Both the position numbers and the translations under genes were made by a program. This document shows, one piece after another, positions 1 through 64,000 of a DNA stretch of 64,000 nt (positions within the stretch are counted from its first letter, which is position 1; the number at the start of each line of letters is the position of its first letter). Below the pieces are notes generated by a model. That model saw only the letters and a list, made by a program, of their open reading frames with translations. It had not been told where the DNA came from and ran no database searches. Source of the stretch: Frankia casuarinae (GTDB taxonomy: Bacteria > Actinomycetota > Actinomycetes > Frankiales > Frankiaceae); contig NC_007777.1 of the NCBI RefSeq assembly GCF_000013345.1, positions 1,736,001-1,800,000 on the forward strand, read 5' to 3'.

Positions 1-3
1 ACC

Positions 4-501
4 GTGCTGCCGTCCCACTACGTGCGGTGCTTCGCCTGCGGTGACCAGTCCGCCCACGGACTGCACCTACGGGTCGACGCCGATGCCGGGCTCGCGCTGT
101 GCGCGACGTTCGAGGTGACCGAGCATCATCAGGGAGCGCCGGGCCTCGCCCACGGGGGCCTGCTCAGCTGCGCCCTCGACGAGGCGTTGGGTGCGCTCGG
201 GCATCTGACCCGGACCAGCCTGGTGACCGGCCGGCTGGAGACGGACTTCCTGCGGCCGGTACCCGTGGGCACTGTCCTGCACCTGAGCGCGCGGGTCGAG
301 GGCGTGCTCGGCCGGCGGGTCTACGCCAGTGGCGAGGGACGGTTGAACAGCCCTACCGGACGGGTCGCGGTCCGGGCCCGAGGGCTGTTCGTCGAAGTAC
401 CCATGGAGCACTTCGTCACCCATGCCCGGGCCGAGGACATCCAGGCGATCGAGCAGGATCCGGACCTGATCCGGCTACGCGAACATCAAACTATTTTCTG
501 A
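4..501 (+). CDS. PaaI/THEM4-like hotdog thioesterase, start may lie upstream
   Basis: The 165-residue product is a single hotdog domain. It has a CxxCG motif near the N-terminus (CFACG, residues 9-13) and the family motif HGG (about residue 50) followed by an Asp/Glu-containing helix (LDEALGALGHL). These are typical of PaaI/THEM4-like acyl-CoA thioesterases, which hydrolyse small or medium acyl-CoA esters in the cytosol. The substrate cannot be read from the sequence. The GTG at position 4 is the first in-frame start in the window, but the frame is open to the window edge, so the true start may lie outside. The next gene is 377 bp away. Confidence 0.8.
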   Translation: MLPSHYVRCFACGDQSAHGLHLRVDADAGLALCATFEVTEHHQGAPGLAHGGLLSCALDEALGALGHLTRTSLVTGRLETDFLRPVPVGTVLHLSARVEGVLGRRVYASGEGRLNSPTGRVAVRARGLFVEVPMEHFVTHARAEDIQAIEQDPDLIRLREHQTIF

Positions 502-878
502 TCTTCGAATCTCCTGATCTCCGAATCTCGGAATCCGCTCACGGGCAGGACTCGTTTGCTCGCTGTGATTCGACCGCGCGGACCGTCACATCTCCGTCAC
601 AGATCCGTCACAGATTTAGCTGGCACGGTGGACGTGGCAACCGGGATCGAGTCGTTGGGTCGGCTCCCCGGAACTGATTGGAACCGGCAGGCCAGGCCGA
701 TCGGTCGGGATCGACCGCTTGTGCCTCGGCCGGGAGCTCCGGGCCTGTCGGGATGCTCCATCGACCGTTGCCTCGGCCACTGCGTCGGAACGTTCGGAGC
801 TGCGGTCGGCCCCGGCGGCCAATCCTCGCCGGCTGTCGGTCGGCTCGCGGCGGAAAGCTCGACGGAAGGGAGGGCGCG
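502..878. other. intergenic region upstream of the kinase gene
   Basis: No convincing gene is seen. The segment begins with an imperfect repeat (GAATCTC motifs at about 506-530). It contains three evenly spaced CCGTCACA direct repeats, listed separately, and ends in the purine-rich ribosome binding site of the kinase gene (GGAAGGGAGG, 864-873). It is the likely promoter and operator region of the kinase. Confidence 0.6.
583..612 (+). promoter_or_regulatory. three CCGTCACA direct repeats, 11-bp period
   Basis: CCGTCACA occurs exactly at 583-590, 594-601 and 605-612. The 11-bp period puts all copies on one face of the helix, as in binding sites of OmpR-type response regulators and other tandem-binding activators. 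The array lies about 270 bp before the kinase start. Role as operator is inferred from spacing alone. Confidence 0.45.
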
Positions 879-2819
879 GTGCCGGCGATGTCGCTGCGCT
901 CTGGCGATCCGGAGCGGATCGCCCGGTTCACGCTCACCGCGCGGCTCGGCTCCGGCGGTATGGGAGTCGTCTACCTCGGCATCGACGACGAGACCGGAGG
1001 GCCGGTCGCCCTCAAGGTGATCCGGTCGGACTTCACGGCCGATCCCGAGTTCCGCAGCCGGTTCCGTCGCGAGGTCGCGGCCGCCCGGGCGGTCGACGGT
1101 GCCTGCACCGCGAGGCTGGTCGATGCCGATCCCGACGCCGAGGATCCGTGGATGGCAACCGAGCACATCCACGGCCAGAGCCTCGCCGAGGCGATCGCCG
1201 ACCGGGGCGCGCTGGCCATGCCGGTCGTCATGGCGCTGGCGACCGGGCTCGCCGAGGCCCTGAAGTCCATCCACGACGCCGGCATCGTCCATCGGGACCT
1301 GAAACCGGGCAACGTGATCCTCAGCGAGGACGGCCCGAAAGTGATCGACTTCGGCATCGCGGCGGCGGTCGACGCGACGGCCGCTACCAGGACGGGGGTG
1401 TTGCTGGGCAGCCCGGGTTACATGGCCCCGGAGCAGGTCACTGGACGCGGCGAGATCGGCCCGCCGGCGGACGTCTTCGCCTGGGGCCTGACGGTACTGT
1501 TTGCCGCGTCGGGGCGACCCCCCTTCGGCGCCGGCCGGCCCGACGCACTGCTGTACCGGGTGGTCCACGACGAGGCCGACACCGGGGATGTTCCGCCGGC
1601 CCTGCGCCCAGCGGTCCGCGCGGCGCTGCTCAAGGAGCCCATGGCCCGGCCGAGCGCCCACGCGTTGCTGCGCGTGCTGATCGGGTCTACTGGCGACCCG
1701 GGGCGCGAGACACGCCGGATACTGCGGGACGCCTGGCTCGCTCCACCGGTGGCGACCCGTGTGAGGAGCCTTCTGCCGGCCGTGGAGGAGGATACCCACG
1801 ACGCCAAGACGCAGATCCGCCTCGATGCGCCGGAGAGCGCCGGCGCGGGGACAAACGGCGCGGGGACAGCGGACCGGGCGCCACTCGGGACCGGTGGTCC
1901 GGCGGGCGAGTCCGGGCAGGTTGGCGAGTCCGGGCAGGTTGGCGAGTCCGGGCAGGTTGGCGAGCTTGGGCGGGTCCGCGGGTCCGCGCCCGGCGAGGAT
2001 GACGGTCCGGCCGGTGGCCGGCCGACTGGAGATGATCATGATGTGGCCGCTTCCGCCGAGGTAGCTTCCGCCGGGGCGAAGCGGCCCCTGTCCGGCCGGC
2101 GGGCCCGCGCCCGACGCCACCCGCGCCGGACCGCGGGTCTGGCCGCCCTGGCCGCGACACTCGCGGGCCTGGCCGCCCTGAGCGCATCCGAGGCCGCCAG
2201 CGACCTCGGTCCGCGGGCCCCCGGGACGGCCGCCAGCTCCCGGGCGACGGGCGGGGAACTGGAGCCCGGCCCGCACGACGTGCCACCCACCCCGTCGTCG
2301 CGTGACGACGTCCCGGCCCGATCGGGACGTACTCCTGGGCCACTGGGGCTCCCCTCACCCTCTGTCATCGTTCCTCCCGCCGGTTTGTCGTCGGGGCGGC
2401 CGATCCCCGGGTTCCGGGGCACGGTCGGCCAGCTCACACAGGCCAAGGCGTTCACCGACTTCGTCGCCGCCCACGACACCCAGATCATCTTCCTCGACAT
2501 CTCCACCCTCGCCGAGGGTAACGAAGGGGCCTTCTACCCCGGACCGGACTTTGGGGGGGACAACCGGCCCAACTTCACCCTCTTCGACGCGTGCGGGGCG
2601 CTCGGGCCGGGGGAGCCGCCCGGCTTCGAGCCGGGGAAGGAGTGCTTCGGGAGCACGTACCGCCTTGCCGAGATGGCGCACAGCGGTGCTTCCTTCGGCT
2701 ACGTGCAGGGTTCCTACCGGCTGCGTGGTTATTTCTGGGTCGACCTGGTACCCGGAATGCACCAGGGATTCGCGAACATCAATCTGCGGGCCGTCGACGT
2801 CCGGGATCTTCCGCGTTGA
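879..2819 (+). CDS. membrane-anchored Ser/Thr protein kinase with extracytoplasmic domain
   Basis: The 646-residue protein is a PknB-type kinase. The N-terminal kinase domain (about 15-275) has the glycine loop GSGGMGVV (24-31), the ATP lysine in VALKV (46), HRDLKPGN (138-145) with catalytic Asp140, DFG (157-159) and a GSPGYMAPE loop. A low-complexity linker holds three GESGQV repeats (DNA 1905-1958, 18-bp units). One hydrophobic segment follows at about 417-440. The C-terminal extracytoplasmic domain of about 140 residues has two Cys that could form a disulfide and matches no sensor domain I recognise (no PASTA repeats). The start chosen is GTG 879, six bases after GGAAGGGAGG; upstream in-frame codons look non-coding. 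Confidence 0.9.
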   Translation: MPAMSLRSGDPERIARFTLTARLGSGGMGVVYLGIDDETGGPVALKVIRSDFTADPEFRSRFRREVAAARAVDGACTARLVDADPDAEDPWMATEHIHGQSLAEAIADRGALAMPVVMALATGLAEALKSIHDAGIVHRDLKPGNVILSEDGPKVIDFGIAAAVDATAATRTGVLLGSPGYMAPEQVTGRGEIGPPADVFAWGLTVLFAASGRPPFGAGRPDALLYRVVHDEADTGDVPPALRPAVRAALLKEPMARPSAHALLRVLIGSTGDPGRETRRILRDAWLAPPVATRVRSLLPAVEEDTHDAKTQIRLDAPESAGAGTNGAGTADRAPLGTGGPAGESGQVGESGQVGESGQVGELGRVRGSAPGEDDGPAGGRPTGDDHDVAASAEVASAGAKRPLSGRRARARRHPRRTAGLAALAATLAGLAALSASEAASDLGPRAPGTAASSRATGGELEPGPHDVPPTPSSRDDVPARSGRTPGPLGLPSPSVIVPPAGLSSGRPIPGFRGTVGQLTQAKAFTDFVAAHDTQIIFLDISTLAEGNEGAFYPGPDFGGDNRPNFTLFDACGALGPGEPPGFEPGKECFGSTYRLAEMAHSGASFGYVQGSYRLRGYFWVDLVPGMHQGFANINLRAVDVRDLPR

Positions 2820-2976
2820 CGGACGGGCGGCGTTCCGCCGGATTGGGCCTATTTTCCAGGAAAAAACCAAATAAGGAAGGTTTGTGCATCCGGTGCAGGT
2901 CGGGTGCCCGCGGTGTTTGTGCAGCCGGGTTCATGGAGACGAAGAGGAGGCAGACTCAGGCTCTGGAGGGTGTTCG

Positions 2977-3276
2977 GTGTTCCAAATTCTCTGGATCGTT
3001 CTGGCCGGTCTGGTGATCGGTCTTCTGGCCCGTCTGATCGTCCGGGGTCGGCAGAACATCCCACTCTGGCTGACGGTCGGGTTCGGTATCATCGGCGCGC
3101 TGGTGGGTAACGTAATCGCGAGCGCGCTCGGCGTGCGCCACACCGGCGGCTTCGACTGGATCCGGCACATCCTGCAGGTTGGTGTCGCGGTCGCGCTAGT
3201 CGCGATCGTCTCCCCGATGTGGGCGGCGCGTCGCGGGCAGAGCAGCGGCACCCGGCGCACCGCGGGCCGACTCTAG
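2977..3276 (+). CDS. GlsB/YeaQ/YmgE-type small membrane protein
   Basis: The 99-residue protein has three hydrophobic segments with the glycine-rich pattern GLVIGLLARLIV...GIIGALVGNVIA seen in the GlsB/YeaQ/YmgE (transglycosylase-associated) family, usually linked to envelope stress. The last residues are basic (RRGQSSGTRRTAGRL). The GTG start is preceded by GGAGGG (2965-2970) with six bases between. The biochemical function of this family is not known. It sits alone between the kinase gene and a convergent operon. Confidence 0.75.
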   Translation: MFQILWIVLAGLVIGLLARLIVRGRQNIPLWLTVGFGIIGALVGNVIASALGVRHTGGFDWIRHILQVGVAVALVAIVSPMWAARRGQSSGTRRTAGRL

Positions 3277-3314
3277 CCTGGTGCGCACACCCGGGGTCCG
3301 GTGCGCACACCAGG
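3277..3314. terminator. hairpin between convergent genes
   Basis: CCTGGTGCGCAC (3277-3288) pairs with GTGCGCACACCAGG (3301-3314) with a two-base bulge, starting at the base after the upstream stop codon. The GGTGCGCACACC core is also a direct repeat. It has no T-run, but its position between converging genes suggests a bidirectional terminator. Confidence 0.5.
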
Positions 3315-3332
3315 CGGTGATGCGGGGAAGCG

Positions 3333-3356
3333 GCCGGTCAGCGGCCGCTGACCGGC
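3333..3356. repeat. 24-bp perfect palindrome between convergent genes
   Basis: Positions 3333-3342 and 3347-3356 are perfect reverse complements around GGCC (arms GCCGGTCAGC and GCTGACCGGC). As RNA this is a ten-pair hairpin 52 bases beyond the stop of the minus-strand hydrolase gene, so a terminator is the simplest reading. A protein site is also possible. Confidence 0.5.
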
Positions 3357-3407
3357 TCGGTCGTGCCCGCGCCGGTTGCGCCCGCTCGGTGGCCGCTCAG
3401 TGGCCGC

Positions 3408-4058
3408 TCAGTGGCCGCGGCTCACCCAGTCGTCGTAGTCGATACCCTCCTCGCCGATGGTCGTGTCGTCGCCGTGACCGGTGTGCACGACGGTGTGCGC
3501 GGGCAGGGTGAGCAGTCTGGTACGGATCGAGGCCAGGATGGTCGGGAAATCGGAGTAGGATCGCCCGGTCGCCCCGGGACCCCCGCGGAAGAGCGTGTCG
3601 CCGCTGAACAGGACCGGGTCGCCGTTGATCTCCCCGAACAGGCAGATCCCGCCGGGAGAGTGGCCCGGGGTGTGCAGGACGCGCAGCGCTCCACCTTCGG
3701 GCAGGCTGATGAGCTGTCCGTCCGCGAGCGCGTGGTCGGGCGCCCGGTGCGGATAGATCGCCTTCCACAGCACCACGTCGGCGGGGTGCAGCGCGATGGG
3801 CGCCCGGACCAGGTCCGCGAGCTCCGTCGCCGCATTGATGTGGTCGTTGTGACCGTGTGTAGCAATGATCGATGTGACCACGCGGGTGCCGATGGCCGCC
3901 GCGATCACCGACGGGTCGTGCGCGGCGTCGATGACCAGTACCTCGTCGTCGTTTCCCACGAGCCAGACGTTGTTGTCGACCGTGAACGACTGACCGTCGA
4001 GCGTGAAGTCGCCGCGTGTGATCACCCGATCCACCCGAAGCCCGGTATTGACGATCAT
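3408..4058 (-). CDS. metallo-beta-lactamase-fold hydrolase of the mycothiol formaldehyde operon
   Basis: The 216-residue product has the metallo-hydrolase signature THGHNDH (67-73: metal ligands His68, His70, Asp72, His73), plus HTPGHSPGG, SGDTLFRGGPG and a late HTGHGDDT segment, as in glyoxalase-II-like enzymes. The upstream neighbour on the same strand is a mycothiol-dependent formaldehyde dehydrogenase; the two genes are also neighbours in mycobacteria (Rv2259/Rv2260 order). From that context it may hydrolyse the S-formyl-mycothiol product, which is inference. ATG 4058 follows GAGGAGGGG on the minus strand; an upstream in-frame extension looks non-coding. Confidence 0.85.
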   Translation of the reverse strand: MIVNTGLRVDRVITRGDFTLDGQSFTVDNNVWLVGNDDEVLVIDAAHDPSVIAAAIGTRVVTSIIATHGHNDHINAATELADLVRAPIALHPADVVLWKAIYPHRAPDHALADGQLISLPEGGALRVLHTPGHSPGGICLFGEINGDPVLFSGDTLFRGGPGATGRSYSDFPTILASIRTRLLTLPAHTVVHTGHGDDTTIGEEGIDYDDWVSRGH

Positions 4059-4259
4059 TGCGTCCCCTCCTCGACCCGATCGGTCTGCCCGCTGCCCGCT
4101 GCGCGTGTCGCGGGTGCCGTCGGACGGCGGTGCACCCGGTGGGGTCGACCGTATCCGGCGGTTCCCGGCTCCGGGTGGACCCGCCGCCAACGAAGCTCGC
4201 CAGTGAGCAAAGGCTTGGTGAACGATGGTTCAGTAGATGGCGGCCCGGTGAACGACGAC

Positions 4260-5348
4260 TCAGAGGATGACGACGCTGCGCAACACGTCGCCGCGCTGCA
4301 TCCGGGTGAACGCCTCCTCGACGTCGCCGATCCCGATGGTCTCGGTGACGAAGGCGTCGAGGTCGAGTCGGCCCCGGCGATAGAGGTCGATGAGGATCGG
4401 GAAGTCGCGGCTCGGCAGGCTGTCGCCGTACCAGGACGACGACAGGTGACCGCCGCGGCCGAAGACCTCGGCGAGCGGCAGCTCCACGGTCATCGTCGGG
4501 TCGGGTACACCCACCAGGACCAGCCGCCCCGCCAGGTCGCGGGCGTCGAAGGCCTGGCGGTAGGTCTCCGGGCGGCCCACCGCATCGATGACCACATCGG
4601 CGCCGAAGCCGTCGGTGAGCGCCCGGATGGCCGCCACCGGATCGTCTGCCGTGGCATTCACGACATCGGTGGCACCGAAGCGTCGGGCCCAGGTGAGCTT
4701 CCGGTCGTCGACATCGACCGCGATGATCTTCCGCGCTCCCGCGATCGAGGCGCCGGCGATCGCCGCGCCGCCGACCCCGCCGCAGCCGATCACCGCCACC
4801 GTCTCACCCCGGGTGACCCTGCCGGTGTTCACGGCGGCACCGAAACCGGCCATCACCCCGCAGCCGATCAGCCCGGCCGCCTCTGGCCGGGCCGCGGGGT
4901 CCACCGGCACGCACTGGCCCGCGGCGACCAGGGTCAGCGGCGTGAACGCGCCGATGCCCAGCGCCGGCGCCAGCGGCGTCCCGTCCGCCAGGGTCATCGG
5001 ATTTCGCGCGTTGCGGGAGTCGAAGCAGTACCAGGCCATGCCGCGCCGACAGGCCCGGCAGGTTCCGCAGGGGGCCCGCCAGGCCAGCACCACGTAGTCA
5101 CCCGGGGCCAGACCCACCACGCCCTCGCCCACCGATTCGACGGTGCCGGCCGCCTCGTGCCCCAACAGGAACGGATAGTCGTCGTTGATCGCGCCCTCGC
5201 GGTAGTGCAGGTCGGTATGGCATACGCCGCAGGCGCGCACCCGTACCCGTGCCTCGCCTGGACCCGGATCTGGAACAACGATCTGCTCCAGCGAGACCGC
5301 GGCGCCCTTCTCCCGGGCCACCACCGCTTCCACCGTCTGCGCGCCCAT
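4260..5348 (-). CDS. mscR: S-(hydroxymethyl)mycothiol dehydrogenase
   Basis: The 362-residue protein is a zinc-dependent class III alcohol dehydrogenase. Catalytic zinc ligands are in CGVCHTD (Cys40) and GHE (His64); structural zinc cysteines are Cys94, 97, 100 and 108; the NAD-binding motif is GCGGVGG. Length and residues match mycothiol-dependent formaldehyde dehydrogenases, which oxidise the spontaneous formaldehyde-mycothiol adduct to S-formyl-mycothiol in the cytosol, and the paired hydrolase gene downstream supports this. The start is ATG 5348 after an AGAAGGGA ribosome site. An ordinary alcohol dehydrogenase is the main alternative. Confidence 0.85.
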
Positions 5349-5452
5349 CCCGGATCCCTTCTCCTCGAGTCTCCTCGAGCACTGATCGGAGAGATGAATC
5401 CCTCGTCGAACCGGAGCGGTCACCCCCCGGTGTCTGATTTCCTACCTCCGTT

Positions 5453-5489
5453 GGTGGGGTCCGTCCAACACAGGTGGGGTCCGTCCAAC
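5453..5489. promoter_or_regulatory. 17-bp direct repeat between divergent genes
   Basis: GGTGGGGTCCGTCCAAC occurs twice (5453-5469 and 5473-5489), a 20-bp period, in the 264-bp region between the divergent dehydrogenase and ParA genes. Two identical sites two helical turns apart suggest a regulator site or simply a recent duplication. Confidence 0.4.
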
Positions 5490-5612
5490 GTGGTCACGCC
5501 GCTCATGGCGCGACACGCCGCTTTACGGCCACCCGGCGCCACCGAGAACGGGTCGGTGTCGGTACGCTCCTACCGGTCCGTTTCTGCTCTTTGTAGAAGG
5601 AGCAATCCCTCA

Positions 5613-6602
5613 GTGGTCCGTTTCACCGACACGTCGTCCGTCGCCTCACCGACCCGCCGCTTCTATGGGGAGGTGACGGTCGGTGATCCCCGCCTGTCCG
5701 AGGACGGGCGGCTCGAGGCCGGCGGTGAGAGTGTCGATGCGGGGGTGGGCGAGCCCGGACCCACCGGACGGCCGCTGCCGTCGTTTCCCGTCCCGCCCCC
5801 GCTGACGTCGCACGGTCCCGCCTGGATCGTCGCGATGTGCAACCAGAAGGGCGGGGTCGGCAAGACCACCAGTACGATCAACCTGGGTGCCGCTCTCGCG
5901 GAGTACGGCCGGCGGGTACTCCTCGTCGACTTCGATCCTCAGGGTGCGCTGTCGGTCGGGCTCGGCGTCAACCCGATGCAGTTCGACCTGACAGTGCACG
6001 ACCTCCTGCTGGGCGGGGACGCCGACGTCCGCGAGGTGATCGTCGAGACCCAGGTCGATGGGCTCGACCTGCTGCCGAGCAACATCGACCTGTCCGCCGC
6101 GGAGGTGCTGCTGGTCACCGAGGTCGGCCGCGAGCACAGCCTCGCCCGCGCGCTGGCGCCGATCCTCGACGAGTACGACGTCATCCTCGTCGACTGCCAG
6201 CCCTCGCTCGGCCTACTGACCGTGAACGCGCTGACGGCGGCGGACGCCGTCATCGTCCCGCTGGAATGCGAGTACTTCGCGCTGCGGGGAGTGGCGCTGC
6301 TGTTGCAGACCATTGACAAGGTGCGCGAGCGGCTCAACTCGCGCCTGGAGCTCGCCGGCATTCTGGCCACCATGTACGACGCCCGCACCCTGCACGCCCG
6401 GGAGGTGCTGGCCCGGGTCGTCGAACGGTTCCCGGACGAGGTGTTCCACACTGTGATCAACAGGACGGTTCGGTTCCCGGAGACCACGGTGGCCGGCGAG
6501 CCGATCACCACCTACGCCCCGACGTCGGTGGGGGCTGCCGGCTACCGGCGACTCGCCCGGGAACTGATGGTCCGGCACGACACGCCGCCAGCCGTCGGCT
6601 GA
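5613..6602 (+). CDS. ParA/Soj-type ATPase next to scpAB
   Basis: The 329-residue protein carries a deviant Walker A box KGGVGKTT at about residues 78-85, the A' motif LLVDFDPQG and the Walker B-like VILVDCQPSLG. A disordered extension of about 70 residues precedes the ATPase domain. GTG 5613 follows AGAAGGAG (5595-5602). ParA proteins bind DNA non-specifically when ATP-loaded and position chromosomes or protein cargo. In many actinobacteria this particular paralogue opens the scpA-scpB operon, as here. It has no ParB partner in the window, so it is probably an orphan ParA working with condensin loading; that is inference. Confidence 0.9.
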   Translation: MVRFTDTSSVASPTRRFYGEVTVGDPRLSEDGRLEAGGESVDAGVGEPGPTGRPLPSFPVPPPLTSHGPAWIVAMCNQKGGVGKTTSTINLGAALAEYGRRVLLVDFDPQGALSVGLGVNPMQFDLTVHDLLLGGDADVREVIVETQVDGLDLLPSNIDLSAAEVLLVTEVGREHSLARALAPILDEYDVILVDCQPSLGLLTVNALTAADAVIVPLECEYFALRGVALLLQTIDKVRERLNSRLELAGILATMYDARTLHAREVLARVVERFPDEVFHTVINRTVRFPETTVAGEPITTYAPTSVGAAGYRRLARELMVRHDTPPAVG

Positions 6603-6641
6603 ACCGGGACAACGAGGCGATCGGGGCGAAAAGGTAGCGAC

Positions 6642-7331
6642 GTGCTGTTCCACCTTGCCGAACCCGCGGCGCTTCTCGGGATCCTCCTCGCCTTCCTCAT
6701 CGGGATCTTCGCCCACGACGCCGCCCAGGTGCTCGTGGCCCGGCTGGTCCGTGACCCGACCCCGATGCGCTCGGGGCGGATGATGACGGGCCTGAAGGAC
6801 CGGCTCAGCCCGTTCAGCGCAGTCGCCGTCTTCGTCGTCGGCTACGGCTGGGCCGAGTCGGTGCCCATGAACGACGTGTGGCGGCGCCGCCGGTTCCACG
6901 TGGCCGCTGCCGTCCTGGCCGGGCCGCTGACGTATCTCCTGCTCGCCCTGGCCTCCCTGGCGGTGTTCCAGCCGCTCGGCGAGCCGGGGCTGGTGCGACT
7001 CGGTGACCGCGTCACCGAGGTGACGGTGCCGAACAGCTTCGGTGCCGAGCTCGCGTTGTGGATGGCCGTCACGTTCGGGTCGATGTTCATCATCAGCCTC
7101 GTCCCGGTCCCCCCGACAGACGCCGGGCGGTTGCTGTTCCTGCTCGGTCCGACCACGGCTGGCTGGCGCAACGCCCGGTACCAGTTGGCCGAGCGCAACA
7201 TCGGGTTGGGCATCCTGCTGGCGTTGTTGCTGCTGCCGGTGCTGTTCGTCGGATTCCCCTCGGTCGTCGGCCAGCTCATCGGCCCGTTGCTGCGGGGACT
7301 CGCCTCGCTGATAGGCCTCAACCTGGGGTGA
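6642..7331 (+). CDS. M50 (site-2 protease)-like membrane protein, likely inactive
   Basis: The 229-residue protein has about five or six hydrophobic segments arranged as in M50 proteases. Where the zinc motif HExxH is expected it reads AHDAAQ (residues 24-29), and where LDG is expected it reads PVPPTDAGRLL. Thus the second zinc His and the catalytic Glu are absent, although the Asp of the second motif is kept. It is probably a pseudoprotease or scaffold. The gene lies 39 bp after parA and 40 bp before scpA, so it is probably co-transcribed with them. GTG start. Confidence 0.7.
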   Translation: MLFHLAEPAALLGILLAFLIGIFAHDAAQVLVARLVRDPTPMRSGRMMTGLKDRLSPFSAVAVFVVGYGWAESVPMNDVWRRRRFHVAAAVLAGPLTYLLLALASLAVFQPLGEPGLVRLGDRVTEVTVPNSFGAELALWMAVTFGSMFIISLVPVPPTDAGRLLFLLGPTTAGWRNARYQLAERNIGLGILLALLLLPVLFVGFPSVVGQLIGPLLRGLASLIGLNLG

Positions 7332-7371
7332 TGATGATCACGTCGACGCCGCCGGGGCGTAGCGTGGCGCC

Positions 7372-8316
7372 ATGACCCGGTCTCGCGCCGCCCCGGCTGA
7401 CCAGGCCGCTCCGGCTGACCAGACCGACGGGAAGGCCGCCCCGCGCACCGGCGTGCCGACGGGTCGTGGTGGGCGCACGGAGACCTTCGTCGTCGAACTC
7501 GACAACTTCACCGGCCCCTTCGATCTGCTGCTCTCGCTCATCGCCAAGCATCGCCTCGACGTGACCGAGGTCGCGCTCTCCCAAGTCACCGACGAGTTCG
7601 TCGCGCACATCCGGCGGCTGGGGGACCGGTTCGACCTCGGCCAGGCCACCGAGTTCCTGGTGATCGCGGCGACCCTGCTCGACCTGAAGGCGGCCCGGCT
7701 GCTGCCGGGCGCCCTGTCCGAGGACGAGTCGGCGGACCTGGCCCTGCTGGAGGCCCGCGACCTGCTTTTCGCCCGGCTGCTGCAGTACAAGGCGTACAAG
7801 GAGGCTGCGGCGCTCTTCGCCGGCCTCATGGCCCTGGAGGCGCGCCACACCCCCCGGGCGGTACCCCTGGAGCCCCGTTACGCCGCCGCGCTGCCGGAGG
7901 TCCAGATCGGCATCGGCCCGACGGAGCTCGCGGCGCTCGCGGCCCGGCTGCGTGAGCCGCCGCTGCCGCCGCTGGTTGCGACCGATCACGTGCACCTGCC
8001 CCGGATCAGCGTGCGGGAGCACATGCTCGCCGTCATCGCGATGCTGCGCGAGGTGGGCACCGCGACCTTCGGGATGCTGTGCGTCGGCTGTCGGCAGACC
8101 ATCGAGGTGGTGGCCCGGTTCCTGGCGCTGCTGGAGCTCTTCCGCGAGGGCCGGATCTCCTTCGACCAGCAGGTCCCGCTCGGCGAGCTGACGGTGCGCT
8201 GGATCGCCCTGGATCCGGCGGTCGAGGCGGACGCCCCGCCGATCGGCCACGGGCTGTTCGGATCTGATCGGTACGGTGGGGACGCGCAGGAGGAGTCGCG
8301 GGAGGTGGCGTCGTGA
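7372..8316 (+). CDS. scpA: segregation and condensation protein A (kleisin)
   Basis: The 314-residue protein contains the ScpA motif VELDNFTGPFDLLLSLIAKHRLDVTEVALSQVTDEF (given here in part: residues about 42-76) and a C-terminal winged-helix part (FRIS/VPLGELTVRWIAL-like). ScpA is the kleisin bridging the two heads of the Smc dimer in the chromosome condensin. An Ala/Pro-rich tail of 40 residues precedes the domain. It overlaps scpB by four bases (GTGA), typical of translational coupling of complex partners. Confidence 0.95.
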   Translation: MTRSRAAPADQAAPADQTDGKAAPRTGVPTGRGGRTETFVVELDNFTGPFDLLLSLIAKHRLDVTEVALSQVTDEFVAHIRRLGDRFDLGQATEFLVIAATLLDLKAARLLPGALSEDESADLALLEARDLLFARLLQYKAYKEAAALFAGLMALEARHTPRAVPLEPRYAAALPEVQIGIGPTELAALAARLREPPLPPLVATDHVHLPRISVREHMLAVIAMLREVGTATFGMLCVGCRQTIEVVARFLALLELFREGRISFDQQVPLGELTVRWIALDPAVEADAPPIGHGLFGSDRYGGDAQEESREVAS

Positions 8317-8888
8317 CCAGGGAGGCCGGGGCTGCCGGGGAGGCCCGGCCGCCGCTGGGCGCGTTGCTCGAGGCGGTCCTCATGGTCGCGGAGAAGCCGG
8401 TCGGCGTCGCGGAGCTCGCGACTGGCCTCGGCGCCCCGGCGCTGGAGGTCGAGCGGCTGCTCGCGCAGCTCGCCGAGCAGTATGTCCGCGACGGCCGTGG
8501 CTTCCGACTGCGGCACACCGGTGGCGGCTGGCGCTTCTACACCGCGGACGAGTGCGCCCCCTGGGTCGAGCGCTTCGTGCTCGCCGGCCAGTCGGCCCGG
8601 CTGTCGCAGGCCGCGCTGGAGACCCTGGCCGTCGTCGCCTACCAGCAGCCGGTGAGCCGGGGGCGGATCTCGGCGGTGCGGGGTGTCTCCGCCGACGGCG
8701 TCATCCGCACCCTCACCGCCCGCGGCCTGGTCGAGGAGGTGGGGCACGATCCGGAGACCGGCGCGATCCTCTACGGCACCACCGACTACTTTCTCGAACG
8801 GATGGGGCTGCGCGGGCTCGACGAACTGCCGCCGCTTGCCCCCCTGCTGCCCGGTATCGATGAGATTGATGACATTGTTACGTCATGA
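8313..8888 (+). CDS. scpB: segregation and condensation protein B
   Basis: The 191-residue protein has two winged-helix domains, including LAVVAYQQPVSRGRISAVRGVSADGVIRTL, the signature stretch of ScpB (residues about 108-137, motif AYxQPxxR). ScpB dimers bind ScpA and regulate the Smc condensin. It starts at GTG 8313, overlapping scpA by four bases. Its stop codon TGA (8886-8888) overlaps an ATG at 8885, which opens the first of three tiny open frames described separately. Confidence 0.95.
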   Translation: MTREAGAAGEARPPLGALLEAVLMVAEKPVGVAELATGLGAPALEVERLLAQLAEQYVRDGRGFRLRHTGGGWRFYTADECAPWVERFVLAGQSARLSQAALETLAVVAYQQPVSRGRISAVRGVSADGVIRTLTARGLVEEVGHDPETGAILYGTTDYFLERMGLRGLDELPPLAPLLPGIDEIDDIVTS

Positions 8889-8948
8889 GTACCAGGTTCC
8901 CGTCATGAGTATCGGGCTGCTGTCATGAGTACCAGGTTCCCGTCATGA
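8881..8948 (+). promoter_or_regulatory. 20-bp tandem repeat forming three coupled minigenes before rluB
   Basis: Three 20-bp units (8881-8900, 8901-8920, 8921-8940) and the start of a fourth each carry GTCATGAGT. The scpB stop TGA overlaps ATG 8885, which opens MSTRFPS and stops at TGA 8906-8908. That stop overlaps ATG 8905, which opens MSIGLLS and stops at 8926-8928. That stop overlaps ATG 8925, which opens MSTRFPS and stops at 8946-8948, overlapping the rluB ATG at 8945. All four junctions are ATGA. The structure is directly visible. That ribosomes pass through it by termination-reinitiation is inference; the ancestral state was probably a single ATGA overlap. Confidence 0.75.
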
Positions 8949-9703
8949 GTAGCGGTGACCGCCCGGACGGGCCCCAGGACCAGGGCATCCGGCTGCAGAA
9001 GGTGCTGGCCGCCGCCGGGGTGGGCTCCCGCCGGCACGGCGAGGAGTTGATCGCTGCCGGTCGGGTCCGGGTGGATGGCACCGTGGTGCGCGAGCAGGGC
9101 CGCCGGGTCGATCCCGAAACCGCCCTCATCGAGGTCGACGGTGAGCGGATCGTCACCCGGACGGGCCTGGTCCACTTGGCGTTGAACAAGCCGCGCGGGG
9201 TGCTCTCGGCGATGTCGGACGACCGGGGTCGGCCGACGATCGCGGATCTGCTCACGGAGTTCGGCGGCGGGCTGTTCCACGTCGGCCGGCTCGACGCCGA
9301 CAGCGAGGGGCTGCTGCTCGTCACCAACGACGGAGAGCTCGCGCACCGGCTCACCCATCCCTCGTTCGCCGTCCCCAAGACCTACCTCGTCGAGGTGTCC
9401 GGTCCGCTGCGCCGTGACGTCCTGCGCCAGCTGCGCGCGGAGGTCGAACTCGACGACGGCCCGGTGCGCGCGGACTCGGCGCGCATCGTCGACAACGCGA
9501 ACGGACGGGTGATGGTCGAGGTCGTCGTGCACGAAGGGCGCAAGCACGTCGTCCGCCGGATGATGGACGCCGTCGGCCACCCGGTGCATCGACTGGTGCG
9601 CACCCGGTTCGGGGCGGTGTCGCTGGGAACCCTGCGCGCCGGGCGGGCCCGTCACCTCACCCGTCACGAGATCGGCGCCCTGTATCACGGCGTCGGTCTC
9701 TAG
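8945..9703 (+). CDS. rluB: RluB/RsuA-family 16S/23S rRNA pseudouridine synthase
   Basis: The 252-residue protein starts with an S4 RNA-binding domain (IRLQKVLAAAGVGSRRHGEELI region, residues about 16-60) followed by a RsuA/RluB catalytic domain with the active-site stretch GRLDADSEGLLLVTNDG, in which the Asp after RL is the catalytic residue. It isomerises a specific uridine in ribosomal RNA. Which uridine cannot be told; RluB (23S) is the usual call in actinobacteria. It follows scpB through an unusual chain of minigenes. Confidence 0.9.
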   Translation: MSSGDRPDGPQDQGIRLQKVLAAAGVGSRRHGEELIAAGRVRVDGTVVREQGRRVDPETALIEVDGERIVTRTGLVHLALNKPRGVLSAMSDDRGRPTIADLLTEFGGGLFHVGRLDADSEGLLLVTNDGELAHRLTHPSFAVPKTYLVEVSGPLRRDVLRQLRAEVELDDGPVRADSARIVDNANGRVMVEVVVHEGRKHVVRRMMDAVGHPVHRLVRTRFGAVSLGTLRAGRARHLTRHEIGALYHGVGL

Positions 9704-9727
9704 GCCCGAGGCTTTAGGATCAAGGCC

Positions 9728-10840
9728 ATGGTCGGGTTGGAATGGGATGCCGCACGCCTTCCGCGCCTGCGCCGGGTCGGGGTCGTCGGCACGGGCCTGA
9801 TCGGGACCAGCATCGGTCTCGCGCTGTCGGCAAGGGGCGTCGAGGTCCTGCTCCGCGACGTGGACGAGGCACAGGTCGCGCTTGCCGAGAAGATGGGGGC
9901 CGGGCGGCCGTGGGCGGGGGAGCGGGTCGATCATGCGGTCGTCGCCACCCCACTGCCGAGTGTCGCGGTCCAGGTACGCGCCCTGGCCCGCTCCGGCCTC
10001 GCGGACACGATCAGCGACGCCGGCAGCGTCAAGGTCCGACCGTTGGTCGAGGGAGTCCAGCTCGGCTGCGACCTCACGACGTGGTGCCCGGCCCACCCCA
10101 TCGCCGGCCGGGAACGGCACGGGGCCGTCTCCGCCCGGGCGGACCTGTTCGCCGAGCGGGTCTGGGCGGTCTGTCCCGTCCCCCACACCGGGTCGGCCGC
10201 GGTGCACGCCACGGTGGCGCTGGCGTTCGCCTGCGGGGCCACGCCGGTGCGGACCACCCCGCAGCGTCACGACGCGGCGATGGCGTCGGTCTCCCACGTG
10301 CCCCAGATCGTCGCGAGCGCGCTCGCGGGGGCGCTCGTCGGGCTGCCGGAACGGGACGTGCCCTTCGTCGGGCAGGGGTTCCGCGACACCACCCGGCTCG
10401 CCGACAGCGACGCCGAGCTGTGGTCGGGGATCATCGAGGGTAACCGCGGCCCGATCGCCGAGCGGGTGCGTTCCCTCGGCGCCCAGCTCACCGCGCTCGC
10501 CGACGTCCTCGACACCGGTTCCGGTGACGAGGTCACCGCCGCGGTCTCCCGGCTCATGCGGGGCGGCCAGGCCGGCCGTGCGCTGCTTCCGCGCAAGCCC
10601 GGCGCCCCGGCGCAGTCCTGGGGCTGGGTGGGGGTCGTGCTCGACGACCGACCCGGCCAGCTCGCCGCGCTCGTCGGCTTCATCAGCCAGTGGCAGATCA
10701 ACATTGAGGATGTCGGGCCCTTCGAGCACAGCCTTGACGCACCCGCCGGCATCGTCGAGCTCGCGGTGGATCCGACGGCCGCGGACGAGCTCGTCGACCG
10801 GTTGACGCTCAACGGCTGGACGGCATACCGGCGATCCTGA
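9728..10840 (+). CDS. tyrA: prephenate dehydrogenase with ACT domain
   Basis: The 370-residue protein has an N-terminal NAD-binding fold (GVVGTGLIGTSIG at about 18-30), the conserved PAHPIAGRE stretch, the SHVPQ motif of the dimer domain, and a C-terminal ACT domain (about 295-370, beginning WVGVVLDDRPGQLAALVGF). It converts prephenate to 4-hydroxyphenylpyruvate in tyrosine synthesis; the ACT domain suggests feedback control by an aromatic amino acid. It lies 24 bp after rluB, in the same operon. Confidence 0.93.
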   Translation: MVGLEWDAARLPRLRRVGVVGTGLIGTSIGLALSARGVEVLLRDVDEAQVALAEKMGAGRPWAGERVDHAVVATPLPSVAVQVRALARSGLADTISDAGSVKVRPLVEGVQLGCDLTTWCPAHPIAGRERHGAVSARADLFAERVWAVCPVPHTGSAAVHATVALAFACGATPVRTTPQRHDAAMASVSHVPQIVASALAGALVGLPERDVPFVGQGFRDTTRLADSDAELWSGIIEGNRGPIAERVRSLGAQLTALADVLDTGSGDEVTAAVSRLMRGGQAGRALLPRKPGAPAQSWGWVGVVLDDRPGQLAALVGFISQWQINIEDVGPFEHSLDAPAGIVELAVDPTAADELVDRLTLNGWTAYRRS

Positions 10841-10934
10841 TGCCGTACCGAGTAGCCTGATCCGGGTTGCACATGTCGGCATCCGCGGGGGCGCGATCCG
10901 ACGACTCTTTATGTGACCGGGACGGAGGAATCGG

Positions 10935-11741
10935 GTGAAGCCCGACCACGGGTCTGCGCTGTCGGCGGGAAGCACGGTCACCGACAGCCGGGAGGGAACG
11001 TCTGCGCCGCTCGGGTCCGAGGGAGATGGTCCCGCGGTCCACGAAGGCGGGGCCGAGGGTCTGATCGTGGCGGTCGACGGTCCCGGAGGGTCGGGGAAGA
11101 GCACCGTGGCCCGCGAGATCGCCCGCCGCCTCGGCCTGCGGTACCTCGACACTGGGGCGATGTACCGCGCGGTCACCCAGCTCGCGCTGGAACAGCGGAT
11201 TGACATCGAGGACTCGGCGGCGGTCGCGGAGCTGGCCGAGCGGGCGGTGATCTCGGTCGGTACGGACCCGGACGAGCCCTCGATCGCCATCGACGGTGTC
11301 GGGGTGGACGCCCAGATCCGCACCCGCGCGGTGACCAACGCGGTCAGTGCGATCGCGGCGGTGCCGGCGGTGCGGGCGTTGCTCGTCACCCAACAGCGTC
11401 AGGTGATCGCCGCCGCGTTGCCGGCCGGCGGCATCGTCGTGGAGGGTCGCGACATCGGCTCGGTCGTGGCGCCGGGCGCCCAGATCAAAGTCTTCCTCAC
11501 CGCCTCGACCGAGGTCCGTGCGCTGCGTCGCTCCCGCCAGCTCGGGGAGAAGGGCGTCGACGACGTCGCCCGGACCCTCGCCGAACTCGACCGGCGCGAC
11601 GCGCTCGACAGCAACCGGGCGGCGGACCCGCTGGCCATCCCGCCCGACGCGGTGGTTCTGGACTCGACGGCCCTGTCGGTGTCCGAAGTCGTCGACGAGG
11701 TGCTTCGGCGTTGCGAGCAGCTGCCGAACCGGACGAGATGA
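10935..11741 (+). CDS. cmk: cytidylate kinase
   Basis: The 268-residue protein has a non-conserved N-terminal extension of about 42 residues, then the P-loop VDGPGGSGKSTVAREIARRL, the YLDTGAMYRAV substrate motif and VVEGRDIGSVVAPGA. These identify CMP/dCMP kinase, which phosphorylates CMP and dCMP with ATP. GTG 10935 follows GGAGGAA with suitable spacing. The stop overlaps the start of the acyltransferase gene (ATGA at 11738). Confidence 0.93.
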   Translation: MKPDHGSALSAGSTVTDSREGTSAPLGSEGDGPAVHEGGAEGLIVAVDGPGGSGKSTVAREIARRLGLRYLDTGAMYRAVTQLALEQRIDIEDSAAVAELAERAVISVGTDPDEPSIAIDGVGVDAQIRTRAVTNAVSAIAAVPAVRALLVTQQRQVIAAALPAGGIVVEGRDIGSVVAPGAQIKVFLTASTEVRALRRSRQLGEKGVDDVARTLAELDRRDALDSNRAADPLAIPPDAVVLDSTALSVSEVVDEVLRRCEQLPNRTR

Positions 11742-12565
11742 CCACGTCGAACCCCCGCGTTGAGGCGCCCCGCGTTGAGGCCGCTCGGCCGGACGACGGT
11801 GCCGGCGAACGTGCCGCGGAGGCGGCCCGGCGGGCCGCCCGGGTGGCGCGTGGACCGGTCCACCGGGGTGCCGCGTCACCGATCTACAACGACCTCCCGC
11901 ACCGCGTCCTCAAGCCCGGGGTCCGCTGGTTCCTCAACCGGGTGGTCATGCAGATCAGCCTGGAGGGGCTTGAGAACGTCCCCTTCGACGAGCCGTTGAT
12001 CTTCGCTGGGAACCACAGCAGTTGGCTGGATGGCCCGTTGGTGGTGATCGAGTCCCCACGGACCGTGCGCTGCCTGAGCAAGGTCGAGATGTACCGGGGG
12101 GTGCTCGGCCGGGCGCTGCTGTTCAGCGGTCAGATTCCGATCGATCGTGATCGGGCCGACCGGGAAGCCCTGCACACCGCGCTGGACGAGCTCTCCCGTG
12201 GCGGGGCGATCGGGCTGTTCCCCGAGGGCACCCGGGGCAGCGGGGAGATGGCGGCGGTCCAGCACGGCATCGCCTACCTCGCGGTGCACGGCCGCTGCCG
12301 CGTCCTACCGGTGGCCTGCATCAACACCGGTGCCGCCCTGCCCCGGGGGGCGCGCTGGCCGCGCCGGTCGGTGCCGATCCGGGTGGTCTTCGGTGCGCCG
12401 TTCGCGGTGGAGGTCCCGGCGAACCCACGCTCGCGCAAGGCGCTGGCCGCCGTCGCGGAGGACATCCGGGTGCGCCTGCTCGACCATCTGGCGACCGTCC
12501 GGGCCGGAAAGGCCTGCGGCGAGGCGGGCGGGACCGGCGGAGCTGACCGGGCCGGCGCCGGGTAA
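11738..12565 (+). CDS. 1-acyl-sn-glycerol-3-phosphate acyltransferase family protein
   Basis: The 275-residue protein shows the PlsC acyltransferase motifs NHSSWLDG (HxxxxD, catalytic His and Asp) and FPEGTRGSG, plus a hydrophobic stretch after VLPVACINTG. It probably acylates lysophosphatidate or a related lipid at the membrane. The first 50 residues are Ala/Arg-rich and unconserved. The ATG at 11738 overlaps the cmk stop by four bases, so the two are translationally coupled. Order cmk-plsC-der is common in actinobacteria. Confidence 0.88.
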   Translation: MTTSNPRVEAPRVEAARPDDGAGERAAEAARRAARVARGPVHRGAASPIYNDLPHRVLKPGVRWFLNRVVMQISLEGLENVPFDEPLIFAGNHSSWLDGPLVVIESPRTVRCLSKVEMYRGVLGRALLFSGQIPIDRDRADREALHTALDELSRGGAIGLFPEGTRGSGEMAAVQHGIAYLAVHGRCRVLPVACINTGAALPRGARWPRRSVPIRVVFGAPFAVEVPANPRSRKALAAVAEDIRVRLLDHLATVRAGKACGEAGGTGGADRAGAG

Positions 12566-12700
12566 TCTGAGCAAGATCGCTGCTCGCTCCGGACGGGCGG
12601 GTGAGAGCCCCCGGCGATCCGACCACGCTCGCGTGTCCGGCGCCGAGCCCGGGAATCACAGGCGATCCCCGTCCCACGATGACAGTTGGCAGTGACAGTG

Positions 12701-14164
12701 ATGAGCGGACAAGACCTATCAACGGACCTCGGCGCGGCCGGGTTCGACCGGTTTGCCGACGGTGGCCTCGGCGATGACGTCGGCGGCCCCGATGGGTTCG
12801 CGGGCGAGCTCGACGGCGAGTTCGCGGGCCCCGGGATCGGTCAACCGGTGGTGGCCGTCGTGGGGCGACCCAACGTGGGCAAGTCGACGTTGGTCAACCG
12901 CATCCTCGGCCGGCGGGCCGCGGTCGTCGAGGACGTCCCCGGGGTGACCCGTGACCGCGTCGCCTACGACGCGGTCTGGAGCGGGCGGCGGTTCACCCTC
13001 GTCGACACCGGCGGCTGGGAACCCGACGCGACGGGGCTGGCCGCCCAGGTCTCCGAGCAGGCCCGCGCGGCGCTCGACACCGCCGATGCGGTGCTGTTCA
13101 TCGTGGACGTCGTCACCGGTGCCACCGACGCCGACGAGGCGGTCGCCCGGGTGCTGCACCGCTGCGGGCTGCCGGTGATCCTGGTGGCGAACAAGGTCGA
13201 CGACGTACGATTCGAGGCTGATGCGGCGGCGCTGTGGAGCCTCGGGCTCGGCGAGCCGCACCCGGTCTCGGCCCTGCACGGCCGGGGCAGTGGAGACCTG
13301 CTCGACGCCGTGCTCGCCGCGTTGCCCGAGGCGCCGCGCGAGATCCTCACCGAGTCCGACGGCCCACGGCGGGTCGCCCTGATCGGCCGGCCCAACGTCG
13401 GCAAGTCGAGTCTGCTGAACAAGCTCGCCGGCAGCCGGCGGTCGTTGGTGCACGACGTCGCCGGCACCACCCGGGACCCGGTCGACGAGCTGGTGACGGT
13501 CGGCGGCGAGGAGTGGATGTTCATCGACACCGCCGGGCTGCGCCGTCGCGTCCGGGAGGCCTCCGGCGCCGAGTACTACTCGTCGCTGCGCACCGCCTCG
13601 GCCCTGGAAGCCGCCGAGGTCGCCATCGTCCTGCTCGCCGCGGACGAGCCGGTGACCGAGCAGGACCAGCGGGTCATCTCGATGGTCGTCGACGCGGGAC
13701 GGGCCCTCGTCCTCGCCTTCAACAAGTGGGACCTGGTGGACACCGACCGCCGGCTCACCCTGGAACGGGAGATCGTCCGTGACCTCGGCCGGGTCGCGTG
13801 GGCGCCGCGGGTGAACGTCTCGGCCCGTACCGGGCGTGCGACCGACCGGCTCGCCCCCGCGCTGCGCACCGCGCTGGAGTCCTGGGGTACCCGGATCCCG
13901 ACCGGCCGGCTGAACACCTGGTTGGGTGAGGTCGTCGCCGCGACCCCGCCGCCAGCACGTGGAGGGCGGGTTCCGAAGGTCCTGTTCGCGACCCAGGCCG
14001 GAGTGCGCCCGCCGCGGTTCGTGGTGTTCACGACGGGTTTTCTGGAGTCGTCCTACCGTCGATTCCTGGAACGCCGGCTCCGGGAGGACTTCGGCTTCGC
14101 CGGTTCGCCCATCTCGATCTCGGTGCGGGTGCGTGAACGCGGCGACCGCAGGGGCGGCGGCTGA
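12701..14164 (+). CDS. der: ribosome assembly GTPase Der (EngA)
   Basis: The 487-residue protein has two tandem GTPase domains, each with a GRPNVGKS P-loop (residues about 53-61 and 229-237), switch DTGGWEPD / DTAGLRRR, and NKVD / NKWD base-recognition motifs, followed by a KH-like C-terminal domain. Der is essential for assembly of the 50S subunit. ATG 12701 is chosen; in-frame GTG (12698, 12692) and TTG (12686) lie just upstream and no clear ribosome site decides among them. Confidence 0.95.
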
Positions 14165-14243
14165 CGGTTGGACCGGGTTCCGGCCGTCAGCCGGGTGGGC
14201 TTTCCGGTCCGGCCGGACCGGCGTGACGGCGGCTTACGACGAA

Positions 14244-14285
14244 AAAACCCGTTGAGCAGGCTCACCTGCCTGAGCAACGGGTTTT
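14244..14285 (-). terminator. rho-independent terminator of tRNA-Pro, possibly bidirectional
   Basis: AAAACCCGTTG at 14244-14254 and its complement CAACGGGTTTT at 14275-14285 form an 11-pair stem extended by an inner GCAGGC/GCCTG helix. On the minus strand the hairpin ends in a run of T (complement of 14242-14247), the classical form, just 11 bases downstream of the tRNA. It can also serve der on the plus strand. Confidence 0.85.
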
Positions 14286-14295
14286 ACCACCTCTG

Positions 14296-14369
14296 TCGGG
14301 ACGACAGGATTTGAACCTGCGACCCCCAGACCCCCAGTCTGGTGCGCTACCAAGCTGCGCCACGTCCCG
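14296..14369 (-). tRNA. tRNA-Pro (GGG)
   Basis: The minus strand folds into a complete cloverleaf: acceptor CGGGACG with CGTCCCG, D-stem GCGC/GCGC, anticodon stem CCAGA/TCTGG, five-base variable loop, T-stem GCAGG/CCTGT with loop TTCAAAT, and discriminator A. The seven-base anticodon loop CTGGGGG gives anticodon GGG, decoding CCC and CCU proline codons. No CCA is encoded. It has its own terminator. Confidence 0.97.
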
Positions 14370-14411
14370 TACAGCAGCCACATTACCGTACCGGCGACCA
14401 CTACGGTGACC

Positions 14412-14441
14412 GGGGGTCGCGTCGTTGACGACGCGACCCCC
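14412..14441 (-). terminator. strong hairpin downstream of the collagen-like gene
   Basis: GGGGGTCGCGTCG (14412-14424) and its exact complement (14429-14441) form a 13-pair stem with a TTGA loop, 90 bases beyond the stop of the minus-strand collagen-like gene. No T-run follows, as is usual in high-GC genomes. Confidence 0.6.
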
Positions 14442-14530
14442 GACCCTCGTGCGTGGGCCCCGCGTGGGACCAGGCCGAGGCCGTCACCCACGAGGGTGTC
14501 CGCACGCCGCAGGGCCGCCGAACAGCAGGG

Positions 14531-15115
14531 TCAGCTCGCACCCTGGGCGCGCCGTCGGGTAACCCCGGCGCCGATCAGCAGGGCGCCCACTGCCGCACCG
14601 GCCAGCGGGAGCAGGGGCGAGGACCCGGGGTCGGCCATCCCGCCGCCACCTGCGGCGACACCGCCCCCCGGCCCGCCCCCCGGCCCGACGCCGGCACCGA
14701 CGCCGGCACCGACGCCGGCAATGGCGCAGTCGCGCTTCTTGTCGTCCCAGTTGAACCAGTCGTCCTTGCCGTCCTTGCCGTCCTTGCCGTTCTTGCCGTC
14801 CAGACCGTCCTTGCCGTCCAGACCGTCCTTGCCGTCCTTGCCGTTCTTGCCGTCCAGGCCGTCCCTGCCGTCGTCGATCCGATCGGCCCGGATCCGCTTG
14901 TCGCCGTCGATCTTGTCATCGCGGTCGCGGTCCTTGCCGTCCAGATTGTCCTTGTCGCCAAAGAGGCCCCACCCGTCCTTCTTGTCGTCGCACCGGTGGT
15001 TGTCCTTGTCGTCGAGGGCGTGGGCAGCGGCCAGGCCGGGCCCGAAGGTTAGGGTGACGCTCGCCGCGCTTGATATCGCGAGAACGGCGGCGCTTCGACC
15101 CATACCTTTCTTCAT
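14531..15115 (-). CDS. secreted collagen-like protein with sortase-type C-terminus
   Basis: The 194-residue protein has a signal peptide (MKKGMGRSAAVLAISSAASV, then a hydrophobic run, cleavage likely near AHA about 31). An Asp/Lys-rich part contains eleven consecutive Gly-X-Y triplets (GLD, GKN, GKD types, residues about 86-118), the pattern of a collagen-like helix. The C-terminus has LPLAG, a hydrophobic segment and a basic end (TRRRAQ), the layout of a cell-wall sorting signal though the motif is not canonical LPxTG. The divergent neighbour is a sortase, so the two probably act together. ATG 15115 follows GAGAGGGGA. I know no characterised homologue. Confidence 0.75.
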   Translation of the reverse strand: MKKGMGRSAAVLAISSAASVTLTFGPGLAAAHALDDKDNHRCDDKKDGWGLFGDKDNLDGKDRDRDDKIDGDKRIRADRIDDGRDGLDGKNGKDGKDGLDGKDGLDGKNGKDGKDGKDDWFNWDDKKRDCAIAGVGAGVGAGVGPGGGPGGGVAAGGGGMADPGSSPLLPLAGAAVGALLIGAGVTRRRAQGAS

Positions 15116-15474
15116 CTGGTCCCCTCTCTCACGTACGGTGATCTATTCGTTACTGCGAGTGATACCATAGCGACTGAGTGTGGGGATGCGGGTTAACCGC
15201 CCGGGCGTGGTGCGGCCGGATCGACCTCCTTGTGGCGGCGATCGGGTTGCTTTTTCGGTCTAGTTCGTCCAGTTTTCGGTGATCTCGGAATCGTTGAGAC
15301 CGGTACACCTCGCTCACAAGCATGCCGCTCACGGAAAGTATCTTCACTGATTGGTAGAGTCACCGTCGGTGGTTTCGTGACCCTGGCACGTGACGGTTCG
15401 GAGCCGCGGGCGGGGCGCCGGACGATCCACCTCGGGAGCGATCCGCACGCGTACGTGGACGATCGACGGGCGGG

Positions 15475-16419
15475 ATGGCGGGAGGAGCTGTGAAAGGTGG
15501 GACGGGCGGCGGTAACCAGCGGCCCGCGAACGGCGCACCGACGGCCTTCTCCGTCCGGACACCCGTCGCGGGTCGGCGCATCCCGCTCTGGCGGTGGCTT
15601 CTCCTCGTCGGGGCGGTCCTCGTCCTCGGCAGCGGTTTCCGGCTGGCGGAACCGGCGTTCGATGCCGTCCATGGCGCTCCCGGGGCGGACGCGACGGCCG
15701 ACATCGCCGACGTCCCGCCGCCGCCCACCCCCGTGCCGACGACCGGCCGGTTCGGGCTACCTCCCGCCGTCCCCGAGCAGCCAGTGGTGGTCGTCAACAA
15801 TCCGTCCCGGCTGCGCATCCCCCGGATCAGGGTGGACGCTCCGATCATTCATCTGGGTCTGAACCCGGATGGCACGCTCGGGGTGCCCAAGGCATGGGGA
15901 GATGTCGGCTGGTATGACCGCGGTCCGGCGCCTGGTGGCATCGGCCCTGCCGTGCTCGTCGGCCATTACGATTCCACCACCGGCCCGGCGGTCTTCTACC
16001 GGCTGCACGAGCTCGTGCCCGGCGACCGTATCGAGGTCGCTTCGCCGACCGGCGTGTCCACGACGTTCGTCGTCGATCGCGCGGAGAACGTGGTGAAGTC
16101 GAGGTTCCCGACGAACCGGGTCTACGGACCGGTAATCCGCCCTGAACTGCGCCTGATCACCTGCGGGGGCGCCTTCGACCGGAAGGCCAGGCACTATCTC
16201 AACAACCTGGTGGTGTACGCGCACGCCGAATCCTCGGCAGGAGCCGCGCCCGTCGTGCCGGCCCGGTCTGCGGCGAGCGTGCTTCCGCCGGATCCGTCGC
16301 GGGGGCCCGTGCCCGCGCACCCATCGCCCGGGCACCCATCGCCCGGGCAGCCGTCGCCCGGGCAGCCGCCGGCGCAGGTCGGTTCCGTCCCGAGCGTGAA
16401 CCCGCCGCCCGCACCCTGA
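15475..16419 (+). CDS. class E/F-type sortase (transpeptidase)
   Basis: The 314-residue protein has a membrane anchor (about 39-56), a Pro-rich spacer and a sortase domain with His164 (VGHYDS), Cys230 (RLITCGG) and Arg239 (KARHYLNN). Sortases cut a C-terminal sorting signal outside the membrane and join the protein to the wall. The C-terminal tail is a Pro/Ser/Gly/His repeat (SPGQP units). The collagen-like gene with an LPLAG end is divergent, 360 bp away, and is the obvious candidate substrate. Start is ambiguous: ATG 15475, or GTG 15490 behind GGAGGAG at very short spacing. Confidence 0.88.
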   Translation: MAGGAVKGGTGGGNQRPANGAPTAFSVRTPVAGRRIPLWRWLLLVGAVLVLGSGFRLAEPAFDAVHGAPGADATADIADVPPPPTPVPTTGRFGLPPAVPEQPVVVVNNPSRLRIPRIRVDAPIIHLGLNPDGTLGVPKAWGDVGWYDRGPAPGGIGPAVLVGHYDSTTGPAVFYRLHELVPGDRIEVASPTGVSTTFVVDRAENVVKSRFPTNRVYGPVIRPELRLITCGGAFDRKARHYLNNLVVYAHAESSAGAAPVVPARSAASVLPPDPSRGPVPAHPSPGHPSPGQPSPGQPPAQVGSVPSVNPPPAP

Positions 16420-16951
16420 CGACCCGGCCCGTTCCGCTGCCGGATCGCCGACGAGACAGCCGGCGAGATCTACGACACGTCGATGCTCGGGGCGTCGTGA
16501 CGACCTGACGCGAGGTGGCGTGATCAAGCCGCCGACGGACACCCGGCGTGACGGCATCCGTACTTCTTGCCGAGTAGCGACGGTCTTCTGGTGCCGTGTT
16601 CAAGCGTTGGGGTGGGGGTGATTGCGAGCCGCCCGGGTATGTCCACTATGGTCATCAACGGCACTTCTGTTCTACCGATCCATAGGTGTCCGGATTATGA
16701 AGTGTCTGCTACATGTCATACAGATATACCTATTTTGATAGAGATACCCGTCGGACCGATGTGCCTGGTCCTGCCCCCGGTTCGGCGGCCCCTCCGAGTA
16801 TGTCGGGGCAGGTGCGGGGAGCCGTGGTTCCGGGTGTGGCCGGCGGATCCGGCCGCGTTCTGGCGGTGACGGCACTGACCGGGTCGTCGGCCGCCGGGCT
16901 GGCCAGCCCGAACCCGACAGCTCCCTCGTAGGCGCACGGGAAGGACACGTC
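16420..16951. other. intergenic region with a low-GC island
   Basis: No gene is supported. Positions about 16670-16750 are strikingly AT-rich for this genome (for example ATACAGATATACCTATTTTG at 16720-16739) and probably hold the promoter of the NlpC/P60 gene. I looked for a c-di-AMP riboswitch, common before such genes in actinobacteria, and could not recognise its conserved core. Confidence 0.5.
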
Positions 16952-18052
16952 TTGCCCCGTCGTGGTATGGCCTGGCTTCCGGAGGACTGGGACCAGTTCG
17001 TCCGGAATCGTCAGCGCCCGCCGGCGCCCCACGGCTCCTCAGGCTCCGGCGCGGCTCGCCGCCGTACCACTCCTCCTCCGCGACGCGCGGTCACCATCGC
17101 CGCGTTCACCACCGGGACGATCGCGGCCTCGACCGCCGCCTTCGCGGCCACCGTCCCCGGGGGCGCCGACGGAACCTCGTCACTGGAGTCGAACTCCCTC
17201 ACCCAGGAAGCCGCGCTCGTCCCGGGACACCACGCCACCGGCGGCGATGCGGCCTCGGCCCGCAGGCTCGCCCCGTTGGCCACCGCCATCGCGGACCACG
17301 ACCCCGTCTTCACCAGCGTCTCGATCGCCGCGGACAAGACCTCGGTCGCGCCCAACACCCCGGTGGTGCTCACGGTGCGGGCGTTGGAATCGGACAGCGG
17401 CACCCCGCTCGCGAACCAGGACGTCCGTATCGTCGTGGTGAACGGTCCCCAGTGGCAGACCTCCACGAGGTTGCGGACCGACGCGAACGGCGCCGCGCAG
17501 ATCACCGCGCGCCTGCTCTCCACGACGACGATCACCGCGGTCTTCGACGGATCGAACGCCCTGCGTCCCTCCGTGGCCGGTGCCGCCACGGTGACGATCG
17601 CGAGTCCGACGGGTCCGGGACGGTCGGGTTCGGGAGGGTCGGGTTCGGGAGGGTCGGGTTCCGTCATCGACCAGGCGATCCCAAAGGTCATCCCGGGTAG
17701 CTCGATCGGGGAGAAGGCCGTCTACCTCGCGTCGTTGAACAAGGGTAAGCCGTATGTCTGGGGCGCGGAGGGTCCGTACTCGTTCGACTGCTCCGGACTC
17801 GTCCAGTACGTCTTCAAACAACTCGGCCGCTCGCTGCCGCGCGTGGCCGAGGACCAGTACCGGGTCTCGATGAAGGTGCCCCAGTCCGGCAAGCAGCCCG
17901 GCGACTTGATCTTTTACGGTACTCCTGGGAATATCTACCATGTCGGCATCTATGCCGGGAATGGGTATATGTGGGCTGCCCCGCAGACCGGCGGTGTCGT
18001 GTCGCTGCGGCCCATCTACAGCTCCACCTACAAGGTCGGCCGCATCCTCTGA
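16952..18052 (+). CDS. secreted NlpC/P60 peptidoglycan hydrolase with Ig-like domain
   Basis: The 366-residue protein has a long basic N-terminus and a hydrophobic segment (about 47-66) that acts as signal or anchor. An Ig-like/Big domain (about 117-216) follows, then a Gly/Ser linker with repeated GSGGSG units and a C-terminal NlpC/P60 domain. Catalytic residues are visible: Cys280 (FDCSGLV) and His330 (YHVGIYAG). Such enzymes cleave the D-Glu-meso-DAP bond of peptidoglycan stems. The start is TTG 16952 after AAGGA (16941-16945). ATG 16967 is an alternative. Confidence 0.88.
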   Translation: MPRRGMAWLPEDWDQFVRNRQRPPAPHGSSGSGAARRRTTPPPRRAVTIAAFTTGTIAASTAAFAATVPGGADGTSSLESNSLTQEAALVPGHHATGGDAASARRLAPLATAIADHDPVFTSVSIAADKTSVAPNTPVVLTVRALESDSGTPLANQDVRIVVVNGPQWQTSTRLRTDANGAAQITARLLSTTTITAVFDGSNALRPSVAGAATVTIASPTGPGRSGSGGSGSGGSGSVIDQAIPKVIPGSSIGEKAVYLASLNKGKPYVWGAEGPYSFDCSGLVQYVFKQLGRSLPRVAEDQYRVSMKVPQSGKQPGDLIFYGTPGNIYHVGIYAGNGYMWAAPQTGGVVSLRPIYSSTYKVGRIL

Positions 18053-18312
18053 GCCCGGTCCCATCCGACCCGGTCCGAACGCCGGGGTACCCCGCCGGCG
18101 GATCCCTCTCCGCTCCCCGTGTCCCACGATCCGCTAGCGTCAGCGATGTCCGGCCCGTCGGCGGGGCGTTGCGGCCCCCACCGGGCCCGGACGTCCCCAC
18201 TGGCGCCGAACCCGTCGGGTGGGGACCTGCGGGAGCGCCGGGTGCGGTGGGCTGCCGTTCACCGCCTTCGCGGCGCGTCGCGCCGCCCAACCGGTGGAGG
18301 AGAGACGGCCGC

Positions 18313-18921
18313 ATGACCATGCCCACCGCCTCGGACCGGATCTGGACGGTTCCGAACGCGCTGTCCGCCCTGCGGCTGCTCGGCGTGCCGGTCTTCCTCT
18401 GGCTGGTGCTGGGTCCGAAGGCGGACGGTGCGGCGCTCGGCGTTCTCGCGTTCGCCGGAATCAGCGACTACCTGGACGGCAAGCTCGCGCGGGTGCTGAA
18501 CCAGACGAGTCGCCTCGGCGTCCTGCTGGATCCCCTCGCCGACCGGTTCTACATCCTCGCCACCATCGTCGCTCTGACCCTCCGCGGGATCGTGCCGGTC
18601 TGGTTCGCGGTTCTGCTCCTTGCCCGCGACGTGGCGCTGCTGGCGCTGCCGCCGTTGCTGCGCAGGATCGGGGTCGGCGTCACGCTGCCCGTGCACTACC
18701 TGGGCAAGGCTGCGACGTTCAACCTGTTGTACGCCTTCCCTCTCCTGCTGCTGTCCGCCGGGGATTCCTGGCTGGCCACCGCGGCACGCCCGGTCGGATG
18801 GGCGTTCGCGATCTGGGGTACTGCCCTGTACTGGTGGTCTGGTCTTCTGTACTTCGTCCAGGCCGGCCAGCTCGTCCGGCGCTTCCGGGCGGACGCCCGG
18901 ACCAGCGCAAGTGGGAGGTGA
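18313..18921 (+). CDS. CDP-alcohol phosphatidyltransferase (PgsA-like)
   Basis: The 202-residue membrane protein carries the full family signature D-x2-DG-x2-AR-x8-G-x3-D-x3-D (DYLDGKLARVL...GVLLDPLAD, residues about 54-79) and several transmembrane helices. It transfers a phosphatidyl group from CDP-diacylglycerol to an alcohol, possibly glycerol phosphate as in PgsA. It opens a block matching the mycobacterial pgsA2 (Rv1822) to Rv1830 order. ATG 18313 follows GGAGGAGAG. Its stop lies three bases before the next gene. Confidence 0.85.
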   Translation: MTMPTASDRIWTVPNALSALRLLGVPVFLWLVLGPKADGAALGVLAFAGISDYLDGKLARVLNQTSRLGVLLDPLADRFYILATIVALTLRGIVPVWFAVLLLARDVALLALPPLLRRIGVGVTLPVHYLGKAATFNLLYAFPLLLLSAGDSWLATAARPVGWAFAIWGTALYWWSGLLYFVQAGQLVRRFRADARTSASGR

Positions 18922-18924
18922 CCG

Positions 18925-21426
18925 GTGAGAGCCGTCGTCATGGCCGGTGGCGAGGGCACCCGGCTGCGTCCGTTGACCGCGAACCTGCCCAAACCACTGC
19001 TCCCCGTCGTCAACCGGCCGATCATGGAGCATGTGCTGCGCCTACTCAAACGGCACGGCTTCGACGAGACGGTGGTGACCGTCCAGTTTCTGGCCTCGAT
19101 GATCCGGACATACTTCGGTTCCGGTGACGAGCTCGGGATGCACCTGTCGTACGCCACCGAGACGACCCCGCTGGGCACCGCCGGCAGCGTGAAGAACGCC
19201 GAGGACGCCCTGCGGGACGAGGCGTTCCTGGTCATCAGCGGGGACGCGCTGACCGACATCGACCTCACCGACCTGGTTGCCTTCCACCGGCGTCAGGGCG
19301 CGCTCGTCACCGTCGCGCTGAAATCCGTCCCCGATCCGCTCGAGTTCGGCATCGTCATCACCGGCGAGGACGGACGGATCCAGCGCTTCCTGGAGAAGCC
19401 GACCTGGGGGCAGGTGTTCTCCGACACCGTCAACACCGGCATCTACGTGATGGAGCCCGAGGTGCTTGCCCAGGTGCCGCCCGGCGAGGCGGTGGACTGG
19501 TCCGGCGACATCTTCCCCCGGCTGGTCGAGGCGGGTGCCCCGGTGTACGGCTACGTGGCGTCCGGGTACTGGGAGGACGTCGGCACCATCGCGAGCTTCC
19601 AACGGGCCCAGGCCGACGTGCTCAACCGCCAGGTCGACGTGGAGATCGGCGGTTTCGAGGTGTCCCCCGGGGTGTGGATCGGTGAGGACGCCGAGGTCCA
19701 TCCGGAGGCGATCCTCAAGGGGCCGCTCGTGGTCGGTGACTACAGCAAGGTGGAGGCCGGCGCCGAGCTGCGGGAGTTTTCCGTGCTGGGCAGCAACGTG
19801 CTGGTGAAGAGCGGCGCGTTCCTGCACCGGGCGATCGTCCAGGACAACGCGCTCATCGGCCCGCAGACGAACCTGCGCGGCTGCGTCATCGGCAAGAGCA
19901 CCGACGTGCTGCGGGCGGCCAGGATCGAGGAGGGCGCCGTCGTCGGAGACGAGTGCGTCGTCCGCGAGGAGGCGTTCGTCTCCCATGACGTGAAGGTGTA
20001 TCCGTTCAAGACGATCGAGGCCGGCGCGGTCGTCAACACCTCCGTCATCTGGGAGTCCCGCGGCCAGCGGACCCTGTTCGGGCCGCGCGGGGTGTCCGGC
20101 CTGGTGAACGCGGAGATCACCCCGGAGCTGGTGGTGCGCCTCGCCGGCGCCTACGCCACGACCCTGAAGAAGGGGGCCACCGTCACCACCGCGCGGGACG
20201 GTTCCCGCGCCGCCCGGGCCCTCAAGCGGGCCGTCATCAGCGCGTTGACCGCCGGCGCCATCAACGTCCGTGATCTCGAGGTGGCACCGATGCCGGTCAC
20301 CCGCTTCGACGTCCGCTCGTCCAACGCCGCCGGGGGGATCATGCTGCGCACCACCCCCGGAGACCCGGAACGCATCGACATCATCTTCCTGGATGCCGAC
20401 GGCGACGACCTCTCCCCGGTGGCACAGCGCAAGCTAGACCGGGTCTTCTCCCGCCAGGAGTTCCGCCGGGCCTTTCCCGGTGAGATCGGTGACCTGCGTT
20501 TCCCGGCCCGTACCATGGATCTCTACATCCAGGATCTGCTCGACCGGGTCGATACCGCCGGCGTCGCCGAGGCGGATCTCAAGATCGTCGTTGATTCCTC
20601 GGGTGGCTCGGCGTCCCTGGTGCTGCCGACACTGCTCGGCCGGCTCGGCGTTGACGTGCTCACCGTCAACGGACGCGTTGACGAGACCATCCCGCCCCGC
20701 AGCGCCCTGGAGGATCTGCGGGCCACCGACCGCCTGGGCGCCCTCGTCGCCAGCTCCGGGGCGGCCTTCGGCGTGCGGTTCGATCATGTCGGCGAGCGCG
20801 TCACGATCGTTGACGAGCGGGGGGACCTTATCGACGATGACCGGGCCCTGCTGGTGTTCCTCGACCTCGTCGCGGCGGAGAATCCCGGCGCGGAGGTAGC
20901 CCTCCCGGTGACCATCACCCGGGTAGCCGACCAGGTCACCCGCTTCCACGGGCTGACGGTACGCCGGACCTCCCTGTCGGCGGCGGCGCTGACCGGGGTC
21001 GCCCGTGACGACGGCATCGTCTTCGCCGCCGACGGGCGGGGCGGCTTCATCGTCCCCGAGTTCGCCCCCGCGATCGACGGGATCGCGGCGTTCGTGAAAC
21101 TGCTGGCCCTGGTGGCACGGACCCGGCTGACACTCAGCACCATCGACGCCCGGATACCTTCGGTGGCGATCCTGCGCCGTTCAGTGCCCACCCCGTGGGC
21201 GGTCAAGGGCACCGTCATGCGTCGCGTGGTGGAGTCGGTCGACCCGGATACGGGGTATGTCATCGACACCACGGACGGGGTTCGGATCGTCGGTCCGGAC
21301 GGCTCCTGGATCCTGGTGTTGCCTGACCCGAGCGAGGCGGTCACCCACCTGTGGTCGGAGGGCGCCGACATCGAGGAGGCCCACGTGCTGCTGCGGCGCT
21401 GGGTCGAGGTGGTCGAGGCGCGGTAG
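18925..21426 (+). CDS. sugar-1-phosphate nucleotidyltransferase fused to degenerate phosphomannomutase
   Basis: The 833-residue protein has three parts: a nucleotidyltransferase (1-235, AGGEGTRLRPLT; FLEKPTWGQVFSDTVNTGIY), a left-handed beta-helix (about 250-365) and a phosphomannomutase-like region (about 380-830). The annotation usually given is mannose-1-phosphate guanylyltransferase/phosphomannomutase. In the mutase part the phosphoserine loop TASHNP is replaced by RTTPGDP after AAGGIML, and the metal loop DPDADR is not recognisable, so mutase activity is doubtful. GTG 18925 follows GGGAGG. It supplies or senses a sugar nucleotide for envelope glycans; the exact sugar is unknown. Confidence 0.85.
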   Translation: MRAVVMAGGEGTRLRPLTANLPKPLLPVVNRPIMEHVLRLLKRHGFDETVVTVQFLASMIRTYFGSGDELGMHLSYATETTPLGTAGSVKNAEDALRDEAFLVISGDALTDIDLTDLVAFHRRQGALVTVALKSVPDPLEFGIVITGEDGRIQRFLEKPTWGQVFSDTVNTGIYVMEPEVLAQVPPGEAVDWSGDIFPRLVEAGAPVYGYVASGYWEDVGTIASFQRAQADVLNRQVDVEIGGFEVSPGVWIGEDAEVHPEAILKGPLVVGDYSKVEAGAELREFSVLGSNVLVKSGAFLHRAIVQDNALIGPQTNLRGCVIGKSTDVLRAARIEEGAVVGDECVVREEAFVSHDVKVYPFKTIEAGAVVNTSVIWESRGQRTLFGPRGVSGLVNAEITPELVVRLAGAYATTLKKGATVTTARDGSRAARALKRAVISALTAGAINVRDLEVAPMPVTRFDVRSSNAAGGIMLRTTPGDPERIDIIFLDADGDDLSPVAQRKLDRVFSRQEFRRAFPGEIGDLRFPARTMDLYIQDLLDRVDTAGVAEADLKIVVDSSGGSASLVLPTLLGRLGVDVLTVNGRVDETIPPRSALEDLRATDRLGALVASSGAAFGVRFDHVGERVTIVDERGDLIDDDRALLVFLDLVAAENPGAEVALPVTITRVADQVTRFHGLTVRRTSLSAAALTGVARDDGIVFAADGRGGFIVPEFAPAIDGIAAFVKLLALVARTRLTLSTIDARIPSVAILRRSVPTPWAVKGTVMRRVVESVDPDTGYVIDTTDGVRIVGPDGSWILVLPDPSEAVTHLWSEGADIEEAHVLLRRWVEVVEAR

Positions 21427-21482
21427 CCGCGGCACGCGCGGCGAGGCCTTGGTCGGCGGCGCTCGGTGTCCGGTCGGTCAGA

Positions 21483-22385
21483 ATGCCGAATGTGCGAGAA
21501 CGGACCGGATGGCCACGCCGAGGGCCGGTATGCCCCGGGGCCGCCGGCCCTTCGGATCCCTGCGGCGTCTCCGGGCGGCCCCGTCGCCCCTGGCAGCGTC
21601 CCCTCGCCTTGGCCCTCGTCCTCGGCCTGCTCGGCCTGGTGATCGCGACCGGGGCCCGGCGTGCCGCGACGACGGCCGGGGAACGTGCGGAGCTCGTCGC
21701 GGCCCTGCGCGCGAAGATACATGAGCGATCCGCCGTGACCACTGCGGCCGCGACCCGGGTCGGCGAGCTGCGCCTGCGGGTGAAGACGGCGCGGGAACAG
21801 CGCGCCCGGGCCGAGCGTGAGCTGGCCTGGGCCACGGCGGCGCTGTCGGATCTCGGGCCGGCGGCAGGCTGGTCCCCCGTGCGTGGACCGGGTGCCCGGA
21901 TCGAGCTCGCGGACCGGACCGCCCCCGGGCCGTCGGCACCGTCGGCACCGTCGGCACCTCGTGCGTCAACGGCACCCACCCCGCTGCGCCCGTTGACCGG
22001 GCTCGCCGGTCCCCACCCCGCACCGGCGTCCGGCTGGACCCGGATTCAAGATCGAGATCTTGCCGATCTCGTCAACGTGCTGTGGATCTCGGGTGCCGAG
22101 GCTGTCGCGGTCAACGGCGTCCGCCTGACGGCTCTCAGCGCTATCCGGGCGGCCGGTGATCTCATTCTCGTCGGATTCGTACCGATGATCGCGCCGTACA
22201 CCGTCGAAGCGGTGGGTGATCCGGACGATCTCGTGCGGCGTCTCGAGGAGTCCGCCGTGATCGACCGGCTGCGGCATCGTCCCGACTCACCGGTGACCTC
22301 CCTGTCGGTCGTCACCGTCAGAAACCTGACCCTGCCCGCGGCCTATCCCCAGGTGCTGCGGCATGCTCGACGGAGCGAATCATGA
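21483..22385 (+). CDS. DUF881 membrane protein (Rv1823-like)
   Basis: The 300-residue protein has one transmembrane helix (about 39-57), a predicted coiled coil (about 60-118) and a DUF881 domain (LVNVLWISGAEAVAVNGVRLT...GFVPMIAPYTVEAVGDPDDL). DUF881 proteins are conserved in actinobacteria and Firmicutes without an assigned function. An Ala/Pro/Ser run APSAPSAPRAS interrupts the domain. Its stop overlaps the next start (ATGA, 22382), so it is coupled to the small membrane protein. ATG 21483 has no clear ribosome site. Confidence 0.8.
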   Translation: MPNVRERTGWPRRGPVCPGAAGPSDPCGVSGRPRRPWQRPLALALVLGLLGLVIATGARRAATTAGERAELVAALRAKIHERSAVTTAAATRVGELRLRVKTAREQRARAERELAWATAALSDLGPAAGWSPVRGPGARIELADRTAPGPSAPSAPSAPRASTAPTPLRPLTGLAGPHPAPASGWTRIQDRDLADLVNVLWISGAEAVAVNGVRLTALSAIRAAGDLILVGFVPMIAPYTVEAVGDPDDLVRRLEESAVIDRLRHRPDSPVTSLSVVTVRNLTLPAAYPQVLRHARRSES

Positions 22386-22714
22386 TCGCCGTGGTAGCCC
22401 TTGCCCTGGGCGTGACGGCCGGCCTGGTGCTGGGCCCGACCGTCCCCGACTGGATGGATCCCTACCTCCCAGTCGCCGTGGTGGCCGCGGTGGACGCTGC
22501 TCTCGGCGGCGCGCGGGCCGTTGCGGAGAGGGTGTTCGACGACCGGGTGTTCATCGTCTCGTTCGTCTTCGACGTCGCGATCGCCGTCCTGATGGTGCTG
22601 CTCGGCGACCTGATCGGGTTCGGCGGCGCGTTGTCCACCGCGGTGGTCGTGGTGCTGGGCATCCGCATCTTCACCACCGCGACCGCGTTGCGCCAACATC
22701 TGATCAAGGTCTGA
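22382..22714 (+). CDS. DUF1290 small basic membrane protein (Rv1824-like)
   Basis: The 110-residue protein has three hydrophobic segments and the conserved GLVLGPTVPDWMDPYLPVAVVAAVDAALGG opening of the DUF1290 (Sbp) family (residues about 15-44), which sits between two DUF881 genes throughout the actinobacteria. In Bacillus the relative is the small basic protein near divIVB genes. Function is not established. It begins inside the previous stop codon (ATGA). Confidence 0.85.
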   Translation: MIAVVALALGVTAGLVLGPTVPDWMDPYLPVAVVAAVDAALGGARAVAERVFDDRVFIVSFVFDVAIAVLMVLLGDLIGFGGALSTAVVVVLGIRIFTTATALRQHLIKV

Positions 22715-22716
22715 CG

Positions 22717-23607
22717 ATGGCGGTGACATCGACAGGCGACCCTTCGGAATCCGGGCCCGGACGGAAGTCCGCATCCGATCCGAAGCCCGATCCGGTGCCG
22801 GTCTCCGATGCGCCGGTCTCCGATGCGCCGTCGGACCCGCCCACGTCGCCCGTCGTGGTCCCTGTCGCGTCGGAGCCGACACCGAGCCCGGTTCCGGGGC
22901 ACGTCCGGCCGGGTCGTGCCCGGACGCGGCGTGCCCTGAGTCTGGTCCTGCTCGCCGGTCTCGGTTTCGCCGCGGTCGCCGCGACCCGGTCCGCGCAGCC
23001 GTCCTTCGGACTCGCCACCGCGCGGCCGGACGAGCTCGCCGCGACCCTCGGTGCGATCGGCGCCGTCGACCGGTCCCTGGCAGCCCGGGAGCAGCAGCTC
23101 CGCCGGGAGGCGGAACCGATGATGCCGCCCGTGCCGACGTCGGTGCCGGCCCCGGCGGCCGGGCCGGACGAGGTGCGTCGCGAGGCCGACCGGCTGGCGA
23201 TCCTCACCGGCATGGTGCCGGTCACCGGATCGGGGCTCGAGCTGACGATCCAGGACCCTCACCGCGCGGTCGACGCCTCGATCCTCGTCGACGCCCTGCA
23301 GGAGCTACGGGACGCGGGCGCCGAGGCGATCGAGATCGCCGGGGTCCGAGCGGTCGTCTCGACCTACGTGGCCGACGAGCCCGGGCGGGGGTTGGTGGTC
23401 GACGGCACGTCGATCGCGCCGCCGTACGTGCTGCGGGTGGTGGGCGACGCCCACACGCTGGACCAGGCGATGCGGATCCCCGGCGGGGTGCTCGATACGG
23501 TAGCGGCACGGGACGGGGCGCAGGCGACCGTTCGGACCTCCGAGCACATCGAGATCCGTGCGCTGCGACCCGCTCCGAGTCCTCGCTACGCCCGTCCGGC
23601 CGGATAG
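22717..23607 (+). CDS. second DUF881 membrane protein (Rv1825-like)
   Basis: The 296-residue protein has a long disordered N-terminus (PVSDAPVSDAPSDPP; an 18-bp near repeat), a transmembrane helix (about 73-91), and a DUF881 domain (MVPVTGSGLELTIQDP...LVDALQELRDAGAEAIEIAGVR). It lies two bases after the DUF1290 gene. The DUF881-DUF1290-DUF881 trio is probably a membrane complex; this is inferred from conserved order. Confidence 0.83.
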   Translation: MAVTSTGDPSESGPGRKSASDPKPDPVPVSDAPVSDAPSDPPTSPVVVPVASEPTPSPVPGHVRPGRARTRRALSLVLLAGLGFAAVAATRSAQPSFGLATARPDELAATLGAIGAVDRSLAAREQQLRREAEPMMPPVPTSVPAPAAGPDEVRREADRLAILTGMVPVTGSGLELTIQDPHRAVDASILVDALQELRDAGAEAIEIAGVRAVVSTYVADEPGRGLVVDGTSIAPPYVLRVVGDAHTLDQAMRIPGGVLDTVAARDGAQATVRTSEHIEIRALRPAPSPRYARPAG

Positions 23608-23744
23608 GAGACCCCCTGTCCCCGGGCCAGCCGAGGAACGTGGTTCCTGGTGGAGTTCACGGCGCGGCGCGGCACGGTATGGCGTCGGGCCGGGCGGCGC
23701 AGAGCGGTCCGCGCAGTGGTCAGAGCAAGGGGAGGCGATCTCCG

Positions 23745-24125
23745 GTGTACCCGGACGACCTGAAGTACACCCGTGAGCACGAATGGATCCGGCTCGACGG
23801 GAGCACGGCACGGGTCGGCATCACGTCCTACGCGCAGGAGGCGCTGGGCGACATCGTCTTTGTCTCTCTGCCCGACCTCGGCTCCGCGGTCCAGGCCGGT
23901 GAGTCCTTCGGAGAGGTCGAGTCGACCAAGAGCGTGTCCGAGATCTACGCGCCGATCGCCGGAGAGGTGACGGCGCGCAACGAGGCACTTGCCGGTGCGC
24001 CGGAACTGATCAACTCTGATCCCTATGGGGAAGGCTGGCTCGTCGAGCTCACGGTCGCGGATGTCGTCGACGTCACCGGCCTACTGACCGCCGAAGAGTA
24101 CGCGGAGCACGTGAAGGAAAACTGA
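23745..24125 (+). CDS. gcvH: glycine cleavage system H protein
   Basis: The 126-residue protein is a complete H protein. The lipoylated lysine is Lys62 in VESTKSVSEIYAP. It carries the aminomethyl group between P, T and L proteins in glycine cleavage. GTG 23745 follows GGGGAGG (23729-23735). The genes for P, T and L proteins are not in the window; gcvH beside garA is the normal actinobacterial arrangement, linked to control of central nitrogen and carbon metabolism. Confidence 0.96.
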   Translation: MYPDDLKYTREHEWIRLDGSTARVGITSYAQEALGDIVFVSLPDLGSAVQAGESFGEVESTKSVSEIYAPIAGEVTARNEALAGAPELINSDPYGEGWLVELTVADVVDVTGLLTAEEYAEHVKEN

Positions 24126-24193
24126 GAGTATCTGGTTGGTGCTTCTGGTGGGTGGTGGGCCACGCCACGCCGAACAACACGGGTCGCACTCTT

Positions 24194-24223
24194 TTCACGA
24201 CCGTGCCCGCGATGCACTAGCCT
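24194..24223 (+). promoter_or_regulatory. candidate promoter for garA
   Basis: TTCACG (24194-24199) and TAGCCT (24218-24223) are separated by 18 bases and lie in the 293-bp gap between gcvH and the FHA gene. The match to actinobacterial -35/-10 elements is moderate, so this is only a candidate. Confidence 0.3.
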
Positions 24224-24418
24224 CGGAGTGCACCGGGGCACGATCGTGGACGGCCCGACCGTCGCCATGTGATCATCCTGGTGATGGGGGTGGGCTGCGG
24301 ACGTCTGGCTACCACCATCGCAGTGTTGGCAGAGACGTTCCCGCCGCCCGTCCGGTGGCGGCCGAAGCGGCTGGGGTACCCCGCCCGTGCGGGATCCCGG
24401 CAGGAAGCGGACGCGACT

Positions 24419-24964
24419 GTGTTCTGCACGAGGTGCGGACAGCAGAACCCGTCCGACGCGCTGTATTGCGCGCGGTGCGGGTCTCCTCTGGTACGTCCGG
24501 GTGAGCCCGTGGCGCCGGAGAGACCCGCGGAGCAGACGTCGACGCTGAACCTGGCGGCCGCGCTGTCCGGCATCGAGGGCGATCACGTCGACGAGTCGAC
24601 CGAGCGGGACGCCGTGGCCGCCGTTGACGCGCTACCTCCCGGCTCGGCGTTGCTCGTCGTCAAGAGGGGGCCGAATGCGGGGAGTCGTTTTCTGCTGGAC
24701 GCCGACATGACGACCGTCGGCCGCCATCCCGAGAGCGATATCTTCCTCGACGATGTGACCGTCTCCCGTCGGCATGCGGAGTTCCATCGCTCGCCGTACA
24801 CCAAGGGCTTCTCGGTTCGCGACGTCGGGAGCCTGAACGGTACCTACCTCAACCGCGAGCGGATCGACTCGGCTGAGCTCACCAGCGGCGACGAGGTGCA
24901 GATCGGCAAGTTCCGACTGGTGTTCCTGACTGGCGCGAGCTACGGGGGGTCAGCGGCACGGTGA
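24419..24964 (+). CDS. garA: GarA-like FHA-domain regulator with zinc ribbon
   Basis: The 181-residue protein starts with a zinc ribbon (Cys3, 6, 17, 20), has a linker with TSTLNL (Thr40, Thr42) like the phosphorylatable segment of GarA/OdhI, and ends with an FHA domain (about 78-170: TTVGRHPESDIFL, VSRRHAEF, GSLNGTYLN). In mycobacteria GarA is phosphorylated by PknB/PknG and controls 2-oxoglutarate metabolism. The zinc ribbon is an extra relative to mycobacterial GarA. GTG 24419 follows AGGAAG; the operon context (gcvH before, MerR after) agrees. Confidence 0.87.
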   Translation: MFCTRCGQQNPSDALYCARCGSPLVRPGEPVAPERPAEQTSTLNLAAALSGIEGDHVDESTERDAVAAVDALPPGSALLVVKRGPNAGSRFLLDADMTTVGRHPESDIFLDDVTVSRRHAEFHRSPYTKGFSVRDVGSLNGTYLNRERIDSAELTSGDEVQIGKFRLVFLTGASYGGSAAR

Positions 24965-24980
24965 CGAGGAAGGACCCACG

Positions 24981-25757
24981 GTGAGCGGCGGCCTCGCCGC
25001 GGCATCGTCGGCCCCGCGTTCGGGCGCAACGCGCTCGGACCAGGCCGGACAGAACGCGAAGGTGCTCAACATCGGCCAGGTTCTCGACCGTCTGCGGGCG
25101 GACTTCGCCGACATCACCCTGTCGAAGATCCGCTATCTCGAGGCGGAGGGACTCGTCGAACCCGCCCGTACCAGCGCGAACTACCGCAAGTACTCGGTCG
25201 ACGACGTCGCCCGGCTCCGTTACGTCCTGCACGCGCAGCGGGAGCGCTTTCTTCCGCTGCGCGTGATCAAGGAGGAGCTGGCGTCGCTCGACCGCGGTGA
25301 GACCCCGGTGCATCGGCCTGGACCCCGCGCGCTGCCCCCGCATCCGGCCCCTACCGGCCTGGACGCGTTCCTCGGGGCGGAAAGGGTCAGAATGTCGCGC
25401 CGGGAGCTTCTCGCCGCCGCGGGGCTCGGCGACGAGGCCCTGACCGAGCTGGAACAGCACGGCCTGGTGGGTCCGATCGCCGGCGGCGGGTACTACGATT
25501 CCGACGCCCTGCTCGTCGCGCGGACCGTGGCGCTGCTGGCCGGCCACGGCGTGCAGCCCCGGCATCTGCGGGCCGCCCGTACGGTGGCCGACCGTGAGGC
25601 TGGTCTCATCGAGGCCGCCGTCGCCCCGTTGCGGGGCCAGCGCGGTGGTGAGGGTTCGGGACGGCACGCCGAGACCGCCGATGAGCTGGCGGCGTTGCTG
25701 GTCCGCTTGCACGCGGCCCTGTTGCGCTCCCGGCTGGCGGCGGGACGATCGAGTTGA
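24981..25757 (+). CDS. MerR-family regulator, FtsR/Rv1828-like
   Basis: The 258-residue protein has an N-terminal MerR helix-turn-helix (NIGQVLDRLRADFADITLSKIRYLEAEGLVEPARTSANYRKY; about residues 30-72) and a second, C-terminal ligand-like region with GYYDSDALLVARTVALL. Homologues in this genomic position are Rv1828 of mycobacteria and FtsR of Corynebacterium, which activates ftsZ. GTG 24981 follows AGGAAGGA, 16 bp after the FHA gene. Confidence 0.85.
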   Translation: MSGGLAAASSAPRSGATRSDQAGQNAKVLNIGQVLDRLRADFADITLSKIRYLEAEGLVEPARTSANYRKYSVDDVARLRYVLHAQRERFLPLRVIKEELASLDRGETPVHRPGPRALPPHPAPTGLDAFLGAERVRMSRRELLAAAGLGDEALTELEQHGLVGPIAGGGYYDSDALLVARTVALLAGHGVQPRHLRAARTVADREAGLIEAAVAPLRGQRGGEGSGRHAETADELAALLVRLHAALLRSRLAAGRSS

Positions 25758-25924
25758 GACCAAGGTGAGGAGGCTGTCGGGGCTGCGCTCGGAGTGCCTT
25801 GCCGGACAGCCGAACCGGTGGGCGCGCTGACGCCGGACGGAAGCGGGGATACTGTCTCCCCTGTGGGGTTTTCTGGCTCCGGTCACAACATCCCGCCCCG
25901 CCCCACCTGCGAGGAGGTAGATCG

Positions 25925-26410
25925 GTGCATCGGCTGGACATCGTCGGCGTGCGAGTCGAGCTTCCGTCGAAGCAGCCGATCGTCCTGCTCAAGGAGGTGG
26001 GCGGTGAGCGGTATCTGCCTATCTGGATCGGTGCTGTCGAGGCGACGGCGATCGCCTTCGCCCAGGAGGGCATCACGACGGCTCGACCTATGACCCATGA
26101 CCTGATGCGGGACGTGTTGCGTGCGCTGCAGACGGACCTGACCCGGGTGACCATCACCGACCTTCAGGACGGCGTCTTCTTCGCCACGCTCGTGTTCGGC
26201 AACGGGGTGGAGGTCTCCGCCCGGCCGTCCGACGCGATCGCGTTGGCGATGCGGATGGGAGCGCCGGTCTACGGGGTCGAGGCGGTCCTGGCCGAGGCCG
26301 GGATCACCGTTCCCGAGGAACAGGAACAAGAACAGGAGAGCGAGCTGGAGAAGTTCCGGGAGTTCCTTGACACGATCTCCCCGGAGGATTTCAACACCCC
26401 CGGCTCCTGA
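25925..26410 (+). CDS. bifunctional nuclease domain protein (DUF151, Rv1829-like)
   Basis: The 161-residue protein is a DUF151/BFN domain: RVELPSKQPIVLLKEVGGERYLPIWIGAVEATAIAFAQEG and VSARPSDAIALAMRMGAPVY. Members in plants and bacteria show RNase and DNase activity, but the bacterial role is unclear. A Gln/Glu run (EEQEQEQESELEKF) follows the domain. GTG 25925 sits six bases after GAGGAGGT. Confidence 0.88.
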   Translation: MHRLDIVGVRVELPSKQPIVLLKEVGGERYLPIWIGAVEATAIAFAQEGITTARPMTHDLMRDVLRALQTDLTRVTITDLQDGVFFATLVFGNGVEVSARPSDAIALAMRMGAPVYGVEAVLAEAGITVPEEQEQEQESELEKFREFLDTISPEDFNTPGS

Positions 26411-26984
26411 GGTTTCCCGGCCCTTGGCGTGCCCGCCTGGGAGCAGGTCGGCCGCTGAGACTTTCAGCGAGCCGTGGCCGAGGTCGGCTGTGATCCACTG
26501 TGATCCACAGTGCGGGCAGTATCGGGGCGAGCTTCCGATTTGACCGATCTGTTGAATGGCGTCCGCTGGACTCCAGACACGCCGGCTTAGATCATTGAAG
26601 GAACCGCGCGTCGCTCCTACGGTCGGGAGAGCCCGACCGTAGAGTTCGTGCCCCTGCCCGCGGTAGACGTGGCGGAACGGGCTCTCTCCGGCTCTGACCT
26701 TGCCGGGCTGTGGCAACGGCGTGATGTGCTCTGCCCGGTTCCGTGCCGACGGGTGGACGGGCGGTCCCGGATCACGGGCACAGGGGTGCCACGTCGCGGC
26801 CTCGCCGGCCGTCGGTGGTCGGGGAGTCGTGCGGTCGAGGTGATCGTGGCAGGCCGCACGACAGTGGAAACGGTTCGATCGGGCCGGGTGTCCGGGATGG
26901 CGGCGTCGGGTGACGTCGGCGGTCGGGACGGATCCGGAACGGTCCAGAGGATGGGGCTGGCATGGCGGCGAAGTGCGTACAGCG
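26411..26984. other. intergenic region before the second MerR gene
   Basis: No supported gene. It contains a perfect dyad listed separately (26496-26512). The region 26640-26970 is open in several frames but shows no recognisable protein and no consistent codon pattern. Confidence 0.5.
26496..26512. promoter_or_regulatory. dyad CACTGTG-ATC-CACAGTG
   Basis: A perfect seven-base inverted repeat around ATC, with an additional TGTGATCCA half copy immediately before it (26489-26497). It may be an operator for a dimeric regulator, for instance one of the two neighbouring MerR proteins, although MerR sites usually have longer spacers. Confidence 0.35.
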
Positions 26985-27524
26985 ATGATCGAACAGGGCC
27001 AGCTCTTTCCGGATGAGATTCCCGAACCGCCGGGGGACGACGTCGGGTACCGGGGGCCGACGGCTTGCGCCGCGGCGGGCATCACCTACCGCCAGCTCGA
27101 CTACTGGGCTCGGACCGCTCTGGTCGTCCCCAGCGTCCGCGACGCGTCCGGTTCCGGCAGCCAACGGCTGTACTCCTTTCGTGACGTCCTGGTGCTGCGC
27201 GTGGTCCGCAAGCTGCTCGAGGCCGGTGTGTCGCTGCAGAACATCCGGGTGGCGGTGGAACATCTGCGTACCCGCGGCGTGGACGACCTGGCGCAGCTCA
27301 CCCTGATCAGCGACGGCTCCACCGTGTACGAGTGCACCTCGGACGATCAGGTGATCGATCTTGTCCGGGGTGGACAGGGCGTGTTCGCCATCGCCGTCGG
27401 CCGAGCCCTGCGCGACATGCGTGGCCAGCTGGCCGAACTGCCCTGCGAGCGGCCTGGTCATCCGCCGGCGACCCATCCCGGCGACGAGCTGGCCAGTCGT
27501 CGGACCCGGCGGAGCTCGGCCTAG
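26985..27524 (+). CDS. MerR-family regulator (Rv1830-like)
   Basis: The 179-residue protein has a MerR helix-turn-helix (YRGPTACAAAGITYRQLDYWARTALVVPSVR...QRLYSFRDVLVLRVVRKLLEAG) with a short coiled-coil-like region and a conserved C-terminal part (SDGSTVYECTSDDQVIDLVRGGQGVFAIAVG). It closes the conserved block pgsA to MerR. The ligand is unknown. ATG 26985 is taken; GTG 26973 is an alternative. Confidence 0.85.
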   Translation: MIEQGQLFPDEIPEPPGDDVGYRGPTACAAAGITYRQLDYWARTALVVPSVRDASGSGSQRLYSFRDVLVLRVVRKLLEAGVSLQNIRVAVEHLRTRGVDDLAQLTLISDGSTVYECTSDDQVIDLVRGGQGVFAIAVGRALRDMRGQLAELPCERPGHPPATHPGDELASRRTRRSSA

Positions 27525-27579
27525 CCCCCCGCCCTTATTCGGTTCCGAACTGTCGGTGGTTCGTCGTACGGTCCGCCTC

Positions 27580-28695
27580 GTGACAGACAACCCGACGGTC
27601 CTCACCGAGGGCCTGCAGAAGAGCTACGGCGGCAAACGAGCGCTGGTGGGCCTGGACCTGCGGGTCGATGCCGGCACCGTGCACGGTGTGCTGGGGCCCA
27701 ACGGAGCCGGCAAGACGACGGCGGTACGCATCCTGTCGACCCTGCTGCGCCCGGACGGCGGCCAGGCCAGGGTCCTCGGTCTGGACGTCGTCCGGCAGGC
27801 GGACGCGCTGCGTGCCCGGATCGGTCTGACCGGCCAGTACGCGGCGGTCGACGAGCGGCTCACCGGCCTGGAGAACCTGGAGATGTTCGGGCGGCTCTAC
27901 CGTCTGCGCAGCCGCGTCGCGCGGGCCCGCGCGGTCGAGCTGCTCGAGCGGTTCGAGCTCGCCGAGTCGGCCGGTCGGCAGGCGCGTACCTACTCGGGCG
28001 GGATGCGGCGGCGGCTCGATCTCGCGGCCAGTCTGATCATCAACCCGGCGGTGCTGTTCCTCGACGAGCCGACCACCGGACTGGATCCCCGCAGCCGCTC
28101 GGCGATGTGGAGGGTGATCGCCGATCTGGTGCGGGACGGCACGACGGTCCTGCTCACGACGCAGTACCTGGAGGAGGCCGACCGGCTGGCCCACCGGATC
28201 TCGGTGGTCGACGGCGGCCGGGTCATCGCGCGGGGTACCCCGAACGAGCTGAAGTCGCAGGTCGGTGGCGACCGGCTGGACATCGTCGTCGGTGGTGACG
28301 CCGCCGAGGATGTCCAGGCCGCCCGGGCGGTGCTCGCCCGGTTCGGATCCGGCGCGGCGACGGCCGACGGGGAGACGCGTCGGGTCAGTGTGCCGGTACC
28401 GGGCGCGAGCGTGCTGTCCGATGTGGTCCGGGGTCTCGACGAGCTGGGGGTGCCGATTTCCGACGTCGCCCTGCACCGGCCGTCGCTGGACGACGTCTTC
28501 CTCGCTATGACCGGGCGCGCTTCGGCCGGCAGCGAGACGCCGCCCGCACGTGCGGGCGGCGACGGCCGTGGCGACACCGGCAACCCTGATGACCGGGACG
28601 ACCGGGACGACCGGGACGACCGGGACGACCGGGATGACAAGGACGACCGGGATGACAAGGATGACAAGGATGACAAGGACATGGTGACCATATGA
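27580..28695 (+). CDS. DrrA-type ABC transporter ATP-binding protein with Asp-rich repeat tail
   Basis: The 371-residue protein has Walker A GPNGAGKTTAV, the signature YSGGMRRRLDLA, Walker B VLFLDEPTTGLD and the H-loop region, followed by the DUF4162 extension of the daunorubicin-resistance family. It powers drug or lipid export with the permease downstream. The last 35 residues are ten tandem DDR/DDK triplets (9-bp units, 28588-28677), absent from typical members. GTG 27580 has no strong ribosome site. The stop overlaps the permease start (ATGA at 28692). Confidence 0.9.
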   Translation: MTDNPTVLTEGLQKSYGGKRALVGLDLRVDAGTVHGVLGPNGAGKTTAVRILSTLLRPDGGQARVLGLDVVRQADALRARIGLTGQYAAVDERLTGLENLEMFGRLYRLRSRVARARAVELLERFELAESAGRQARTYSGGMRRRLDLAASLIINPAVLFLDEPTTGLDPRSRSAMWRVIADLVRDGTTVLLTTQYLEEADRLAHRISVVDGGRVIARGTPNELKSQVGGDRLDIVVGGDAAEDVQAARAVLARFGSGAATADGETRRVSVPVPGASVLSDVVRGLDELGVPISDVALHRPSLDDVFLAMTGRASAGSETPPARAGGDGRGDTGNPDDRDDRDDRDDRDDRDDKDDRDDKDDKDDKDMVTI

Positions 28696-29501
28696 GCACC
28701 ATCGAGCTGACTCCGGCGGGGCGCGGGCGGCTGTCGTGGGCCGTCGCTGACGCGTGGGTGATGTGCCGGCGCAATCTGATCCAGACCTGGCGGATACCCG
28801 AGCTCGTCATCTTCGCGACCATCCAGCCGGTCATGTTCGTCCTGCTGTTCACCTACGTCTTCGGTGGCGCGATCAACGTGGGTGACGGGGTCAAGTACGT
28901 GGACTACCTGATGCCGGGCATCTTCCTACAGACGGTGATCTTCGGGTCGATGTTGACCGGCGTGGGGCTGGCGGAGGACCGTCAGCGGGGCCTGATCGAC
29001 CGGTTCCGTTCCCTTCCCATGAGCCGGTCGGCGCTGCTCACCGGCCGTACCCTGGCCGATCTCGCCCGCAACGTCTTCATCGTCGTGGTGATGCTTCTGG
29101 TAGGTCTGGCCGTGGGATTCCGGTTCGGGGAGACCACGGTGCCGGCGGCGCTGGCCGGGTTCGGGCTGATGCTGTTGTTCTCGTACGCCTTCTCCTGGCT
29201 GTCCGCCGTCATCGGGCTGTCGGTGAGTAGCGCGGAGGCGGCGCAGTCGGCGGGATTCATCTGGATTTTCCCGCTGGTCTTCGCCAGCTCGGCCTTCGCC
29301 CGGGTGGAGACCATGCCGGGCTGGCTGCAGGCGTTCGCCCGGCATCAGCCGGTGACGGTGACCGTCGACGCCGTGCGGGCGTTGTTCCTCGGCGGTCCGG
29401 TCGTCTCCGTCCTCCTGCAGTCCCTCGCCTGGTGTCTGGGTCTGTTGGTGGTGTTCGGGCCGTTCGCCGCGCGCGTGTACCGGCGGTCGGCCTCGCGCTG
29501 A
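28692..29501 (+). CDS. ABC-2 type permease (DrrB-like)
   Basis: The 269-residue protein has six hydrophobic helices and the ABC-2 family region EDRQRGLIDRFRSLPMSRSALLTGRTLADLARN typical of DrrB exporters. It overlaps the ATPase gene by four bases, so the two make a half-size exporter pair. The substrate is not apparent; no biosynthetic cluster adjoins it. Confidence 0.9.
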   Translation: MSTIELTPAGRGRLSWAVADAWVMCRRNLIQTWRIPELVIFATIQPVMFVLLFTYVFGGAINVGDGVKYVDYLMPGIFLQTVIFGSMLTGVGLAEDRQRGLIDRFRSLPMSRSALLTGRTLADLARNVFIVVVMLLVGLAVGFRFGETTVPAALAGFGLMLLFSYAFSWLSAVIGLSVSSAEAAQSAGFIWIFPLVFASSAFARVETMPGWLQAFARHQPVTVTVDAVRALFLGGPVVSVLLQSLAWCLGLLVVFGPFAARVYRRSASR

Positions 29502-29561
29502 CCGGCGGGCCCGACCGCCGGACGCGGGCCGTACCCGACATCGCCGAGGCGCGGCTCATGG

Positions 29562-30131
29562 TCAGGTGCGGCCCTCGGTCTCCTGGGCGTTGCCCAGCGT
29601 CGCCTCGTAGGCGAGCCATTCGGCCCGCAGGACCGGCCAGCCGTCGGCGCGCAGCAGGTCCACCACGGCGGGGTCGTCGTCGACCACGACGGCGACCCGA
29701 CGGCCGGCGCCGAGCTCGCGAAGTTCGGCGCGTTTGAACACCCGAGCCGGCCGACGGTCGGCGTCCGGACGCATCCGCAGCTCACCCGGCGGCAGATCCT
29801 GCTCGGTCAGCCAGCGCCGCGTCGCCTCTCTGGAACGCTCCGGCCGGCCGGTCAGCCATACCACCTCGTGGTCTCGGGCCAGCTTGCGGGCCAGTTCCAC
29901 CCCTTCGGCCAGGGGGGGATCGGCGGGCGCCGCCGCGAAGAACGCCTCCCAGTCGCTGGGACTGGCGCGCAGGAAGCGCAATCGGTGTCGGACGTCGGCC
30001 ACCACCCCGTCGACGTCGATGACGGCGAGCGGTCGCTGTTTCGCCGCCGTACCTGCCGTACCTGCCGTACCTGCCGGACCCGCCGTCTCCGTGCGGCCCG
30101 CCGTGTCAGCCGTGTCAGCCGCGTCCGTCAC
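29562..30131 (-). CDS. HAD-superfamily phosphatase (polynucleotide 3'-phosphatase-like)
   Basis: The 189-residue protein has HAD motif I VIDVDGVVAD (about 36-45), motif II WLTGRPERS and a late VVVDDDPAVVDLL, as in the phosphatase domain of bacterial polynucleotide kinase/phosphatase. The N-terminal 30 residues are an Ala/Gly/Thr run encoded by 9-bp repeats (near 30049-30080). The substrate is uncertain. GTG 30131 follows AAAGGGAA on the minus strand. Confidence 0.75.
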   Translation of the reverse strand: MTDAADTADTAGRTETAGPAGTAGTAGTAAKQRPLAVIDVDGVVADVRHRLRFLRASPSDWEAFFAAAPADPPLAEGVELARKLARDHEVVWLTGRPERSREATRRWLTEQDLPPGELRMRPDADRRPARVFKRAELRELGAGRRVAVVVDDDPAVVDLLRADGWPVLRAEWLAYEATLGNAQETEGRT

Positions 30132-30509
30132 CGACGTTCCCTTTCCACCTGCTCATCGCCGACCTTCGCCCCTTCGATCGGTGCGCTGGCTTACCTGACC
30201 GGGACGGTTGCCCCGACGGATCATTGAACACGCGCGGCGCCGTTGGTTTGGTGCCGGTCGGGGGTGGCCCGCTCGGGTGGTCCCGGCGTCGCCGTCGTCC
30301 GGAACGGCCAGGCGGCGGGTGGTTGTACCGATAACGTCGCCGATGTCGTCGCATGCTTTCGTCCGGCGATGTCCCTGTGTCCAGACCGTCGCGCCGGCAG
30401 GCCAGTTCGGCCGGTCGGCGCGTTCTGGGATGTTTGCTCCGTCGGACGTGTCATGGTCGTCGGGGGGCTCGACGCCGAGCACGGCAACACACAGTGTGGG
30501 GAGGTCGAC

Positions 30510-33500
30510 GTGTCGGGTACCCGGCGGGCGCGCACGCTCGTGGCCGGCATCCAGTCCTCGCTGGGGGCGGCACTGGCGCTCGCCGACCGGCTGGATGAGC
30601 AGGCGGACCGGATCGAGACCGAGGTGGGCTCCGGTGCTTCCGGGAAGGCCGGTGCCTCGGGGAAGGTCGGTGGCCCCGGTGAGTCCGGCGCGGGGCGGCT
30701 CGACGTCGCCGGGGAGCTCGCCCGGGCCGCCGTGATCGCCCGTTCCCGGGCGCGTGGATTCGCCGGCGCGTCCTGGGCGGCGCCCGACTGGCGGCACGGC
30801 CCCTTCGGCGTCGCCCCGGTCGGCGACCGGGCTCGTTTCCGGCCCGCTCTGTGGCAGGTCGGTCAGGTCATCGTGCCGCCCGACGATCCCACGGCGCAGC
30901 ACCGGACGGTGCCACTGGCCATCCCGCTGCTGGACGGCCTGAACCTGCGGATCGAGACGACCCGGTCCAGCCGGCCCGCCGCGGTCGACCTCGTGCGTGG
31001 CCTGCTGACCCGCGTCCTCGCCGCGGCGCCGGCCGGGTGGGTCCGACTCGTCGTCTACGATCCCCACGAGTTCGGTGCCGGGCTCGCCGGCTTTGCGCCG
31101 CTGCGTGCCGCCGGTGTGGCCACCCCCACGCTCACGACGCGGGCCCGGCTCGAGGAGGTCCTCGCGGAGCTGTCGGCGGAGGTGGGAAGAATCACCGTGG
31201 ACCGGCTCGGTGGCCGGTTCGACTCGTTGCGGGAGCGGGAGGAGGCCGGGCTTCCGCGTTCGGAGCCCTGGCGCGTCCTGGTGCTGCTTGGTGAGCCCCG
31301 GCTGCACGACGAGGGCGCGCGGGCGCTCGCCGCCATCGCGGCCCAGGGCCCGTCCTGCGGGGTGGTGGTGATCTCCATCGTGGAGGTCCGGCCGTCCGGC
31401 GTGGAGCCGGTCCTGGGCGGCTCGCGAGACGATCCCGATGCGGTGACGCCGCTGGATCCCGACGTCGGCGGTCTGGGAGCCGACGAGGACGAGGACTCGG
31501 TGACGGAACCCCTGCCGAGGTCGGTGGTGTTCACCGCGGTCGAGCTCCTCGCCGATCGGCCGGGATGGCGCGGGGCCGCCGCGGGAGGCTGGCGCACGTC
31601 GCTGACCGGTCTGCTGCGGGTCGAGCTGGACCCGCCGCCGCACTCCATGCTGGTCGCAGCGGTCGCGGCTCAGGTCGCCGCGGCGGCCACCCGGGAGGCC
31701 GCCCGCCCGCCCGCCATCAGCGACATGCTGCCCCGCGGCCTGTGGGAGTTCGACAGCGCAGCCGGGGTGGGTGTCGAGGTGGCGCAGGGCCCCGACGGGC
31801 CGGTGGGGTTCACCTTCGACGACGACACCGTGCACGCCCTCGTCGGCGGCCAGGCCGGGTCGGGCAAGTCGACGTTGCTCCTCGACGTGATCTACGGGAT
31901 CGCCGCGCGTTACGGGCCCGACCAGGTCCGCTTCCATCTGCTCGACTTCAAGGAGGGGCTGGAGTTCGCCCAGTTTGCCGCCGGTCCGACGGACCCGTTC
32001 TACCTGCCGCACGCCGACACCGTCGGCATCGAGAGCGACCGCGAGTTCGGCGTCGCGGTGCTGCGGGCGGTCCGTGAACAGATGCGCCGCCGCGCCGTGG
32101 CGATGCGCGCGGTCGGCGCCCGCGACCTGCGAGGCCTGCGGGCGGCCGACCGGAGCTCGGCCTGGCCGCGGATCATCGTCGTGGTCGACGAGTTCCAGGT
32201 GATGCTCACCCCGATGGACTCGGTGGCGCGGGAGGCCGTCGCGCACCTGGAGGTCCTGGCCCGCCAGGGCCGCGCCTACGGGGTCCATCTGCTGCTCGCC
32301 AGCCAGACGCTGTCCGGTATCGACGCGCTCGATGCCACCGCCGGGAAGCGTGGTTCGATCTTCGGGCAGTTCGCGTTGCGCGTGGCGCTGCGTACCTCGA
32401 TCTCGGAGTCACGGGTCCTGCTGTCCACGGCGAACGAGGCTGCCGGCGCGCTCTCGGGCGTCGGGGAGGCTATCGTCAACCGGCGCAACGGCCATCCTGC
32501 GGGCAACGAACTCGTCCGGGTCGCCTTCCCGGATCCGGCGGCGATAGGCGTGCTGCGTGGGCGGCTGGCGGCCACGACCGCGCGCAGTGTGCCGAATGCG
32601 AGGCCCCCGCGGGTCTTTGCTGGTCACGCCCCCGCGGTTCTTGACGACAACCCGATCTACCAGGCGTTGGACGGGCGTCCGGCGCCGACGGCCGTCGAGG
32701 CGGTTGCGGCCGAAGCGATCATCGGCGACGGTGGCGAAACCGGTCCGAGCCTGCTGGCGGGCGATGCGTCGCCGGGGCGTGCTTGCGGTTCCGGGAGCGG
32801 CTCAGGGGACGGTGCCGAGAACGATGTCGATCCCCTCGCGCTGGTTGGCGTGCCCCTGGACCTCGCGCCGCCCGCGGTCGGGGTACGGCTCGCCGCGCTG
32901 CCCGGCCGGCATCTCGCCGTGCTCGGTCCGCTGCGTCGGGAGGCGGTCGGCATCCTGCAGGCGGCGGCGGCCAGCGTCGCCGCGCAGGTCCCGGCCGGTG
33001 GACTGGTGGTCGAGATCATCGTCGCGGAGCCGATGGCGCTCGCCGCCGCGGAGGTGCTCGCGGCGCGCGTGCGCCGGGCCGGGCATCCCGTTCGGGTCGC
33101 CGATGTCACCGGCCTGCGGTCGGTGCTGGCCGGTGCCGCCGACGAGACCCGTGTCCGGGAGGAGTCCGCACTCACCGGCAGCGTGGGCCCGGTCGCGCCG
33201 CCGCTGCGGCTCGTCGTCGTCTTTGCGATGGACGCTGGCCGGGCCGGGCTGGAGGCGCGTGACCCGGTGACCCGTCGCACCGGACTGGACGACCTGCGCA
33301 CGCTCACCCGCCGGGGACCGGCGCAGCGCGTGCACCTGCTGGGCTGGTGGCGGGGAGTGTCCCGGCTGGCCGAGGACCTCGGTCCGGGTAACCGGGACGA
33401 CATCGCCGCGTGGGTGGCGGCCGGGGTACCCGGCAGCGACCTGTTCGTCCTGGCCGGACACCGGTCGGTGACCGGTGGGACCATGCCGAATCGGGCGGTC

Positions 33501-33569
33501 CTGTTCGACCGGCACGTCCAGGCCGAACCGCGCACCGTGGTGCCGTTCGCGCCGTTGGATCAGGGGTAG
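30510..33569 (+). CDS. soluble FtsK/SpoIIIE-type ATPase with degenerate flanking modules
   Basis: The 1019-residue protein has no transmembrane helix. The N-terminus is a coiled coil (about 1-40) with Gly-rich repeats. The middle module (about 410-690) is a true FtsK/SpoIIIE domain: Walker A GGQAGSGKST (about 447), Walker B IIVVVDEFQ (about 554) and the following ASQT sensor. On either side are related-looking modules whose nucleotide motifs are lost: about 130-330 (RIETTRSSRPAAVDLVRGLL) and about 690-1019 (AVLGPLRREAVGIL; RLVVVFAMDAG). This layout recalls EccC of type VII secretion, without the membrane part. GTG 30510 follows GGGGAGG. The next two genes complete a cassette. Confidence 0.8.
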   Translation: MSGTRRARTLVAGIQSSLGAALALADRLDEQADRIETEVGSGASGKAGASGKVGGPGESGAGRLDVAGELARAAVIARSRARGFAGASWAAPDWRHGPFGVAPVGDRARFRPALWQVGQVIVPPDDPTAQHRTVPLAIPLLDGLNLRIETTRSSRPAAVDLVRGLLTRVLAAAPAGWVRLVVYDPHEFGAGLAGFAPLRAAGVATPTLTTRARLEEVLAELSAEVGRITVDRLGGRFDSLREREEAGLPRSEPWRVLVLLGEPRLHDEGARALAAIAAQGPSCGVVVISIVEVRPSGVEPVLGGSRDDPDAVTPLDPDVGGLGADEDEDSVTEPLPRSVVFTAVELLADRPGWRGAAAGGWRTSLTGLLRVELDPPPHSMLVAAVAAQVAAAATREAARPPAISDMLPRGLWEFDSAAGVGVEVAQGPDGPVGFTFDDDTVHALVGGQAGSGKSTLLLDVIYGIAARYGPDQVRFHLLDFKEGLEFAQFAAGPTDPFYLPHADTVGIESDREFGVAVLRAVREQMRRRAVAMRAVGARDLRGLRAADRSSAWPRIIVVVDEFQVMLTPMDSVAREAVAHLEVLARQGRAYGVHLLLASQTLSGIDALDATAGKRGSIFGQFALRVALRTSISESRVLLSTANEAAGALSGVGEAIVNRRNGHPAGNELVRVAFPDPAAIGVLRGRLAATTARSVPNARPPRVFAGHAPAVLDDNPIYQALDGRPAPTAVEAVAAEAIIGDGGETGPSLLAGDASPGRACGSGSGSGDGAENDVDPLALVGVPLDLAPPAVGVRLAALPGRHLAVLGPLRREAVGILQAAAASVAAQVPAGGLVVEIIVAEPMALAAAEVLAARVRRAGHPVRVADVTGLRSVLAGAADETRVREESALTGSVGPVAPPLRLVVVFAMDAGRAGLEARDPVTRRTGLDDLRTLTRRGPAQRVHLLGWWRGVSRLAEDLGPGNRDDIAAWVAAGVPGSDLFVLAGHRSVTGGTMPNRAVLFDRHVQAEPRTVVPFAPLDQG

Positions 33570-33573
33570 TCCG

Positions 33574-34815
33574 ATGCGGACCGACGACGGGGCGGGAAGC
33601 GACGGCGACGTGGCGGCTGTCGGCGACGTGGCGGCTGTCGGCGACGTGGCGGCTGTCGGCGACGTGGGGATCGACGGCCGAGCAGGCGCCGGGAGAGGAC
33701 GGAACGGGATCGTGGCTGGATCTGTGCCGGTGGATGCGTCCGATCTCGCCGACCTGTTCGGCGACGCGGGCCTTGGCGACGCGGGCCTTGGCGACGCGGG
33801 CCTTGGCGACCCGGATCTTGACGATCCGGCCAAGGCGGCGATGCAGTACCGGCGCCTGCTCGGTGCGTCCGACGAGGCCCGGGCCCGGGCCGGCCGCGAC
33901 GCCCGCGACCGACGGCAGGACGGCCGGGCGGCCGCGCGTCGGCACCGGGACGCCGCCCAGGACATCCGGGCCAGGGTCCGCAGTGTCTGGGACCAGGTCG
34001 CCGAGCCCCTCGCCCAGTATGGGCTCACCGAGCTCGACCAGCTGCGCTCGGCGGCCGGCGACGCCTCGGCCGAAGCGGCTGCCGCCGTCCCGCGGGTCGG
34101 CCTGGCGAAGAAGGGGACGGCGGATCGCGGCCTCTACCGCGACGGGGGCGGGTACGTCCCGGCCGAACCGGGCGATCGGCGGGGCCGATCATTGGCACAG
34201 GCCGGACGGGAGGCCGACCGCACGGGACGGGGGCTCGCGCGGCAGCGGCACCGGTCGGATGGCCTGCCGCTGGGGGCGGGCCGGGCTGCGCGGGATGGCC
34301 GCGCCGGCGGCCCGCACGAGCCGTCCGCCGCGCAGGTGGACCCGCGGACCGCGCCGCGCCAGGCATACGAGCTCTGCCTGGACGCGATGAGCAAGGCCGC
34401 CGAGCTGCGGGCCGTCTCCAAGGGCACCGGCCCGGCGTCGGCCGGGCTGCTGACGGCCCTCGCCTGCCTGCTCATCCTCGGGATCGTCGGACTTCTGCGG
34501 GCCTTCGTCGCCGCGCCCGCGCTGCCATGCCTGGTCGGGTCGACAGTGGCCGCCGCCGTTCTGGTCGCCCTCGGGGCCGGCGGCGAGGATGGGGCGAAGG
34601 CGGTGTTGCGGGCGGGCACCCTGGGAGCGGGCACGGCCGCGGTGATGGTGCTGGCTACGTTCCGGCTCGCCCCGATGGAACCGGTCGGGGTGATCGCGTC
34701 GCTGGCCGCGCTCGCGGTGGCGGTCCGCTTCGGTCTCGGCCTCGGCGGCGGGCAGGCTTCGGCCGGCGCATCGAAGAGCGGTGGTTCCAGAAGCGGTGGT
34801 TCCAGGAAGGGATGA
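33574..34815 (+). CDS. repeat-rich protein with C-terminal membrane helices, partner of FtsK-like ATPase
   Basis: The 413-residue protein begins with three AVGDVA-type repeats (18-bp units, 33607-33660), then AGLGD x3 (15-bp units, 33766-33810), a basic coiled coil (about 95-165), and at the C-terminus three to four hydrophobic helices (about 285-395) ending in a Ser/Gly/Lys tail. I recognise no domain. It starts four bases after the ATPase stop, so it is co-expressed, and could anchor the ATPase at the membrane (inference). GTG 33712 is an alternative start after the first repeats. Confidence 0.65.
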   Translation: MRTDDGAGSDGDVAAVGDVAAVGDVAAVGDVGIDGRAGAGRGRNGIVAGSVPVDASDLADLFGDAGLGDAGLGDAGLGDPDLDDPAKAAMQYRRLLGASDEARARAGRDARDRRQDGRAAARRHRDAAQDIRARVRSVWDQVAEPLAQYGLTELDQLRSAAGDASAEAAAAVPRVGLAKKGTADRGLYRDGGGYVPAEPGDRRGRSLAQAGREADRTGRGLARQRHRSDGLPLGAGRAARDGRAGGPHEPSAAQVDPRTAPRQAYELCLDAMSKAAELRAVSKGTGPASAGLLTALACLLILGIVGLLRAFVAAPALPCLVGSTVAAAVLVALGAGGEDGAKAVLRAGTLGAGTAAVMVLATFRLAPMEPVGVIASLAALAVAVRFGLGLGGGQASAGASKSGGSRSGGSRKG

Positions 34816-34821
34816 GGACGG

Positions 34822-35085
34822 GTGTCAGGCACGATCGCCGACGTCAAGGCGCAGCTCGACGAGGCGTTCCGGCGCACCGAGGAGGTGGCCGGGCAGTTGG
34901 AGGGCGCGCTGAGCATGATCGAGGAGGCGCAGGCGATGGTGATCGCGGCGACCGACGGCAGTGAGCACCGTGCGGTCGAACAGTTGACCAGCGCGCTGGT
35001 GGAGACACGCGACACATTGCAGACGTCGCTGGCGTCGTTGGGATCGGCCGTGCAGGAGGTTCGGGACTACCGGGACGGTCTGTAG
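34822..35085 (+). CDS. small helical protein, third member of FtsK-like cassette
   Basis: The 87-residue protein is predicted to be a helical hairpin: helix about 5-45, turn ATDGSEH, helix about 50-83. Size and shape are like WXG100 proteins, but there is no WXG motif and no YxxxD/E signal, so secretion is not indicated. It resembles small proteins of unknown function that occur next to cytosolic FtsK-like ATPases in other actinobacteria. The GTG start lies six bases after the preceding stop. Confidence 0.65.
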   Translation: MSGTIADVKAQLDEAFRRTEEVAGQLEGALSMIEEAQAMVIAATDGSEHRAVEQLTSALVETRDTLQTSLASLGSAVQEVRDYRDGL

Positions 35086-35225
35086 ACGGCTGGGGTGAGG
35101 CACGGCACGCCTCCCGACGTGGGACGGGATCTCCCCGTTGCGGCTTGCCGGGGCATCTGATTACAGGAGGACACCTTTCGGGTGAGAGCAGTAACCAGAT
35201 GAAGGTCTGGGTAACAACGTCCTAG

Positions 35226-35241
35226 CCGCGTTGCAACGCGG
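35226..35241. promoter_or_regulatory. 16-bp perfect palindrome upstream of otsA
   Basis: CCGCGTTGCAACGCGG is exactly self-complementary and lies 114 bp before the otsA start, after a possible -10 element. It is a good candidate site for a dimeric repressor; nothing identifies the regulator. Confidence 0.4.
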
Positions 35242-35354
35242 TGCATCCGAAAGCCGGGCTTACTACAGTCCGGATTGTCCCCGTGCGCTCGGGCGCTCGG
35301 GTTCAGCGGTGCCGGACGCCGAGTACCGCCCGTGACCAGGAGGCCGCATCCGCC

Positions 35355-36887
35355 GTGTCGGACTTCAACCCGCTCGACCTGTCGCTCGACCTGCCGCTCG
35401 TGCTGCTGTCCAATCGCGGTCCGGTCAGGTTCGACCGGGACGCCACCGGTCGTACCGTCACCAGGGGGGCGGGCGGCCTCGTCTCGGCCCTGTCCGGACT
35501 CGCCGAGCATCTCGACGACGCGGTGTGGGTGTGCGGCGCAGCCAGCGAGGAGGACGTCGCCGTCGCCGGGGAGAGCGCCGGGAGCTCCATCCTCGTCCAG
35601 ACCTATCCCTCGCCCCGGCTCGTGGAGGGCGACCCGGACGGCCCCGCCATCCGGGTCCGGCTCGTCGTTACCGATCCGACCGCCTACGCCGACTTCTACA
35701 GCGTGTGGTCCAACCCGGTCCTGTGGTTCATCCAGCACGGCCTCTACGGCCGATCGCTGTCACCGGTGTTCACCCGGGCCGAGCACGACGCCTTCGAGAA
35801 CGGCTACGCGGCGGTCAACCGGGCCTACGCCGACGCGGTGGTTGACGAGGTGCGCGCGCGGGGTGGCAAGGCGCTCGTCCTGCTGCAGGACTACCACTTC
35901 TACCTCGTGGCTGACTGGGTGCGGGAGCAGTGCCCGGATGCGGTGCTCACGCATTTCATCCACATTCCCTGGCCGGGGCCGGACGAGTGGCGCATCCTGC
36001 CCGCCGACATCCGGGAGCGACTACTGCGCGGGCTGCTCGGTAGTGATGTGGTCGGTTTCCATACCCGGCGCTACGCCCGCAACTTCGTCCTGTGCGCCCA
36101 GGAGCTGCTCGGCCTGCCGATCGACCTGGAGCAGCTGACGGTGACGGTGGCGGACCGGGTGGTCCGCGCCCGGTACCACCCGATCTCGGTCGACCCGGCG
36201 GCGCTGGACGCTACGCAGGCCTCCGAGGAGGTGGCGGCGCATGTGGCGATGCTGCGCTACATCTTCCTCGACGATGACCGTCAGCTCATCCTGCGGGTGG
36301 ACCGCACCGACCCCAGCAAGAACGTCGTGCGTGGCTTTCTGGCCTTCGGCACCCTACTCGATCAGCATCCGGAGCTGGTGGGCAAGGTCAGCTTCCTGGC
36401 GCTGCTGCAGCCCAGCCGCACCGACGTGCCGGAGTACGCCGACTACATCGCCCTGATCGGCGCGGTCGTCGCGGAGATCAACGCCCGGCATACCAAGGAG
36501 GGGCGCCAGCCGATCGACCTGCGGATGGTCGAGGACTTCCCGCTCGCCGTGGCGGCCTACTCCATCTGTGACGTTCTGATCGTCAACGCGATCGCCGACG
36601 GGATGAACCTGGTCGCGAAGGAGGTCGCGGTCGTCAACCGGCGTGGCGGCGTGCTGGCGCTGTCGGAGATGGCCGGGGCGCACGAGGAGCTGGGCGAGTT
36701 CGCCGTTACCCTGCACCCCTTCGACGTGCAGCAGATGGCCGACGCCCTGTACACCGCGCTGACGATGCCGATGGAGGAGCGCCATCGTCGGCTCGCCGCG
36801 GCAGCCAGACAGGTCCGCACCCACGACGTGCGGCGCTGGCTCGACGACCAGTTGGTGGACTTGCGGCGGGTCGCCGGATTCGGGTGA
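35355..36887 (+). CDS. otsA: trehalose-6-phosphate synthase (GT20)
   Basis: The 510-residue GT20 protein has the N-terminal SNRGPV loop, the donor-site stretch RVDRTDPSKNVVRGF (Arg and Lys binding the UDP phosphates) and DGMNLVAKE near the C-terminus. It transfers glucose from UDP- or ADP-glucose to glucose-6-phosphate, giving trehalose-6-phosphate for osmoprotection. The N-terminal loop reads NRGP rather than the NRLP of E. coli OtsA; related pseudo-glycosyltransferases and glucosylglycerol-phosphate synthases share this fold, so substrate is not fully certain. No otsB is adjacent. GTG 35355 follows AGGAGG. Confidence 0.85.
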   Translation: MSDFNPLDLSLDLPLVLLSNRGPVRFDRDATGRTVTRGAGGLVSALSGLAEHLDDAVWVCGAASEEDVAVAGESAGSSILVQTYPSPRLVEGDPDGPAIRVRLVVTDPTAYADFYSVWSNPVLWFIQHGLYGRSLSPVFTRAEHDAFENGYAAVNRAYADAVVDEVRARGGKALVLLQDYHFYLVADWVREQCPDAVLTHFIHIPWPGPDEWRILPADIRERLLRGLLGSDVVGFHTRRYARNFVLCAQELLGLPIDLEQLTVTVADRVVRARYHPISVDPAALDATQASEEVAAHVAMLRYIFLDDDRQLILRVDRTDPSKNVVRGFLAFGTLLDQHPELVGKVSFLALLQPSRTDVPEYADYIALIGAVVAEINARHTKEGRQPIDLRMVEDFPLAVAAYSICDVLIVNAIADGMNLVAKEVAVVNRRGGVLALSEMAGAHEELGEFAVTLHPFDVQQMADALYTALTMPMEERHRRLAAAARQVRTHDVRRWLDDQLVDLRRVAGFG

Positions 36888-37050
36888 CCGGGCTCCCGGC
36901 GCGGGAAGGGAATGGCAAGATCGGGCAGAATGGCGAGATTGGGCAAAGGTACATCGCCATCCGGGATCGGACATGCCGATCGCGGGTAGTCTCGCACCGG
37001 AAAACGATGTGCATCGGGTCGCCGGGCGGCCCCGATGAGGACGGACGGGA

Positions 37051-37251
37051 GTGGACGTGGCTAGTGAGACCGGTCACCACAAGGCCAACACGGGTTCGTG
37101 GGCCGCGGTACTTCTGATCATCGTAGGCTTTGTTGTCGGGACGTTCGCCCTCCCGCTCGCCTCGGTGCCGTTGTGGATCGCGGCTGGCGCACTGCTGGTC
37201 GTTGGCGGCGTCTTCGCCCTCGCATCCAAGATCATGGAGCAGGCCTACTGA
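37051..37251 (+). CDS. small two-helix membrane protein
   Basis: The 66-residue protein has two transmembrane helices (about 17-36 and 40-60) after a GHHKANTGSW opening. Short actinobacterial proteins with this HxxNxGSW-two-helix pattern are conserved but uncharacterised. GTG 37051 follows GGACGGGA. The 160 bp upstream contain an imperfect 18-bp repeat (36911-36946). Confidence 0.65.
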   Translation: MDVASETGHHKANTGSWAAVLLIIVGFVVGTFALPLASVPLWIAAGALLVVGGVFALASKIMEQAY

Positions 37252-37362
37252 GTGCAGTGCCGATCTGGTTCACGAGGCCTGGCGCGGCACCTACCAGTTC
37301 ATCGGGCTGCCGCGCCGCGGCGCTCGGCCGCCGGCCGAGCTCAGGTCGGCGGCGTTCCCGAC

Positions 37363-37920
37363 TCAGGCCGGCGGGCCGGGTTTCGGGGCCCCTGCCGGTC
37401 CGACGGCCTCCCGCAGGCCCCGCGGCGTGACGAAGGAGACGAGCCGGGCCGAGTCCTGACCCAGCTCCGCCCAGCGCGTAACGGTCAGATCCTGGATGGC
37501 GAGTGCCGCCGTCGGAAACGTGGAGATCCGGTATCGCTCGGCCGGGGGCAGCAGGGCCACGGCCAGCGTGTGGATACCGGGATTGTGCCCGACGAGCATC
37601 ACGCTGGGCACTCCGTCGTCGATCTCACGCAGCCGGTCCAGCAGGTCCTGCGCCTCGGCCAGATAGAGCCGGTCCTCGGTCAGGACCGGGACGTTCGGGG
37701 GGAGCGCATCCGCGAGGCCCTCGACGGTCTGCCGGGTCCGCAGCGCGGAGGAGCACAGAATGAGGTCGGGCGCGAGCTTGTTGTCCGTGAGATAGCGCGA
37801 GATGAGCTCGCAGCCCCGCCGGCCCGATCCGGACAGCGGTCGATCGGCGTCGTGGATTGACCCTTCGGCCCAGTCCGACTTTGCGTGCCGCAGCAGAAGA
37901 AGGCGCCGCCGTGGTTTCAC
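37363..37920 (-). CDS. SixA-type histidine phosphatase
   Basis: The 185-residue protein has the phosphoglycerate-mutase superfamily motif LLRHAKSDW (catalytic His about 11), SALRTRQT and MLVGHNPGI with the second catalytic His. SixA-like enzymes remove phosphate from phosphohistidine or small esters. No histidine kinase or phosphorelay protein adjoins it. GTG start. Confidence 0.85.
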   Translation of the reverse strand: MKPRRRLLLLRHAKSDWAEGSIHDADRPLSGSGRRGCELISRYLTDNKLAPDLILCSSALRTRQTVEGLADALPPNVPVLTEDRLYLAEAQDLLDRLREIDDGVPSVMLVGHNPGIHTLAVALLPPAERYRISTFPTAALAIQDLTVTRWAELGQDSARLVSFVTPRGLREAVGPAGAPKPGPPA

Positions 37921-38480
37921 GAGCGAACTCTCCGCCGTACGGGGAGGAAATCGACGGCGCGACGTCCGTCGCGTTCCAGCCGGAATTGCCGTTCCAGCCG
38001 GAGTTGCCGGGAATCCGTACCTGGCGTGGCGGGCGCGGAACGGCGAGCAGGACCCTGCAGGGCTGGTTCGATATAAAGTATGATATTCAGGGAAAAGAAT
38101 TTTCCGGCGAATTTCCCAGGGTCTGTCTGTGGCAGCACGGCCCGGGGTTTCTTGCCGCCACCGCCCGGATCGTCGAATCCGGTCCCGCCGGGAGCCATAC
38201 CCGTGCCCACCGCGCCCTCCCGCGTCCGGTCCCCGCGCCGCCGCGCCGCACGCCCCGCGGCGTGAGGTGATGACATGCAGACTGCCCAGGATGGGCCGGG
38301 TCCGTCAATGAGATATGGCCCGACCGGATAGCGAGGGCGTCGCGGCCGAGTCGTCTGGAACCATGATCCTGATCATCGCCGCCGATATCCGGGCAGATCG
38401 GCCGGCGTGAGGAGCCACCGCGTGACCAGGGGGGCGATCATCGCTGCGGGACGCGCCCGGGGTCACCGGGCGCGGTCCGC
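37921..38480. other. intergenic region with AT-rich promoter-like element
   Basis: No supported gene. Positions about 38070-38120 are AT-rich (ATATAAAGTATGATATTC at 38071-38088), containing TATGAT-like -10 elements on both strands. Which transcript starts here is unclear; the SixA-type gene to the left, on the minus strand, is the nearest candidate. Confidence 0.4.
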
Positions 38481-38849
38481 TCAGCTCGCGACCGACACGG
38501 ACAGCAGCAGCCGGTCGGCGAAGACCAGGGCGTCGTCCGCGCTCAGCCGCCCGCGGGGGACGACGGAAGCACGCTCGTCCGAGGTCAGGCCGCCCCACAC
38601 CCCGTGCTCTTCCTGACAGAAGATCGCGGTGGCCAGGCATGGGCGCTGCACCGGGCAGTCGGAGCAGATCTTGCGGGCCCGCCTCTCGGCCGCGGCCCGG
38701 GCTTTCGTGTTGCGGCCGTCCGGCGGGAAGAATGCGTCCGGGTCGCCGTCGCGGCAGGCCGCTTCCTGGCGCCAGTAGGCGGGCCAACCAGCTCCGAACG
38801 GCTGTGGCGGCAGATCACGGCCGGGAAGAACCGGGACGCCGGCGCTCAT
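38481..38849 (-). CDS. WhiB-family iron-sulfur regulator
   Basis: The 122-residue protein has the four iron-sulfur cysteines Cys32, Cys62, Cys65 and Cys71 (C-x29-C-x2-C-x5-C) and the GVWGG turn (83-87) followed by a basic patch. WhiB proteins bind a 4Fe-4S cluster and usually contact the principal sigma factor to tune transcription. The exact class (WhiB1-7) is not evident, although there is no AT-hook typical of WhiB7. ATG 38849 is chosen; in-frame upstream codons extend nine residues. Confidence 0.92.
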   Translation of the reverse strand: MSAGVPVLPGRDLPPQPFGAGWPAYWRQEAACRDGDPDAFFPPDGRNTKARAAAERRARKICSDCPVQRPCLATAIFCQEEHGVWGGLTSDERASVVPRGRLSADDALVFADRLLLSVSVAS

Positions 38850-39756
38850 CGTGCACCGCCGGACACGTGGTGACACGCGGCGGACAGGGAGCTGAGCGTG
38901 GCGAAGCTTCGAGCGGGTAGCACGCTGGGCTGACTGGGCATACCGTCTCCTGCTGACGTTGCAAAGGCGGACACACTGCTTTTCCAGACCGCCGAATCCG
39001 GTGTTGCCTACACCCAGACAGGCAGGTCAACCTGGTCGAGCCGAGAAGCCCTCGGGCGTTCCGGGTGGAATCCGTCGACGCTGCCTTTTCGGTTGGCCTA
39101 CCGTGGCCGGAGCTCCGCTCGGAAACGATCCCGTCTCGTCTCGTTAACCGAGGAACGTAGACGTCTCTCGACCGGATAGCAAGGGTTCCGGAACGCGGAC
39201 GTCCGGGGCTCCGTACCGGCGTGTGCCGAGGTAGATGGTCACGCACCGTGCGCGTTCCGAGATGACTGCCGTCGGGCGGGATCGGTGTTGCCGTCGGTCG
39301 GGCTCGGTCGCCACGGCGGCCGGGTCCGGGCTCGCCGGGTACCGCCGGATGGGCGGGGAAGCGCTACTGGACAGCGGAAACAGCCTGTATGAAGATCGTT
39401 GCCGGATGACCGGTGCGGCCCGGGAGGGGCGTCGGCGGGGCATTGTCGATCAAGGTTGGAGCGGTACCCGGGTTCGATTGCGTACGGGTGACGATCCCGC
39501 GAAGGTCCGCTTACCCCGGTTCTCGGGGGATGATTTCGGTAGAGAAATGTGCGCAGAACCACATCCGATGCTTTTGCCGCTGCATGCGCCCCTGACCTCT
39601 GCGGGGTGCAGGGGCGGCGATGACGTGGCCGGCACGACCGGGATCCCCCGGGGGACCCCGGGTAGACCCCCTGGGTAAACCCGCCGGCCCGGTCGAAGCC
39701 GGTCGAAGCCGGTCGAAGCCGGTCGGGGCCTCGGCCGGGCCGGCGGGTCGCGGCGG
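38850..39756. other. long intergenic region between two minus-strand genes
   Basis: About 900 bp without a supported gene. It should hold the whiB promoter near 38880-38960. Open frames here (for example on the plus strand 39235-39678) show no known domain and poor third-position GC consistency. Near the right end is a large hairpin with 10-bp repeats, listed separately. Confidence 0.5.
39680..39747 (-). terminator. long hairpin enclosing 10-bp tandem repeats
   Basis: CCCGCCGGCCCGG (39680-39692) and its exact complement (39735-39747) form a 13-pair stem. Between them GGTCGAAGCC-type units of 10 bp are repeated three to four times (about 39690-39724). It ends ten bases beyond the stop of the minus-strand rhodanese gene, so a terminator role is likely, with an unusual 42-base repetitive loop. 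Confidence 0.5.
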
Positions 39757-40179
39757 TCAGCGGGCCGGGCAGGTGGGGAGTCCGGTCGCCGCCCAGCCGT
39801 GGAATCCGCCGATCACGTCGGTGGCGCGCCACAGGCCGAGCTGTCGCAACGAGTCGGCTGCGAGGCTGGAGGTGTAACCCTCTGAGCAGATCACGATGAC
39901 CTGCAGATCGTCCCCCGTCGCCAGTGGCAGGCACGCGTCGCTGGTGGGGTCGAACCGCCATTCGAGGACGTTGCGCTCCACTATGACGGCGCCGGGGATC
40001 TCCCCCTCCGCGGCGCGTTGCGCCGCGGGTCGGATGTCGACCAGCACCGCGTCGCCGTTCTCGGCCAGGGCACGCGCGGCCTGCGCCGGTTCGAGTCGGT
40101 GCAGCCGGGACCGGGCCGCCGCGAGCATCGCGTCAATCCGGCTCGGTGGCGTGGCTGTGGCGTGCTCGGTTGCCGTCAT
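39757..40179 (-). CDS. rhodanese-like sulfurtransferase
   Basis: The 140-residue protein is a single rhodanese domain with LVDIRPAAQR and the active loop CSEGYTS (Cys98, CxxGxxS). It probably transfers sulfane sulfur. Its ATG overlaps the stop of the cysteine dioxygenase gene (ATGA), so both are made from one transcript, fitting a role in cysteine sulfur breakdown or sulfide handling. Confidence 0.88.
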   Translation of the reverse strand: MTATEHATATPPSRIDAMLAAARSRLHRLEPAQAARALAENGDAVLVDIRPAAQRAAEGEIPGAVIVERNVLEWRFDPTSDACLPLATGDDLQVIVICSEGYTSSLAADSLRQLGLWRATDVIGGFHGWAATGLPTCPAR

Positions 40180-40862
40180 GCGCCGCTCCCGGCCACCGCG
40201 TGGGTCGGAGCCCCGCGGTCGCCCCTCCCCGCCTCCATCGGCGCGGTGGCCGCGCCGATGGTGACGGCCGGGCCCAGGACCGTCGCGGCTGCCGCGGCCG
40301 CGGGTGGGATCTCGACGGCACGCGGATCCTCCGCCCGGCCGCCATCGGCCGGCGCCGGCGCGAACCGCATCGACAGTTCCGGTGGGGAGTAGGCGTGGAT
40401 CGTCGTCGCGACCTGCCGGCCGCGGTTGGCGACCCGGTGGATGTGGGTCGGGTCGAAGCCGACCACGGCCCCGGTCCCGTGCCGGTGCATCTGGGAGCTG
40501 GTCCAGCTCCGGTCGTACTGGTCCTCCTCCACGAAACCCTCGGCGACCGTCAGCGCCCCCAGCGCGCCGCCGTGATCGTGTACCTCCGTCTGCTGCCCCG
40601 GATACCAGCCGATCAGCCACACCTCCACGGTCGCGGAGAGCAGCAGCCGGGTGTACCACCGGCGGTCGGGACGGTGACGGATGACGGGACGCCAGACCTC
40701 GGGTGTCGCCGCGAGCGCGGCGGTCAGTTCGCACAGGGTCACCAGGTCGATGAGGCCCGGCTCATCGCTCAGGCACGAGGCCGGCACGAAGGGGTCGGCG
40801 AGGCGGGTGGGGTCGGCGATGCGGGTGGGGTCGGCGATGAGGACCGGGTGGAGGAGGGGCAC
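40176..40862 (-). CDS. cysteine dioxygenase-like cupin
   Basis: The 228-residue protein has a cupin core with HDHGG (His95, His97) and PTHIHRVAN (His140/His142), the three-histidine iron site of thiol dioxygenases, which oxidise cysteine to cysteine sulfinate. The N-terminus has three IADPTR-type repeats (18-bp units, 40791-40840) and the C-terminal 50 residues are Ala/Pro-rich. It is coupled to rhodanese and preceded by a leader peptide and hairpin. GTG 40862. Confidence 0.85.
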   Translation of the reverse strand: MPLLHPVLIADPTRIADPTRLADPFVPASCLSDEPGLIDLVTLCELTAALAATPEVWRPVIRHRPDRRWYTRLLLSATVEVWLIGWYPGQQTEVHDHGGALGALTVAEGFVEEDQYDRSWTSSQMHRHGTGAVVGFDPTHIHRVANRGRQVATTIHAYSPPELSMRFAPAPADGGRAEDPRAVEIPPAAAAAATVLGPAVTIGAATAPMEAGRGDRGAPTHAVAGSGA

Positions 40863-41233
40863 GGGTCACTCCCAAGGCGCGGGTGATGCCGGGACGCGGG
40901 TGGTGCCGGTGGCGTTCGCCGGCACACTGCCGGACACGGCCGGGCGGGGAGAAGCGGTGCCGCGCGCGGGACTGAGGCGCCAGGTCACCGCGTCGAATGA
41001 GCACGATGGTGATGTCCTGCCGGCGTTGGCCCGCCGCGACGCAGGCACGGAGCGCGACGGCACGAAGCGGTGGAGATCACGGTGCGAACGGGCTGAGCGT
41101 GGCGTCGCGCGGCCGACGGATCGTCGGGGCGGGGCGACGGAACTGCCAGCTGGACCAGCCGATCAGCCAGCCAGGGACGGCAGGCGACGCGCCACCGGCG
41201 CCGCCGGTGGCGCCGCGGGAGGATGACGCTGGC
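40863..41233. other. untranslated leader between leader peptide and cysteine dioxygenase
   Basis: No gene is supported in these 371 bases on either strand. On the minus strand it starts with a perfect attenuator-like hairpin and continues as GC-rich sequence to the dioxygenase start. Confidence 0.45.
41189..41213 (-). promoter_or_regulatory. attenuator-like hairpin
   Basis: GCGCCACCGGC (41189-41199) and GCCGGTGGCGC (41203-41213) are exact complements with a three-base loop: an 11-pair stem about 20 bases past the leader peptide stop on the minus strand. This position fits a transcription attenuator or a translation-controlling structure for the dioxygenase-rhodanese operon. Confidence 0.5.
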
Positions 41234-41320
41234 TCAGGCCCGCCCGGTACACGCCGCGCTGACGACCCGGCTCAGGTCCGTCACACGGTCGCGGTGCAGG
41301 AAGAGGTGGGGCACTGCCAT
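41234..41320 (-). CDS. putative cysteine-responsive leader peptide
   Basis: A 28-codon open frame encodes MAVPHLFLHRDRVTDLSRVV followed by SAACTGRA. The pattern with basic residues, VxDLxRVxSAxC and a Cys close to the end resembles the short leader peptides found before sulfur-metabolism genes in Streptomyces and other actinobacteria. A hairpin follows directly, then the cysteine dioxygenase operon on the same strand. There is no ribosome site, but TAGAGT lies ten bases before the ATG, so the transcript may be leaderless. The 370-bp distance to the operon is longer than usual. Confidence 0.5.
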   Translation of the reverse strand: MAVPHLFLHRDRVTDLSRVVSAACTGRA

Positions 41321-41590
41321 GAACGATACTCTACGTTGGAGGTAGCCCGGCGCGTTATGGCCTCCCGAGACCCGGCCGGTGCCCGTCATGGCGTTCCGCC
41401 CGCTGCTCCACGGAGTGGGTGTTTGCCGGATATCCTGCATGGCAGGCAATCCTTCCGCCTGGGCAGGCGCCCGCGTCACCCTGCTGGAGCGAGGGACCGG
41501 AAATGAGGTGCCACGCGCGGTGGTTTTCGTCGAATTCCGTCGATACCCGGACGAAGGTTCGGTCATTGCCCTGGACCAGGGCCTGGGCCG

Positions 41591-43330
41591 ATGAGCGGAC
41601 CCGTCCCCGATGTCGATCGCGCGCGGCTCGAACAGCTTCTGATCCAGCTCTCCGAGCAGGTGAACGAAGTGGCGTCCGTGCAGACCCGGATGCGTGGCCT
41701 ACTCGACGCGGTCGTCGACGTGGCCCGGGAACTGAGCCTGCCGGTCACCCTGCGCCGGATCGCGCAGGCCGCCTGCCAGCTCGTGGGGGCCAAGTACGGC
41801 GCCCTCGGGGTGATCGGCGACGACGGGGAGATCTCGGAGCTTATCCACGTGGGCTTCCCTGACGAGGTGCCCACCATGATCGGCAGGCTTCCCGAGGGGC
41901 GCGGCCTGATCGGGGAGAGTCTGCGCCACCCGCGGCCGTTGCGGGTGGCCGACGTCGCCCGTCATCCCGTCGCGATCGGGTTTCCCAGCGGGCATCCGCG
42001 GTTCGACACCTTCCTCAACGTCCCGATCATGGTGCGGGGCGCGGCGTTCGGAACGCTGTTCCTCGGCGCGAAGCGCGGCGGCGGCGAGTTCACCCAGGAG
42101 GACGAGGACCTGGCGTGCGCGTTGGCGGCCGCGGTCGGTTTCGCGATCGAGAACGCGCGGCTGTACGAGGAGACCAGGCGCCGGCAGGCCTGGCTCTCGG
42201 CCAGCGCGGAGATCACGACCGCGCTGCTGTCGGTTGCGGAGCCCGAGAAGGCGCTCGACCTCGTGGCCCGGCGGGCCCGTCAGGCGACTGCGGCCCGGCT
42301 TGCCGCGATCCTCGTCCCCGACGAGGTCGGCCTGGTGGTCGGGGTTGTCGACGGGGAGGGGGACGACGACCTGCGGGGCCGGGTCTTCGCCGACAACCGC
42401 CGCCTGAACGAGGCCATGCGCACCGGCCGGGCCGTGCTCGTGCCCGTCGACTCCCCGGGCGGTCCGCTGTTCGGCGCGGACCATGCCGACCTCCCGGTGA
42501 AGGTCGGCATGGTGGTGCCGCTGATGGCGGGTGGCCGGGCGCTGGGCATCCTTGTCCTCGGCTCGGGTGGGCGTTCGGCCTCCTTCGGTGGTCTGGACCT
42601 GGAGATGGCCGCGGCTTTCGCCGGGCAGGCCGCGCTCACCCTCGAACTGGCCCGGGTGCACCGCGACCGGGAGCGTCTGGCTGTCTTCGAGGAACGGGAC
42701 CGCATCGCTCGGGACCTGCACGATGTCGTGATCCAGCGGTTGTTCGCCACCGGTCTGCACCTGCAGAGCCTCGCCCGGGCCGTGGACAGCCGGGCGGCCG
42801 AGCGGCTGGACGCCGCCGCCGGCGAGCTTGACCAGACCATCTCCGACATCCGTCAGACGATCTTCTCGTTGACCTCCAACGCTGCTGAGGAGACCGATCT
42901 GCGCGCCGAGATCCAAGCGGTCATCGCCCAGGCCGAACGGGCCCTGGGGATCACCCCGACGGTCCGGCTGGACGGACCGATCGACCGCGGGGTCCCCGCG
43001 GCCATCCGCCCGCACATGCTCGCGGCGCTGCGCGAGGCGTTGTCCAACATCGCCCGCCACGCGCGGGCCTCCCGGATCCACGTGTTGCTGCGGGTCACCG
43101 ACGCCGACCTCCTGGTCGAGGTGCGCGACGACGGCCGCGGCCCTGGCAAGGCCTCGCGCAGCAGCGGGCTGGCCAACCTGCGACACCGTGCGCTCGACCT
43201 CGGCGGCCGGATGGAGTTCGGCCCGGGAGCGGGCGGCATCGGCACCACCATGACCTGGCAGGTTCCAGTGATCGCGCCGTTGCCCGAGCTTCGCGTGCAC
43301 TCCGGCGAGGGATGGGGCGTCCTCGGTTAG
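41591..43330 (+). CDS. GAF-GAF sensor histidine kinase, DevS/DosT-like
   Basis: The 579-residue protein has two GAF domains (about 52-195 and 215-355), a HisKA_3 dimerisation helix with the phosphorylated His377 (ERDRIARDLHDVVIQR) and an ATPase domain (about 470-560: EALSNIARHA, DDGRG, SGLANLRHRA). In the first GAF domain GFPSGHPRFDTFL aligns with the segment of mycobacterial DevS that carries the haem-ligand His; here it is His135, so haem-based oxygen or NO sensing is plausible. The cognate regulator is probably the convergent gene at its 3' end. Confidence 0.9.
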   Translation: MSGPVPDVDRARLEQLLIQLSEQVNEVASVQTRMRGLLDAVVDVARELSLPVTLRRIAQAACQLVGAKYGALGVIGDDGEISELIHVGFPDEVPTMIGRLPEGRGLIGESLRHPRPLRVADVARHPVAIGFPSGHPRFDTFLNVPIMVRGAAFGTLFLGAKRGGGEFTQEDEDLACALAAAVGFAIENARLYEETRRRQAWLSASAEITTALLSVAEPEKALDLVARRARQATAARLAAILVPDEVGLVVGVVDGEGDDDLRGRVFADNRRLNEAMRTGRAVLVPVDSPGGPLFGADHADLPVKVGMVVPLMAGGRALGILVLGSGGRSASFGGLDLEMAAAFAGQAALTLELARVHRDRERLAVFEERDRIARDLHDVVIQRLFATGLHLQSLARAVDSRAAERLDAAAGELDQTISDIRQTIFSLTSNAAEETDLRAEIQAVIAQAERALGITPTVRLDGPIDRGVPAAIRPHMLAALREALSNIARHARASRIHVLLRVTDADLLVEVRDDGRGPGKASRSSGLANLRHRALDLGGRMEFGPGAGGIGTTMTWQVPVIAPLPELRVHSGEGWGVLG

Positions 43331-43389
43331 CGGGTGCGGCGGGGCTGCGGGGAACCCCGGGCCTCAGAGGCCTCAAGAGCCTCAGGGAT

Positions 43390-44085
43390 TCAGGGGTTCA
43401 GCCTGGTGGCGAACACCGCGGCCTGGGTCCGGCTCTCCAGCCCGAGCTTGGACAGCATGCTGGAGACGTAGTTCTTCACGGTCTTCTCGGCGAGGAACAT
43501 CCGGCTGGCGATCTGGCGGTTGGTGAGCCCCTCCGCGATCAGCCGGAGGATACGCCGCTCCTGGTCGGTGAGCCCGGAGAGCCGTTCGTCCTCGGCCGGT
43601 CCCTCCCGCAGCCGCACCAGGACCCGGGGCGTCACCGCGGGATCGAGCAGAGACTTGCCCGCCGCCACCTGGCGCACCGCGTCCACGAGGGCGGTTCCCC
43701 GGATCTGCTTGAGAACGTAGCCGGCCGCGCCCGCCATGATCGCTGTGAAGAGCGCCTCCTCGTCGTCGAACGAGGTCAGGATGAGGCAGGCGATCCGTGG
43801 ATCGCTCGACCGGACCTGCCGGCAGACCTCGATACCGCTGCCGTCCTCCAGGCGTGCGTCCAGCACCGCGACGTGGGGCTGGAGAGCCAGGATCCGGGCG
43901 ACCGCCTCATCGGCCCGCCCGGCCTCCCCGACCACCTCCACATCGGGTTCGTCGGTGAGGAGATCCCGCAGCCCGCGACGCACCACCTCGTGGTCGTCGA
44001 GAAGGAACACCCGGATGGTTCCGGTGATCGACGCAGGCCCCGGTGCGTCACCGACTCCGGAACCGTCCGCCAGTTCGTCTGACAC
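43390..44085 (-). CDS. NarL/FixJ-family response regulator, DevR-like
   Basis: The 231-residue protein has a receiver domain (acidic Asp30/31, phosphoacceptor Asp76 in [11 protein letters not shown], switch residue Thr in ILTSFDDE, Lys in YVLKQ) and a LuxR-type helix-turn-helix ([45 protein letters not shown]). It matches DevR/DosR in organisation. GTG 44085 is chosen with GGAGTC upstream; the frame stays open further upstream (to 44256) but that part looks non-coding. It converges with the sensor kinase gene. Confidence 0.88.
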
Positions 44086-44637
44086 CGTTGACTCCGCCCG
44101 ACCCTGACGCCGTAGAAGACCGTCGCTGTTGTCACCTGCAGCAAGCAGAATATAACGCTCGCTGTTGGAGGCGGTGACCTCGACCGCACGGAAGCGGTGT
44201 CGTGCGTCTCGGCGGATGCCGTTCGGTGAACCCGTGAACGCCGGTTCCGGCCTCATCCGAAAAGGGTAGGTCCGGGTGGCGTCCGCCGAAGTCCGGTGAG
44301 GTGTAATCGAGCGACTTCATGATGTGATTACGCCAGGTCGCAATTGGCGTGCCGACGGCGGATGCAGAGTCCGTCCGCGAGCCCGGAGGTTTCGCCTGCT
44401 CCCCGGCGCGGCGCTGCGGCCCGTTGGCCGTAGCAGGGGAACCTCGATCGGGGCCGTCCGGTGTTTGTATCGTATGTCCGCCATGTGGCAAAAAGCACCC
44501 CGCTGCGTAGCGCATCCGATCCGTCCGTCAAGATGCAGTTCTCGCCCTCAGGTGCCGGCGCCATTCTCCGGGGTCGGCCGATCATGGGCGTCTTCGGCGT
44601 AGCGGCAGACAGAGATCGAGGGAAAGGACGTGCGGTC
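44086..44637. other. divergent intergenic region
   Basis: No gene is supported. The region separates the divergently read response regulator and repeat-containing protein genes and should contain both promoters. An AT-rich element (TATATT on the minus strand near 44150) is a possible -10 of the response regulator gene. Confidence 0.4.
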
Positions 44638-45477
44638 GTGCGATGGGGTAGGGGCGACGTGGCGACCACCACGGTCGCGGCGAGGATCGCGACGCTTCTG
44701 ACGGAGCAGGCCGGCGGCGGGGCGCTCACGGATCCGCGGCTCGCCGCGGCGGCCAGCCGTTCCTGGACGCTGACGGAGACGATCGACTCCGCCGGGTCCG
44801 TTACCTGTCGGGTGACCACGGCCGTCGTCGCGGCCGTTGTCGCGGGCGCCACCGCGACGGCCTCCGAGGTCCCCGTGGTGACGGGACCGCAGCCGGATCC
44901 GACCCTGTCGTACGAGCAGCTCGTTCGCTACCGTGACGCCCTGCTCGCCGCGGATTTCGCCGTTCAGGAGGTCTTCGAGGACTGGCGGACGGTCGCTCTC
45001 GACGTGCGGGTCGCGGAGGAGGCGGAGGATGCCGCTCTGGCCGACCTGCCCGAGGCGACCGGTGAGGCTGTCGAGACCGGTGAGGCCGCCTTCTCGACCG
45101 CCGTGGACTCGCAGCCGGCCGTGGACTCGCAGCCGGCCGTGGACTCGCAGCCGGCCGTGGACTCGCAGCCGGCCGTGGACTCGCAGCCCGCGCAGGTCGC
45201 CTCGACAACCGGGGAACAGCCCGTCAGGCCCGCAGCGGAGGCGGAGGCCGAGGACGCGCCGGTCGTGACGGGTAGCCGGAAGCGGCCCGGCCGGAGGTCG
45301 GCCGACGCAGGCCGTCCGCGAGCCCGGCGCGGTCTGTTGCGACGTCGTGTTCCCGCCGGGAAAGCCGTGGCCGTGGCATCCGCGGCCGACACGGGCGGCT
45401 GCGACGACGCCGCCGCGGCCGAGGCTGCCGACTCCACCACCCCCGACTCCATCGTCGGCGGGTCGTCGGCGTCCTGA
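44638..45477 (+). CDS. protein of unknown function with VDSQPA repeats
   Basis: The 279-residue protein is not recognised. The first 60 residues look folded (VATTTVAARIATLLTEQ...), then a hydrophobic Ala/Val stretch (VTTAVVAAVVAGATATA, about 60-76), then a helical acidic part (YEQLVRYRDALLAADFAVQEVFEDW), five copies of VDSQPA (18-bp units, 45103-45192) and a basic C-terminal part. GTG 44638 follows GGAAAGGA with nine bases between. Probably genus-specific. Confidence 0.5.
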   Translation: MRWGRGDVATTTVAARIATLLTEQAGGGALTDPRLAAAASRSWTLTETIDSAGSVTCRVTTAVVAAVVAGATATASEVPVVTGPQPDPTLSYEQLVRYRDALLAADFAVQEVFEDWRTVALDVRVAEEAEDAALADLPEATGEAVETGEAAFSTAVDSQPAVDSQPAVDSQPAVDSQPAVDSQPAQVASTTGEQPVRPAAEAEAEDAPVVTGSRKRPGRRSADAGRPRARRGLLRRRVPAGKAVAVASAADTGGCDDAAAAEAADSTTPDSIVGGSSAS

Positions 45478-45661
45478 TGCCGGACCGCTGGGGTGCCTGA
45501 CCGCCGGGCGGGCCTTCGCGGCTTCGGGACTACTCGACGGTCGTGACGGTCGCCGCCGTGGCGGCCGTTGTCGTCGTGGCGGCTTCCGCCGTCGCGGCGT
45601 CCACGTCCGGCAGGTGCCGGCGGGATGCCACGACGGTCAGGCCGCGGAAGATCGGGATCGC

Positions 45662-46528
45662 TCAGTAGGGGCGGCGGTGGCGGGCCGACGAGTTCCCCGT
45701 GCCGCGAATCCAGCCGTGTTGGGGCACCCGGAGCGGCGTCCCGGGGCCGGCGGCTCGCAGCCGGCTGATGAACGGCGTGACGAGCAACGCGCCGACCGCG
45801 AAGCCGACTACATGTGCTCCGTACGCCACGGTACCGCCGTCGGCGACGCCGAATCCGGTGAAGTAGATGTACTGCAACGCGAACCAGAAACCGAGGACGA
45901 TCCAGGCCGGCAGCCAGAACGGCAGAAAGAACAGGACGGAGACCAGGCCGATGACGCGGGCCCGTGGGAAGAGCACCAGATAGGCCCCCAACACGCCGGC
46001 GACCGCGCCGGAGGCGCCGATCAGGGTGTTCGTCGACCCACCCTCCAACAAGGCGAAGCCGTACCCGGCGGCGTATCCGCAGACCAGGTAGAACAGCGGG
46101 TAGAGCAGCCTGCCCATGCGATCTTCAATGTTGTTGCCGAAGACCCCGAGGAACAGCATGTTGCCGATCAGATGAAGCCAGCTTCCATGCAGGAACATCG
46201 AGGTCAGCACCGACAGCACCGGGATCTTGTCGAAGCTGGGCGGTGATTCCACGATGCATCCCGGGTTGCCGGCCGCATCCACCCCGATCCGGCCGGAGTT
46301 CGCGGCGGTGAGCTGCGCATTGTGCACCAGTTCCCACGGGATCGCACCCCACTCCTGAAAGAACCGCTGCTGCTCACAGATGTTCTGTGCCGCCGACGTC
46401 TCCGTGCCGGCGACCGAGCTGACCACCGGTTCGAAGAAAACGAAGATCACCACGTTCGCCGCGATGAGCAGCCAGGTCACGACCGGGCGGCGGCGCAGGG
46501 GATTGATGTCGTGAATCGGGATGACCAC
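45662..46528 (-). CDS. rhomboid intramembrane serine protease
   Basis: The 288-residue protein has six or seven hydrophobic segments and the rhomboid signature: HGSWLHLIGNMLFL (oxyanion Asn), GASGAVAG (catalytic Ser173) and AYGAHVVGF (catalytic His239). It cuts transmembrane substrates within the membrane. A long loop of about 60 residues follows the first helix and contains Cys residues. GTG 46528 is chosen because AGGA precedes it at normal spacing; a TTG ten codons upstream is the alternative. Confidence 0.9.
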   Translation of the reverse strand: MVIPIHDINPLRRRPVVTWLLIAANVVIFVFFEPVVSSVAGTETSAAQNICEQQRFFQEWGAIPWELVHNAQLTAANSGRIGVDAAGNPGCIVESPPSFDKIPVLSVLTSMFLHGSWLHLIGNMLFLGVFGNNIEDRMGRLLYPLFYLVCGYAAGYGFALLEGGSTNTLIGASGAVAGVLGAYLVLFPRARVIGLVSVLFFLPFWLPAWIVLGFWFALQYIYFTGFGVADGGTVAYGAHVVGFAVGALLVTPFISRLRAAGPGTPLRVPQHGWIRGTGNSSARHRRPY

Positions 46529-46739
46529 ACTGACATCCTGCCCGATGCGCCTGGGCAACTACTCCTACCTGGCACTCCTGGCCGACGATCAGCCAGGGGT
46601 CGTCGGCCTCTGCCTCCGCCGCGAAGATCACACCGGGGCGATGCCGCCGCTGGGAAACTTGGCCTCACCCTGGCCGAGGGGCCGGTCGACCGAGACGGCG
46701 AACCATGGAAGGCGAACCATCCGCACTACCTCACTTCAC

Positions 46740-47112
46740 AGTTCCTGGCATCCTCGCGATACCGCGTGGGCTGGAAGGCAATCCGTACGAGGACGAGGGT
46801 GTCAACCAGCTGGAGCACGCGCCAGACCGCCGAGCAAGCACGGCGGTCTGGCGCGGATGCCGATGTCGTCGCTGCGGCGCTTCTGCACGACATCGGTCGT
46901 GCCCCTGGCGTCGTCGCCGCCGACGTCACCTTCGACGATGTCATCATGATGCGCGTCCACTTGACCAATAGCGCCCATCTCGAGGAGTTCAACACGCTCT
47001 ATGCGACCTGGGTCAAGGACCCCTCCCGGCCCGGACCACCGTGTGCGTCGACCTGCCCCGTGACTTCCTCGTCCTCGTCGACGCGCTCGCCGTCCTCGAC
47101 GCCGCCGACTGA
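46740..47112 (+). pseudogene. fused remnant of HD-domain hydrolase and RidA protein
   Basis: Pieces of two families are readable in shifting frames. From about 46775, GNPYEDEGVNQLEHA continues after a frameshift near 46817 as QTAEQARRSGADADVVAAALLHDIGRAP, the HD motif of PhnZ-like phosphohydrolases. Directly after, VTFDDVIMMRVHLTNSAHLEEFNTLYATWVKDP and, after a second frameshift near 47020-47028, PARTTVCVDLPRDFLVLVDALAV ending in TGA 47110-47112, is the C-terminal half of a RidA/YjgF protein. The remnant looks like a deletion fusion of two once adjacent genes, later frameshifted. Confidence 0.65.
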
Positions 47113-47294
47113 GTGGGGGTAGCCGCGAGTTGGACTCCTGTCGGCTTGGGGTTCGAGGGCAGGACGGGCGGGTGACGAGCTCGGGCGGGTGACGCAGGGG
47201 TGTGAGACCGCAGTTGTGTGAGACGCACGACGATCGGCCCGGGCCAGCGCCACCCAGGCCACCGCCGTCGACCGGGGTGGGCGAGAGTGGGGAG

Positions 47295-48644
47295 GTGACC
47301 CCTCGTTCGACGATCGCCGTCCCGCCGCCCGCGCTCACCCCCCGGCCCCAGACCCCGGTGGCGGACGTGGGCGACCTCGTCGCCCGCGATCGGCGGGTGG
47401 TCTGGCATCCGTATGCTTCGGTGTCCGGCTCCACGCCGCTCTTCCCGGTCGCATCCGCCGCGGGGACCCGGCTGACGTTGACCGACGGCCGGGAATTGAT
47501 CGACGGGATGTCGTCGTGGTGGGCGGCGATTCACGGCTACCGGCATCCCGTGCTCGACGAGGCGGTGCGCGGGCAGCTCGAGACGATGTCCCATGTGATG
47601 TTCGGCGGTCTGACCCATGAGCCGGCGGTGGCCCTCGCCGAGACCCTCGTGGCGATCACGCCGGATCCGTTGCGGCGGGTATTCCCGTGCGATTCGGGTT
47701 CCGTCGCCGTCGAGGTCGCGATCAAGATGGCGCTGCAGTACTGGACCGGGCGGGGCCGGCCGGGCCGGACGCGCCTGCTCACCATCCGACGCGGCTACCA
47801 CGGCGACACCTCGGGCGCGATGGCGGTCTGTGATCCGGACGCGGGCATGCATCACCTGTTCAGCCACCTGCTGCCCCGCCATCTGTTCGCCTCCGCCCCG
47901 GCCTGCGCCTTCGACGAGCCGTGTGAGGACGCTCACGTCGCCGAGATCGAGGGGCTGTTGGCCGGGCACGCCGACGAGATCGCGGCGGTCATCTGCGAGC
48001 CGGTTGTGCAGGGCACCGGAGCCATGCGGTGGTATGCGCCGGGCTGGCTGGCGCGGCTGCGCGAGCTGTGCGACCACTACGGGGTGCTGCTGATCGCCGA
48101 CGAGATCGCGGTCGGGTTCGGCCGCTCGGGCGAGCTGTTCGGCTGCGACCATGCCGGCATCAGCCCCGACATCATGTGCGTGGGCAAGGCGATGACCGGT
48201 GGATACCTGTCCATGGCCGCGACGCTGTGCACCGACGAGGTCGCGGCGGGCGTCTGCGACTCGCCGGCCGGCGTGTTCATGCACGGCCCCACGTTCATGG
48301 GCAACCCCCTGGCGAGCGCGGTCGCGAACGCCAGCATCGACCTGCTCCTCTCCTCGCCCTGGCAGGCTCGGGTGCGCGAGATCTCCGCCGGGCTCGCCGC
48401 CGGGCTCGCCCCGGCCGCCGACCTGCCCGGGGTCGCCGACGTGCGGGTACTCGGCGCCATCGGAGTGATCGAGACGCGGGAGCCCGTCGACATGACCGTG
48501 ATCCAGCCGCTGTTGGTGGATCTCGGGGTCTGGGTCCGCCCGTTCGGACGGTTGGTCTACACGATGCCGCCGTTCATCATCTCCCCCGCCGACGTGGCCA
48601 CCCTGGCCGCCGCGATGGTCGAGGCGGTCGCCCGTACCATCTGA
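47295..48644 (+). CDS. bioA: adenosylmethionine-8-amino-7-oxononanoate aminotransferase
   Basis: The 449-residue protein is a class III aminotransferase with DRRVVWHPYASVSG, DGMSSWWAAIHGYRHPVLD and the PLP lysine in GKAMTGGYLSMAATL, all typical of BioA, which makes 7,8-diaminopelargonate in biotin synthesis. No other bio gene is in the window, so the pathway is split. The start is uncertain: GTG 47295 lies just before the conserved part, while GTG 47202 would add a Pro-rich 31-residue extension; neither has a well-spaced ribosome site. Confidence 0.9.
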   Translation: MTPRSTIAVPPPALTPRPQTPVADVGDLVARDRRVVWHPYASVSGSTPLFPVASAAGTRLTLTDGRELIDGMSSWWAAIHGYRHPVLDEAVRGQLETMSHVMFGGLTHEPAVALAETLVAITPDPLRRVFPCDSGSVAVEVAIKMALQYWTGRGRPGRTRLLTIRRGYHGDTSGAMAVCDPDAGMHHLFSHLLPRHLFASAPACAFDEPCEDAHVAEIEGLLAGHADEIAAVICEPVVQGTGAMRWYAPGWLARLRELCDHYGVLLIADEIAVGFGRSGELFGCDHAGISPDIMCVGKAMTGGYLSMAATLCTDEVAAGVCDSPAGVFMHGPTFMGNPLASAVANASIDLLLSSPWQARVREISAGLAAGLAPAADLPGVADVRVLGAIGVIETREPVDMTVIQPLLVDLGVWVRPFGRLVYTMPPFIISPADVATLAAAMVEAVARTI

Positions 48645-49121
48645 TCGCCGCGTCACCGGTTCGTCCGCGTCACCGACGCGTCGGTCCCTACGCCGCCGCC
48701 AGGTGTCAGGAGCGGACGGCGGGCATCGAGCTGGTCCCTCGGCGATCCCTCCCTCGGCCGTCCTTGGTCTCCGGGCGGCGGACGTGCCGTTTCCCGGGCG
48801 TGTCGGATGTGGTCTCTCGGCGGTGTCCCGCAGCCGACGCGACCGGGCGGCCCGTCGTGACGCCTCCTTCGGCCCGGCATTCGTCGTCGCAGGTCAGGTG
48901 CCATTTCCTGGGCAACTATCGCGCGCATGCCGGGGAGAAAACACGGCTCGGCGACGCCGCGAACGGCTAAGAACCGGCATTCGGACGGTTGCGAATTGGC
49001 GAAGCGCCTTCGTACTCTTCGTTCTCGAAGATTCACCGTAAGTAGCAGCGACCAGGTTGGATTCACCGGGCGGTTCCGGCCGGGTACGGCCGTGGACAAG
49101 AACGAGGAAGGCCATCCACCA
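48645..49121. other. intergenic region upstream of diguanylate cyclase
   Basis: No gene is supported in either strand. The short open frames here have no recognisable product. The last part (GAGGAAGG, 49104-49111) is the ribosome site of the GGDEF gene. Confidence 0.5.
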
Positions 49122-50780
49122 ATGCCGTTACGCATACGACTGGCGCGGGGCGCGGGTTCCGTTCTGGTGGGCACTCTTCGGCGTGGCTGGCGGCGAGTCC
49201 GCGGGGTGACCACGCGGGGAGCGGGCACGACTGCCCGGACCGGTCGCGGGGCGGCACGAGGCGAAGCGTCCGCCCCACCCGCGAGCGCCGAACCCGTCGG
49301 CCCCTGGATGATCGGCCCTCCGCCGTTGGGCCCTTATCTGGCCGGCCCTTATCTGGCCGGCCCACGCCTGGCCGGCGCCCACGTCACGGAACCTCGCCTG
49401 GCCGTGCTGCGCCTGCTCGGCCACGGCTGGATGCTGTGGCGCGCGCCCGGGGGGTTGATGCGGCGGGGGTTAATCGTAGTCTTCTGCTGGCTGAGCATGG
49501 CCGGGTTCGCGGCGGCGGGTCTGCGTCCGCGATGGACCGACCTCGCGGCCTTCGCCACCTTCGTTGTTCTCGGGGCGCTGGCCGTGGTGGCGTCCGGACG
49601 GCTGGGTGAGGATCTGACCGTTCCCGGGGCCCGACGTCATGACCTGCTGTCCACCTGGACGGTGGCGGCGGCGGTCCTGCTGCCGCCGTTCTACCCGGCG
49701 GTTGTCAGCCTGCCGCTGTGCTGGCTCGCCGGCCGTCGTGATCCAGTACAGCCGCCGCATCTGCGCGTGTTCCACGCCGCGGCGTTGGGCATCGCGGGCT
49801 TCTGTGCCTCCAGCGTCCATCTGCTGCTTAGCCCCGATCGAGGGCCGTTCACCGTCGACAACCTCGTCGGGTCCGGCGTCGCGGTGCTGGCCTTCCTCGC
49901 CGCGGTTGCGGTTTACCCGGTTGTGGCGAGGCTGACCGTGACGGGGATGAGGCTGACCGTGATGGGGATGGCGACGTCCGATGGTCGGGAGAGCCTCGAT
50001 TCGTGCTCCGGTGTGGCGGCCGGTCCAGCCCGGCCGGGCTGGCCGGACCGGCCGGACCGGACCGGGGTCGTCCCGTCACCTGTCATCCCCGCCCGGACCC
50101 CGCTCCGGCATGCGTGCCGCGACCTCGTGCCCGCGCAGGCCGCCGAGATCTGCTCGTCGATCGTGGTCGCGGTGCTGTGGGCGGCGAACCCGTTGCTCAT
50201 GCTGGCGATCACACCCCCCGTCCTGTTGCTGCAACGCAGCCTGTTGCACGCCGAGCTCCTGCATGCCGCGCGGTCCGACGCGAAGACCCGGCTGGCCAAC
50301 CCGGCGTACTGGCGCCAGGTCGCGGAACGCGAGATCAACCGGGCCTGCCAGGTGGGGCGTCCACTGTCGGTGCTCCTGGTCGACATCGACCACTTCAAGC
50401 GGGTCAATGACAGGTTTGGTCATCTCATCGGGGACGTCATTCTGATCGCGGTGGCGGACGCGCTGCGGGCGGCGACCCGCCCCCGGGATCTCGTCGGACG
50501 GTTCGGGGGCGAGGAGTTCGTGGTGCTGCTCACCGAGGTCGAGCTGGAGAACGCGGCCGATGTCGCGGAACGGATCCGCCGCCAAGTCGCCGGAACCCAC
50601 TGCCGGCTGGAGGGCCGGCCTCCCCTGTCGGTGACCGTGTCCGTGGGAGTCGCGACACATCACGGCCCCCGCGGCGACCTCGCCGGCCTCATCGCCCGTG
50701 CGGACTCCGCGCTCTACCGGGCCAAGGCCGATGGTCGTAACCGGGTACGGCTCGCCGGGCCGGTCTACAGCTCCGTCTGA
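49122..50780 (+). CDS. membrane diguanylate cyclase (GGDEF)
   Basis: The 552-residue protein has a basic, Ala-rich N-terminus with LAGP repeats, about six to eight hydrophobic helices (about 110-385) and a C-terminal GGDEF domain (about 390-545). The active site is intact, GGEEF, with the inhibitory I-site RPRD five residues before it, and DIDHFKRVNDRFGH for GTP and metal binding. It should make cyclic di-GMP and be product-inhibited. ATG 49122 follows GAGGAAGG; GTG 49092 is an in-frame alternative. Confidence 0.88.
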   Translation: MPLRIRLARGAGSVLVGTLRRGWRRVRGVTTRGAGTTARTGRGAARGEASAPPASAEPVGPWMIGPPPLGPYLAGPYLAGPRLAGAHVTEPRLAVLRLLGHGWMLWRAPGGLMRRGLIVVFCWLSMAGFAAAGLRPRWTDLAAFATFVVLGALAVVASGRLGEDLTVPGARRHDLLSTWTVAAAVLLPPFYPAVVSLPLCWLAGRRDPVQPPHLRVFHAAALGIAGFCASSVHLLLSPDRGPFTVDNLVGSGVAVLAFLAAVAVYPVVARLTVTGMRLTVMGMATSDGRESLDSCSGVAAGPARPGWPDRPDRTGVVPSPVIPARTPLRHACRDLVPAQAAEICSSIVVAVLWAANPLLMLAITPPVLLLQRSLLHAELLHAARSDAKTRLANPAYWRQVAEREINRACQVGRPLSVLLVDIDHFKRVNDRFGHLIGDVILIAVADALRAATRPRDLVGRFGGEEFVVLLTEVELENAADVAERIRRQVAGTHCRLEGRPPLSVTVSVGVATHHGPRGDLAGLIARADSALYRAKADGRNRVRLAGPVYSSV

Positions 50781-50841
50781 GGCCGCTGCGGGCTCCGCTG
50801 AGGCGGCGGGCCCCGCTGATGCCAGGTGGCCGGTGTGCCGA

Positions 50842-51672
50842 TCAGGCGGCGCGCGCCGCCCGGATCGTGTTGCGCAGCAGGAGCATCGTGGTGACCGGTC
50901 CCACGCCGCCCGGCACCGGGGTGAGGGCGCCCGCCACGGACGAGACGGCCGCGGCGTCCACGTCACCGACCTGCCCGGTCTCGGTCACGACGGTGCCGAC
51001 GTCGATGACGGCCGCACCCGGGCGGACGAAGCCGGCGCCGACGAGGCGGGGATGGCCGGTGGCGGACACGATGATGTCGGCCTCGTGGGCGATGCTCACC
51101 AGTCCCTTGGTCCGGGAGTGGCAGATCGTCACGGTCGCGTCCTCGGCGAGCAACAGCAGCGAGACCGGCTTGCCGACCACTGGGCCGCGGCCGATCACGC
51201 ATACCCGGGCGCCGGACATCGGGATGCGGGCCCGGGTGAGGATCTCCACCACCGCGGCGGCGGTGGCCGGCGCGAAGCTCGGCAGACCCAGCGCGAGCCG
51301 GCCGAGACTGCTCGGGTTCATCCCGTCGACGTCCTTGGCCGTCGGAATGTGCTCGCCGACCTCGCGGGAGGTCAGCCCGCCTGGCAGCGGCGTCTGGACG
51401 ATGATCCCGTGCACGGTCGGATCGGCGGCGACGGTGTCGATCGTGTCGAGGATCGCCGCCGGCTCGCCCTTCGGCTCATGCAGCACACAGTGCACGCCGA
51501 CCTTGCCCGCGGTCCGTTCGATGATCTCGGCATAGGAATACGCGGCCGGATCCGCGGTCGGCAGGACCACAGCCAGGGTCGGCGTGACTCCCGCCGCAGC
51601 CAGCCTCTCGGCCTCGTCGACCACGTACCTGCCGATCTCGGCGGCCATCGACCGCCCGTCGAGCATCCTCAT
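50842..51672 (-). CDS. folD: FolD-family methylenetetrahydrofolate dehydrogenase lacking the catalytic Lys
   Basis: The 276-residue protein is full length for FolD, with [12 protein letters not shown] (Gln), KDVDGMN, the NADP site GRGPVVGKP and the C-terminal [10 protein letters not shown]. FolD interconverts methylene-, methenyl- and formyl-tetrahydrofolate. In the segment [16 protein letters not shown] the position of the catalytic lysine (YVxSK in E. coli) is Ile51, with no gap needed; the nearby second Lys is Arg53. Cyclohydrolase activity may therefore be lost. ATG 51672 is chosen by homology. Confidence 0.85.
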
Positions 51673-52753
51673 GTGCCGTTCCGATCCTCGTCGTTCTCGT
51701 GGTCTGGCTCCCGTGGCCCTGCGGTCCTGATGGTCCTCCGGGCCGTTCCGCACGTCCGGGCCGTTCCGCACGGACAAGTCACCGCTGTCCGCAGGCCTTT
51801 CCCGCACTCGCGCGGGTTATGCCGTCCTGGCCCACCACGCCAAACCTGGGGAAGGCCCGGGATGCGCCGGCGCAGCGAGCGAGCGGCGGCGGGCACGGTT
51901 GTACCGTAGCAAGGCGGGTGGGCAGCTAACCTGCGCGGGGGAGCACGCCAGGGCGGCTCGGTGCGCTCGGTTCCAGGCCGCTCGGTTCCAGAACGCTCGG
52001 TTCCAGACCGGTCGGTTCTCGTGCCTCGGATTTTCGGAATAACGGATCCTCCCTGGGAAATCCTTCCGGAAGAGGCCCGCCCCTGTGTGGTGGTGCAGCC
52101 GAGGTGGGCGATTGCCGAGCGGAAATCCGTGTATTACTAGATATAATCTTCCCGGTTCGGGGTGATGGTGGCAGGTGGTGCGGTCCGGCGGAGTGGGCTG
52201 GCCGGTCGTCGACGTTCGCGATCGTTCGAGTCGGCCGCCGCTCGCGGCACGTAGCGGCCCGCTCCTCGCTGTGACATCTACGGACGGCCGGAGCGACGCA
52301 CCTGAAACGACGCACCTGAAACGACGCACCTGAAACGACGCACCTGAAACGACGCACCTGAAACGACGCACCTGAAACGACGCACCTGAAACGACGCACC
52401 TGAAACGACGCACCTGAAACGACGCACCTGGCCGGAAGCGTCCGGTGCCCGCTACGCCGCATCCCGAGCCACCCGCCACACTGGCTGTACTCAGGAACTC
52501 CGGCCGGCTTGCCGGATGTAGCGATATGAATGCGACATTCGTCCTGCTGCGATGAGTCCACGGAACTTGATGTCAGGTGGGTAGCGAGGGTATATCATTC
52601 ACCATTTTCCCGAGTTTATTGTCCTGCTTCTCTTCTCGGCTACCATGGAGACGTCCCGTCCTTGACCACGACGTGGAGTATCGAGATGAAGTCATCCGCC
52701 CGCACGACCATCCGTGCGATTCTTCTGGTTTCATTCCTGGCCGCCGGCTCTCC
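51673..52753. other. 1.1-kb intergenic region with minisatellite
   Basis: No gene is supported. The region contains the 14-bp x10 minisatellite, an AT-richer stretch (52010-52160), and before hicA a lower-GC segment (52560-52700) that likely holds the hicAB promoter. A short frame (52686-52757) encodes a hydrophobic 23-residue peptide but has no other support. Confidence 0.5.
52294..52430. repeat. minisatellite: CGACGCACCTGAAA, ten copies
   Basis: Ten copies of a 14-bp unit start at 52294 and recur every 14 bases to 52420; the last is cut after CGACGCACCTG. Copies appear identical. The unit is not palindromic, and 14 is not a multiple of three, so coding through it is unlikely. Identity between copies suggests recent slippage expansion. 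Confidence 0.9.
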
Positions 52754-52990
52754 GTGACCGGGGAGTTTCCCTCGTTGAAGGCACGTCAGCTTCTGCGAGT
52801 GCCTGGACGATTGGGATATCGAGTGACAAAACAGGACGATTCAGCTCACCGATGGCTGGAGGCGGACGGACGTCCACGACTTCGTCTTGCTTTTCATGAC
52901 CGGATCACCATCGGGCCGGGGGTCGTCCGGCAGATACTGGTCAAGCAGGTGGGGCTGACGGTCGAGGAGGCGTTTGGAGGTGATCGATAG
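52754..52990 (+). CDS. hicA: HicA-type mRNA interferase toxin
   Basis: The 78-residue protein matches the HicA/YcfA fold: PSLKARQLLRVPGRLGYRVTKQDDSAHRWLEADGRPRLRLAFHDR, with the catalytic His in SAHRWL (residue about 30). It also has the C-terminal GVVRQILVKQVGLTVEEAF motif. HicA cuts mRNA and is neutralised by HicB. GTG 52754 has no clear ribosome site. It overlaps the antitoxin start by one base (TAGTG). Confidence 0.8.
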   Translation: MTGEFPSLKARQLLRVPGRLGYRVTKQDDSAHRWLEADGRPRLRLAFHDRITIGPGVVRQILVKQVGLTVEEAFGGDR

Positions 52991-53559
52991 TGTCTAAGGT
53001 GGTATCGGTGCTGGTTCGCCGGGACGGCCCCTGCTGGTCGGCCTGGTCGCCGCAGTGTCCTGGTCTGGTGGCCGCCGAGACGACCGCCGAGGAGATGCGT
53101 GCCGCGTTGCCGGACCTGATCGCCTGGTACTTCGACGGGGACCCCGACGTCAACCTCCGGATCCACCTTGAGCTGGAGGTGCGCGGTGTCATCGTCCGGA
53201 TCGCGCAGGATGCCGACGCCTGGGAACGGCAGCTGGTCGCCGAGCGTCTGGGCGCGGCCTTGGGCATGGACAGTCAGGCGGAACAACTGCGCGCCGTGCG
53301 GGCGAACGCCGCGGGCGAGGTGGTGTATGTCTGTGCGCTGCCGTCGGACCAGATCTCCTGGCTGACCGGGCAGATGGACGACGAGGACGATGCGGTCGTC
53401 GTCGCGCTTCCGGCGACGGAGAGCGAACTGTGGACCTTGCAGTTTGACGCGCTCCGGCGGCGAGGTGAAAAAGCGCCGGGTGCCGGCTACCGGCCGGAGG
53501 CAACCTTTGATGAGATCATGGCGACGTTCGCCGGGCCACGCCTCCAGCTCAGCGCATGA
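52990..53559 (+). CDS. hicB: HicB-family antitoxin, long form
   Basis: The 189-residue protein has an N-terminal HicB-like fold (VVSVLVRRDGPCWSAWSPQCPGLVAAETTAEEMRAALPDLIAWYFD; residues about 3-48, and an ELEVRG strand) and a longer C-terminal part without a recognisable DNA-binding motif. HicB binds HicA and represses the operon. The gene begins at GTG 52990 inside the hicA stop. At 189 residues it is longer than classic HicB. Confidence 0.7.
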   Translation: MSKVVSVLVRRDGPCWSAWSPQCPGLVAAETTAEEMRAALPDLIAWYFDGDPDVNLRIHLELEVRGVIVRIAQDADAWERQLVAERLGAALGMDSQAEQLRAVRANAAGEVVYVCALPSDQISWLTGQMDDEDDAVVVALPATESELWTLQFDALRRRGEKAPGAGYRPEATFDEIMATFAGPRLQLSA

Positions 53560-53642
53560 CAGCCCGGCCCCGCGCCGGTCGGCCCCCGCCGGTGAGCGCC
53601 CGCGTGACGGCGGGAATCTCCGCCCTTCGGGCGAAGAGGATG

Positions 53643-54245
53643 TCAACGGGGGAGATCGCGCAGGATGAGGTCGAGGCCCGCGAGGAACTGGGCCTCGTTC
53701 TCCTCCCGTAGATGGGGTGCCGCATCGGAGAGATCCGGGTGGTGTTCGGCCGGCGGGCGTACCGCCGCGACCGGGCCGCCGCGGGCGCCGGCCCCCTCCC
53801 GTTCCACGGCCCGGGCGAGCTGGCGGGCCTCGCTGAGGGTGTGGCCGAGGGTGTAGAAGAGCAGCGTCTGGTAGACGTTGGCGGCGTCGGCCGGATCCAT
53901 GCCTGCGCGGTGAAGCTGGGCGACCGCGTGATCAGCCCGCTCCCAGTAGGCGCCCACCCCGGGCGGGCGGCGCAGCACCAGCGGCGCCAGGGTCGGATGC
54001 GCCAGCAGGGAGCGTCGGAGCTGACGGAAGTTTTCCCGGATGTCCCGGCGGGGGTCGTCGGTCTCCGGCAGCTCCTCCACCCCGCGGATCACCGTGTCCG
54101 TCAGCGCGTCGAGCAGCGCGTTCTTCGTCGCGAAATGTCGGTACATCGCCGTGGGATCCACGTCGAGGAACGCGCCGAGGGCCCGCATGCTGAACGCGCC
54201 CGCGCCGTGCGTGTCCACGACCTCCATCGCTGCCGCCAGCAGCAC
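53643..54245 (-). CDS. TetR-family regulator, no canonical start codon for full helix-turn-helix
   Basis: The product has a TetR DNA-binding region (LLAAAMEVVDTHGAGAFSMRALGAFLDVDPTAMYRHFATKNALLDAL) and a C-terminal ligand domain. The first usable start, GTG 54245, cuts helix 1. Upstream the same frame is open for more than 300 bases and reads like protein: GTADADTGRRRGRRVGSRRT, then PRGTLSREV directly before the GTG codon, preceded by an acidic stretch. It holds no ATG, GTG or TTG. The true start may be a rare codon (CTG 54257, or an ATC) or a frameshift removed it. The regulated gene is probably the adjacent oxidase-like gene. Confidence 0.75.
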   Translation of the reverse strand: MLLAAAMEVVDTHGAGAFSMRALGAFLDVDPTAMYRHFATKNALLDALTDTVIRGVEELPETDDPRRDIRENFRQLRRSLLAHPTLAPLVLRRPPGVGAYWERADHAVAQLHRAGMDPADAANVYQTLLFYTLGHTLSEARQLARAVEREGAGARGGPVAAVRPPAEHHPDLSDAAPHLREENEAQFLAGLDLILRDLPR

Positions 54246-54508
54246 CTCCCGGGACAGCGTGCCCCGTGGGGTCCGCCGGGACCCGACCCGCCGACCTCGC
54301 CGCCTACCGGTGTCCGCGTCGGCGGTTCCGATGCCTTCTGGCTCGTCATCGTCGGTGCCGGGATCGTGCGTGCCGGCGTCACCCTCCCGGGTGTCCTCGG
54401 AGCCTGGGCTCTCGTCGTCGGACCGGGGCGCCTTGGGATCGTTGGTCTCATCGTCGATGGCATCATGATAGTCAACGATGTTGACGCCGTCCCGCGGCTC
54501 GTGATGGT

Positions 54509-55051
54509 CTACTCCTCGGCCCAGGTTTCGCGCACCGGCCCGTTGCCACGGCGCTGCACCCGCACCCCTCGATAGCCCGGTCGCCAGCTTTCCAGCACGA
54601 TCTCCCCGGCCGGCTCGTCGACGCTCGTGCGGACCACCTCGGTGAGCTCGACGCGGAAGAGGTCGAACGGCGTCGGCGGGCCGACCTCGGTGGCGAAGGA
54701 GGCCAGGACCTCCTCATCGTTGATCCACCGGGCCCGCCCGGAGACGCGGATGTCGCCGCCGGCCAGGTCCTGGCCCGGCCCGGGATTGGCGGCCAGGGCG
54801 AAGCGGGGGTCGCGACGCAGGTCCCGGGACTTGCGCGCATCCGGCATGCTCCCGAGCCACAGCTCCCCGAACCGGAAGTTCGTCTCGATTCCGCTCGTGC
54901 GCGGGGAGCCGTCGGCACGCACGGTAGCCAGGATGTGATGGCGGAATGCCGCGAACCGGGTGCGCGCGGTCTTGGCGAGGGCGGGTTGCGCGGCCTCGAA
55001 GTCGCGCCAGGATGTCGTCACCGCGCCATCGTGACATGAAAACTCTGCCAT
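54509..55051 (-). CDS. pyridoxamine 5'-phosphate oxidase-like flavin/F420-binding protein
   Basis: The 180-residue protein has the split-barrel fold of the family: HHILATVRADGSPRTSGIETNF...LWLGSMPDARKSRDLRRDPRFALAANPGP...GDIRVSGRARWI. Such proteins bind FMN or, often in actinobacteria, coenzyme F420, and reduce small molecules. ATG 55051 is six bases after AGGA; GTG 55021 (MTTSWRDFE) is an alternative. It lies just upstream of the TetR gene on the same strand. Confidence 0.8.
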   Translation of the reverse strand: MAEFSCHDGAVTTSWRDFEAAQPALAKTARTRFAAFRHHILATVRADGSPRTSGIETNFRFGELWLGSMPDARKSRDLRRDPRFALAANPGPGQDLAGGDIRVSGRARWINDEEVLASFATEVGPPTPFDLFRVELTEVVRTSVDEPAGEIVLESWRPGYRGVRVQRRGNGPVRETWAEE

Positions 55052-55085
55052 CTGCTGTCCTGGTTCACGGCTAGGCTTCCCAGAC

Positions 55086-55393
55086 GTGCGATCGAGCCGG
55101 CTCACCGCGTTGCTCCTGCATCTGCAGGCCGTGCGGCGGGCCCGACTGACGCCGACGGCTGGCGGGAGGTGGAGCTCGCGACGGAGGGGCTCCAGGTGGC
55201 GCTCAGCCAACTGTGTGTCCTGGCGGACGGGGTCGTGGTGCTCGCCCCCGCCGAGTTGCGCACCGCCTTCGCCGAGGTGGGTCGACGCATGGCGGAGAAC
55301 AATATGGCGGGGAACAGTGCTGCCGCGGCGGTGGGGAGCAACACTACCGTCGCGGGAGATCGGGAGATGCCGGTGAAGGAGGTCGCGCCATAA
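55086..55393 (+). pseudogene. WYL-domain transcription regulator, internally deleted
   Basis: The first codons, MRSSRLTALLLHLQAVRRAR from GTG 55086, match the start of YafY/DeoR-type WYL regulators. After about 60 bases the frame changes and the sequence resumes at the end of such a protein: WREVELATEGLQVALSQLCV, LADGVVVLAPAELRTAFAEV, GRRMAEN, then a non-homologous end to TAA 55391-55393. The middle, including the helix-turn-helix and WYL core, is missing. This is a deletion remnant of about 100 codons from an original of over 300. Confidence 0.65.
55377..55382 (+). promoter_or_regulatory. Shine-Dalgarno AGGAGG pointing to an ATA codon
   Basis: AAGGAGGT (55376-55383) is an essentially perfect ribosome binding site. 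Seven bases after AGGAGG comes ATA (55390-55392), the first codon of the DUF456 frame; no ATG, GTG or TTG lies at suitable distance in that frame. Confidence 0.6.
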
Positions 55394-55875
55394 GTACCGG
55401 TGGGCTGCTAGTTGTCGCTCTGGTGATGGCCGTCGGCCTGGTCGGCGTCGTCCTCCCGGTACTGCCGGGCCTCGTCCTGGTCTGGGGCGCGGGTCTGTGG
55501 TGGGTGATCGCGGACGGTGGGGGAGTCGGTCGCTGGATCGTGCTGGCGCTCATGACCGCGCTGTTCGTGATCGGGGCGCTCACCAAGTACGTCCTGCCGG
55601 CTCGGGCTACGGCCGGTCGGGGGGTGCCGTGGCCCAGCCTGGCCATCGGCGCGGTGTGCGCGATCATCGGCTTCTTTGTAGTGCCGGTCGTCGGGCTCCT
55701 GATCGGTGGAGTGGTCGGGATCTACCTGGCCGAGCTGGTGCGGTTGGGGGATGCGCGAGCGGCGGGCCGCACGACCTGGGCCGCGATCGTCGCCTTCGGG
55801 GTCGGTGTGGTCGTGGAGCTCGCCGCCGGCGTCGCGATGGTGCTCGTCTGGTTGGTCGGCGAGTTCGTCGCGTGA
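55390..55875 (+). CDS. DUF456 membrane protein, apparent ATA start
   Basis: The 161-residue protein has about five hydrophobic helices and the DUF456 pattern VGLVGVVLPVLPGLVLVWGAGLWW and GAVCAIIGFFVVPVVGLLIGGVVGIYLAEL. The family has no known function. The ATA at 55390 has an ideal ribosome site and gives the family's usual N-terminus (ISTGGLLVVALVM). The next in-frame start, GTG 55423, would remove half of the first helix. ATA initiation is rare, so either this is a true ATA start, a mutated ATG with weak expression, or a sequencing error. Confidence 0.7.
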   Translation: MSTGGLLVVALVMAVGLVGVVLPVLPGLVLVWGAGLWWVIADGGGVGRWIVLALMTALFVIGALTKYVLPARATAGRGVPWPSLAIGAVCAIIGFFVVPVVGLLIGGVVGIYLAELVRLGDARAAGRTTWAAIVAFGVGVVVELAAGVAMVLVWLVGEFVA

Positions 55876-56573
55876 TGACACGTGACGACTCATGGCGATT
55901 CGTAACGATTCGTGACGTCGTGCTGCTGCTTCCGGTCTTCCGGAGTCCGCGGGGGCCGGGAGTCCGCGCGTCCCGATCCGGGGAGTCGACCGGCCCCGAG
56001 CCTGGTGGGCCGGTCTCCCGACGGCGCCCTCCGCCGCATGATCGCTATGTTAAGTAGGGGTAACCATTTCCGGTGCTCCGTGGTTGCCGCCTCGTCCGTC
56101 GTGTGCGGCTGTTAGCATCGTCCGAGTGATGCTGATGGAACGTCTCCTGACGGATCTCAATGGTGGACGGCGAATGTTCCACTCCGAATTTCACCGGGCT
56201 ATCGGATCGAACCCCGGATGAGTGATCCGGGGCGGACCTACCGAAAATCTCAGAAATTTATACGATATTTTTTCCATTATTGTTCAGAGTGGCCGTGGTC
56301 AAAGTCGCGGTTCCTTTTTATGTCACATTCCTCCGGGGCTCCGCAGTGGTACCGGGCGCGCCCGCGGAGTCACCGGCCGATGCGGCGTCCGTTCTTTCCC
56401 CCGATGTCCTTCCCTTCTATGTCCTTCCCTTCGACGTCGAGGATCGTGTGGAGGCAGCCGGCCGCCGGGTTCCGCGGCCGCGGTCTGGTCGAGGCCTGAC
56501 GACGTGACCGGGAAACGTAGCGCGCAGGCTCCGTCCTTGAGGGCGGGAGGATGCCAAGAGAGGAGACCGTCCC
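55876..56573. other. intergenic region with hairpin and AT-rich island
   Basis: No supported gene in about 700 bp. Features are a hairpin (CCCCGGAT at 56212-56219 with ATCCGGGG at 56225-56232), a very AT-rich stretch just after it (56243-56290) and a 15-bp-period duplication of ATGTCCTTCCCTT (about 56403-56430). The right end has the ribosome site (GAGAGGAGA) of the ATP-grasp gene. Confidence 0.5.
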
Positions 56574-57860
56574 GTGCGTGTCCTGGTGATCGGATTCGGG
56601 CAGGCGTTGCTCAACCAGCTGGGTTCGGCGCTGCCGCCGGGCAGTGTCACCCTCGTCGAGGACCCGGATCTGATCGACCGGCGGCGAGTGCGGCCGGCTG
56701 TCGAGAAGCTGCCCTGCGTGGCGGCCCTGCTCCCGGCGGCCTACCACCAGAGCGAGGACTTCCTCCCCGTCGTGCTCGCAGCGGCGGCCACCGGGGGACC
56801 CTTCACCGCCGTCGTCCCGGCCCTGGAGTACAGCGTCCCCGCCGCGGCCTTGGCCGCGGCCGCACTGGGCCTGCCGGGCGCGGGAGTCGGGGCCGCCCGA
56901 TGCCTGTCGGACAAGATCGAACTGCGCCGGGCGGCGACGGCGGCGGGCATCGCGACCCCGCGCTGGCGGGAGGTCTTCGGCCCGGATGACCTCGCGGCCT
57001 TCGGGGTGGAGAGCCCGGTGGTGCTCAAACCCGCCAACCGGCACGGCAGTCTCGGCGTGCAGATCCTCGACGCGGTGGAGGACGGGCCGCTCGACCTGGC
57101 GGCCATCTGGTCGGCGACGGTCGCCGCCCTCGACGACGGCGCGCTTCCCAACCGCCCGTTGCACTGGCGCTACCTGGTGGAGAGCCGGATGGTCGGCGCG
57201 GAGTTCAGCGTGGAGGCGCTGGTGCGCGACGGCGTGCCGAGCTTCGTCAACGTGACGGCGAAGCGGGTGCTGCCCGGGCGGCACCCGGTCGAGACCGGGC
57301 ACGTCGTGCCGGCCCCCGGACCCGCGGCCAGGACCGCCGTGCTGAGCCGCGCGTTGACGCGTCTCATCGCGGCGATCGGCTTCGGGGACGGCATCCTGCA
57401 CGCCGAATGGATGCTGACCGCCCGCTGCCCGGACGACCCGGTGCTCATCGAGTGCGCCGGGCGGATCCCCGGTGACAGTCTGGTCGAACTCATCGACTTG
57501 GCCTACGGAACCTCGCTGGCCGCGGACTACCTGGAGATTCTTTCCGGGGGGCGGCCCGCGCCGGCCGCGGTGGCGAGCGCCGCTGCGGCGATCCGCTTCC
57601 TGAGTGCCTCACCCGGTCGGGTCGACGCGGTCGACGGCGTCGAGGTCGCGCGGGCGGTGCCCGGGGTGCGGCGGGTGGCGCTGGCGGTCACCCCGGGCAC
57701 GTCCATCCCGCCGCTGCGCTCGTCGGGCGACCGCATCGGCGAGGTGTTGGCGGTCGGCCCGACCCCGATGGATGCCGAGGCCACGGCGGCACGCGCCGCC
57801 GGGCTGGTGCGCGTGGCGGCGGCAGGGGCTCCGTTCGGCGCGGCTGTCATGCGGATCTAA
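56574..57860 (+). CDS. ATP-grasp ligase family protein
   Basis: The 428-residue protein has an N-terminal Rossmann-like part (MRVLVIGFGQALLNQLGSAL), the ATP-grasp region (CLSDKIELRRAATAAGIATPRW, PVVLKPANRHGSLGVQ, LVESRMVGAEFSVEALVRDG) and the metal site (HAEWMLTARCPDDPVLIECAGRIPGDS). It should join a carboxylate to an amine or thiol with ATP, as in L-amino-acid ligases and BtrJ-type enzymes. Substrates are unknown. GTG 56574 follows GAGAGGAGA. The arginine-deiminase-like gene 417 bp downstream may belong to the same pathway. Confidence 0.8.
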   Translation: MRVLVIGFGQALLNQLGSALPPGSVTLVEDPDLIDRRRVRPAVEKLPCVAALLPAAYHQSEDFLPVVLAAAATGGPFTAVVPALEYSVPAAALAAAALGLPGAGVGAARCLSDKIELRRAATAAGIATPRWREVFGPDDLAAFGVESPVVLKPANRHGSLGVQILDAVEDGPLDLAAIWSATVAALDDGALPNRPLHWRYLVESRMVGAEFSVEALVRDGVPSFVNVTAKRVLPGRHPVETGHVVPAPGPAARTAVLSRALTRLIAAIGFGDGILHAEWMLTARCPDDPVLIECAGRIPGDSLVELIDLAYGTSLAADYLEILSGGRPAPAAVASAAAAIRFLSASPGRVDAVDGVEVARAVPGVRRVALAVTPGTSIPPLRSSGDRIGEVLAVGPTPMDAEATAARAAGLVRVAAAGAPFGAAVMRI

Positions 57861-58277
57861 TTCCGTTGCCGCCGTCGCTCACCCTGATTATGAACACGTA
57901 AACGCCTGCCCGATCGGCACGTCGCGTACCCGCGCTATCCCGGGCTCCGCGTCCTGGTCGCATAATGCCGAGGTGGAACGCGCCAGCGAGAAATCGGATA
58001 GATGATTCTTGGCCTGTGGGTCGGCGTCCGGCGGGTGAGTACGGACATCGCCGTCGATCTGTCTACGGCTGCTGCTTCCACGCTCTCCCCGCGGCCGTGT
58101 TCCGCTTTTCCGTGCCTTTCTCCTCGTTGGCCGATGGGGGCCGAGGGCGCGCCGTGGCGGGTGCCGCCGTCGCGGCGGGGGTGATGGTGTCGGGGGTGCC
58201 GGTGTCGGGGGTGCCGGTGTCGGGGGTGCCGGGCCGGCGCGGTCGCGACCTGGTCACCGGATGACCGGGGTTACCGG
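57861..58277. other. intergenic region with 15-bp repeat
   Basis: No gene is supported. It includes three exact copies of GGTGTCGGGGGTGCC (58186-58230) and, at its right end, the duplicated start region of the next gene. Confidence 0.5.
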
Positions 58278-58286
58278 ATGACCGGG
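58256..58286 (+). promoter_or_regulatory. duplicated start region with minigene MTGVTG
   Basis: ACCGGATGACCGGG occurs at 58256-58269 and 58273-58286 (17-bp period). ATG 58261 opens MTGVTG and ends at TGA 58279-58281, overlapping by ATGA the ATG 58278 of the deiminase-like gene. The layout is like that before rluB. Confidence 0.65.
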
Positions 58287-59390
58287 TCGACGGTTCTCAT
58301 CCAGAATCCGACGGTGGTGCAGCCGGCCGAGACGTCGGTGTTCCTGGCACCCCGTCCGTCCTACGACCCGGTCCGGGCCGCGGCCGAGTCCGCCGCGGTG
58401 CGAGCGGCGCTCGCCGACCTCGGGGCCCGTCCCTGTGCCCCGTCCGAGATCCTCGCGGCGCTGCCCCGGGAGGTCCTGATCGAGCTCGCCGTCCGCGCGG
58501 TCAGCGCTGAGGACGACCTGCGAATGGCCGCCGCCCGCGAGGCGCTCCACGACTGGTCGGCGCCGGCGCTGGTGCCGGTGGTGCTGCGCCAGCCGCGGCT
58601 GCTGCTCGACCCCGGCGCCGCCCGCGGCGTGATCGGCCCCGACCAGGCGGACGAGAGCTACGCTCTGCGTCCCCTGGCCGGGTTGATGTTTCCTCGTGAT
58701 CATTATGTCGATCTCGGTGAAGCGGTCGCGGTCGGCCGGTTGCGGCGCCGGGACCGGGCCCGCGAGACGGTCGTCATGGCGGCCGTGCTGCGCGGGTTGC
58801 GGGGCCGATCGGCCGAGGTCCGCGTCCCGGAGCCGCTGTTCCTGGAAGGCGGGGATCTGGTGAGCTGCGGCGATGTGGCCGTCCTCGGCACCGGTTGGCG
58901 GACCAGCCCGGCGGTCTGGGGGCTGTTGCGTCCGCATCTGCTGGCCAGCTTCGGTCACGTGGTGCGGGTCCGCGACGAGCTGCGGCGTGACGGCCAGCCC
59001 CATCTGAACTCCTGGCTCGGCCTCGGCCCGGGGATCGCCCTCGTCGCCGCCGATCGGCTGCACGCCCCGGCGGTGGTGGAACGCGACGGCGTCGCCGGCC
59101 GGGAGACGACGCTGGTCGACGCCCTGCGAACGATCAATCTCGCCGTCTGTCCGCTGGCACCGGACATGGTCGCGGCCTTCGCCGCGGGGGTGTTCTTCCT
59201 ACCGGCCTTCGCGCCGCCGGAATCGGTCCTCCGGTCGGAGCCGGCCGCCCTGGTATCCACGGCGAGTGCGCCCTGGACCGAACCGGTGCTGTCGCGGTTC
59301 GGGATCCAGACCGTCGCGGTGCCGTTTGACGAACATCACAAGCAGTTCGGCAGCCTGCACCGGGCGCTCAACACCGTCCCGCTGCGCTGA
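58278..59390 (+). CDS. arginine deiminase/amidinotransferase-like protein lacking catalytic Cys
   Basis: The 370-residue protein has the fold motifs of arginine deiminases: FPRDHYVDLGEAVAVGRL (for FTRDPF), FLEGGDLVSCGD (for EGGD) and a late HLNSWLGL His region. At the C-terminus, where the catalytic cysteine sits in GGPRCMSMPL or GxHC, it reads FGSLHRALNTVPLR, without Cys. The other Cys residues are elsewhere. It is either an inactive binding protein or an enzyme of changed chemistry. It may act with the ATP-grasp gene upstream. Confidence 0.75.
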   Translation: MTGSTVLIQNPTVVQPAETSVFLAPRPSYDPVRAAAESAAVRAALADLGARPCAPSEILAALPREVLIELAVRAVSAEDDLRMAAAREALHDWSAPALVPVVLRQPRLLLDPGAARGVIGPDQADESYALRPLAGLMFPRDHYVDLGEAVAVGRLRRRDRARETVVMAAVLRGLRGRSAEVRVPEPLFLEGGDLVSCGDVAVLGTGWRTSPAVWGLLRPHLLASFGHVVRVRDELRRDGQPHLNSWLGLGPGIALVAADRLHAPAVVERDGVAGRETTLVDALRTINLAVCPLAPDMVAAFAAGVFFLPAFAPPESVLRSEPAALVSTASAPWTEPVLSRFGIQTVAVPFDEHHKQFGSLHRALNTVPLR

Positions 59391-59412
59391 TGGCATGGCG
59401 CTTGCGGTGGGA

Positions 59413-59418
59413 CTAAAA
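59413..59418 (+). promoter_or_regulatory. -10 element of a leaderless vapB transcript
   Basis: TAAAAT lies eight bases before the antitoxin ATG (59426), with no ribosome site between, the arrangement of leaderless actinobacterial genes. GCTTGC repeats flank it (59401-59424) and may be the autoregulation site. Confidence 0.5.
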
Positions 59419-59425
59419 TGCTTGC

Positions 59426-59662
59426 ATGGCGACGATTCATGTCCGCGAGGTGCCGGAGGAGACCCTCACCATCCTCAAGGTCCGTGCCGCGCGCGCGGGC
59501 CGGTCATTGCAGCAGTATGTGCTGCAGCTGCTGGAGGGCGAGGCGGCGACGCTCACGGCCGAGGAAGCCGCGGACCAGGCCCGATCGATCGCCTCCCGCG
59601 GCACGGTGACCGCGACCGACGTCGTGGACGCGATAGCGCGGATGCGCGCGGACCGTGGATGA
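59426..59662 (+). CDS. vapB: VapB/FitA-type ribbon-helix-helix antitoxin
   Basis: The 78-residue protein begins with ATIHVREVPEETLTILKVRAARAGRSLQQYVLQLLEGEA, a ribbon-helix-helix DNA-binding domain of the FitA/VapB class, followed by a toxin-binding tail. It overlaps the toxin gene by ATGA. It represses its own promoter and inhibits VapC. Confidence 0.88.
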   Translation: MATIHVREVPEETLTILKVRAARAGRSLQQYVLQLLEGEAATLTAEEAADQARSIASRGTVTATDVVDAIARMRADRG

Positions 59663-60060
59663 TCGTCCTGGACACCTCCGCGCTGGTGGAGTTTCTGGTC
59701 GGCACGGATGACGTCGCCGACGTGGTCCGTGCCCTGGCCACCCGGGAGCGGATCGCCGCGCCGCACGCGGTCGACCTGGAATGCGCCTCGACGCTGCGCG
59801 GCCTCGCCCGCGGTGGGAAGCTGCCCGAGGGCGAAGCATCACGTGCCCTGGAACTGCTTGGTCGCATGAACCTGCGACGCTATGGCCACGCCCCGCTCCT
59901 CCCCCGGATCTGGGAACTACGCCACAACATGTGGCCCTACGATGCCGCCTACATCGCGCTCGCGGAAACCCTGAACGCCGACCTTGTCACGGCCAACCGG
60001 AAACTCGACCGCGTTCCGGGTCTCCGCTGCACCGTCCGTGACCTCCAGAACGGGCCGTGA
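59659..60060 (+). CDS. vapC: VapC-type PIN-domain ribonuclease toxin
   Basis: The 133-residue PIN protein has Asp5 (VLDTSALVE), the second acidic residue in DLECASTL, and the late YDAAYIALAE Asp, making up the metal site. VapC toxins cut tRNA or rRNA at specific loops. ATG 59659 overlaps the antitoxin stop by four bases. Confidence 0.9.
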   Translation: MIVLDTSALVEFLVGTDDVADVVRALATRERIAAPHAVDLECASTLRGLARGGKLPEGEASRALELLGRMNLRRYGHAPLLPRIWELRHNMWPYDAAYIALAETLNADLVTANRKLDRVPGLRCTVRDLQNGP

Positions 60061-60169
60061 ACGCTCCGACCGGACCCGGCTCGCCTCCAGCCCGAGCCCC
60101 AGCCCGGTCAGGTGGGAGTCGAACCATCAGCGTCGGCTTGCGGGGCGTCGGCTGCGGCATGCTACCGGC

Positions 60170-60536
60170 ATGCCTGATTCGCGGATCAGCCTGGCCGATG
60201 CCCTGGAACTGAGGCGGACCGGCGACCTGTGGCTGTTCCGCGGCCGCACGGCGGCGGACCGGGCGATCCAGACGACGACCAACAGCCCGGTGAACCATGT
60301 CGGCATGGCGGTGGTCGTTGACGATCTTCCGCCGCTGATGTGGCACGCCGAGCTGGGAAATCGTTGCCGGACGTCTGGGCGGGCACGCATCAGCGCGGCG
60401 TGCAGTTGCACGACCTGCGTGCGGCGGTGGAGGTCTGGGCACGCCGTTTCCGTTCTGGAGCGGTGACGACCTGCGTCTGTCCGGAGGCTTCGTGCTGGGC
60501 GGGGAGATCGTCGTGGACGTGGACGACCCTGCCTAG
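60170..60536 (+). pseudogene. frameshifted permuted papain-like hydrolase remnant
   Basis: ATG 60170 opens MPDSRISLADALELRRTGDL, then WLFRGRTAADRAIQTTTNSP, then VNHVGMAVVV: the start of an actinobacterial permuted-papain/amidase-like family. After DLPPLMWHAELG a one-base shift near 60358 moves the homologous reading to KSLPDVWAGTHQRGVQLHDL and RAAVEVWARRF. A third frame then gives PFPFWSGDDLRLSGGFVLGG to TAG 60534-60536, perhaps the end of another gene. At least two frameshifts and a truncation make it inactive. Confidence 0.6.
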
Positions 60537-60615
60537 CGTCGCGTCCGGTGGGTCCGTGCGGCGGCCGTTGACCAGGATTCGGTTCCTTGTCTTTCCAGAG
60601 CCTTTCGTGTCCGAT

Positions 60616-61506
60616 TTATCCCTCTGGATAGGCAGGATGCGTCTGGGGGGATGCCGTCGTCATGGGGATGCCGTCCAGGTGCGGCACGGTGATCGCGGTG
60701 ACCAGCAGGCCGCGGGCCGAGAGCCAACGACCGCCGAAGCCGGTCAGCTCACCGCCGGCCAGCCGTGGTCCCGCCACCAGGAGTTTCGCGGTGAAGGTGC
60801 CCCGGGCGGCCGGGCTCGGTGCCGGCGGGCCCATAGGTGCGGTGCCCGGGTGGATCACGAGGGCGGCGTCCCCGAAGCCGAGCCAACGTTCCGCCAACGG
60901 GTACCACGCCTTGTAGACAGACTCCTTGGCGCTGAACAGCAGCCGGTCCCAGCAGACGGCCGGGCGGGTGCGGGTGAGGGCCGCGAGCCAGCCCGCCTCG
61001 GCGGGAACGGTGATCTCCTTCAGCACCCCGCCGGGTGTGGGCTCGTTCGGCTCGGCGTCGATGCCGATGGTGTGGACCTCCGCCGCCCGGGCCACCGCGG
61101 CCGCCCGGTAGCCGGCGCAGTGGGTGATGCTTCCCACCACTCCGTCCGGCCAGCCGGGTGCGCCGCGGGAACCGGGCAGGATCGGCGCCGCCGGAAGTCC
61201 GAGCCCCTCCAGCGCGCGATGCGCGCATACCCGGGCGGTGGTGAACTCGCGGCGCCTCTTGTCGACCGCGCGGCTCAGCAGCGCAGCCTCCTCGGGGAAT
61301 AGCACAGCCGAGGGATCGTCCTCAAACGCCTCGACGGCGACGGCCGCGGCGGGCAGCAGGCTCGCGAGCAGGCGCGGATCCACCCTCTTTACTCCGGTAC
61401 CCGTTACTCCGGTAGCCGTCCCTGACGTCGAAGCCGGCGCCCCCGGCGGCGCCGAGCCTGCCCCCGGCGCCAATCTCGATCCCGGCGTGGAACTCGATCC
61501 TGGCAT
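60616..61506 (-). CDS. 4'-phosphopantetheinyl transferase (EntD/Sfp type)
   Basis: The 296-residue protein has GWPDGVVGSITHCAGY, HTIGIDAEPNEP (metal-binding Asp, Glu) and FSAKESVYKAWYP, the signature of EntD-like phosphopantetheinyl transferases, which activate carrier proteins of polyketide and non-ribosomal peptide synthases. The first 40 residues are Ala/Pro/Gly-rich. ATG 61506 is chosen since it avoids overlap with the upstream phosphoesterase gene (ends 61512). The gene pair is common in actinobacteria. Its targets are not in this window. Confidence 0.9.
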   Translation of the reverse strand: MPGSSSTPGSRLAPGAGSAPPGAPASTSGTATGVTGTGVKRVDPRLLASLLPAAAVAVEAFEDDPSAVLFPEEAALLSRAVDKRRREFTTARVCAHRALEGLGLPAAPILPGSRGAPGWPDGVVGSITHCAGYRAAAVARAAEVHTIGIDAEPNEPTPGGVLKEITVPAEAGWLAALTRTRPAVCWDRLLFSAKESVYKAWYPLAERWLGFGDAALVIHPGTAPMGPPAPSPAARGTFTAKLLVAGPRLAGGELTGFGGRWLSARGLLVTAITVPHLDGIPMTTASPQTHPAYPEG

Positions 61507-61511
61507 CGCGC

Positions 61512-62387
61512 TCAGTCCCGGCGGGCCGGCGGTGCGGGGAAGGGCAGGATCTGCCGTAGCCCGGACCATGGCGTGCCCCACGCCGCGCGTTCCCGAGGGT
61601 AGCCCATCGAGACCTCCTCAAAGCGGACGTCGTCGTACCAGGTGGTGCGGGGAATGTGCAGATGACCGTAGACGACAGCGCTGGCCCGGAACCGCGTGTG
61701 CCAGTCGGCCGTGCTCGTGGTGCCGCACCACAGCGCGAATGTGGGGTACCGCAGTACCGCGGTGGGCTGACGGACGAGTGGCCAGTGGTTGACGAGCACC
61801 GTTGGCATTGTCGGATCGATGTCGCCGAGGCGCGCCCGGGTCTGCGCGACCCGGGCCCGGCACCAGGCGTCGATGGTGGGATACGGGTCCGGGTGCAGCA
61901 CCCATTCGTCGGTGCATACGATCCCGCTTTCCCGGGCCAGGGCCAGCGCCTCCTCCTTCGTCGCCGTTTCGGCGGGCCGAAAGGTGTAGTCGTAGAGCAC
62001 GAACAACGGCGCGACGACAACGGGGCCGCCCGCGCCCTCCCAGACCGGATAAGGGTCCTCCGGGGTGACGACGCCCAGCCCGCGGGCGATCTCCACGAGA
62101 TGCCGGTAGCGTTGTTCGCCGCGCAGCTGCACCGGGTCCTGCTTGGGAGTCCACAGCTCGTGATTCCCCGGCACCCAGACAACCTTCGCGAAACGCCCGC
62201 TGAGCTGCTTGAGCGTCGTCTCGATATCGGCGATCGTCTCGGCGACGTCACCGGCGAGGATCAGCCAGTCGTCGGATGATCCGGGTGCGATGTCCTCCAC
62301 CATCCGCCGGTTCTCGGGGTAGGCGACATGCACGTCACTGACGGCCAGCAGCCGCCCGGGCGAAACCGGGGAATCCGTCCGGGACAC
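61512..62387 (-). CDS. metallophosphoesterase
   Basis: The 291-residue protein has the calcineurin-like motifs AVSDVHVAYPENR (D-x-H), LAGDVAET (GDxx), VPGNHELW (GNHE), VLVNHWPL and YGHLHIP. It hydrolyses a phosphoester; the substrate is unknown. Together with the transferase gene five bases downstream it may control carrier-protein phosphopantetheine status, by analogy only. GTG 62387 lies before the first conserved strand. Confidence 0.88.
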   Translation of the reverse strand: MSRTDSPVSPGRLLAVSDVHVAYPENRRMVEDIAPGSSDDWLILAGDVAETIADIETTLKQLSGRFAKVVWVPGNHELWTPKQDPVQLRGEQRYRHLVEIARGLGVVTPEDPYPVWEGAGGPVVVAPLFVLYDYTFRPAETATKEEALALARESGIVCTDEWVLHPDPYPTIDAWCRARVAQTRARLGDIDPTMPTVLVNHWPLVRQPTAVLRYPTFALWCGTTSTADWHTRFRASAVVYGHLHIPRTTWYDDVRFEEVSMGYPRERAAWGTPWSGLRQILPFPAPPARRD

Positions 62388-62525
62388 AAGGCGAAGCCTA
62401 CCGGCGCGGCCACCGGCGTGTCCGCCAGATGAAAATGCTGTTCCGGTGTTCGAGATGGCGCCGGGTGGGCATCCTGATCGAGGATCATCGCGAGGGATCG
62501 GTGACGATCCCTCGAGGACGACACG

Positions 62526-62608
62526 ATGAGCCGACGGATCCAGCCGATCTTGCGGGAGTGGACAGCGATGAACGACAGCGGGCAGCGATGAGTGGTGGGC
62601 AGCGATGA
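62526..62608 (+). promoter_or_regulatory. chain of ATGA-overlapping minigenes before the DUF1232 gene
   Basis: ATG 62568 opens MNDSGQR and stops at TGA 62589-62591, overlapping ATG 62588, which opens MSGGQR and stops at TGA 62606-62608, overlapping the ATG 62605 of the DUF1232 gene. GGGCAGCGATGA is duplicated with a 17-bp period. The first frame may itself begin at ATG 62526 (21 codons) behind GAGGA. The overlaps are directly visible; a coupling role is inferred. Confidence 0.65.
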
Positions 62609-62979
62609 GTGACAGCGTCGGAATCGGGCTGCTCGTCGCCCTCGGGGCTCTCGTCATGATCGTCCTGGCGCTGGCCGTGGCCGCGCTGGTCGCCGTCCGG
62701 AAGTACCGGCTGCCGTTGCGGGGCCTCGTGGCGACCCTGGCGGGCCTCGCCTACGTCATCTCCCCGGTGGACGCCGTCCCGGAGATTCCGCTGGGGCCGA
62801 TCGGCCTGATCGACGACATCACCGTGATCATCGCGACCGTGGTCTACCTGCGTGGCCTGATCGCCGCGCGGCGGGGCCTGGACCCGGCCGGGATCGATCC
62901 ACCCGGCCGGGCGCCCCACCCGATGCCGCGGCAGCCTCCGCCGCCTCGGGTATCAGGCCGGCGCCGCGGTGCCCGCTGA
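62605..62979 (+). CDS. DUF1232 (YkvA-like) membrane protein
   Basis: The 124-residue protein has a first hydrophobic helix (about 7-31) and the DUF1232 motif ISPVDAVPEIPLGPIGLIDDITVII with a second hydrophobic stretch. The tail is Pro/Arg-rich. The family's function is unknown. ATG 62605 is the last of a chain of overlapping starts. Confidence 0.82.
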   Translation: MSDSVGIGLLVALGALVMIVLALAVAALVAVRKYRLPLRGLVATLAGLAYVISPVDAVPEIPLGPIGLIDDITVIIATVVYLRGLIAARRGLDPAGIDPPGRAPHPMPRQPPPPRVSGRRRGAR

Positions 62980-63067
62980 GCAGGCTGCCGCTGAGCAGGC
63001 TGCCGGGGCTGGCTGGAACACCGGGGCTGGCTGGAACATCGGGACCGGCCCCGGTGTTGTCCGCGAC

Positions 63068-63676
63068 ATGACTTCTGTCACCTTCGCGATCACCTGGGAT
63101 TACCGTTGCCCGTTCGCCCGCAACGCACATGAACACGTTTTGACTGGTCTCGCGGCCGGTGCCGACTGGAACGTCACCTTTCTCCCGTTCTCGCTGGGGC
63201 AGGCGCACGTGGAGGAGGGGCAACCCACCGTCTGGGAGAAGCCCGAGCAGGACTCCGGGATCCTCGCCCTGCAGGCCGGCGTCGTCGTCCGCGACGAATA
63301 CCCGGATCTGTTCCCCTCCGCCCACCGGGCGCTGTTCGCGGCGCGTCACGACGAGGGCCGTCACCTGGAGGACCGGGCGGTCATCCAGGAGACGCTCGCG
63401 GGGGTGGGGCTGCCCGCCGACGAGGTGCTTGCCCGGGTTGACGATGGCGCTCTCGACAAGGTCCGCGCCGAGCACGAGCAGTACGTCGCCTCGCATACCG
63501 TCTGGGGCGTGCCGACCTGGATCGCCGGTGATCAGGCCGTGTTCGTCCGGCTGATGAACCGTGCGCCGCTCGGTGCCGACCCGGCGGGTTCCATCCGTGC
63601 GGTGGAGCGCATCGTCGACCTGGTGACCGGTTGGCCCGAGTTGAACGAGTTCAAGCACACGTCCATCCCACGCTGA
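63068..63676 (+). CDS. DsbA-family oxidoreductase with CPFA motif
   Basis: The 202-residue protein has the thioredoxin-like DsbA fold, with WDYRCPFARN (Cys14, CPFA) and the cis-Pro region GVPTW. Only one active-site cysteine is present, so it resembles the glutathione- or mycothiol-dependent FrnE/HCCA-isomerase branch rather than classical DsbA. There is no signal peptide, so it is cytosolic. Just upstream is a duplicated GGGGCTGGCTGGAACA (about 63006-63040). Confidence 0.82.
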   Translation: MTSVTFAITWDYRCPFARNAHEHVLTGLAAGADWNVTFLPFSLGQAHVEEGQPTVWEKPEQDSGILALQAGVVVRDEYPDLFPSAHRALFAARHDEGRHLEDRAVIQETLAGVGLPADEVLARVDDGALDKVRAEHEQYVASHTVWGVPTWIAGDQAVFVRLMNRAPLGADPAGSIRAVERIVDLVTGWPELNEFKHTSIPR

Positions 63677-63789
63677 TCTTCCAGGCCGGTTCGGTCCGTC
63701 CCGGTACACCCACGGCGCCGGGGACAGCGGCCGCGCCGCCCGCCATTCCCCTGTCGGCGCCCGGCGGTGTCAGACGTTCAAGCCGCGTC

Positions 63790-63836
63790 AGGTGCCCAGG
63801 TCACGTGAGGTGCCCAGGTCACGTGAGGTGCCCAGG
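63790..63836. repeat. 18-bp repeat with TCACGTGA palindromes
   Basis: AGGTGCCCAGGTCACGTG occurs at 63790-63807 and 63808-63825, with a partial third copy from 63826. The two junctions create TCACGTGA palindromes (63801-63808, 63819-63826). It lies just beyond the 3' end of the TerD-family gene. Confidence 0.6.
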
Positions 63837-63841
63837 CCGCG

Positions 63842-64000
63842 TCAGACGTCCAGGCCGTAGCTGCGGGCGATCGCAGCCAGGCCGCTGACCCCACCCTGGC
63901 CGAGCGCCCGGAAGCGCCAGCCGTCCTGATCCCGGTAGAGCTCACCGAACAACATCGAGGTGTCCCGCGCGGCGGCGGTGGTGAGGTCGTACCGCACCAG
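63842..64000 (-). CDS. TerD-family protein, 3' end only
   Basis: The minus strand encodes the last 52 residues of a TerD/calcium-binding tellurium-resistance family protein: SMLFGELYRDQDGWRFRALG followed by QGGVSGLAAIARSYGLDV and TGA (complement of 63842-63844). The GELYR...WKFRAxGQG pattern is characteristic. The gene continues beyond the window edge. TerD proteins are widespread in actinobacteria and linked to stress and differentiation. Confidence 0.88.
   Translation of the reverse strand: MVRYDLTTAAARDTSMLFGELYRDQDGWRFRALGQGGVSGLAAIARSYGLDV

Follow-up and report, generated by a model that had tools for sequence, protein, structure and literature searches.

A 20-bp tandem repeat at the scpB-rluB junction of Frankia casuarinae forms three ATGA-linked minigenes and may preserve translational coupling

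Strict translational coupling was reported for 13 of the 14 overlapping gene pairs tested in one study (PMC6728339). For genes separated by a gap, a spacing of about 20 nt was described as nearly abolishing reinitiation in six native pairs, the loss in Escherichia coli pairs at +38 nt was given as 80-90% in two of three, or total, and coupling was stated to need no more than the final 15 nt of the upstream gene (PMC10666635). The distance limit is disputed, an in-vitro study covered in a review having found coupling at +39 and +73 nt, and the same review relates the proposal that short ORFs deliver ribosomes to genes (PMC12548453). Among the repeats located at gene junctions, MIRUs are scattered at 41 places in Mycobacterium tuberculosis H37Rv (PMC2734929), appear to be mobile and contain ORFs that couple at −4 nt to the gene at the insertion site (PMC12548453), and the MIRU lengths at senX3-regX3 are given as 77 and 53 bp (PMC4213456). 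Further systems for comparison are the axe-txe minigene (PMC8708949) and the topAI uORF (PMC12121999). No title on the scpB-rluB junction turned up in the paper listings searched, which says little.

The junction described here lies in a 64,000-nt window (positions 1,736,001-1,800,000) of the one-contig, 5,433,628-bp genome of Frankia casuarinae, and all coordinates below refer to this window unless stated otherwise. The source strain is presumably CcI3. Three genes follow one another on the plus strand, namely scpA (7372-8316; 314 aa; PF02616), scpB (8313-8888; 191 aa; PF04079 SMC_ScpB, E 2.5e-51; TIGR00281 above cut-off) and a gene for a pseudouridine synthase with S4 and PseudoU_synth_2 domains (8945-9703; 252 aa). 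The GTG start of scpB shares GTGA with the scpA stop. An initial annotation had called the last two genes scpB and rluB; the former name was borne out, whereas the latter was reduced to RluB-like, because the product scored above the cut-off of TIGR00093 and below that of the RluB equivalog. The rluB frame is not open before 8909 and offers no ATG, GTG or TTG ahead of 8945, and with the S4 domain beginning at residue 16, position 8945 is the sole such start before that domain. Upstream of this group, a possible 15-codon bridge frame VMMITSTPPGRSVAP (7328-7375, plus strand) joins the gene at 6642-7331 through GTGA to scpA through ATGA; the genome-wide excess of such bridges was not replicated, as described below.

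The 56-nt distance from scpB to rluB is bridged by a plus-strand tandem array (8881-8951), to which Tandem Repeats Finder assigned a period of 20 and 3.5 copies. Four copies of a 10-bp core, GTCATGAGTA, without any difference among them, alternate with 10-bp spacers arranged s1-s2-s1; five of the ten spacer positions distinguish s1 from s2. The G+C content of the array is 53.5% versus 72-73% in the flanking genes. ATGA occurs at 8885, 8905, 8925 and 8945; the first holds the scpB stop, the last is the rluB start, and each of the two middle ones closes one 7-codon frame and opens the next. The resulting plus-strand minigenes are MSTRFPS (8885-8908), MSIGLLS (8905-8928) and MSTRFPS (8925-8948), the first overlapping the scpB stop by 4 nt, each of the others its predecessor, and rluB the third, likewise by 4 nt. 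The initial annotation had described this chain as a 20-bp repeat around ATGA, with overlaps kept in frame since 20 = 7x3-1, and the coordinates, the frames, all four overlaps and the arithmetic proved correct. The s1-unit and s2-unit minigenes differ in four codons, all four of which alter the residue, and the minigenes use the rare codons AGT, AGG and TCA (2.5, 3.7 and 1.7 per 1000), which ruled out coding selection on the minigene peptide. Selection on the 10-bp core was also considered, as all five changes fall in the spacer half (chance 0.016), and was not relied on, the core having been delimited post hoc.

To place this arrangement among its relatives, 35 Frankiaceae genomes were searched, 29 of which, our genome included, had a readable scpB-rluB junction. 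G003 and G010 (genes split between contigs or lying at their ends), G013, G014 and G016 (no locus) and G015 (no hit) were left out; L083 and L107 were without one gene of the pair, L052 and L053 were dropped, being judged duplicates of G002 and G022, and L051 (Parafrankia colletiae), which probably corresponds to G016, was counted among the named loci, outside the 29. The results showed a direct −4 overlap of scpB and rluB at 11 of the 29 junctions, including four congeners, through ATGA (G001, G004, G009, G011, G017, G018, G019, G020, G021 and G024) or GTGA (G022), and the Parafrankia colletiae locus has a direct overlap too. Three ATG-started minigenes in series were present only in the genome of the window (1/29), and G033 has three linked frames at the equivalent position if CTG is accepted as the first start. 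The other 28 junctions show a direct overlap, a bridge of another kind, a long N-terminal extension of RluB or simply a gap. Linked bridges were seen in G002 (the 7-codon frame VNHVTPA, with a further in-frame ATG inside scpB), in G005 and G006 (22-23 codons), in G023 (22 codons), in G026 (7 + 41 codons) and in G031 (24 + 23 codons); the 7-codon bridge of G026 is visibly the end of scpB duplicated over 20 bp. No ATG- or GTG-started bridge leads to the first or homologous rluB start in G007, G008, G012, G025, G027, G028, G029, G030, G032, G033 or G034; G012 is linked via one long frame of >130 codons, and in G025 two short frames link to a later in-frame rluB start, the first start (+12) not being linked. 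Outside the family, bridges of 4 codons (VTSP or VTHP) were present at the three Dietzia loci and one of 10 codons at the actinomycetote locus L054. The distribution of direct overlaps suggests that a plain stop/start overlap was the ancestral state of the junction.

The region around the rluB start varies in other ways as well. In several direct-overlap genomes, rluB opens with a long repetitive Arg/Pro-rich extension, and long, repetitive, charged N-terminal extensions (Arg/Pro/Glu/Asp-rich) were observed in G001, G002, G004, G007, G008, G009, G011 and G012; their length varies greatly among species, and the genome of the window has almost none. At L034, L042 and L043 (G031, G028 and G033), a 23-codon frame starting MNIPGTRRRGRGG and ending in GTGA at an rluB start looks near-identical in the three genomes amid a variable region, and it is a candidate conserved leader frame.

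We regard the array as a tolerated, coupling-preserving duplication that would allow a ribosome relay from scpB to rluB, and we put the probability of this reading at roughly 0.52. The starting point would have been a directly coupled scpB/rluB pair whose stop and start shared ATGA, as in the relatives. About 20 bp across this overlap would then have been duplicated in tandem, followed by at least one further copy-number change, since the s1-s2-s1 order does not seem explicable by a single simple tandem duplication. A ribosome terminating on scpB could reinitiate at the ATG at 8885, terminate, pass in the same way through the starts at 8905 and 8925, and arrive at the rluB start at 8945, so that a relay of 4-nt overlaps would spare it a 56-nt scan. 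Direct crossing of that gap by scpB ribosomes should be rare, because reinitiation is nearly lost at gaps of about 20 nt; the relay is possibly not strictly needed, because coupling was reported at +39 and +73 nt and the loss at +38 nt can be only 80-90%. The hand-through of ribosomes proposed in the initial annotation is therefore sound as an idea and agrees with published reinitiation data (PMC10666635, PMC6728339). From the sequence we infer that ribosomes use the relay and translate the minigenes, that each step should lose some of them, and that any tuning would act through this loss; an evolved attenuator is unnecessary to account for the sequence. The most probable origin of the array is a harmless duplication, and the array would persist because it does little harm to RluB output, to which de novo initiation at 8945 probably adds.

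A possible but less probable explanation is that the tandem repeat is incidental, with minigenes that are not usefully translated and an rluB that is initiated de novo at 8945, helped by an unfolded scpB 3′ end. The arithmetic of the period speaks for it. All four junctions are in frame because a 20-bp unit with ATGA was duplicated, barring an earlier stop in the unit, and as 20 is one below a multiple of three, each copy becomes a minigene of 7 codons, its stop overlapping the start that follows. Such a chain arises from any repeat with a length of 3n-1 bases across ATGA, and 1 in 3 duplication lengths qualifies. Because TCATGA is palindromic, the minus strand of the array bears an equally perfect chain, MTGTWYS/MTAARYS/MTGTWYS. 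Four independent coincidences were thus ruled out, since a single period gives all the junctions and the minus-strand chain likewise, and the perfection of the four junctions is best counted as one event. Tandem arrays are also frequent in this DNA: the 64-kb window has 51 rows of them, some of which overlap, and many arrays in the sampled DNA lie across stop codons.

The abundance of comparable chains was examined as well. ATGA triples with spacings of 8-38 bases number 138 on the forward and 141 on the reverse strand of the genome, and a triple at 20-bp spacing occurs in this array only across all 5,433,628 bp. As the initial annotation had suggested, chains were counted against dinucleotide shuffles; the sample was 140 stretches and the window itself, 2.86 Mb in all from six Frankiaceae genomes, and genes were identified with a caller of our own making. 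ATG-only chains of at least two minigenes precede 3 of the 290 ATGA-start genes with their own upstream gap versus 0.78 in the shuffles, two of the three being located in the 64-kb window, and with GTG allowed chains were found at 20 of 524 starts versus 12.5. Longer minigene chains are thus somewhat over-represented.

Initiation signals bear on the incidental repeat in both directions. Shine-Dalgarno pairing was computed against the 16S tail. Upstream of minigene 1 there is no Shine-Dalgarno-like pairing (0.2 kcal/mol), and pairing is weak upstream of minigene 2 (−4.3), minigene 3 (−3.1) and rluB (−4.3, AGG-type). The value at 8945 is stronger than those of the directly coupled rluB starts in nine relatives (−2.6 to −3.1), as expected if rluB is initiated on its own, but it lies only near the boundary of the weakest quarter of the 527 called starts in this genome, with genome medians of −6.6 for 57 overlapping genes and −7.25 for 470 others. 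The array appears to have given rluB a slightly better site than that of its coupled relatives, so relay and de novo initiation are both possible. The 141-nt fold is ordinary (z −0.04; 92 of 200 shuffles at least as stable), which fits an incidental repeat and, as far as the overall stability of this one fold goes, speaks against leader-peptide attenuation.

Several other repeats and minigene frames came to our attention. A second ATGA chain at 62526-62608 comprises a 21-codon frame (or the 7-codon MNDSGQR from 62568) followed by MSGGQR (62588-62608) and leads to a DUF1232 gene (62605-62979); its spacings, 20 and 17, are both 2 mod 3, and CAGCGATGA is repeated in it. At 58252-58286, a 17-bp repeat covers the ATGA start of a 370-aa ORF with a linked 6-codon minigene, MTGVTG (58261-58281). 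The 7-codon frame VTRKDPR (24961-24984), with GTGA at both ends, leads from the gene whose end is at 24964 to a MerR-type regulator with its start at 24981. Elsewhere, at L133:1446-1487 (G000:C1:621446-621487), a 20-bp duplication over a GTGA stop leads to the 7-codon frame VSGEGAW. A perfect 14-bp tandem array of 9.8 copies (CGACGCACCTGAAA) at window positions 52294-52430 has a period that is not a multiple of three, and a perfect 18-bp array at G000:C1:1811035-1811110 has an ATGA in each unit (ATGACGTCGGGTGGCGCC) and is not a linked-minigene chain, because a period of 18 puts its ATGs in one frame.

Linked bridges recurring at the junction in other lineages would count for the relay and against an incidental repeat, and 105 loci (the 29 family junctions and 76 named loci) were examined in this respect. 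Eligible were the 36 loci without an in-frame ATG or GTG rluB start between −30 and +2, with scpB ending in ATGA or GTGA (RTGA-ended) in 13 and otherwise in 23; 4-nt or 1-nt overlaps leading to an in-frame start were accepted as links. The results showed a linked chain in the start-overlap frame at 11 of the 13 RTGA-ended non-overlapping junctions, our genome included, versus 4 of the 23 others (10/12 versus 4/23 with our genome removed), the two control frames giving 2/13 and 5/13 for RTGA ends and 4/23 and 5/23 for other endings. In a lineage test that excluded our genome, with per-junction chances of 0.01-0.37 from shuffled and length-jittered intergenic DNA, the strict count, which requires the homologous rluB start and fails G025 and G023, gave 6 of 11 linked versus 2.6 expected (P = 0.020), and the lenient count 8 of 11 (P = 0.0003). 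G002 (a success) and G012 (a failure) had been added to this test though earlier classed as overlapping, owing to an in-frame ATG inside scpB; without them the strict count was 5/9 versus 2.2 expected (P = 0.041), and it was 4/9 (P = 0.15) when G026, whose first in-frame start (+24) is not the one reached, was also failed. For Frankiaceae alone, the strict count was 4/7 versus 1.8 expected (P = 0.075), or 3/5 versus 1.5 (P = 0.15) without G002 and G012. Recurrence of linked bridges across lineages is therefore suggestive only, because the test was devised after seeing the cases, with our own lineage grouping and choice of starts, and as a fragile test (P 0.020 to 0.15) it weighs on the incidental explanation to that degree.

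Whether similar bridges are in excess genome-wide was assessed in a discovery set of four genomes (our own with the window, G004, G001 and G031), comprising 834 co-directional pairs. Among pairs with gaps of 3-150 nt before an RTGA start, gap classes 1/0/2 mod 3, of which class 1 is a one-step bridge, numbered 15/3/12 after RTGA upstream stops and 28/30/13 after other stops; class 2 is, we think, contaminated by mis-called starts of true overlaps. The ratio of class 1 to class 0 was 15:3 versus 28:30 (P = 0.008), and linked chains were found in 20/74 versus 31/221 (P = 0.010). In the replication planned beforehand (G028 and G030), neither excess was reproduced, with 3:3 versus 8:12 (P = 0.51) for the classes and 5/30 versus 16/97 (P = 0.59) for linked chains; pooling both sets, which together comprise 24 RTGA-end pairs in classes 1 and 0, gave P = 0.012 and 0.023, respectively, or 0.075 when the called start alone is considered. 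Of the duplications anchored at RTGA sites, 18 of 37 had a length of 2 mod 3, versus 31 of 96 controls (P = 0.06), a weak bias, the window array being recoded from distance 40 to 20 in the stop and start rows. For arrays that cover gene starts and whose period is no multiple of 3, 2 mod 3 versus 1 mod 3 stood at 4:1 for RTGA starts and 0:4 for others (P = 0.04), tiny numbers that were read off post hoc. A genome-wide filter for repeat lengths of 2 mod 3 was thus not established, and a general selective filter on insertion length is possible. The broader view would be that bridging minigenes are a recurrent, selected means of keeping neighboring genes coupled after DNA insertion between them, that several actinobacterial lineages evolved different stop/start-linked bridges at scpB-rluB (1-3 minigenes, 4-41 codons), and that mainly insertions of the right length survive; we consider it unlikely.

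Considerably less probable still is the proposal of the initial annotation that the repeat is a slippage-tunable translational attenuator, with selection on its copy number setting the RluB:ScpB ratio. The spacer order points to at least two changes in copy number, the CcI3 laboratory wild type is described as having lost 9 bp from a tandem repeat in a different gene (PMC5745019), and in M. tuberculosis the length of a repeat upstream of fpg1 correlates with expression (PMC2734929). The first two make copy-number change plausible and carry no tie to RluB dosage. Comparison of the relatives went against the proposal, as no chain of three ATG- or GTG-started frames was present at any of the 28 other Frankiaceae junctions, and spacing is not conserved, the conserved part of rluB lying anywhere from −4 to 928 nt from the scpB stop. 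Highly improbable, finally, is an action of the repeat as DNA (a promoter, a regulator site or an iteron-like array for rluB or chromosome segregation), to which the regular spacing of a core with palindromic TCATGA and a G+C content below that of the surroundings would be suited, but GTCATGAGTAC occurs twice in the genome, both times inside the array, a degenerate two-core pattern with ≤3 mismatches matches this array alone in the genome, and 8600-9100 has no promoter-like or terminator-like match to an E. coli-type consensus, the one type used.

If the relay from scpB to rluB works, this one locus would offer a natural series of reinitiation steps whose per-step hand-over efficiency is measurable with small constructs, and the rule that 3n-1 insertions preserve coupling and others break it would be directly measurable. 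It would also give a simple reason for the shared remainder of the 77- and 53-bp units at one mycobacterial MIRU locus. If the relay fails, the locus would serve as a warning that a perfect chain of stop/start overlaps can stem from a single repeat period.

Compared with known systems, all four junctions of the array are standard 4-nt overlaps in the right frames, as in ATGA-coupled gene pairs, and they differ from such pairs in that the intermediate cistrons are just 7 codons long and repeat-derived. The axe-txe minigene and the topAI uORF likewise consist of a very short frame just upstream that may increase or decrease translation of the gene that follows, whereas here three such frames stand in series with overlapping codons, and the RNA fold is ordinary. 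Like the fpg1 repeat, the array lies between two housekeeping genes, but length variation was observed at fpg1, and the part of that report available to us does not tie it to translation (PMC2734929). The closest resemblance is to the MIRUs of loci such as senX3-regX3, which are also repeat units at gene junctions: the ORF of the array unit overlaps the flanking stop and start by 4 nt, and 77 and 53 bp, the two MIRU lengths for which this was computed, are both 2 mod 3, as is 20. MIRU units measure 40-100 bp, in contrast to 20 bp here, and they are dispersed, whereas the array exists at one place only under the mismatch-tolerant pattern. As it is shorter and not dispersed, we did not file the array as a MIRU and liken the two by description rather than by sequence; on paper, it would work like a MIRU array.
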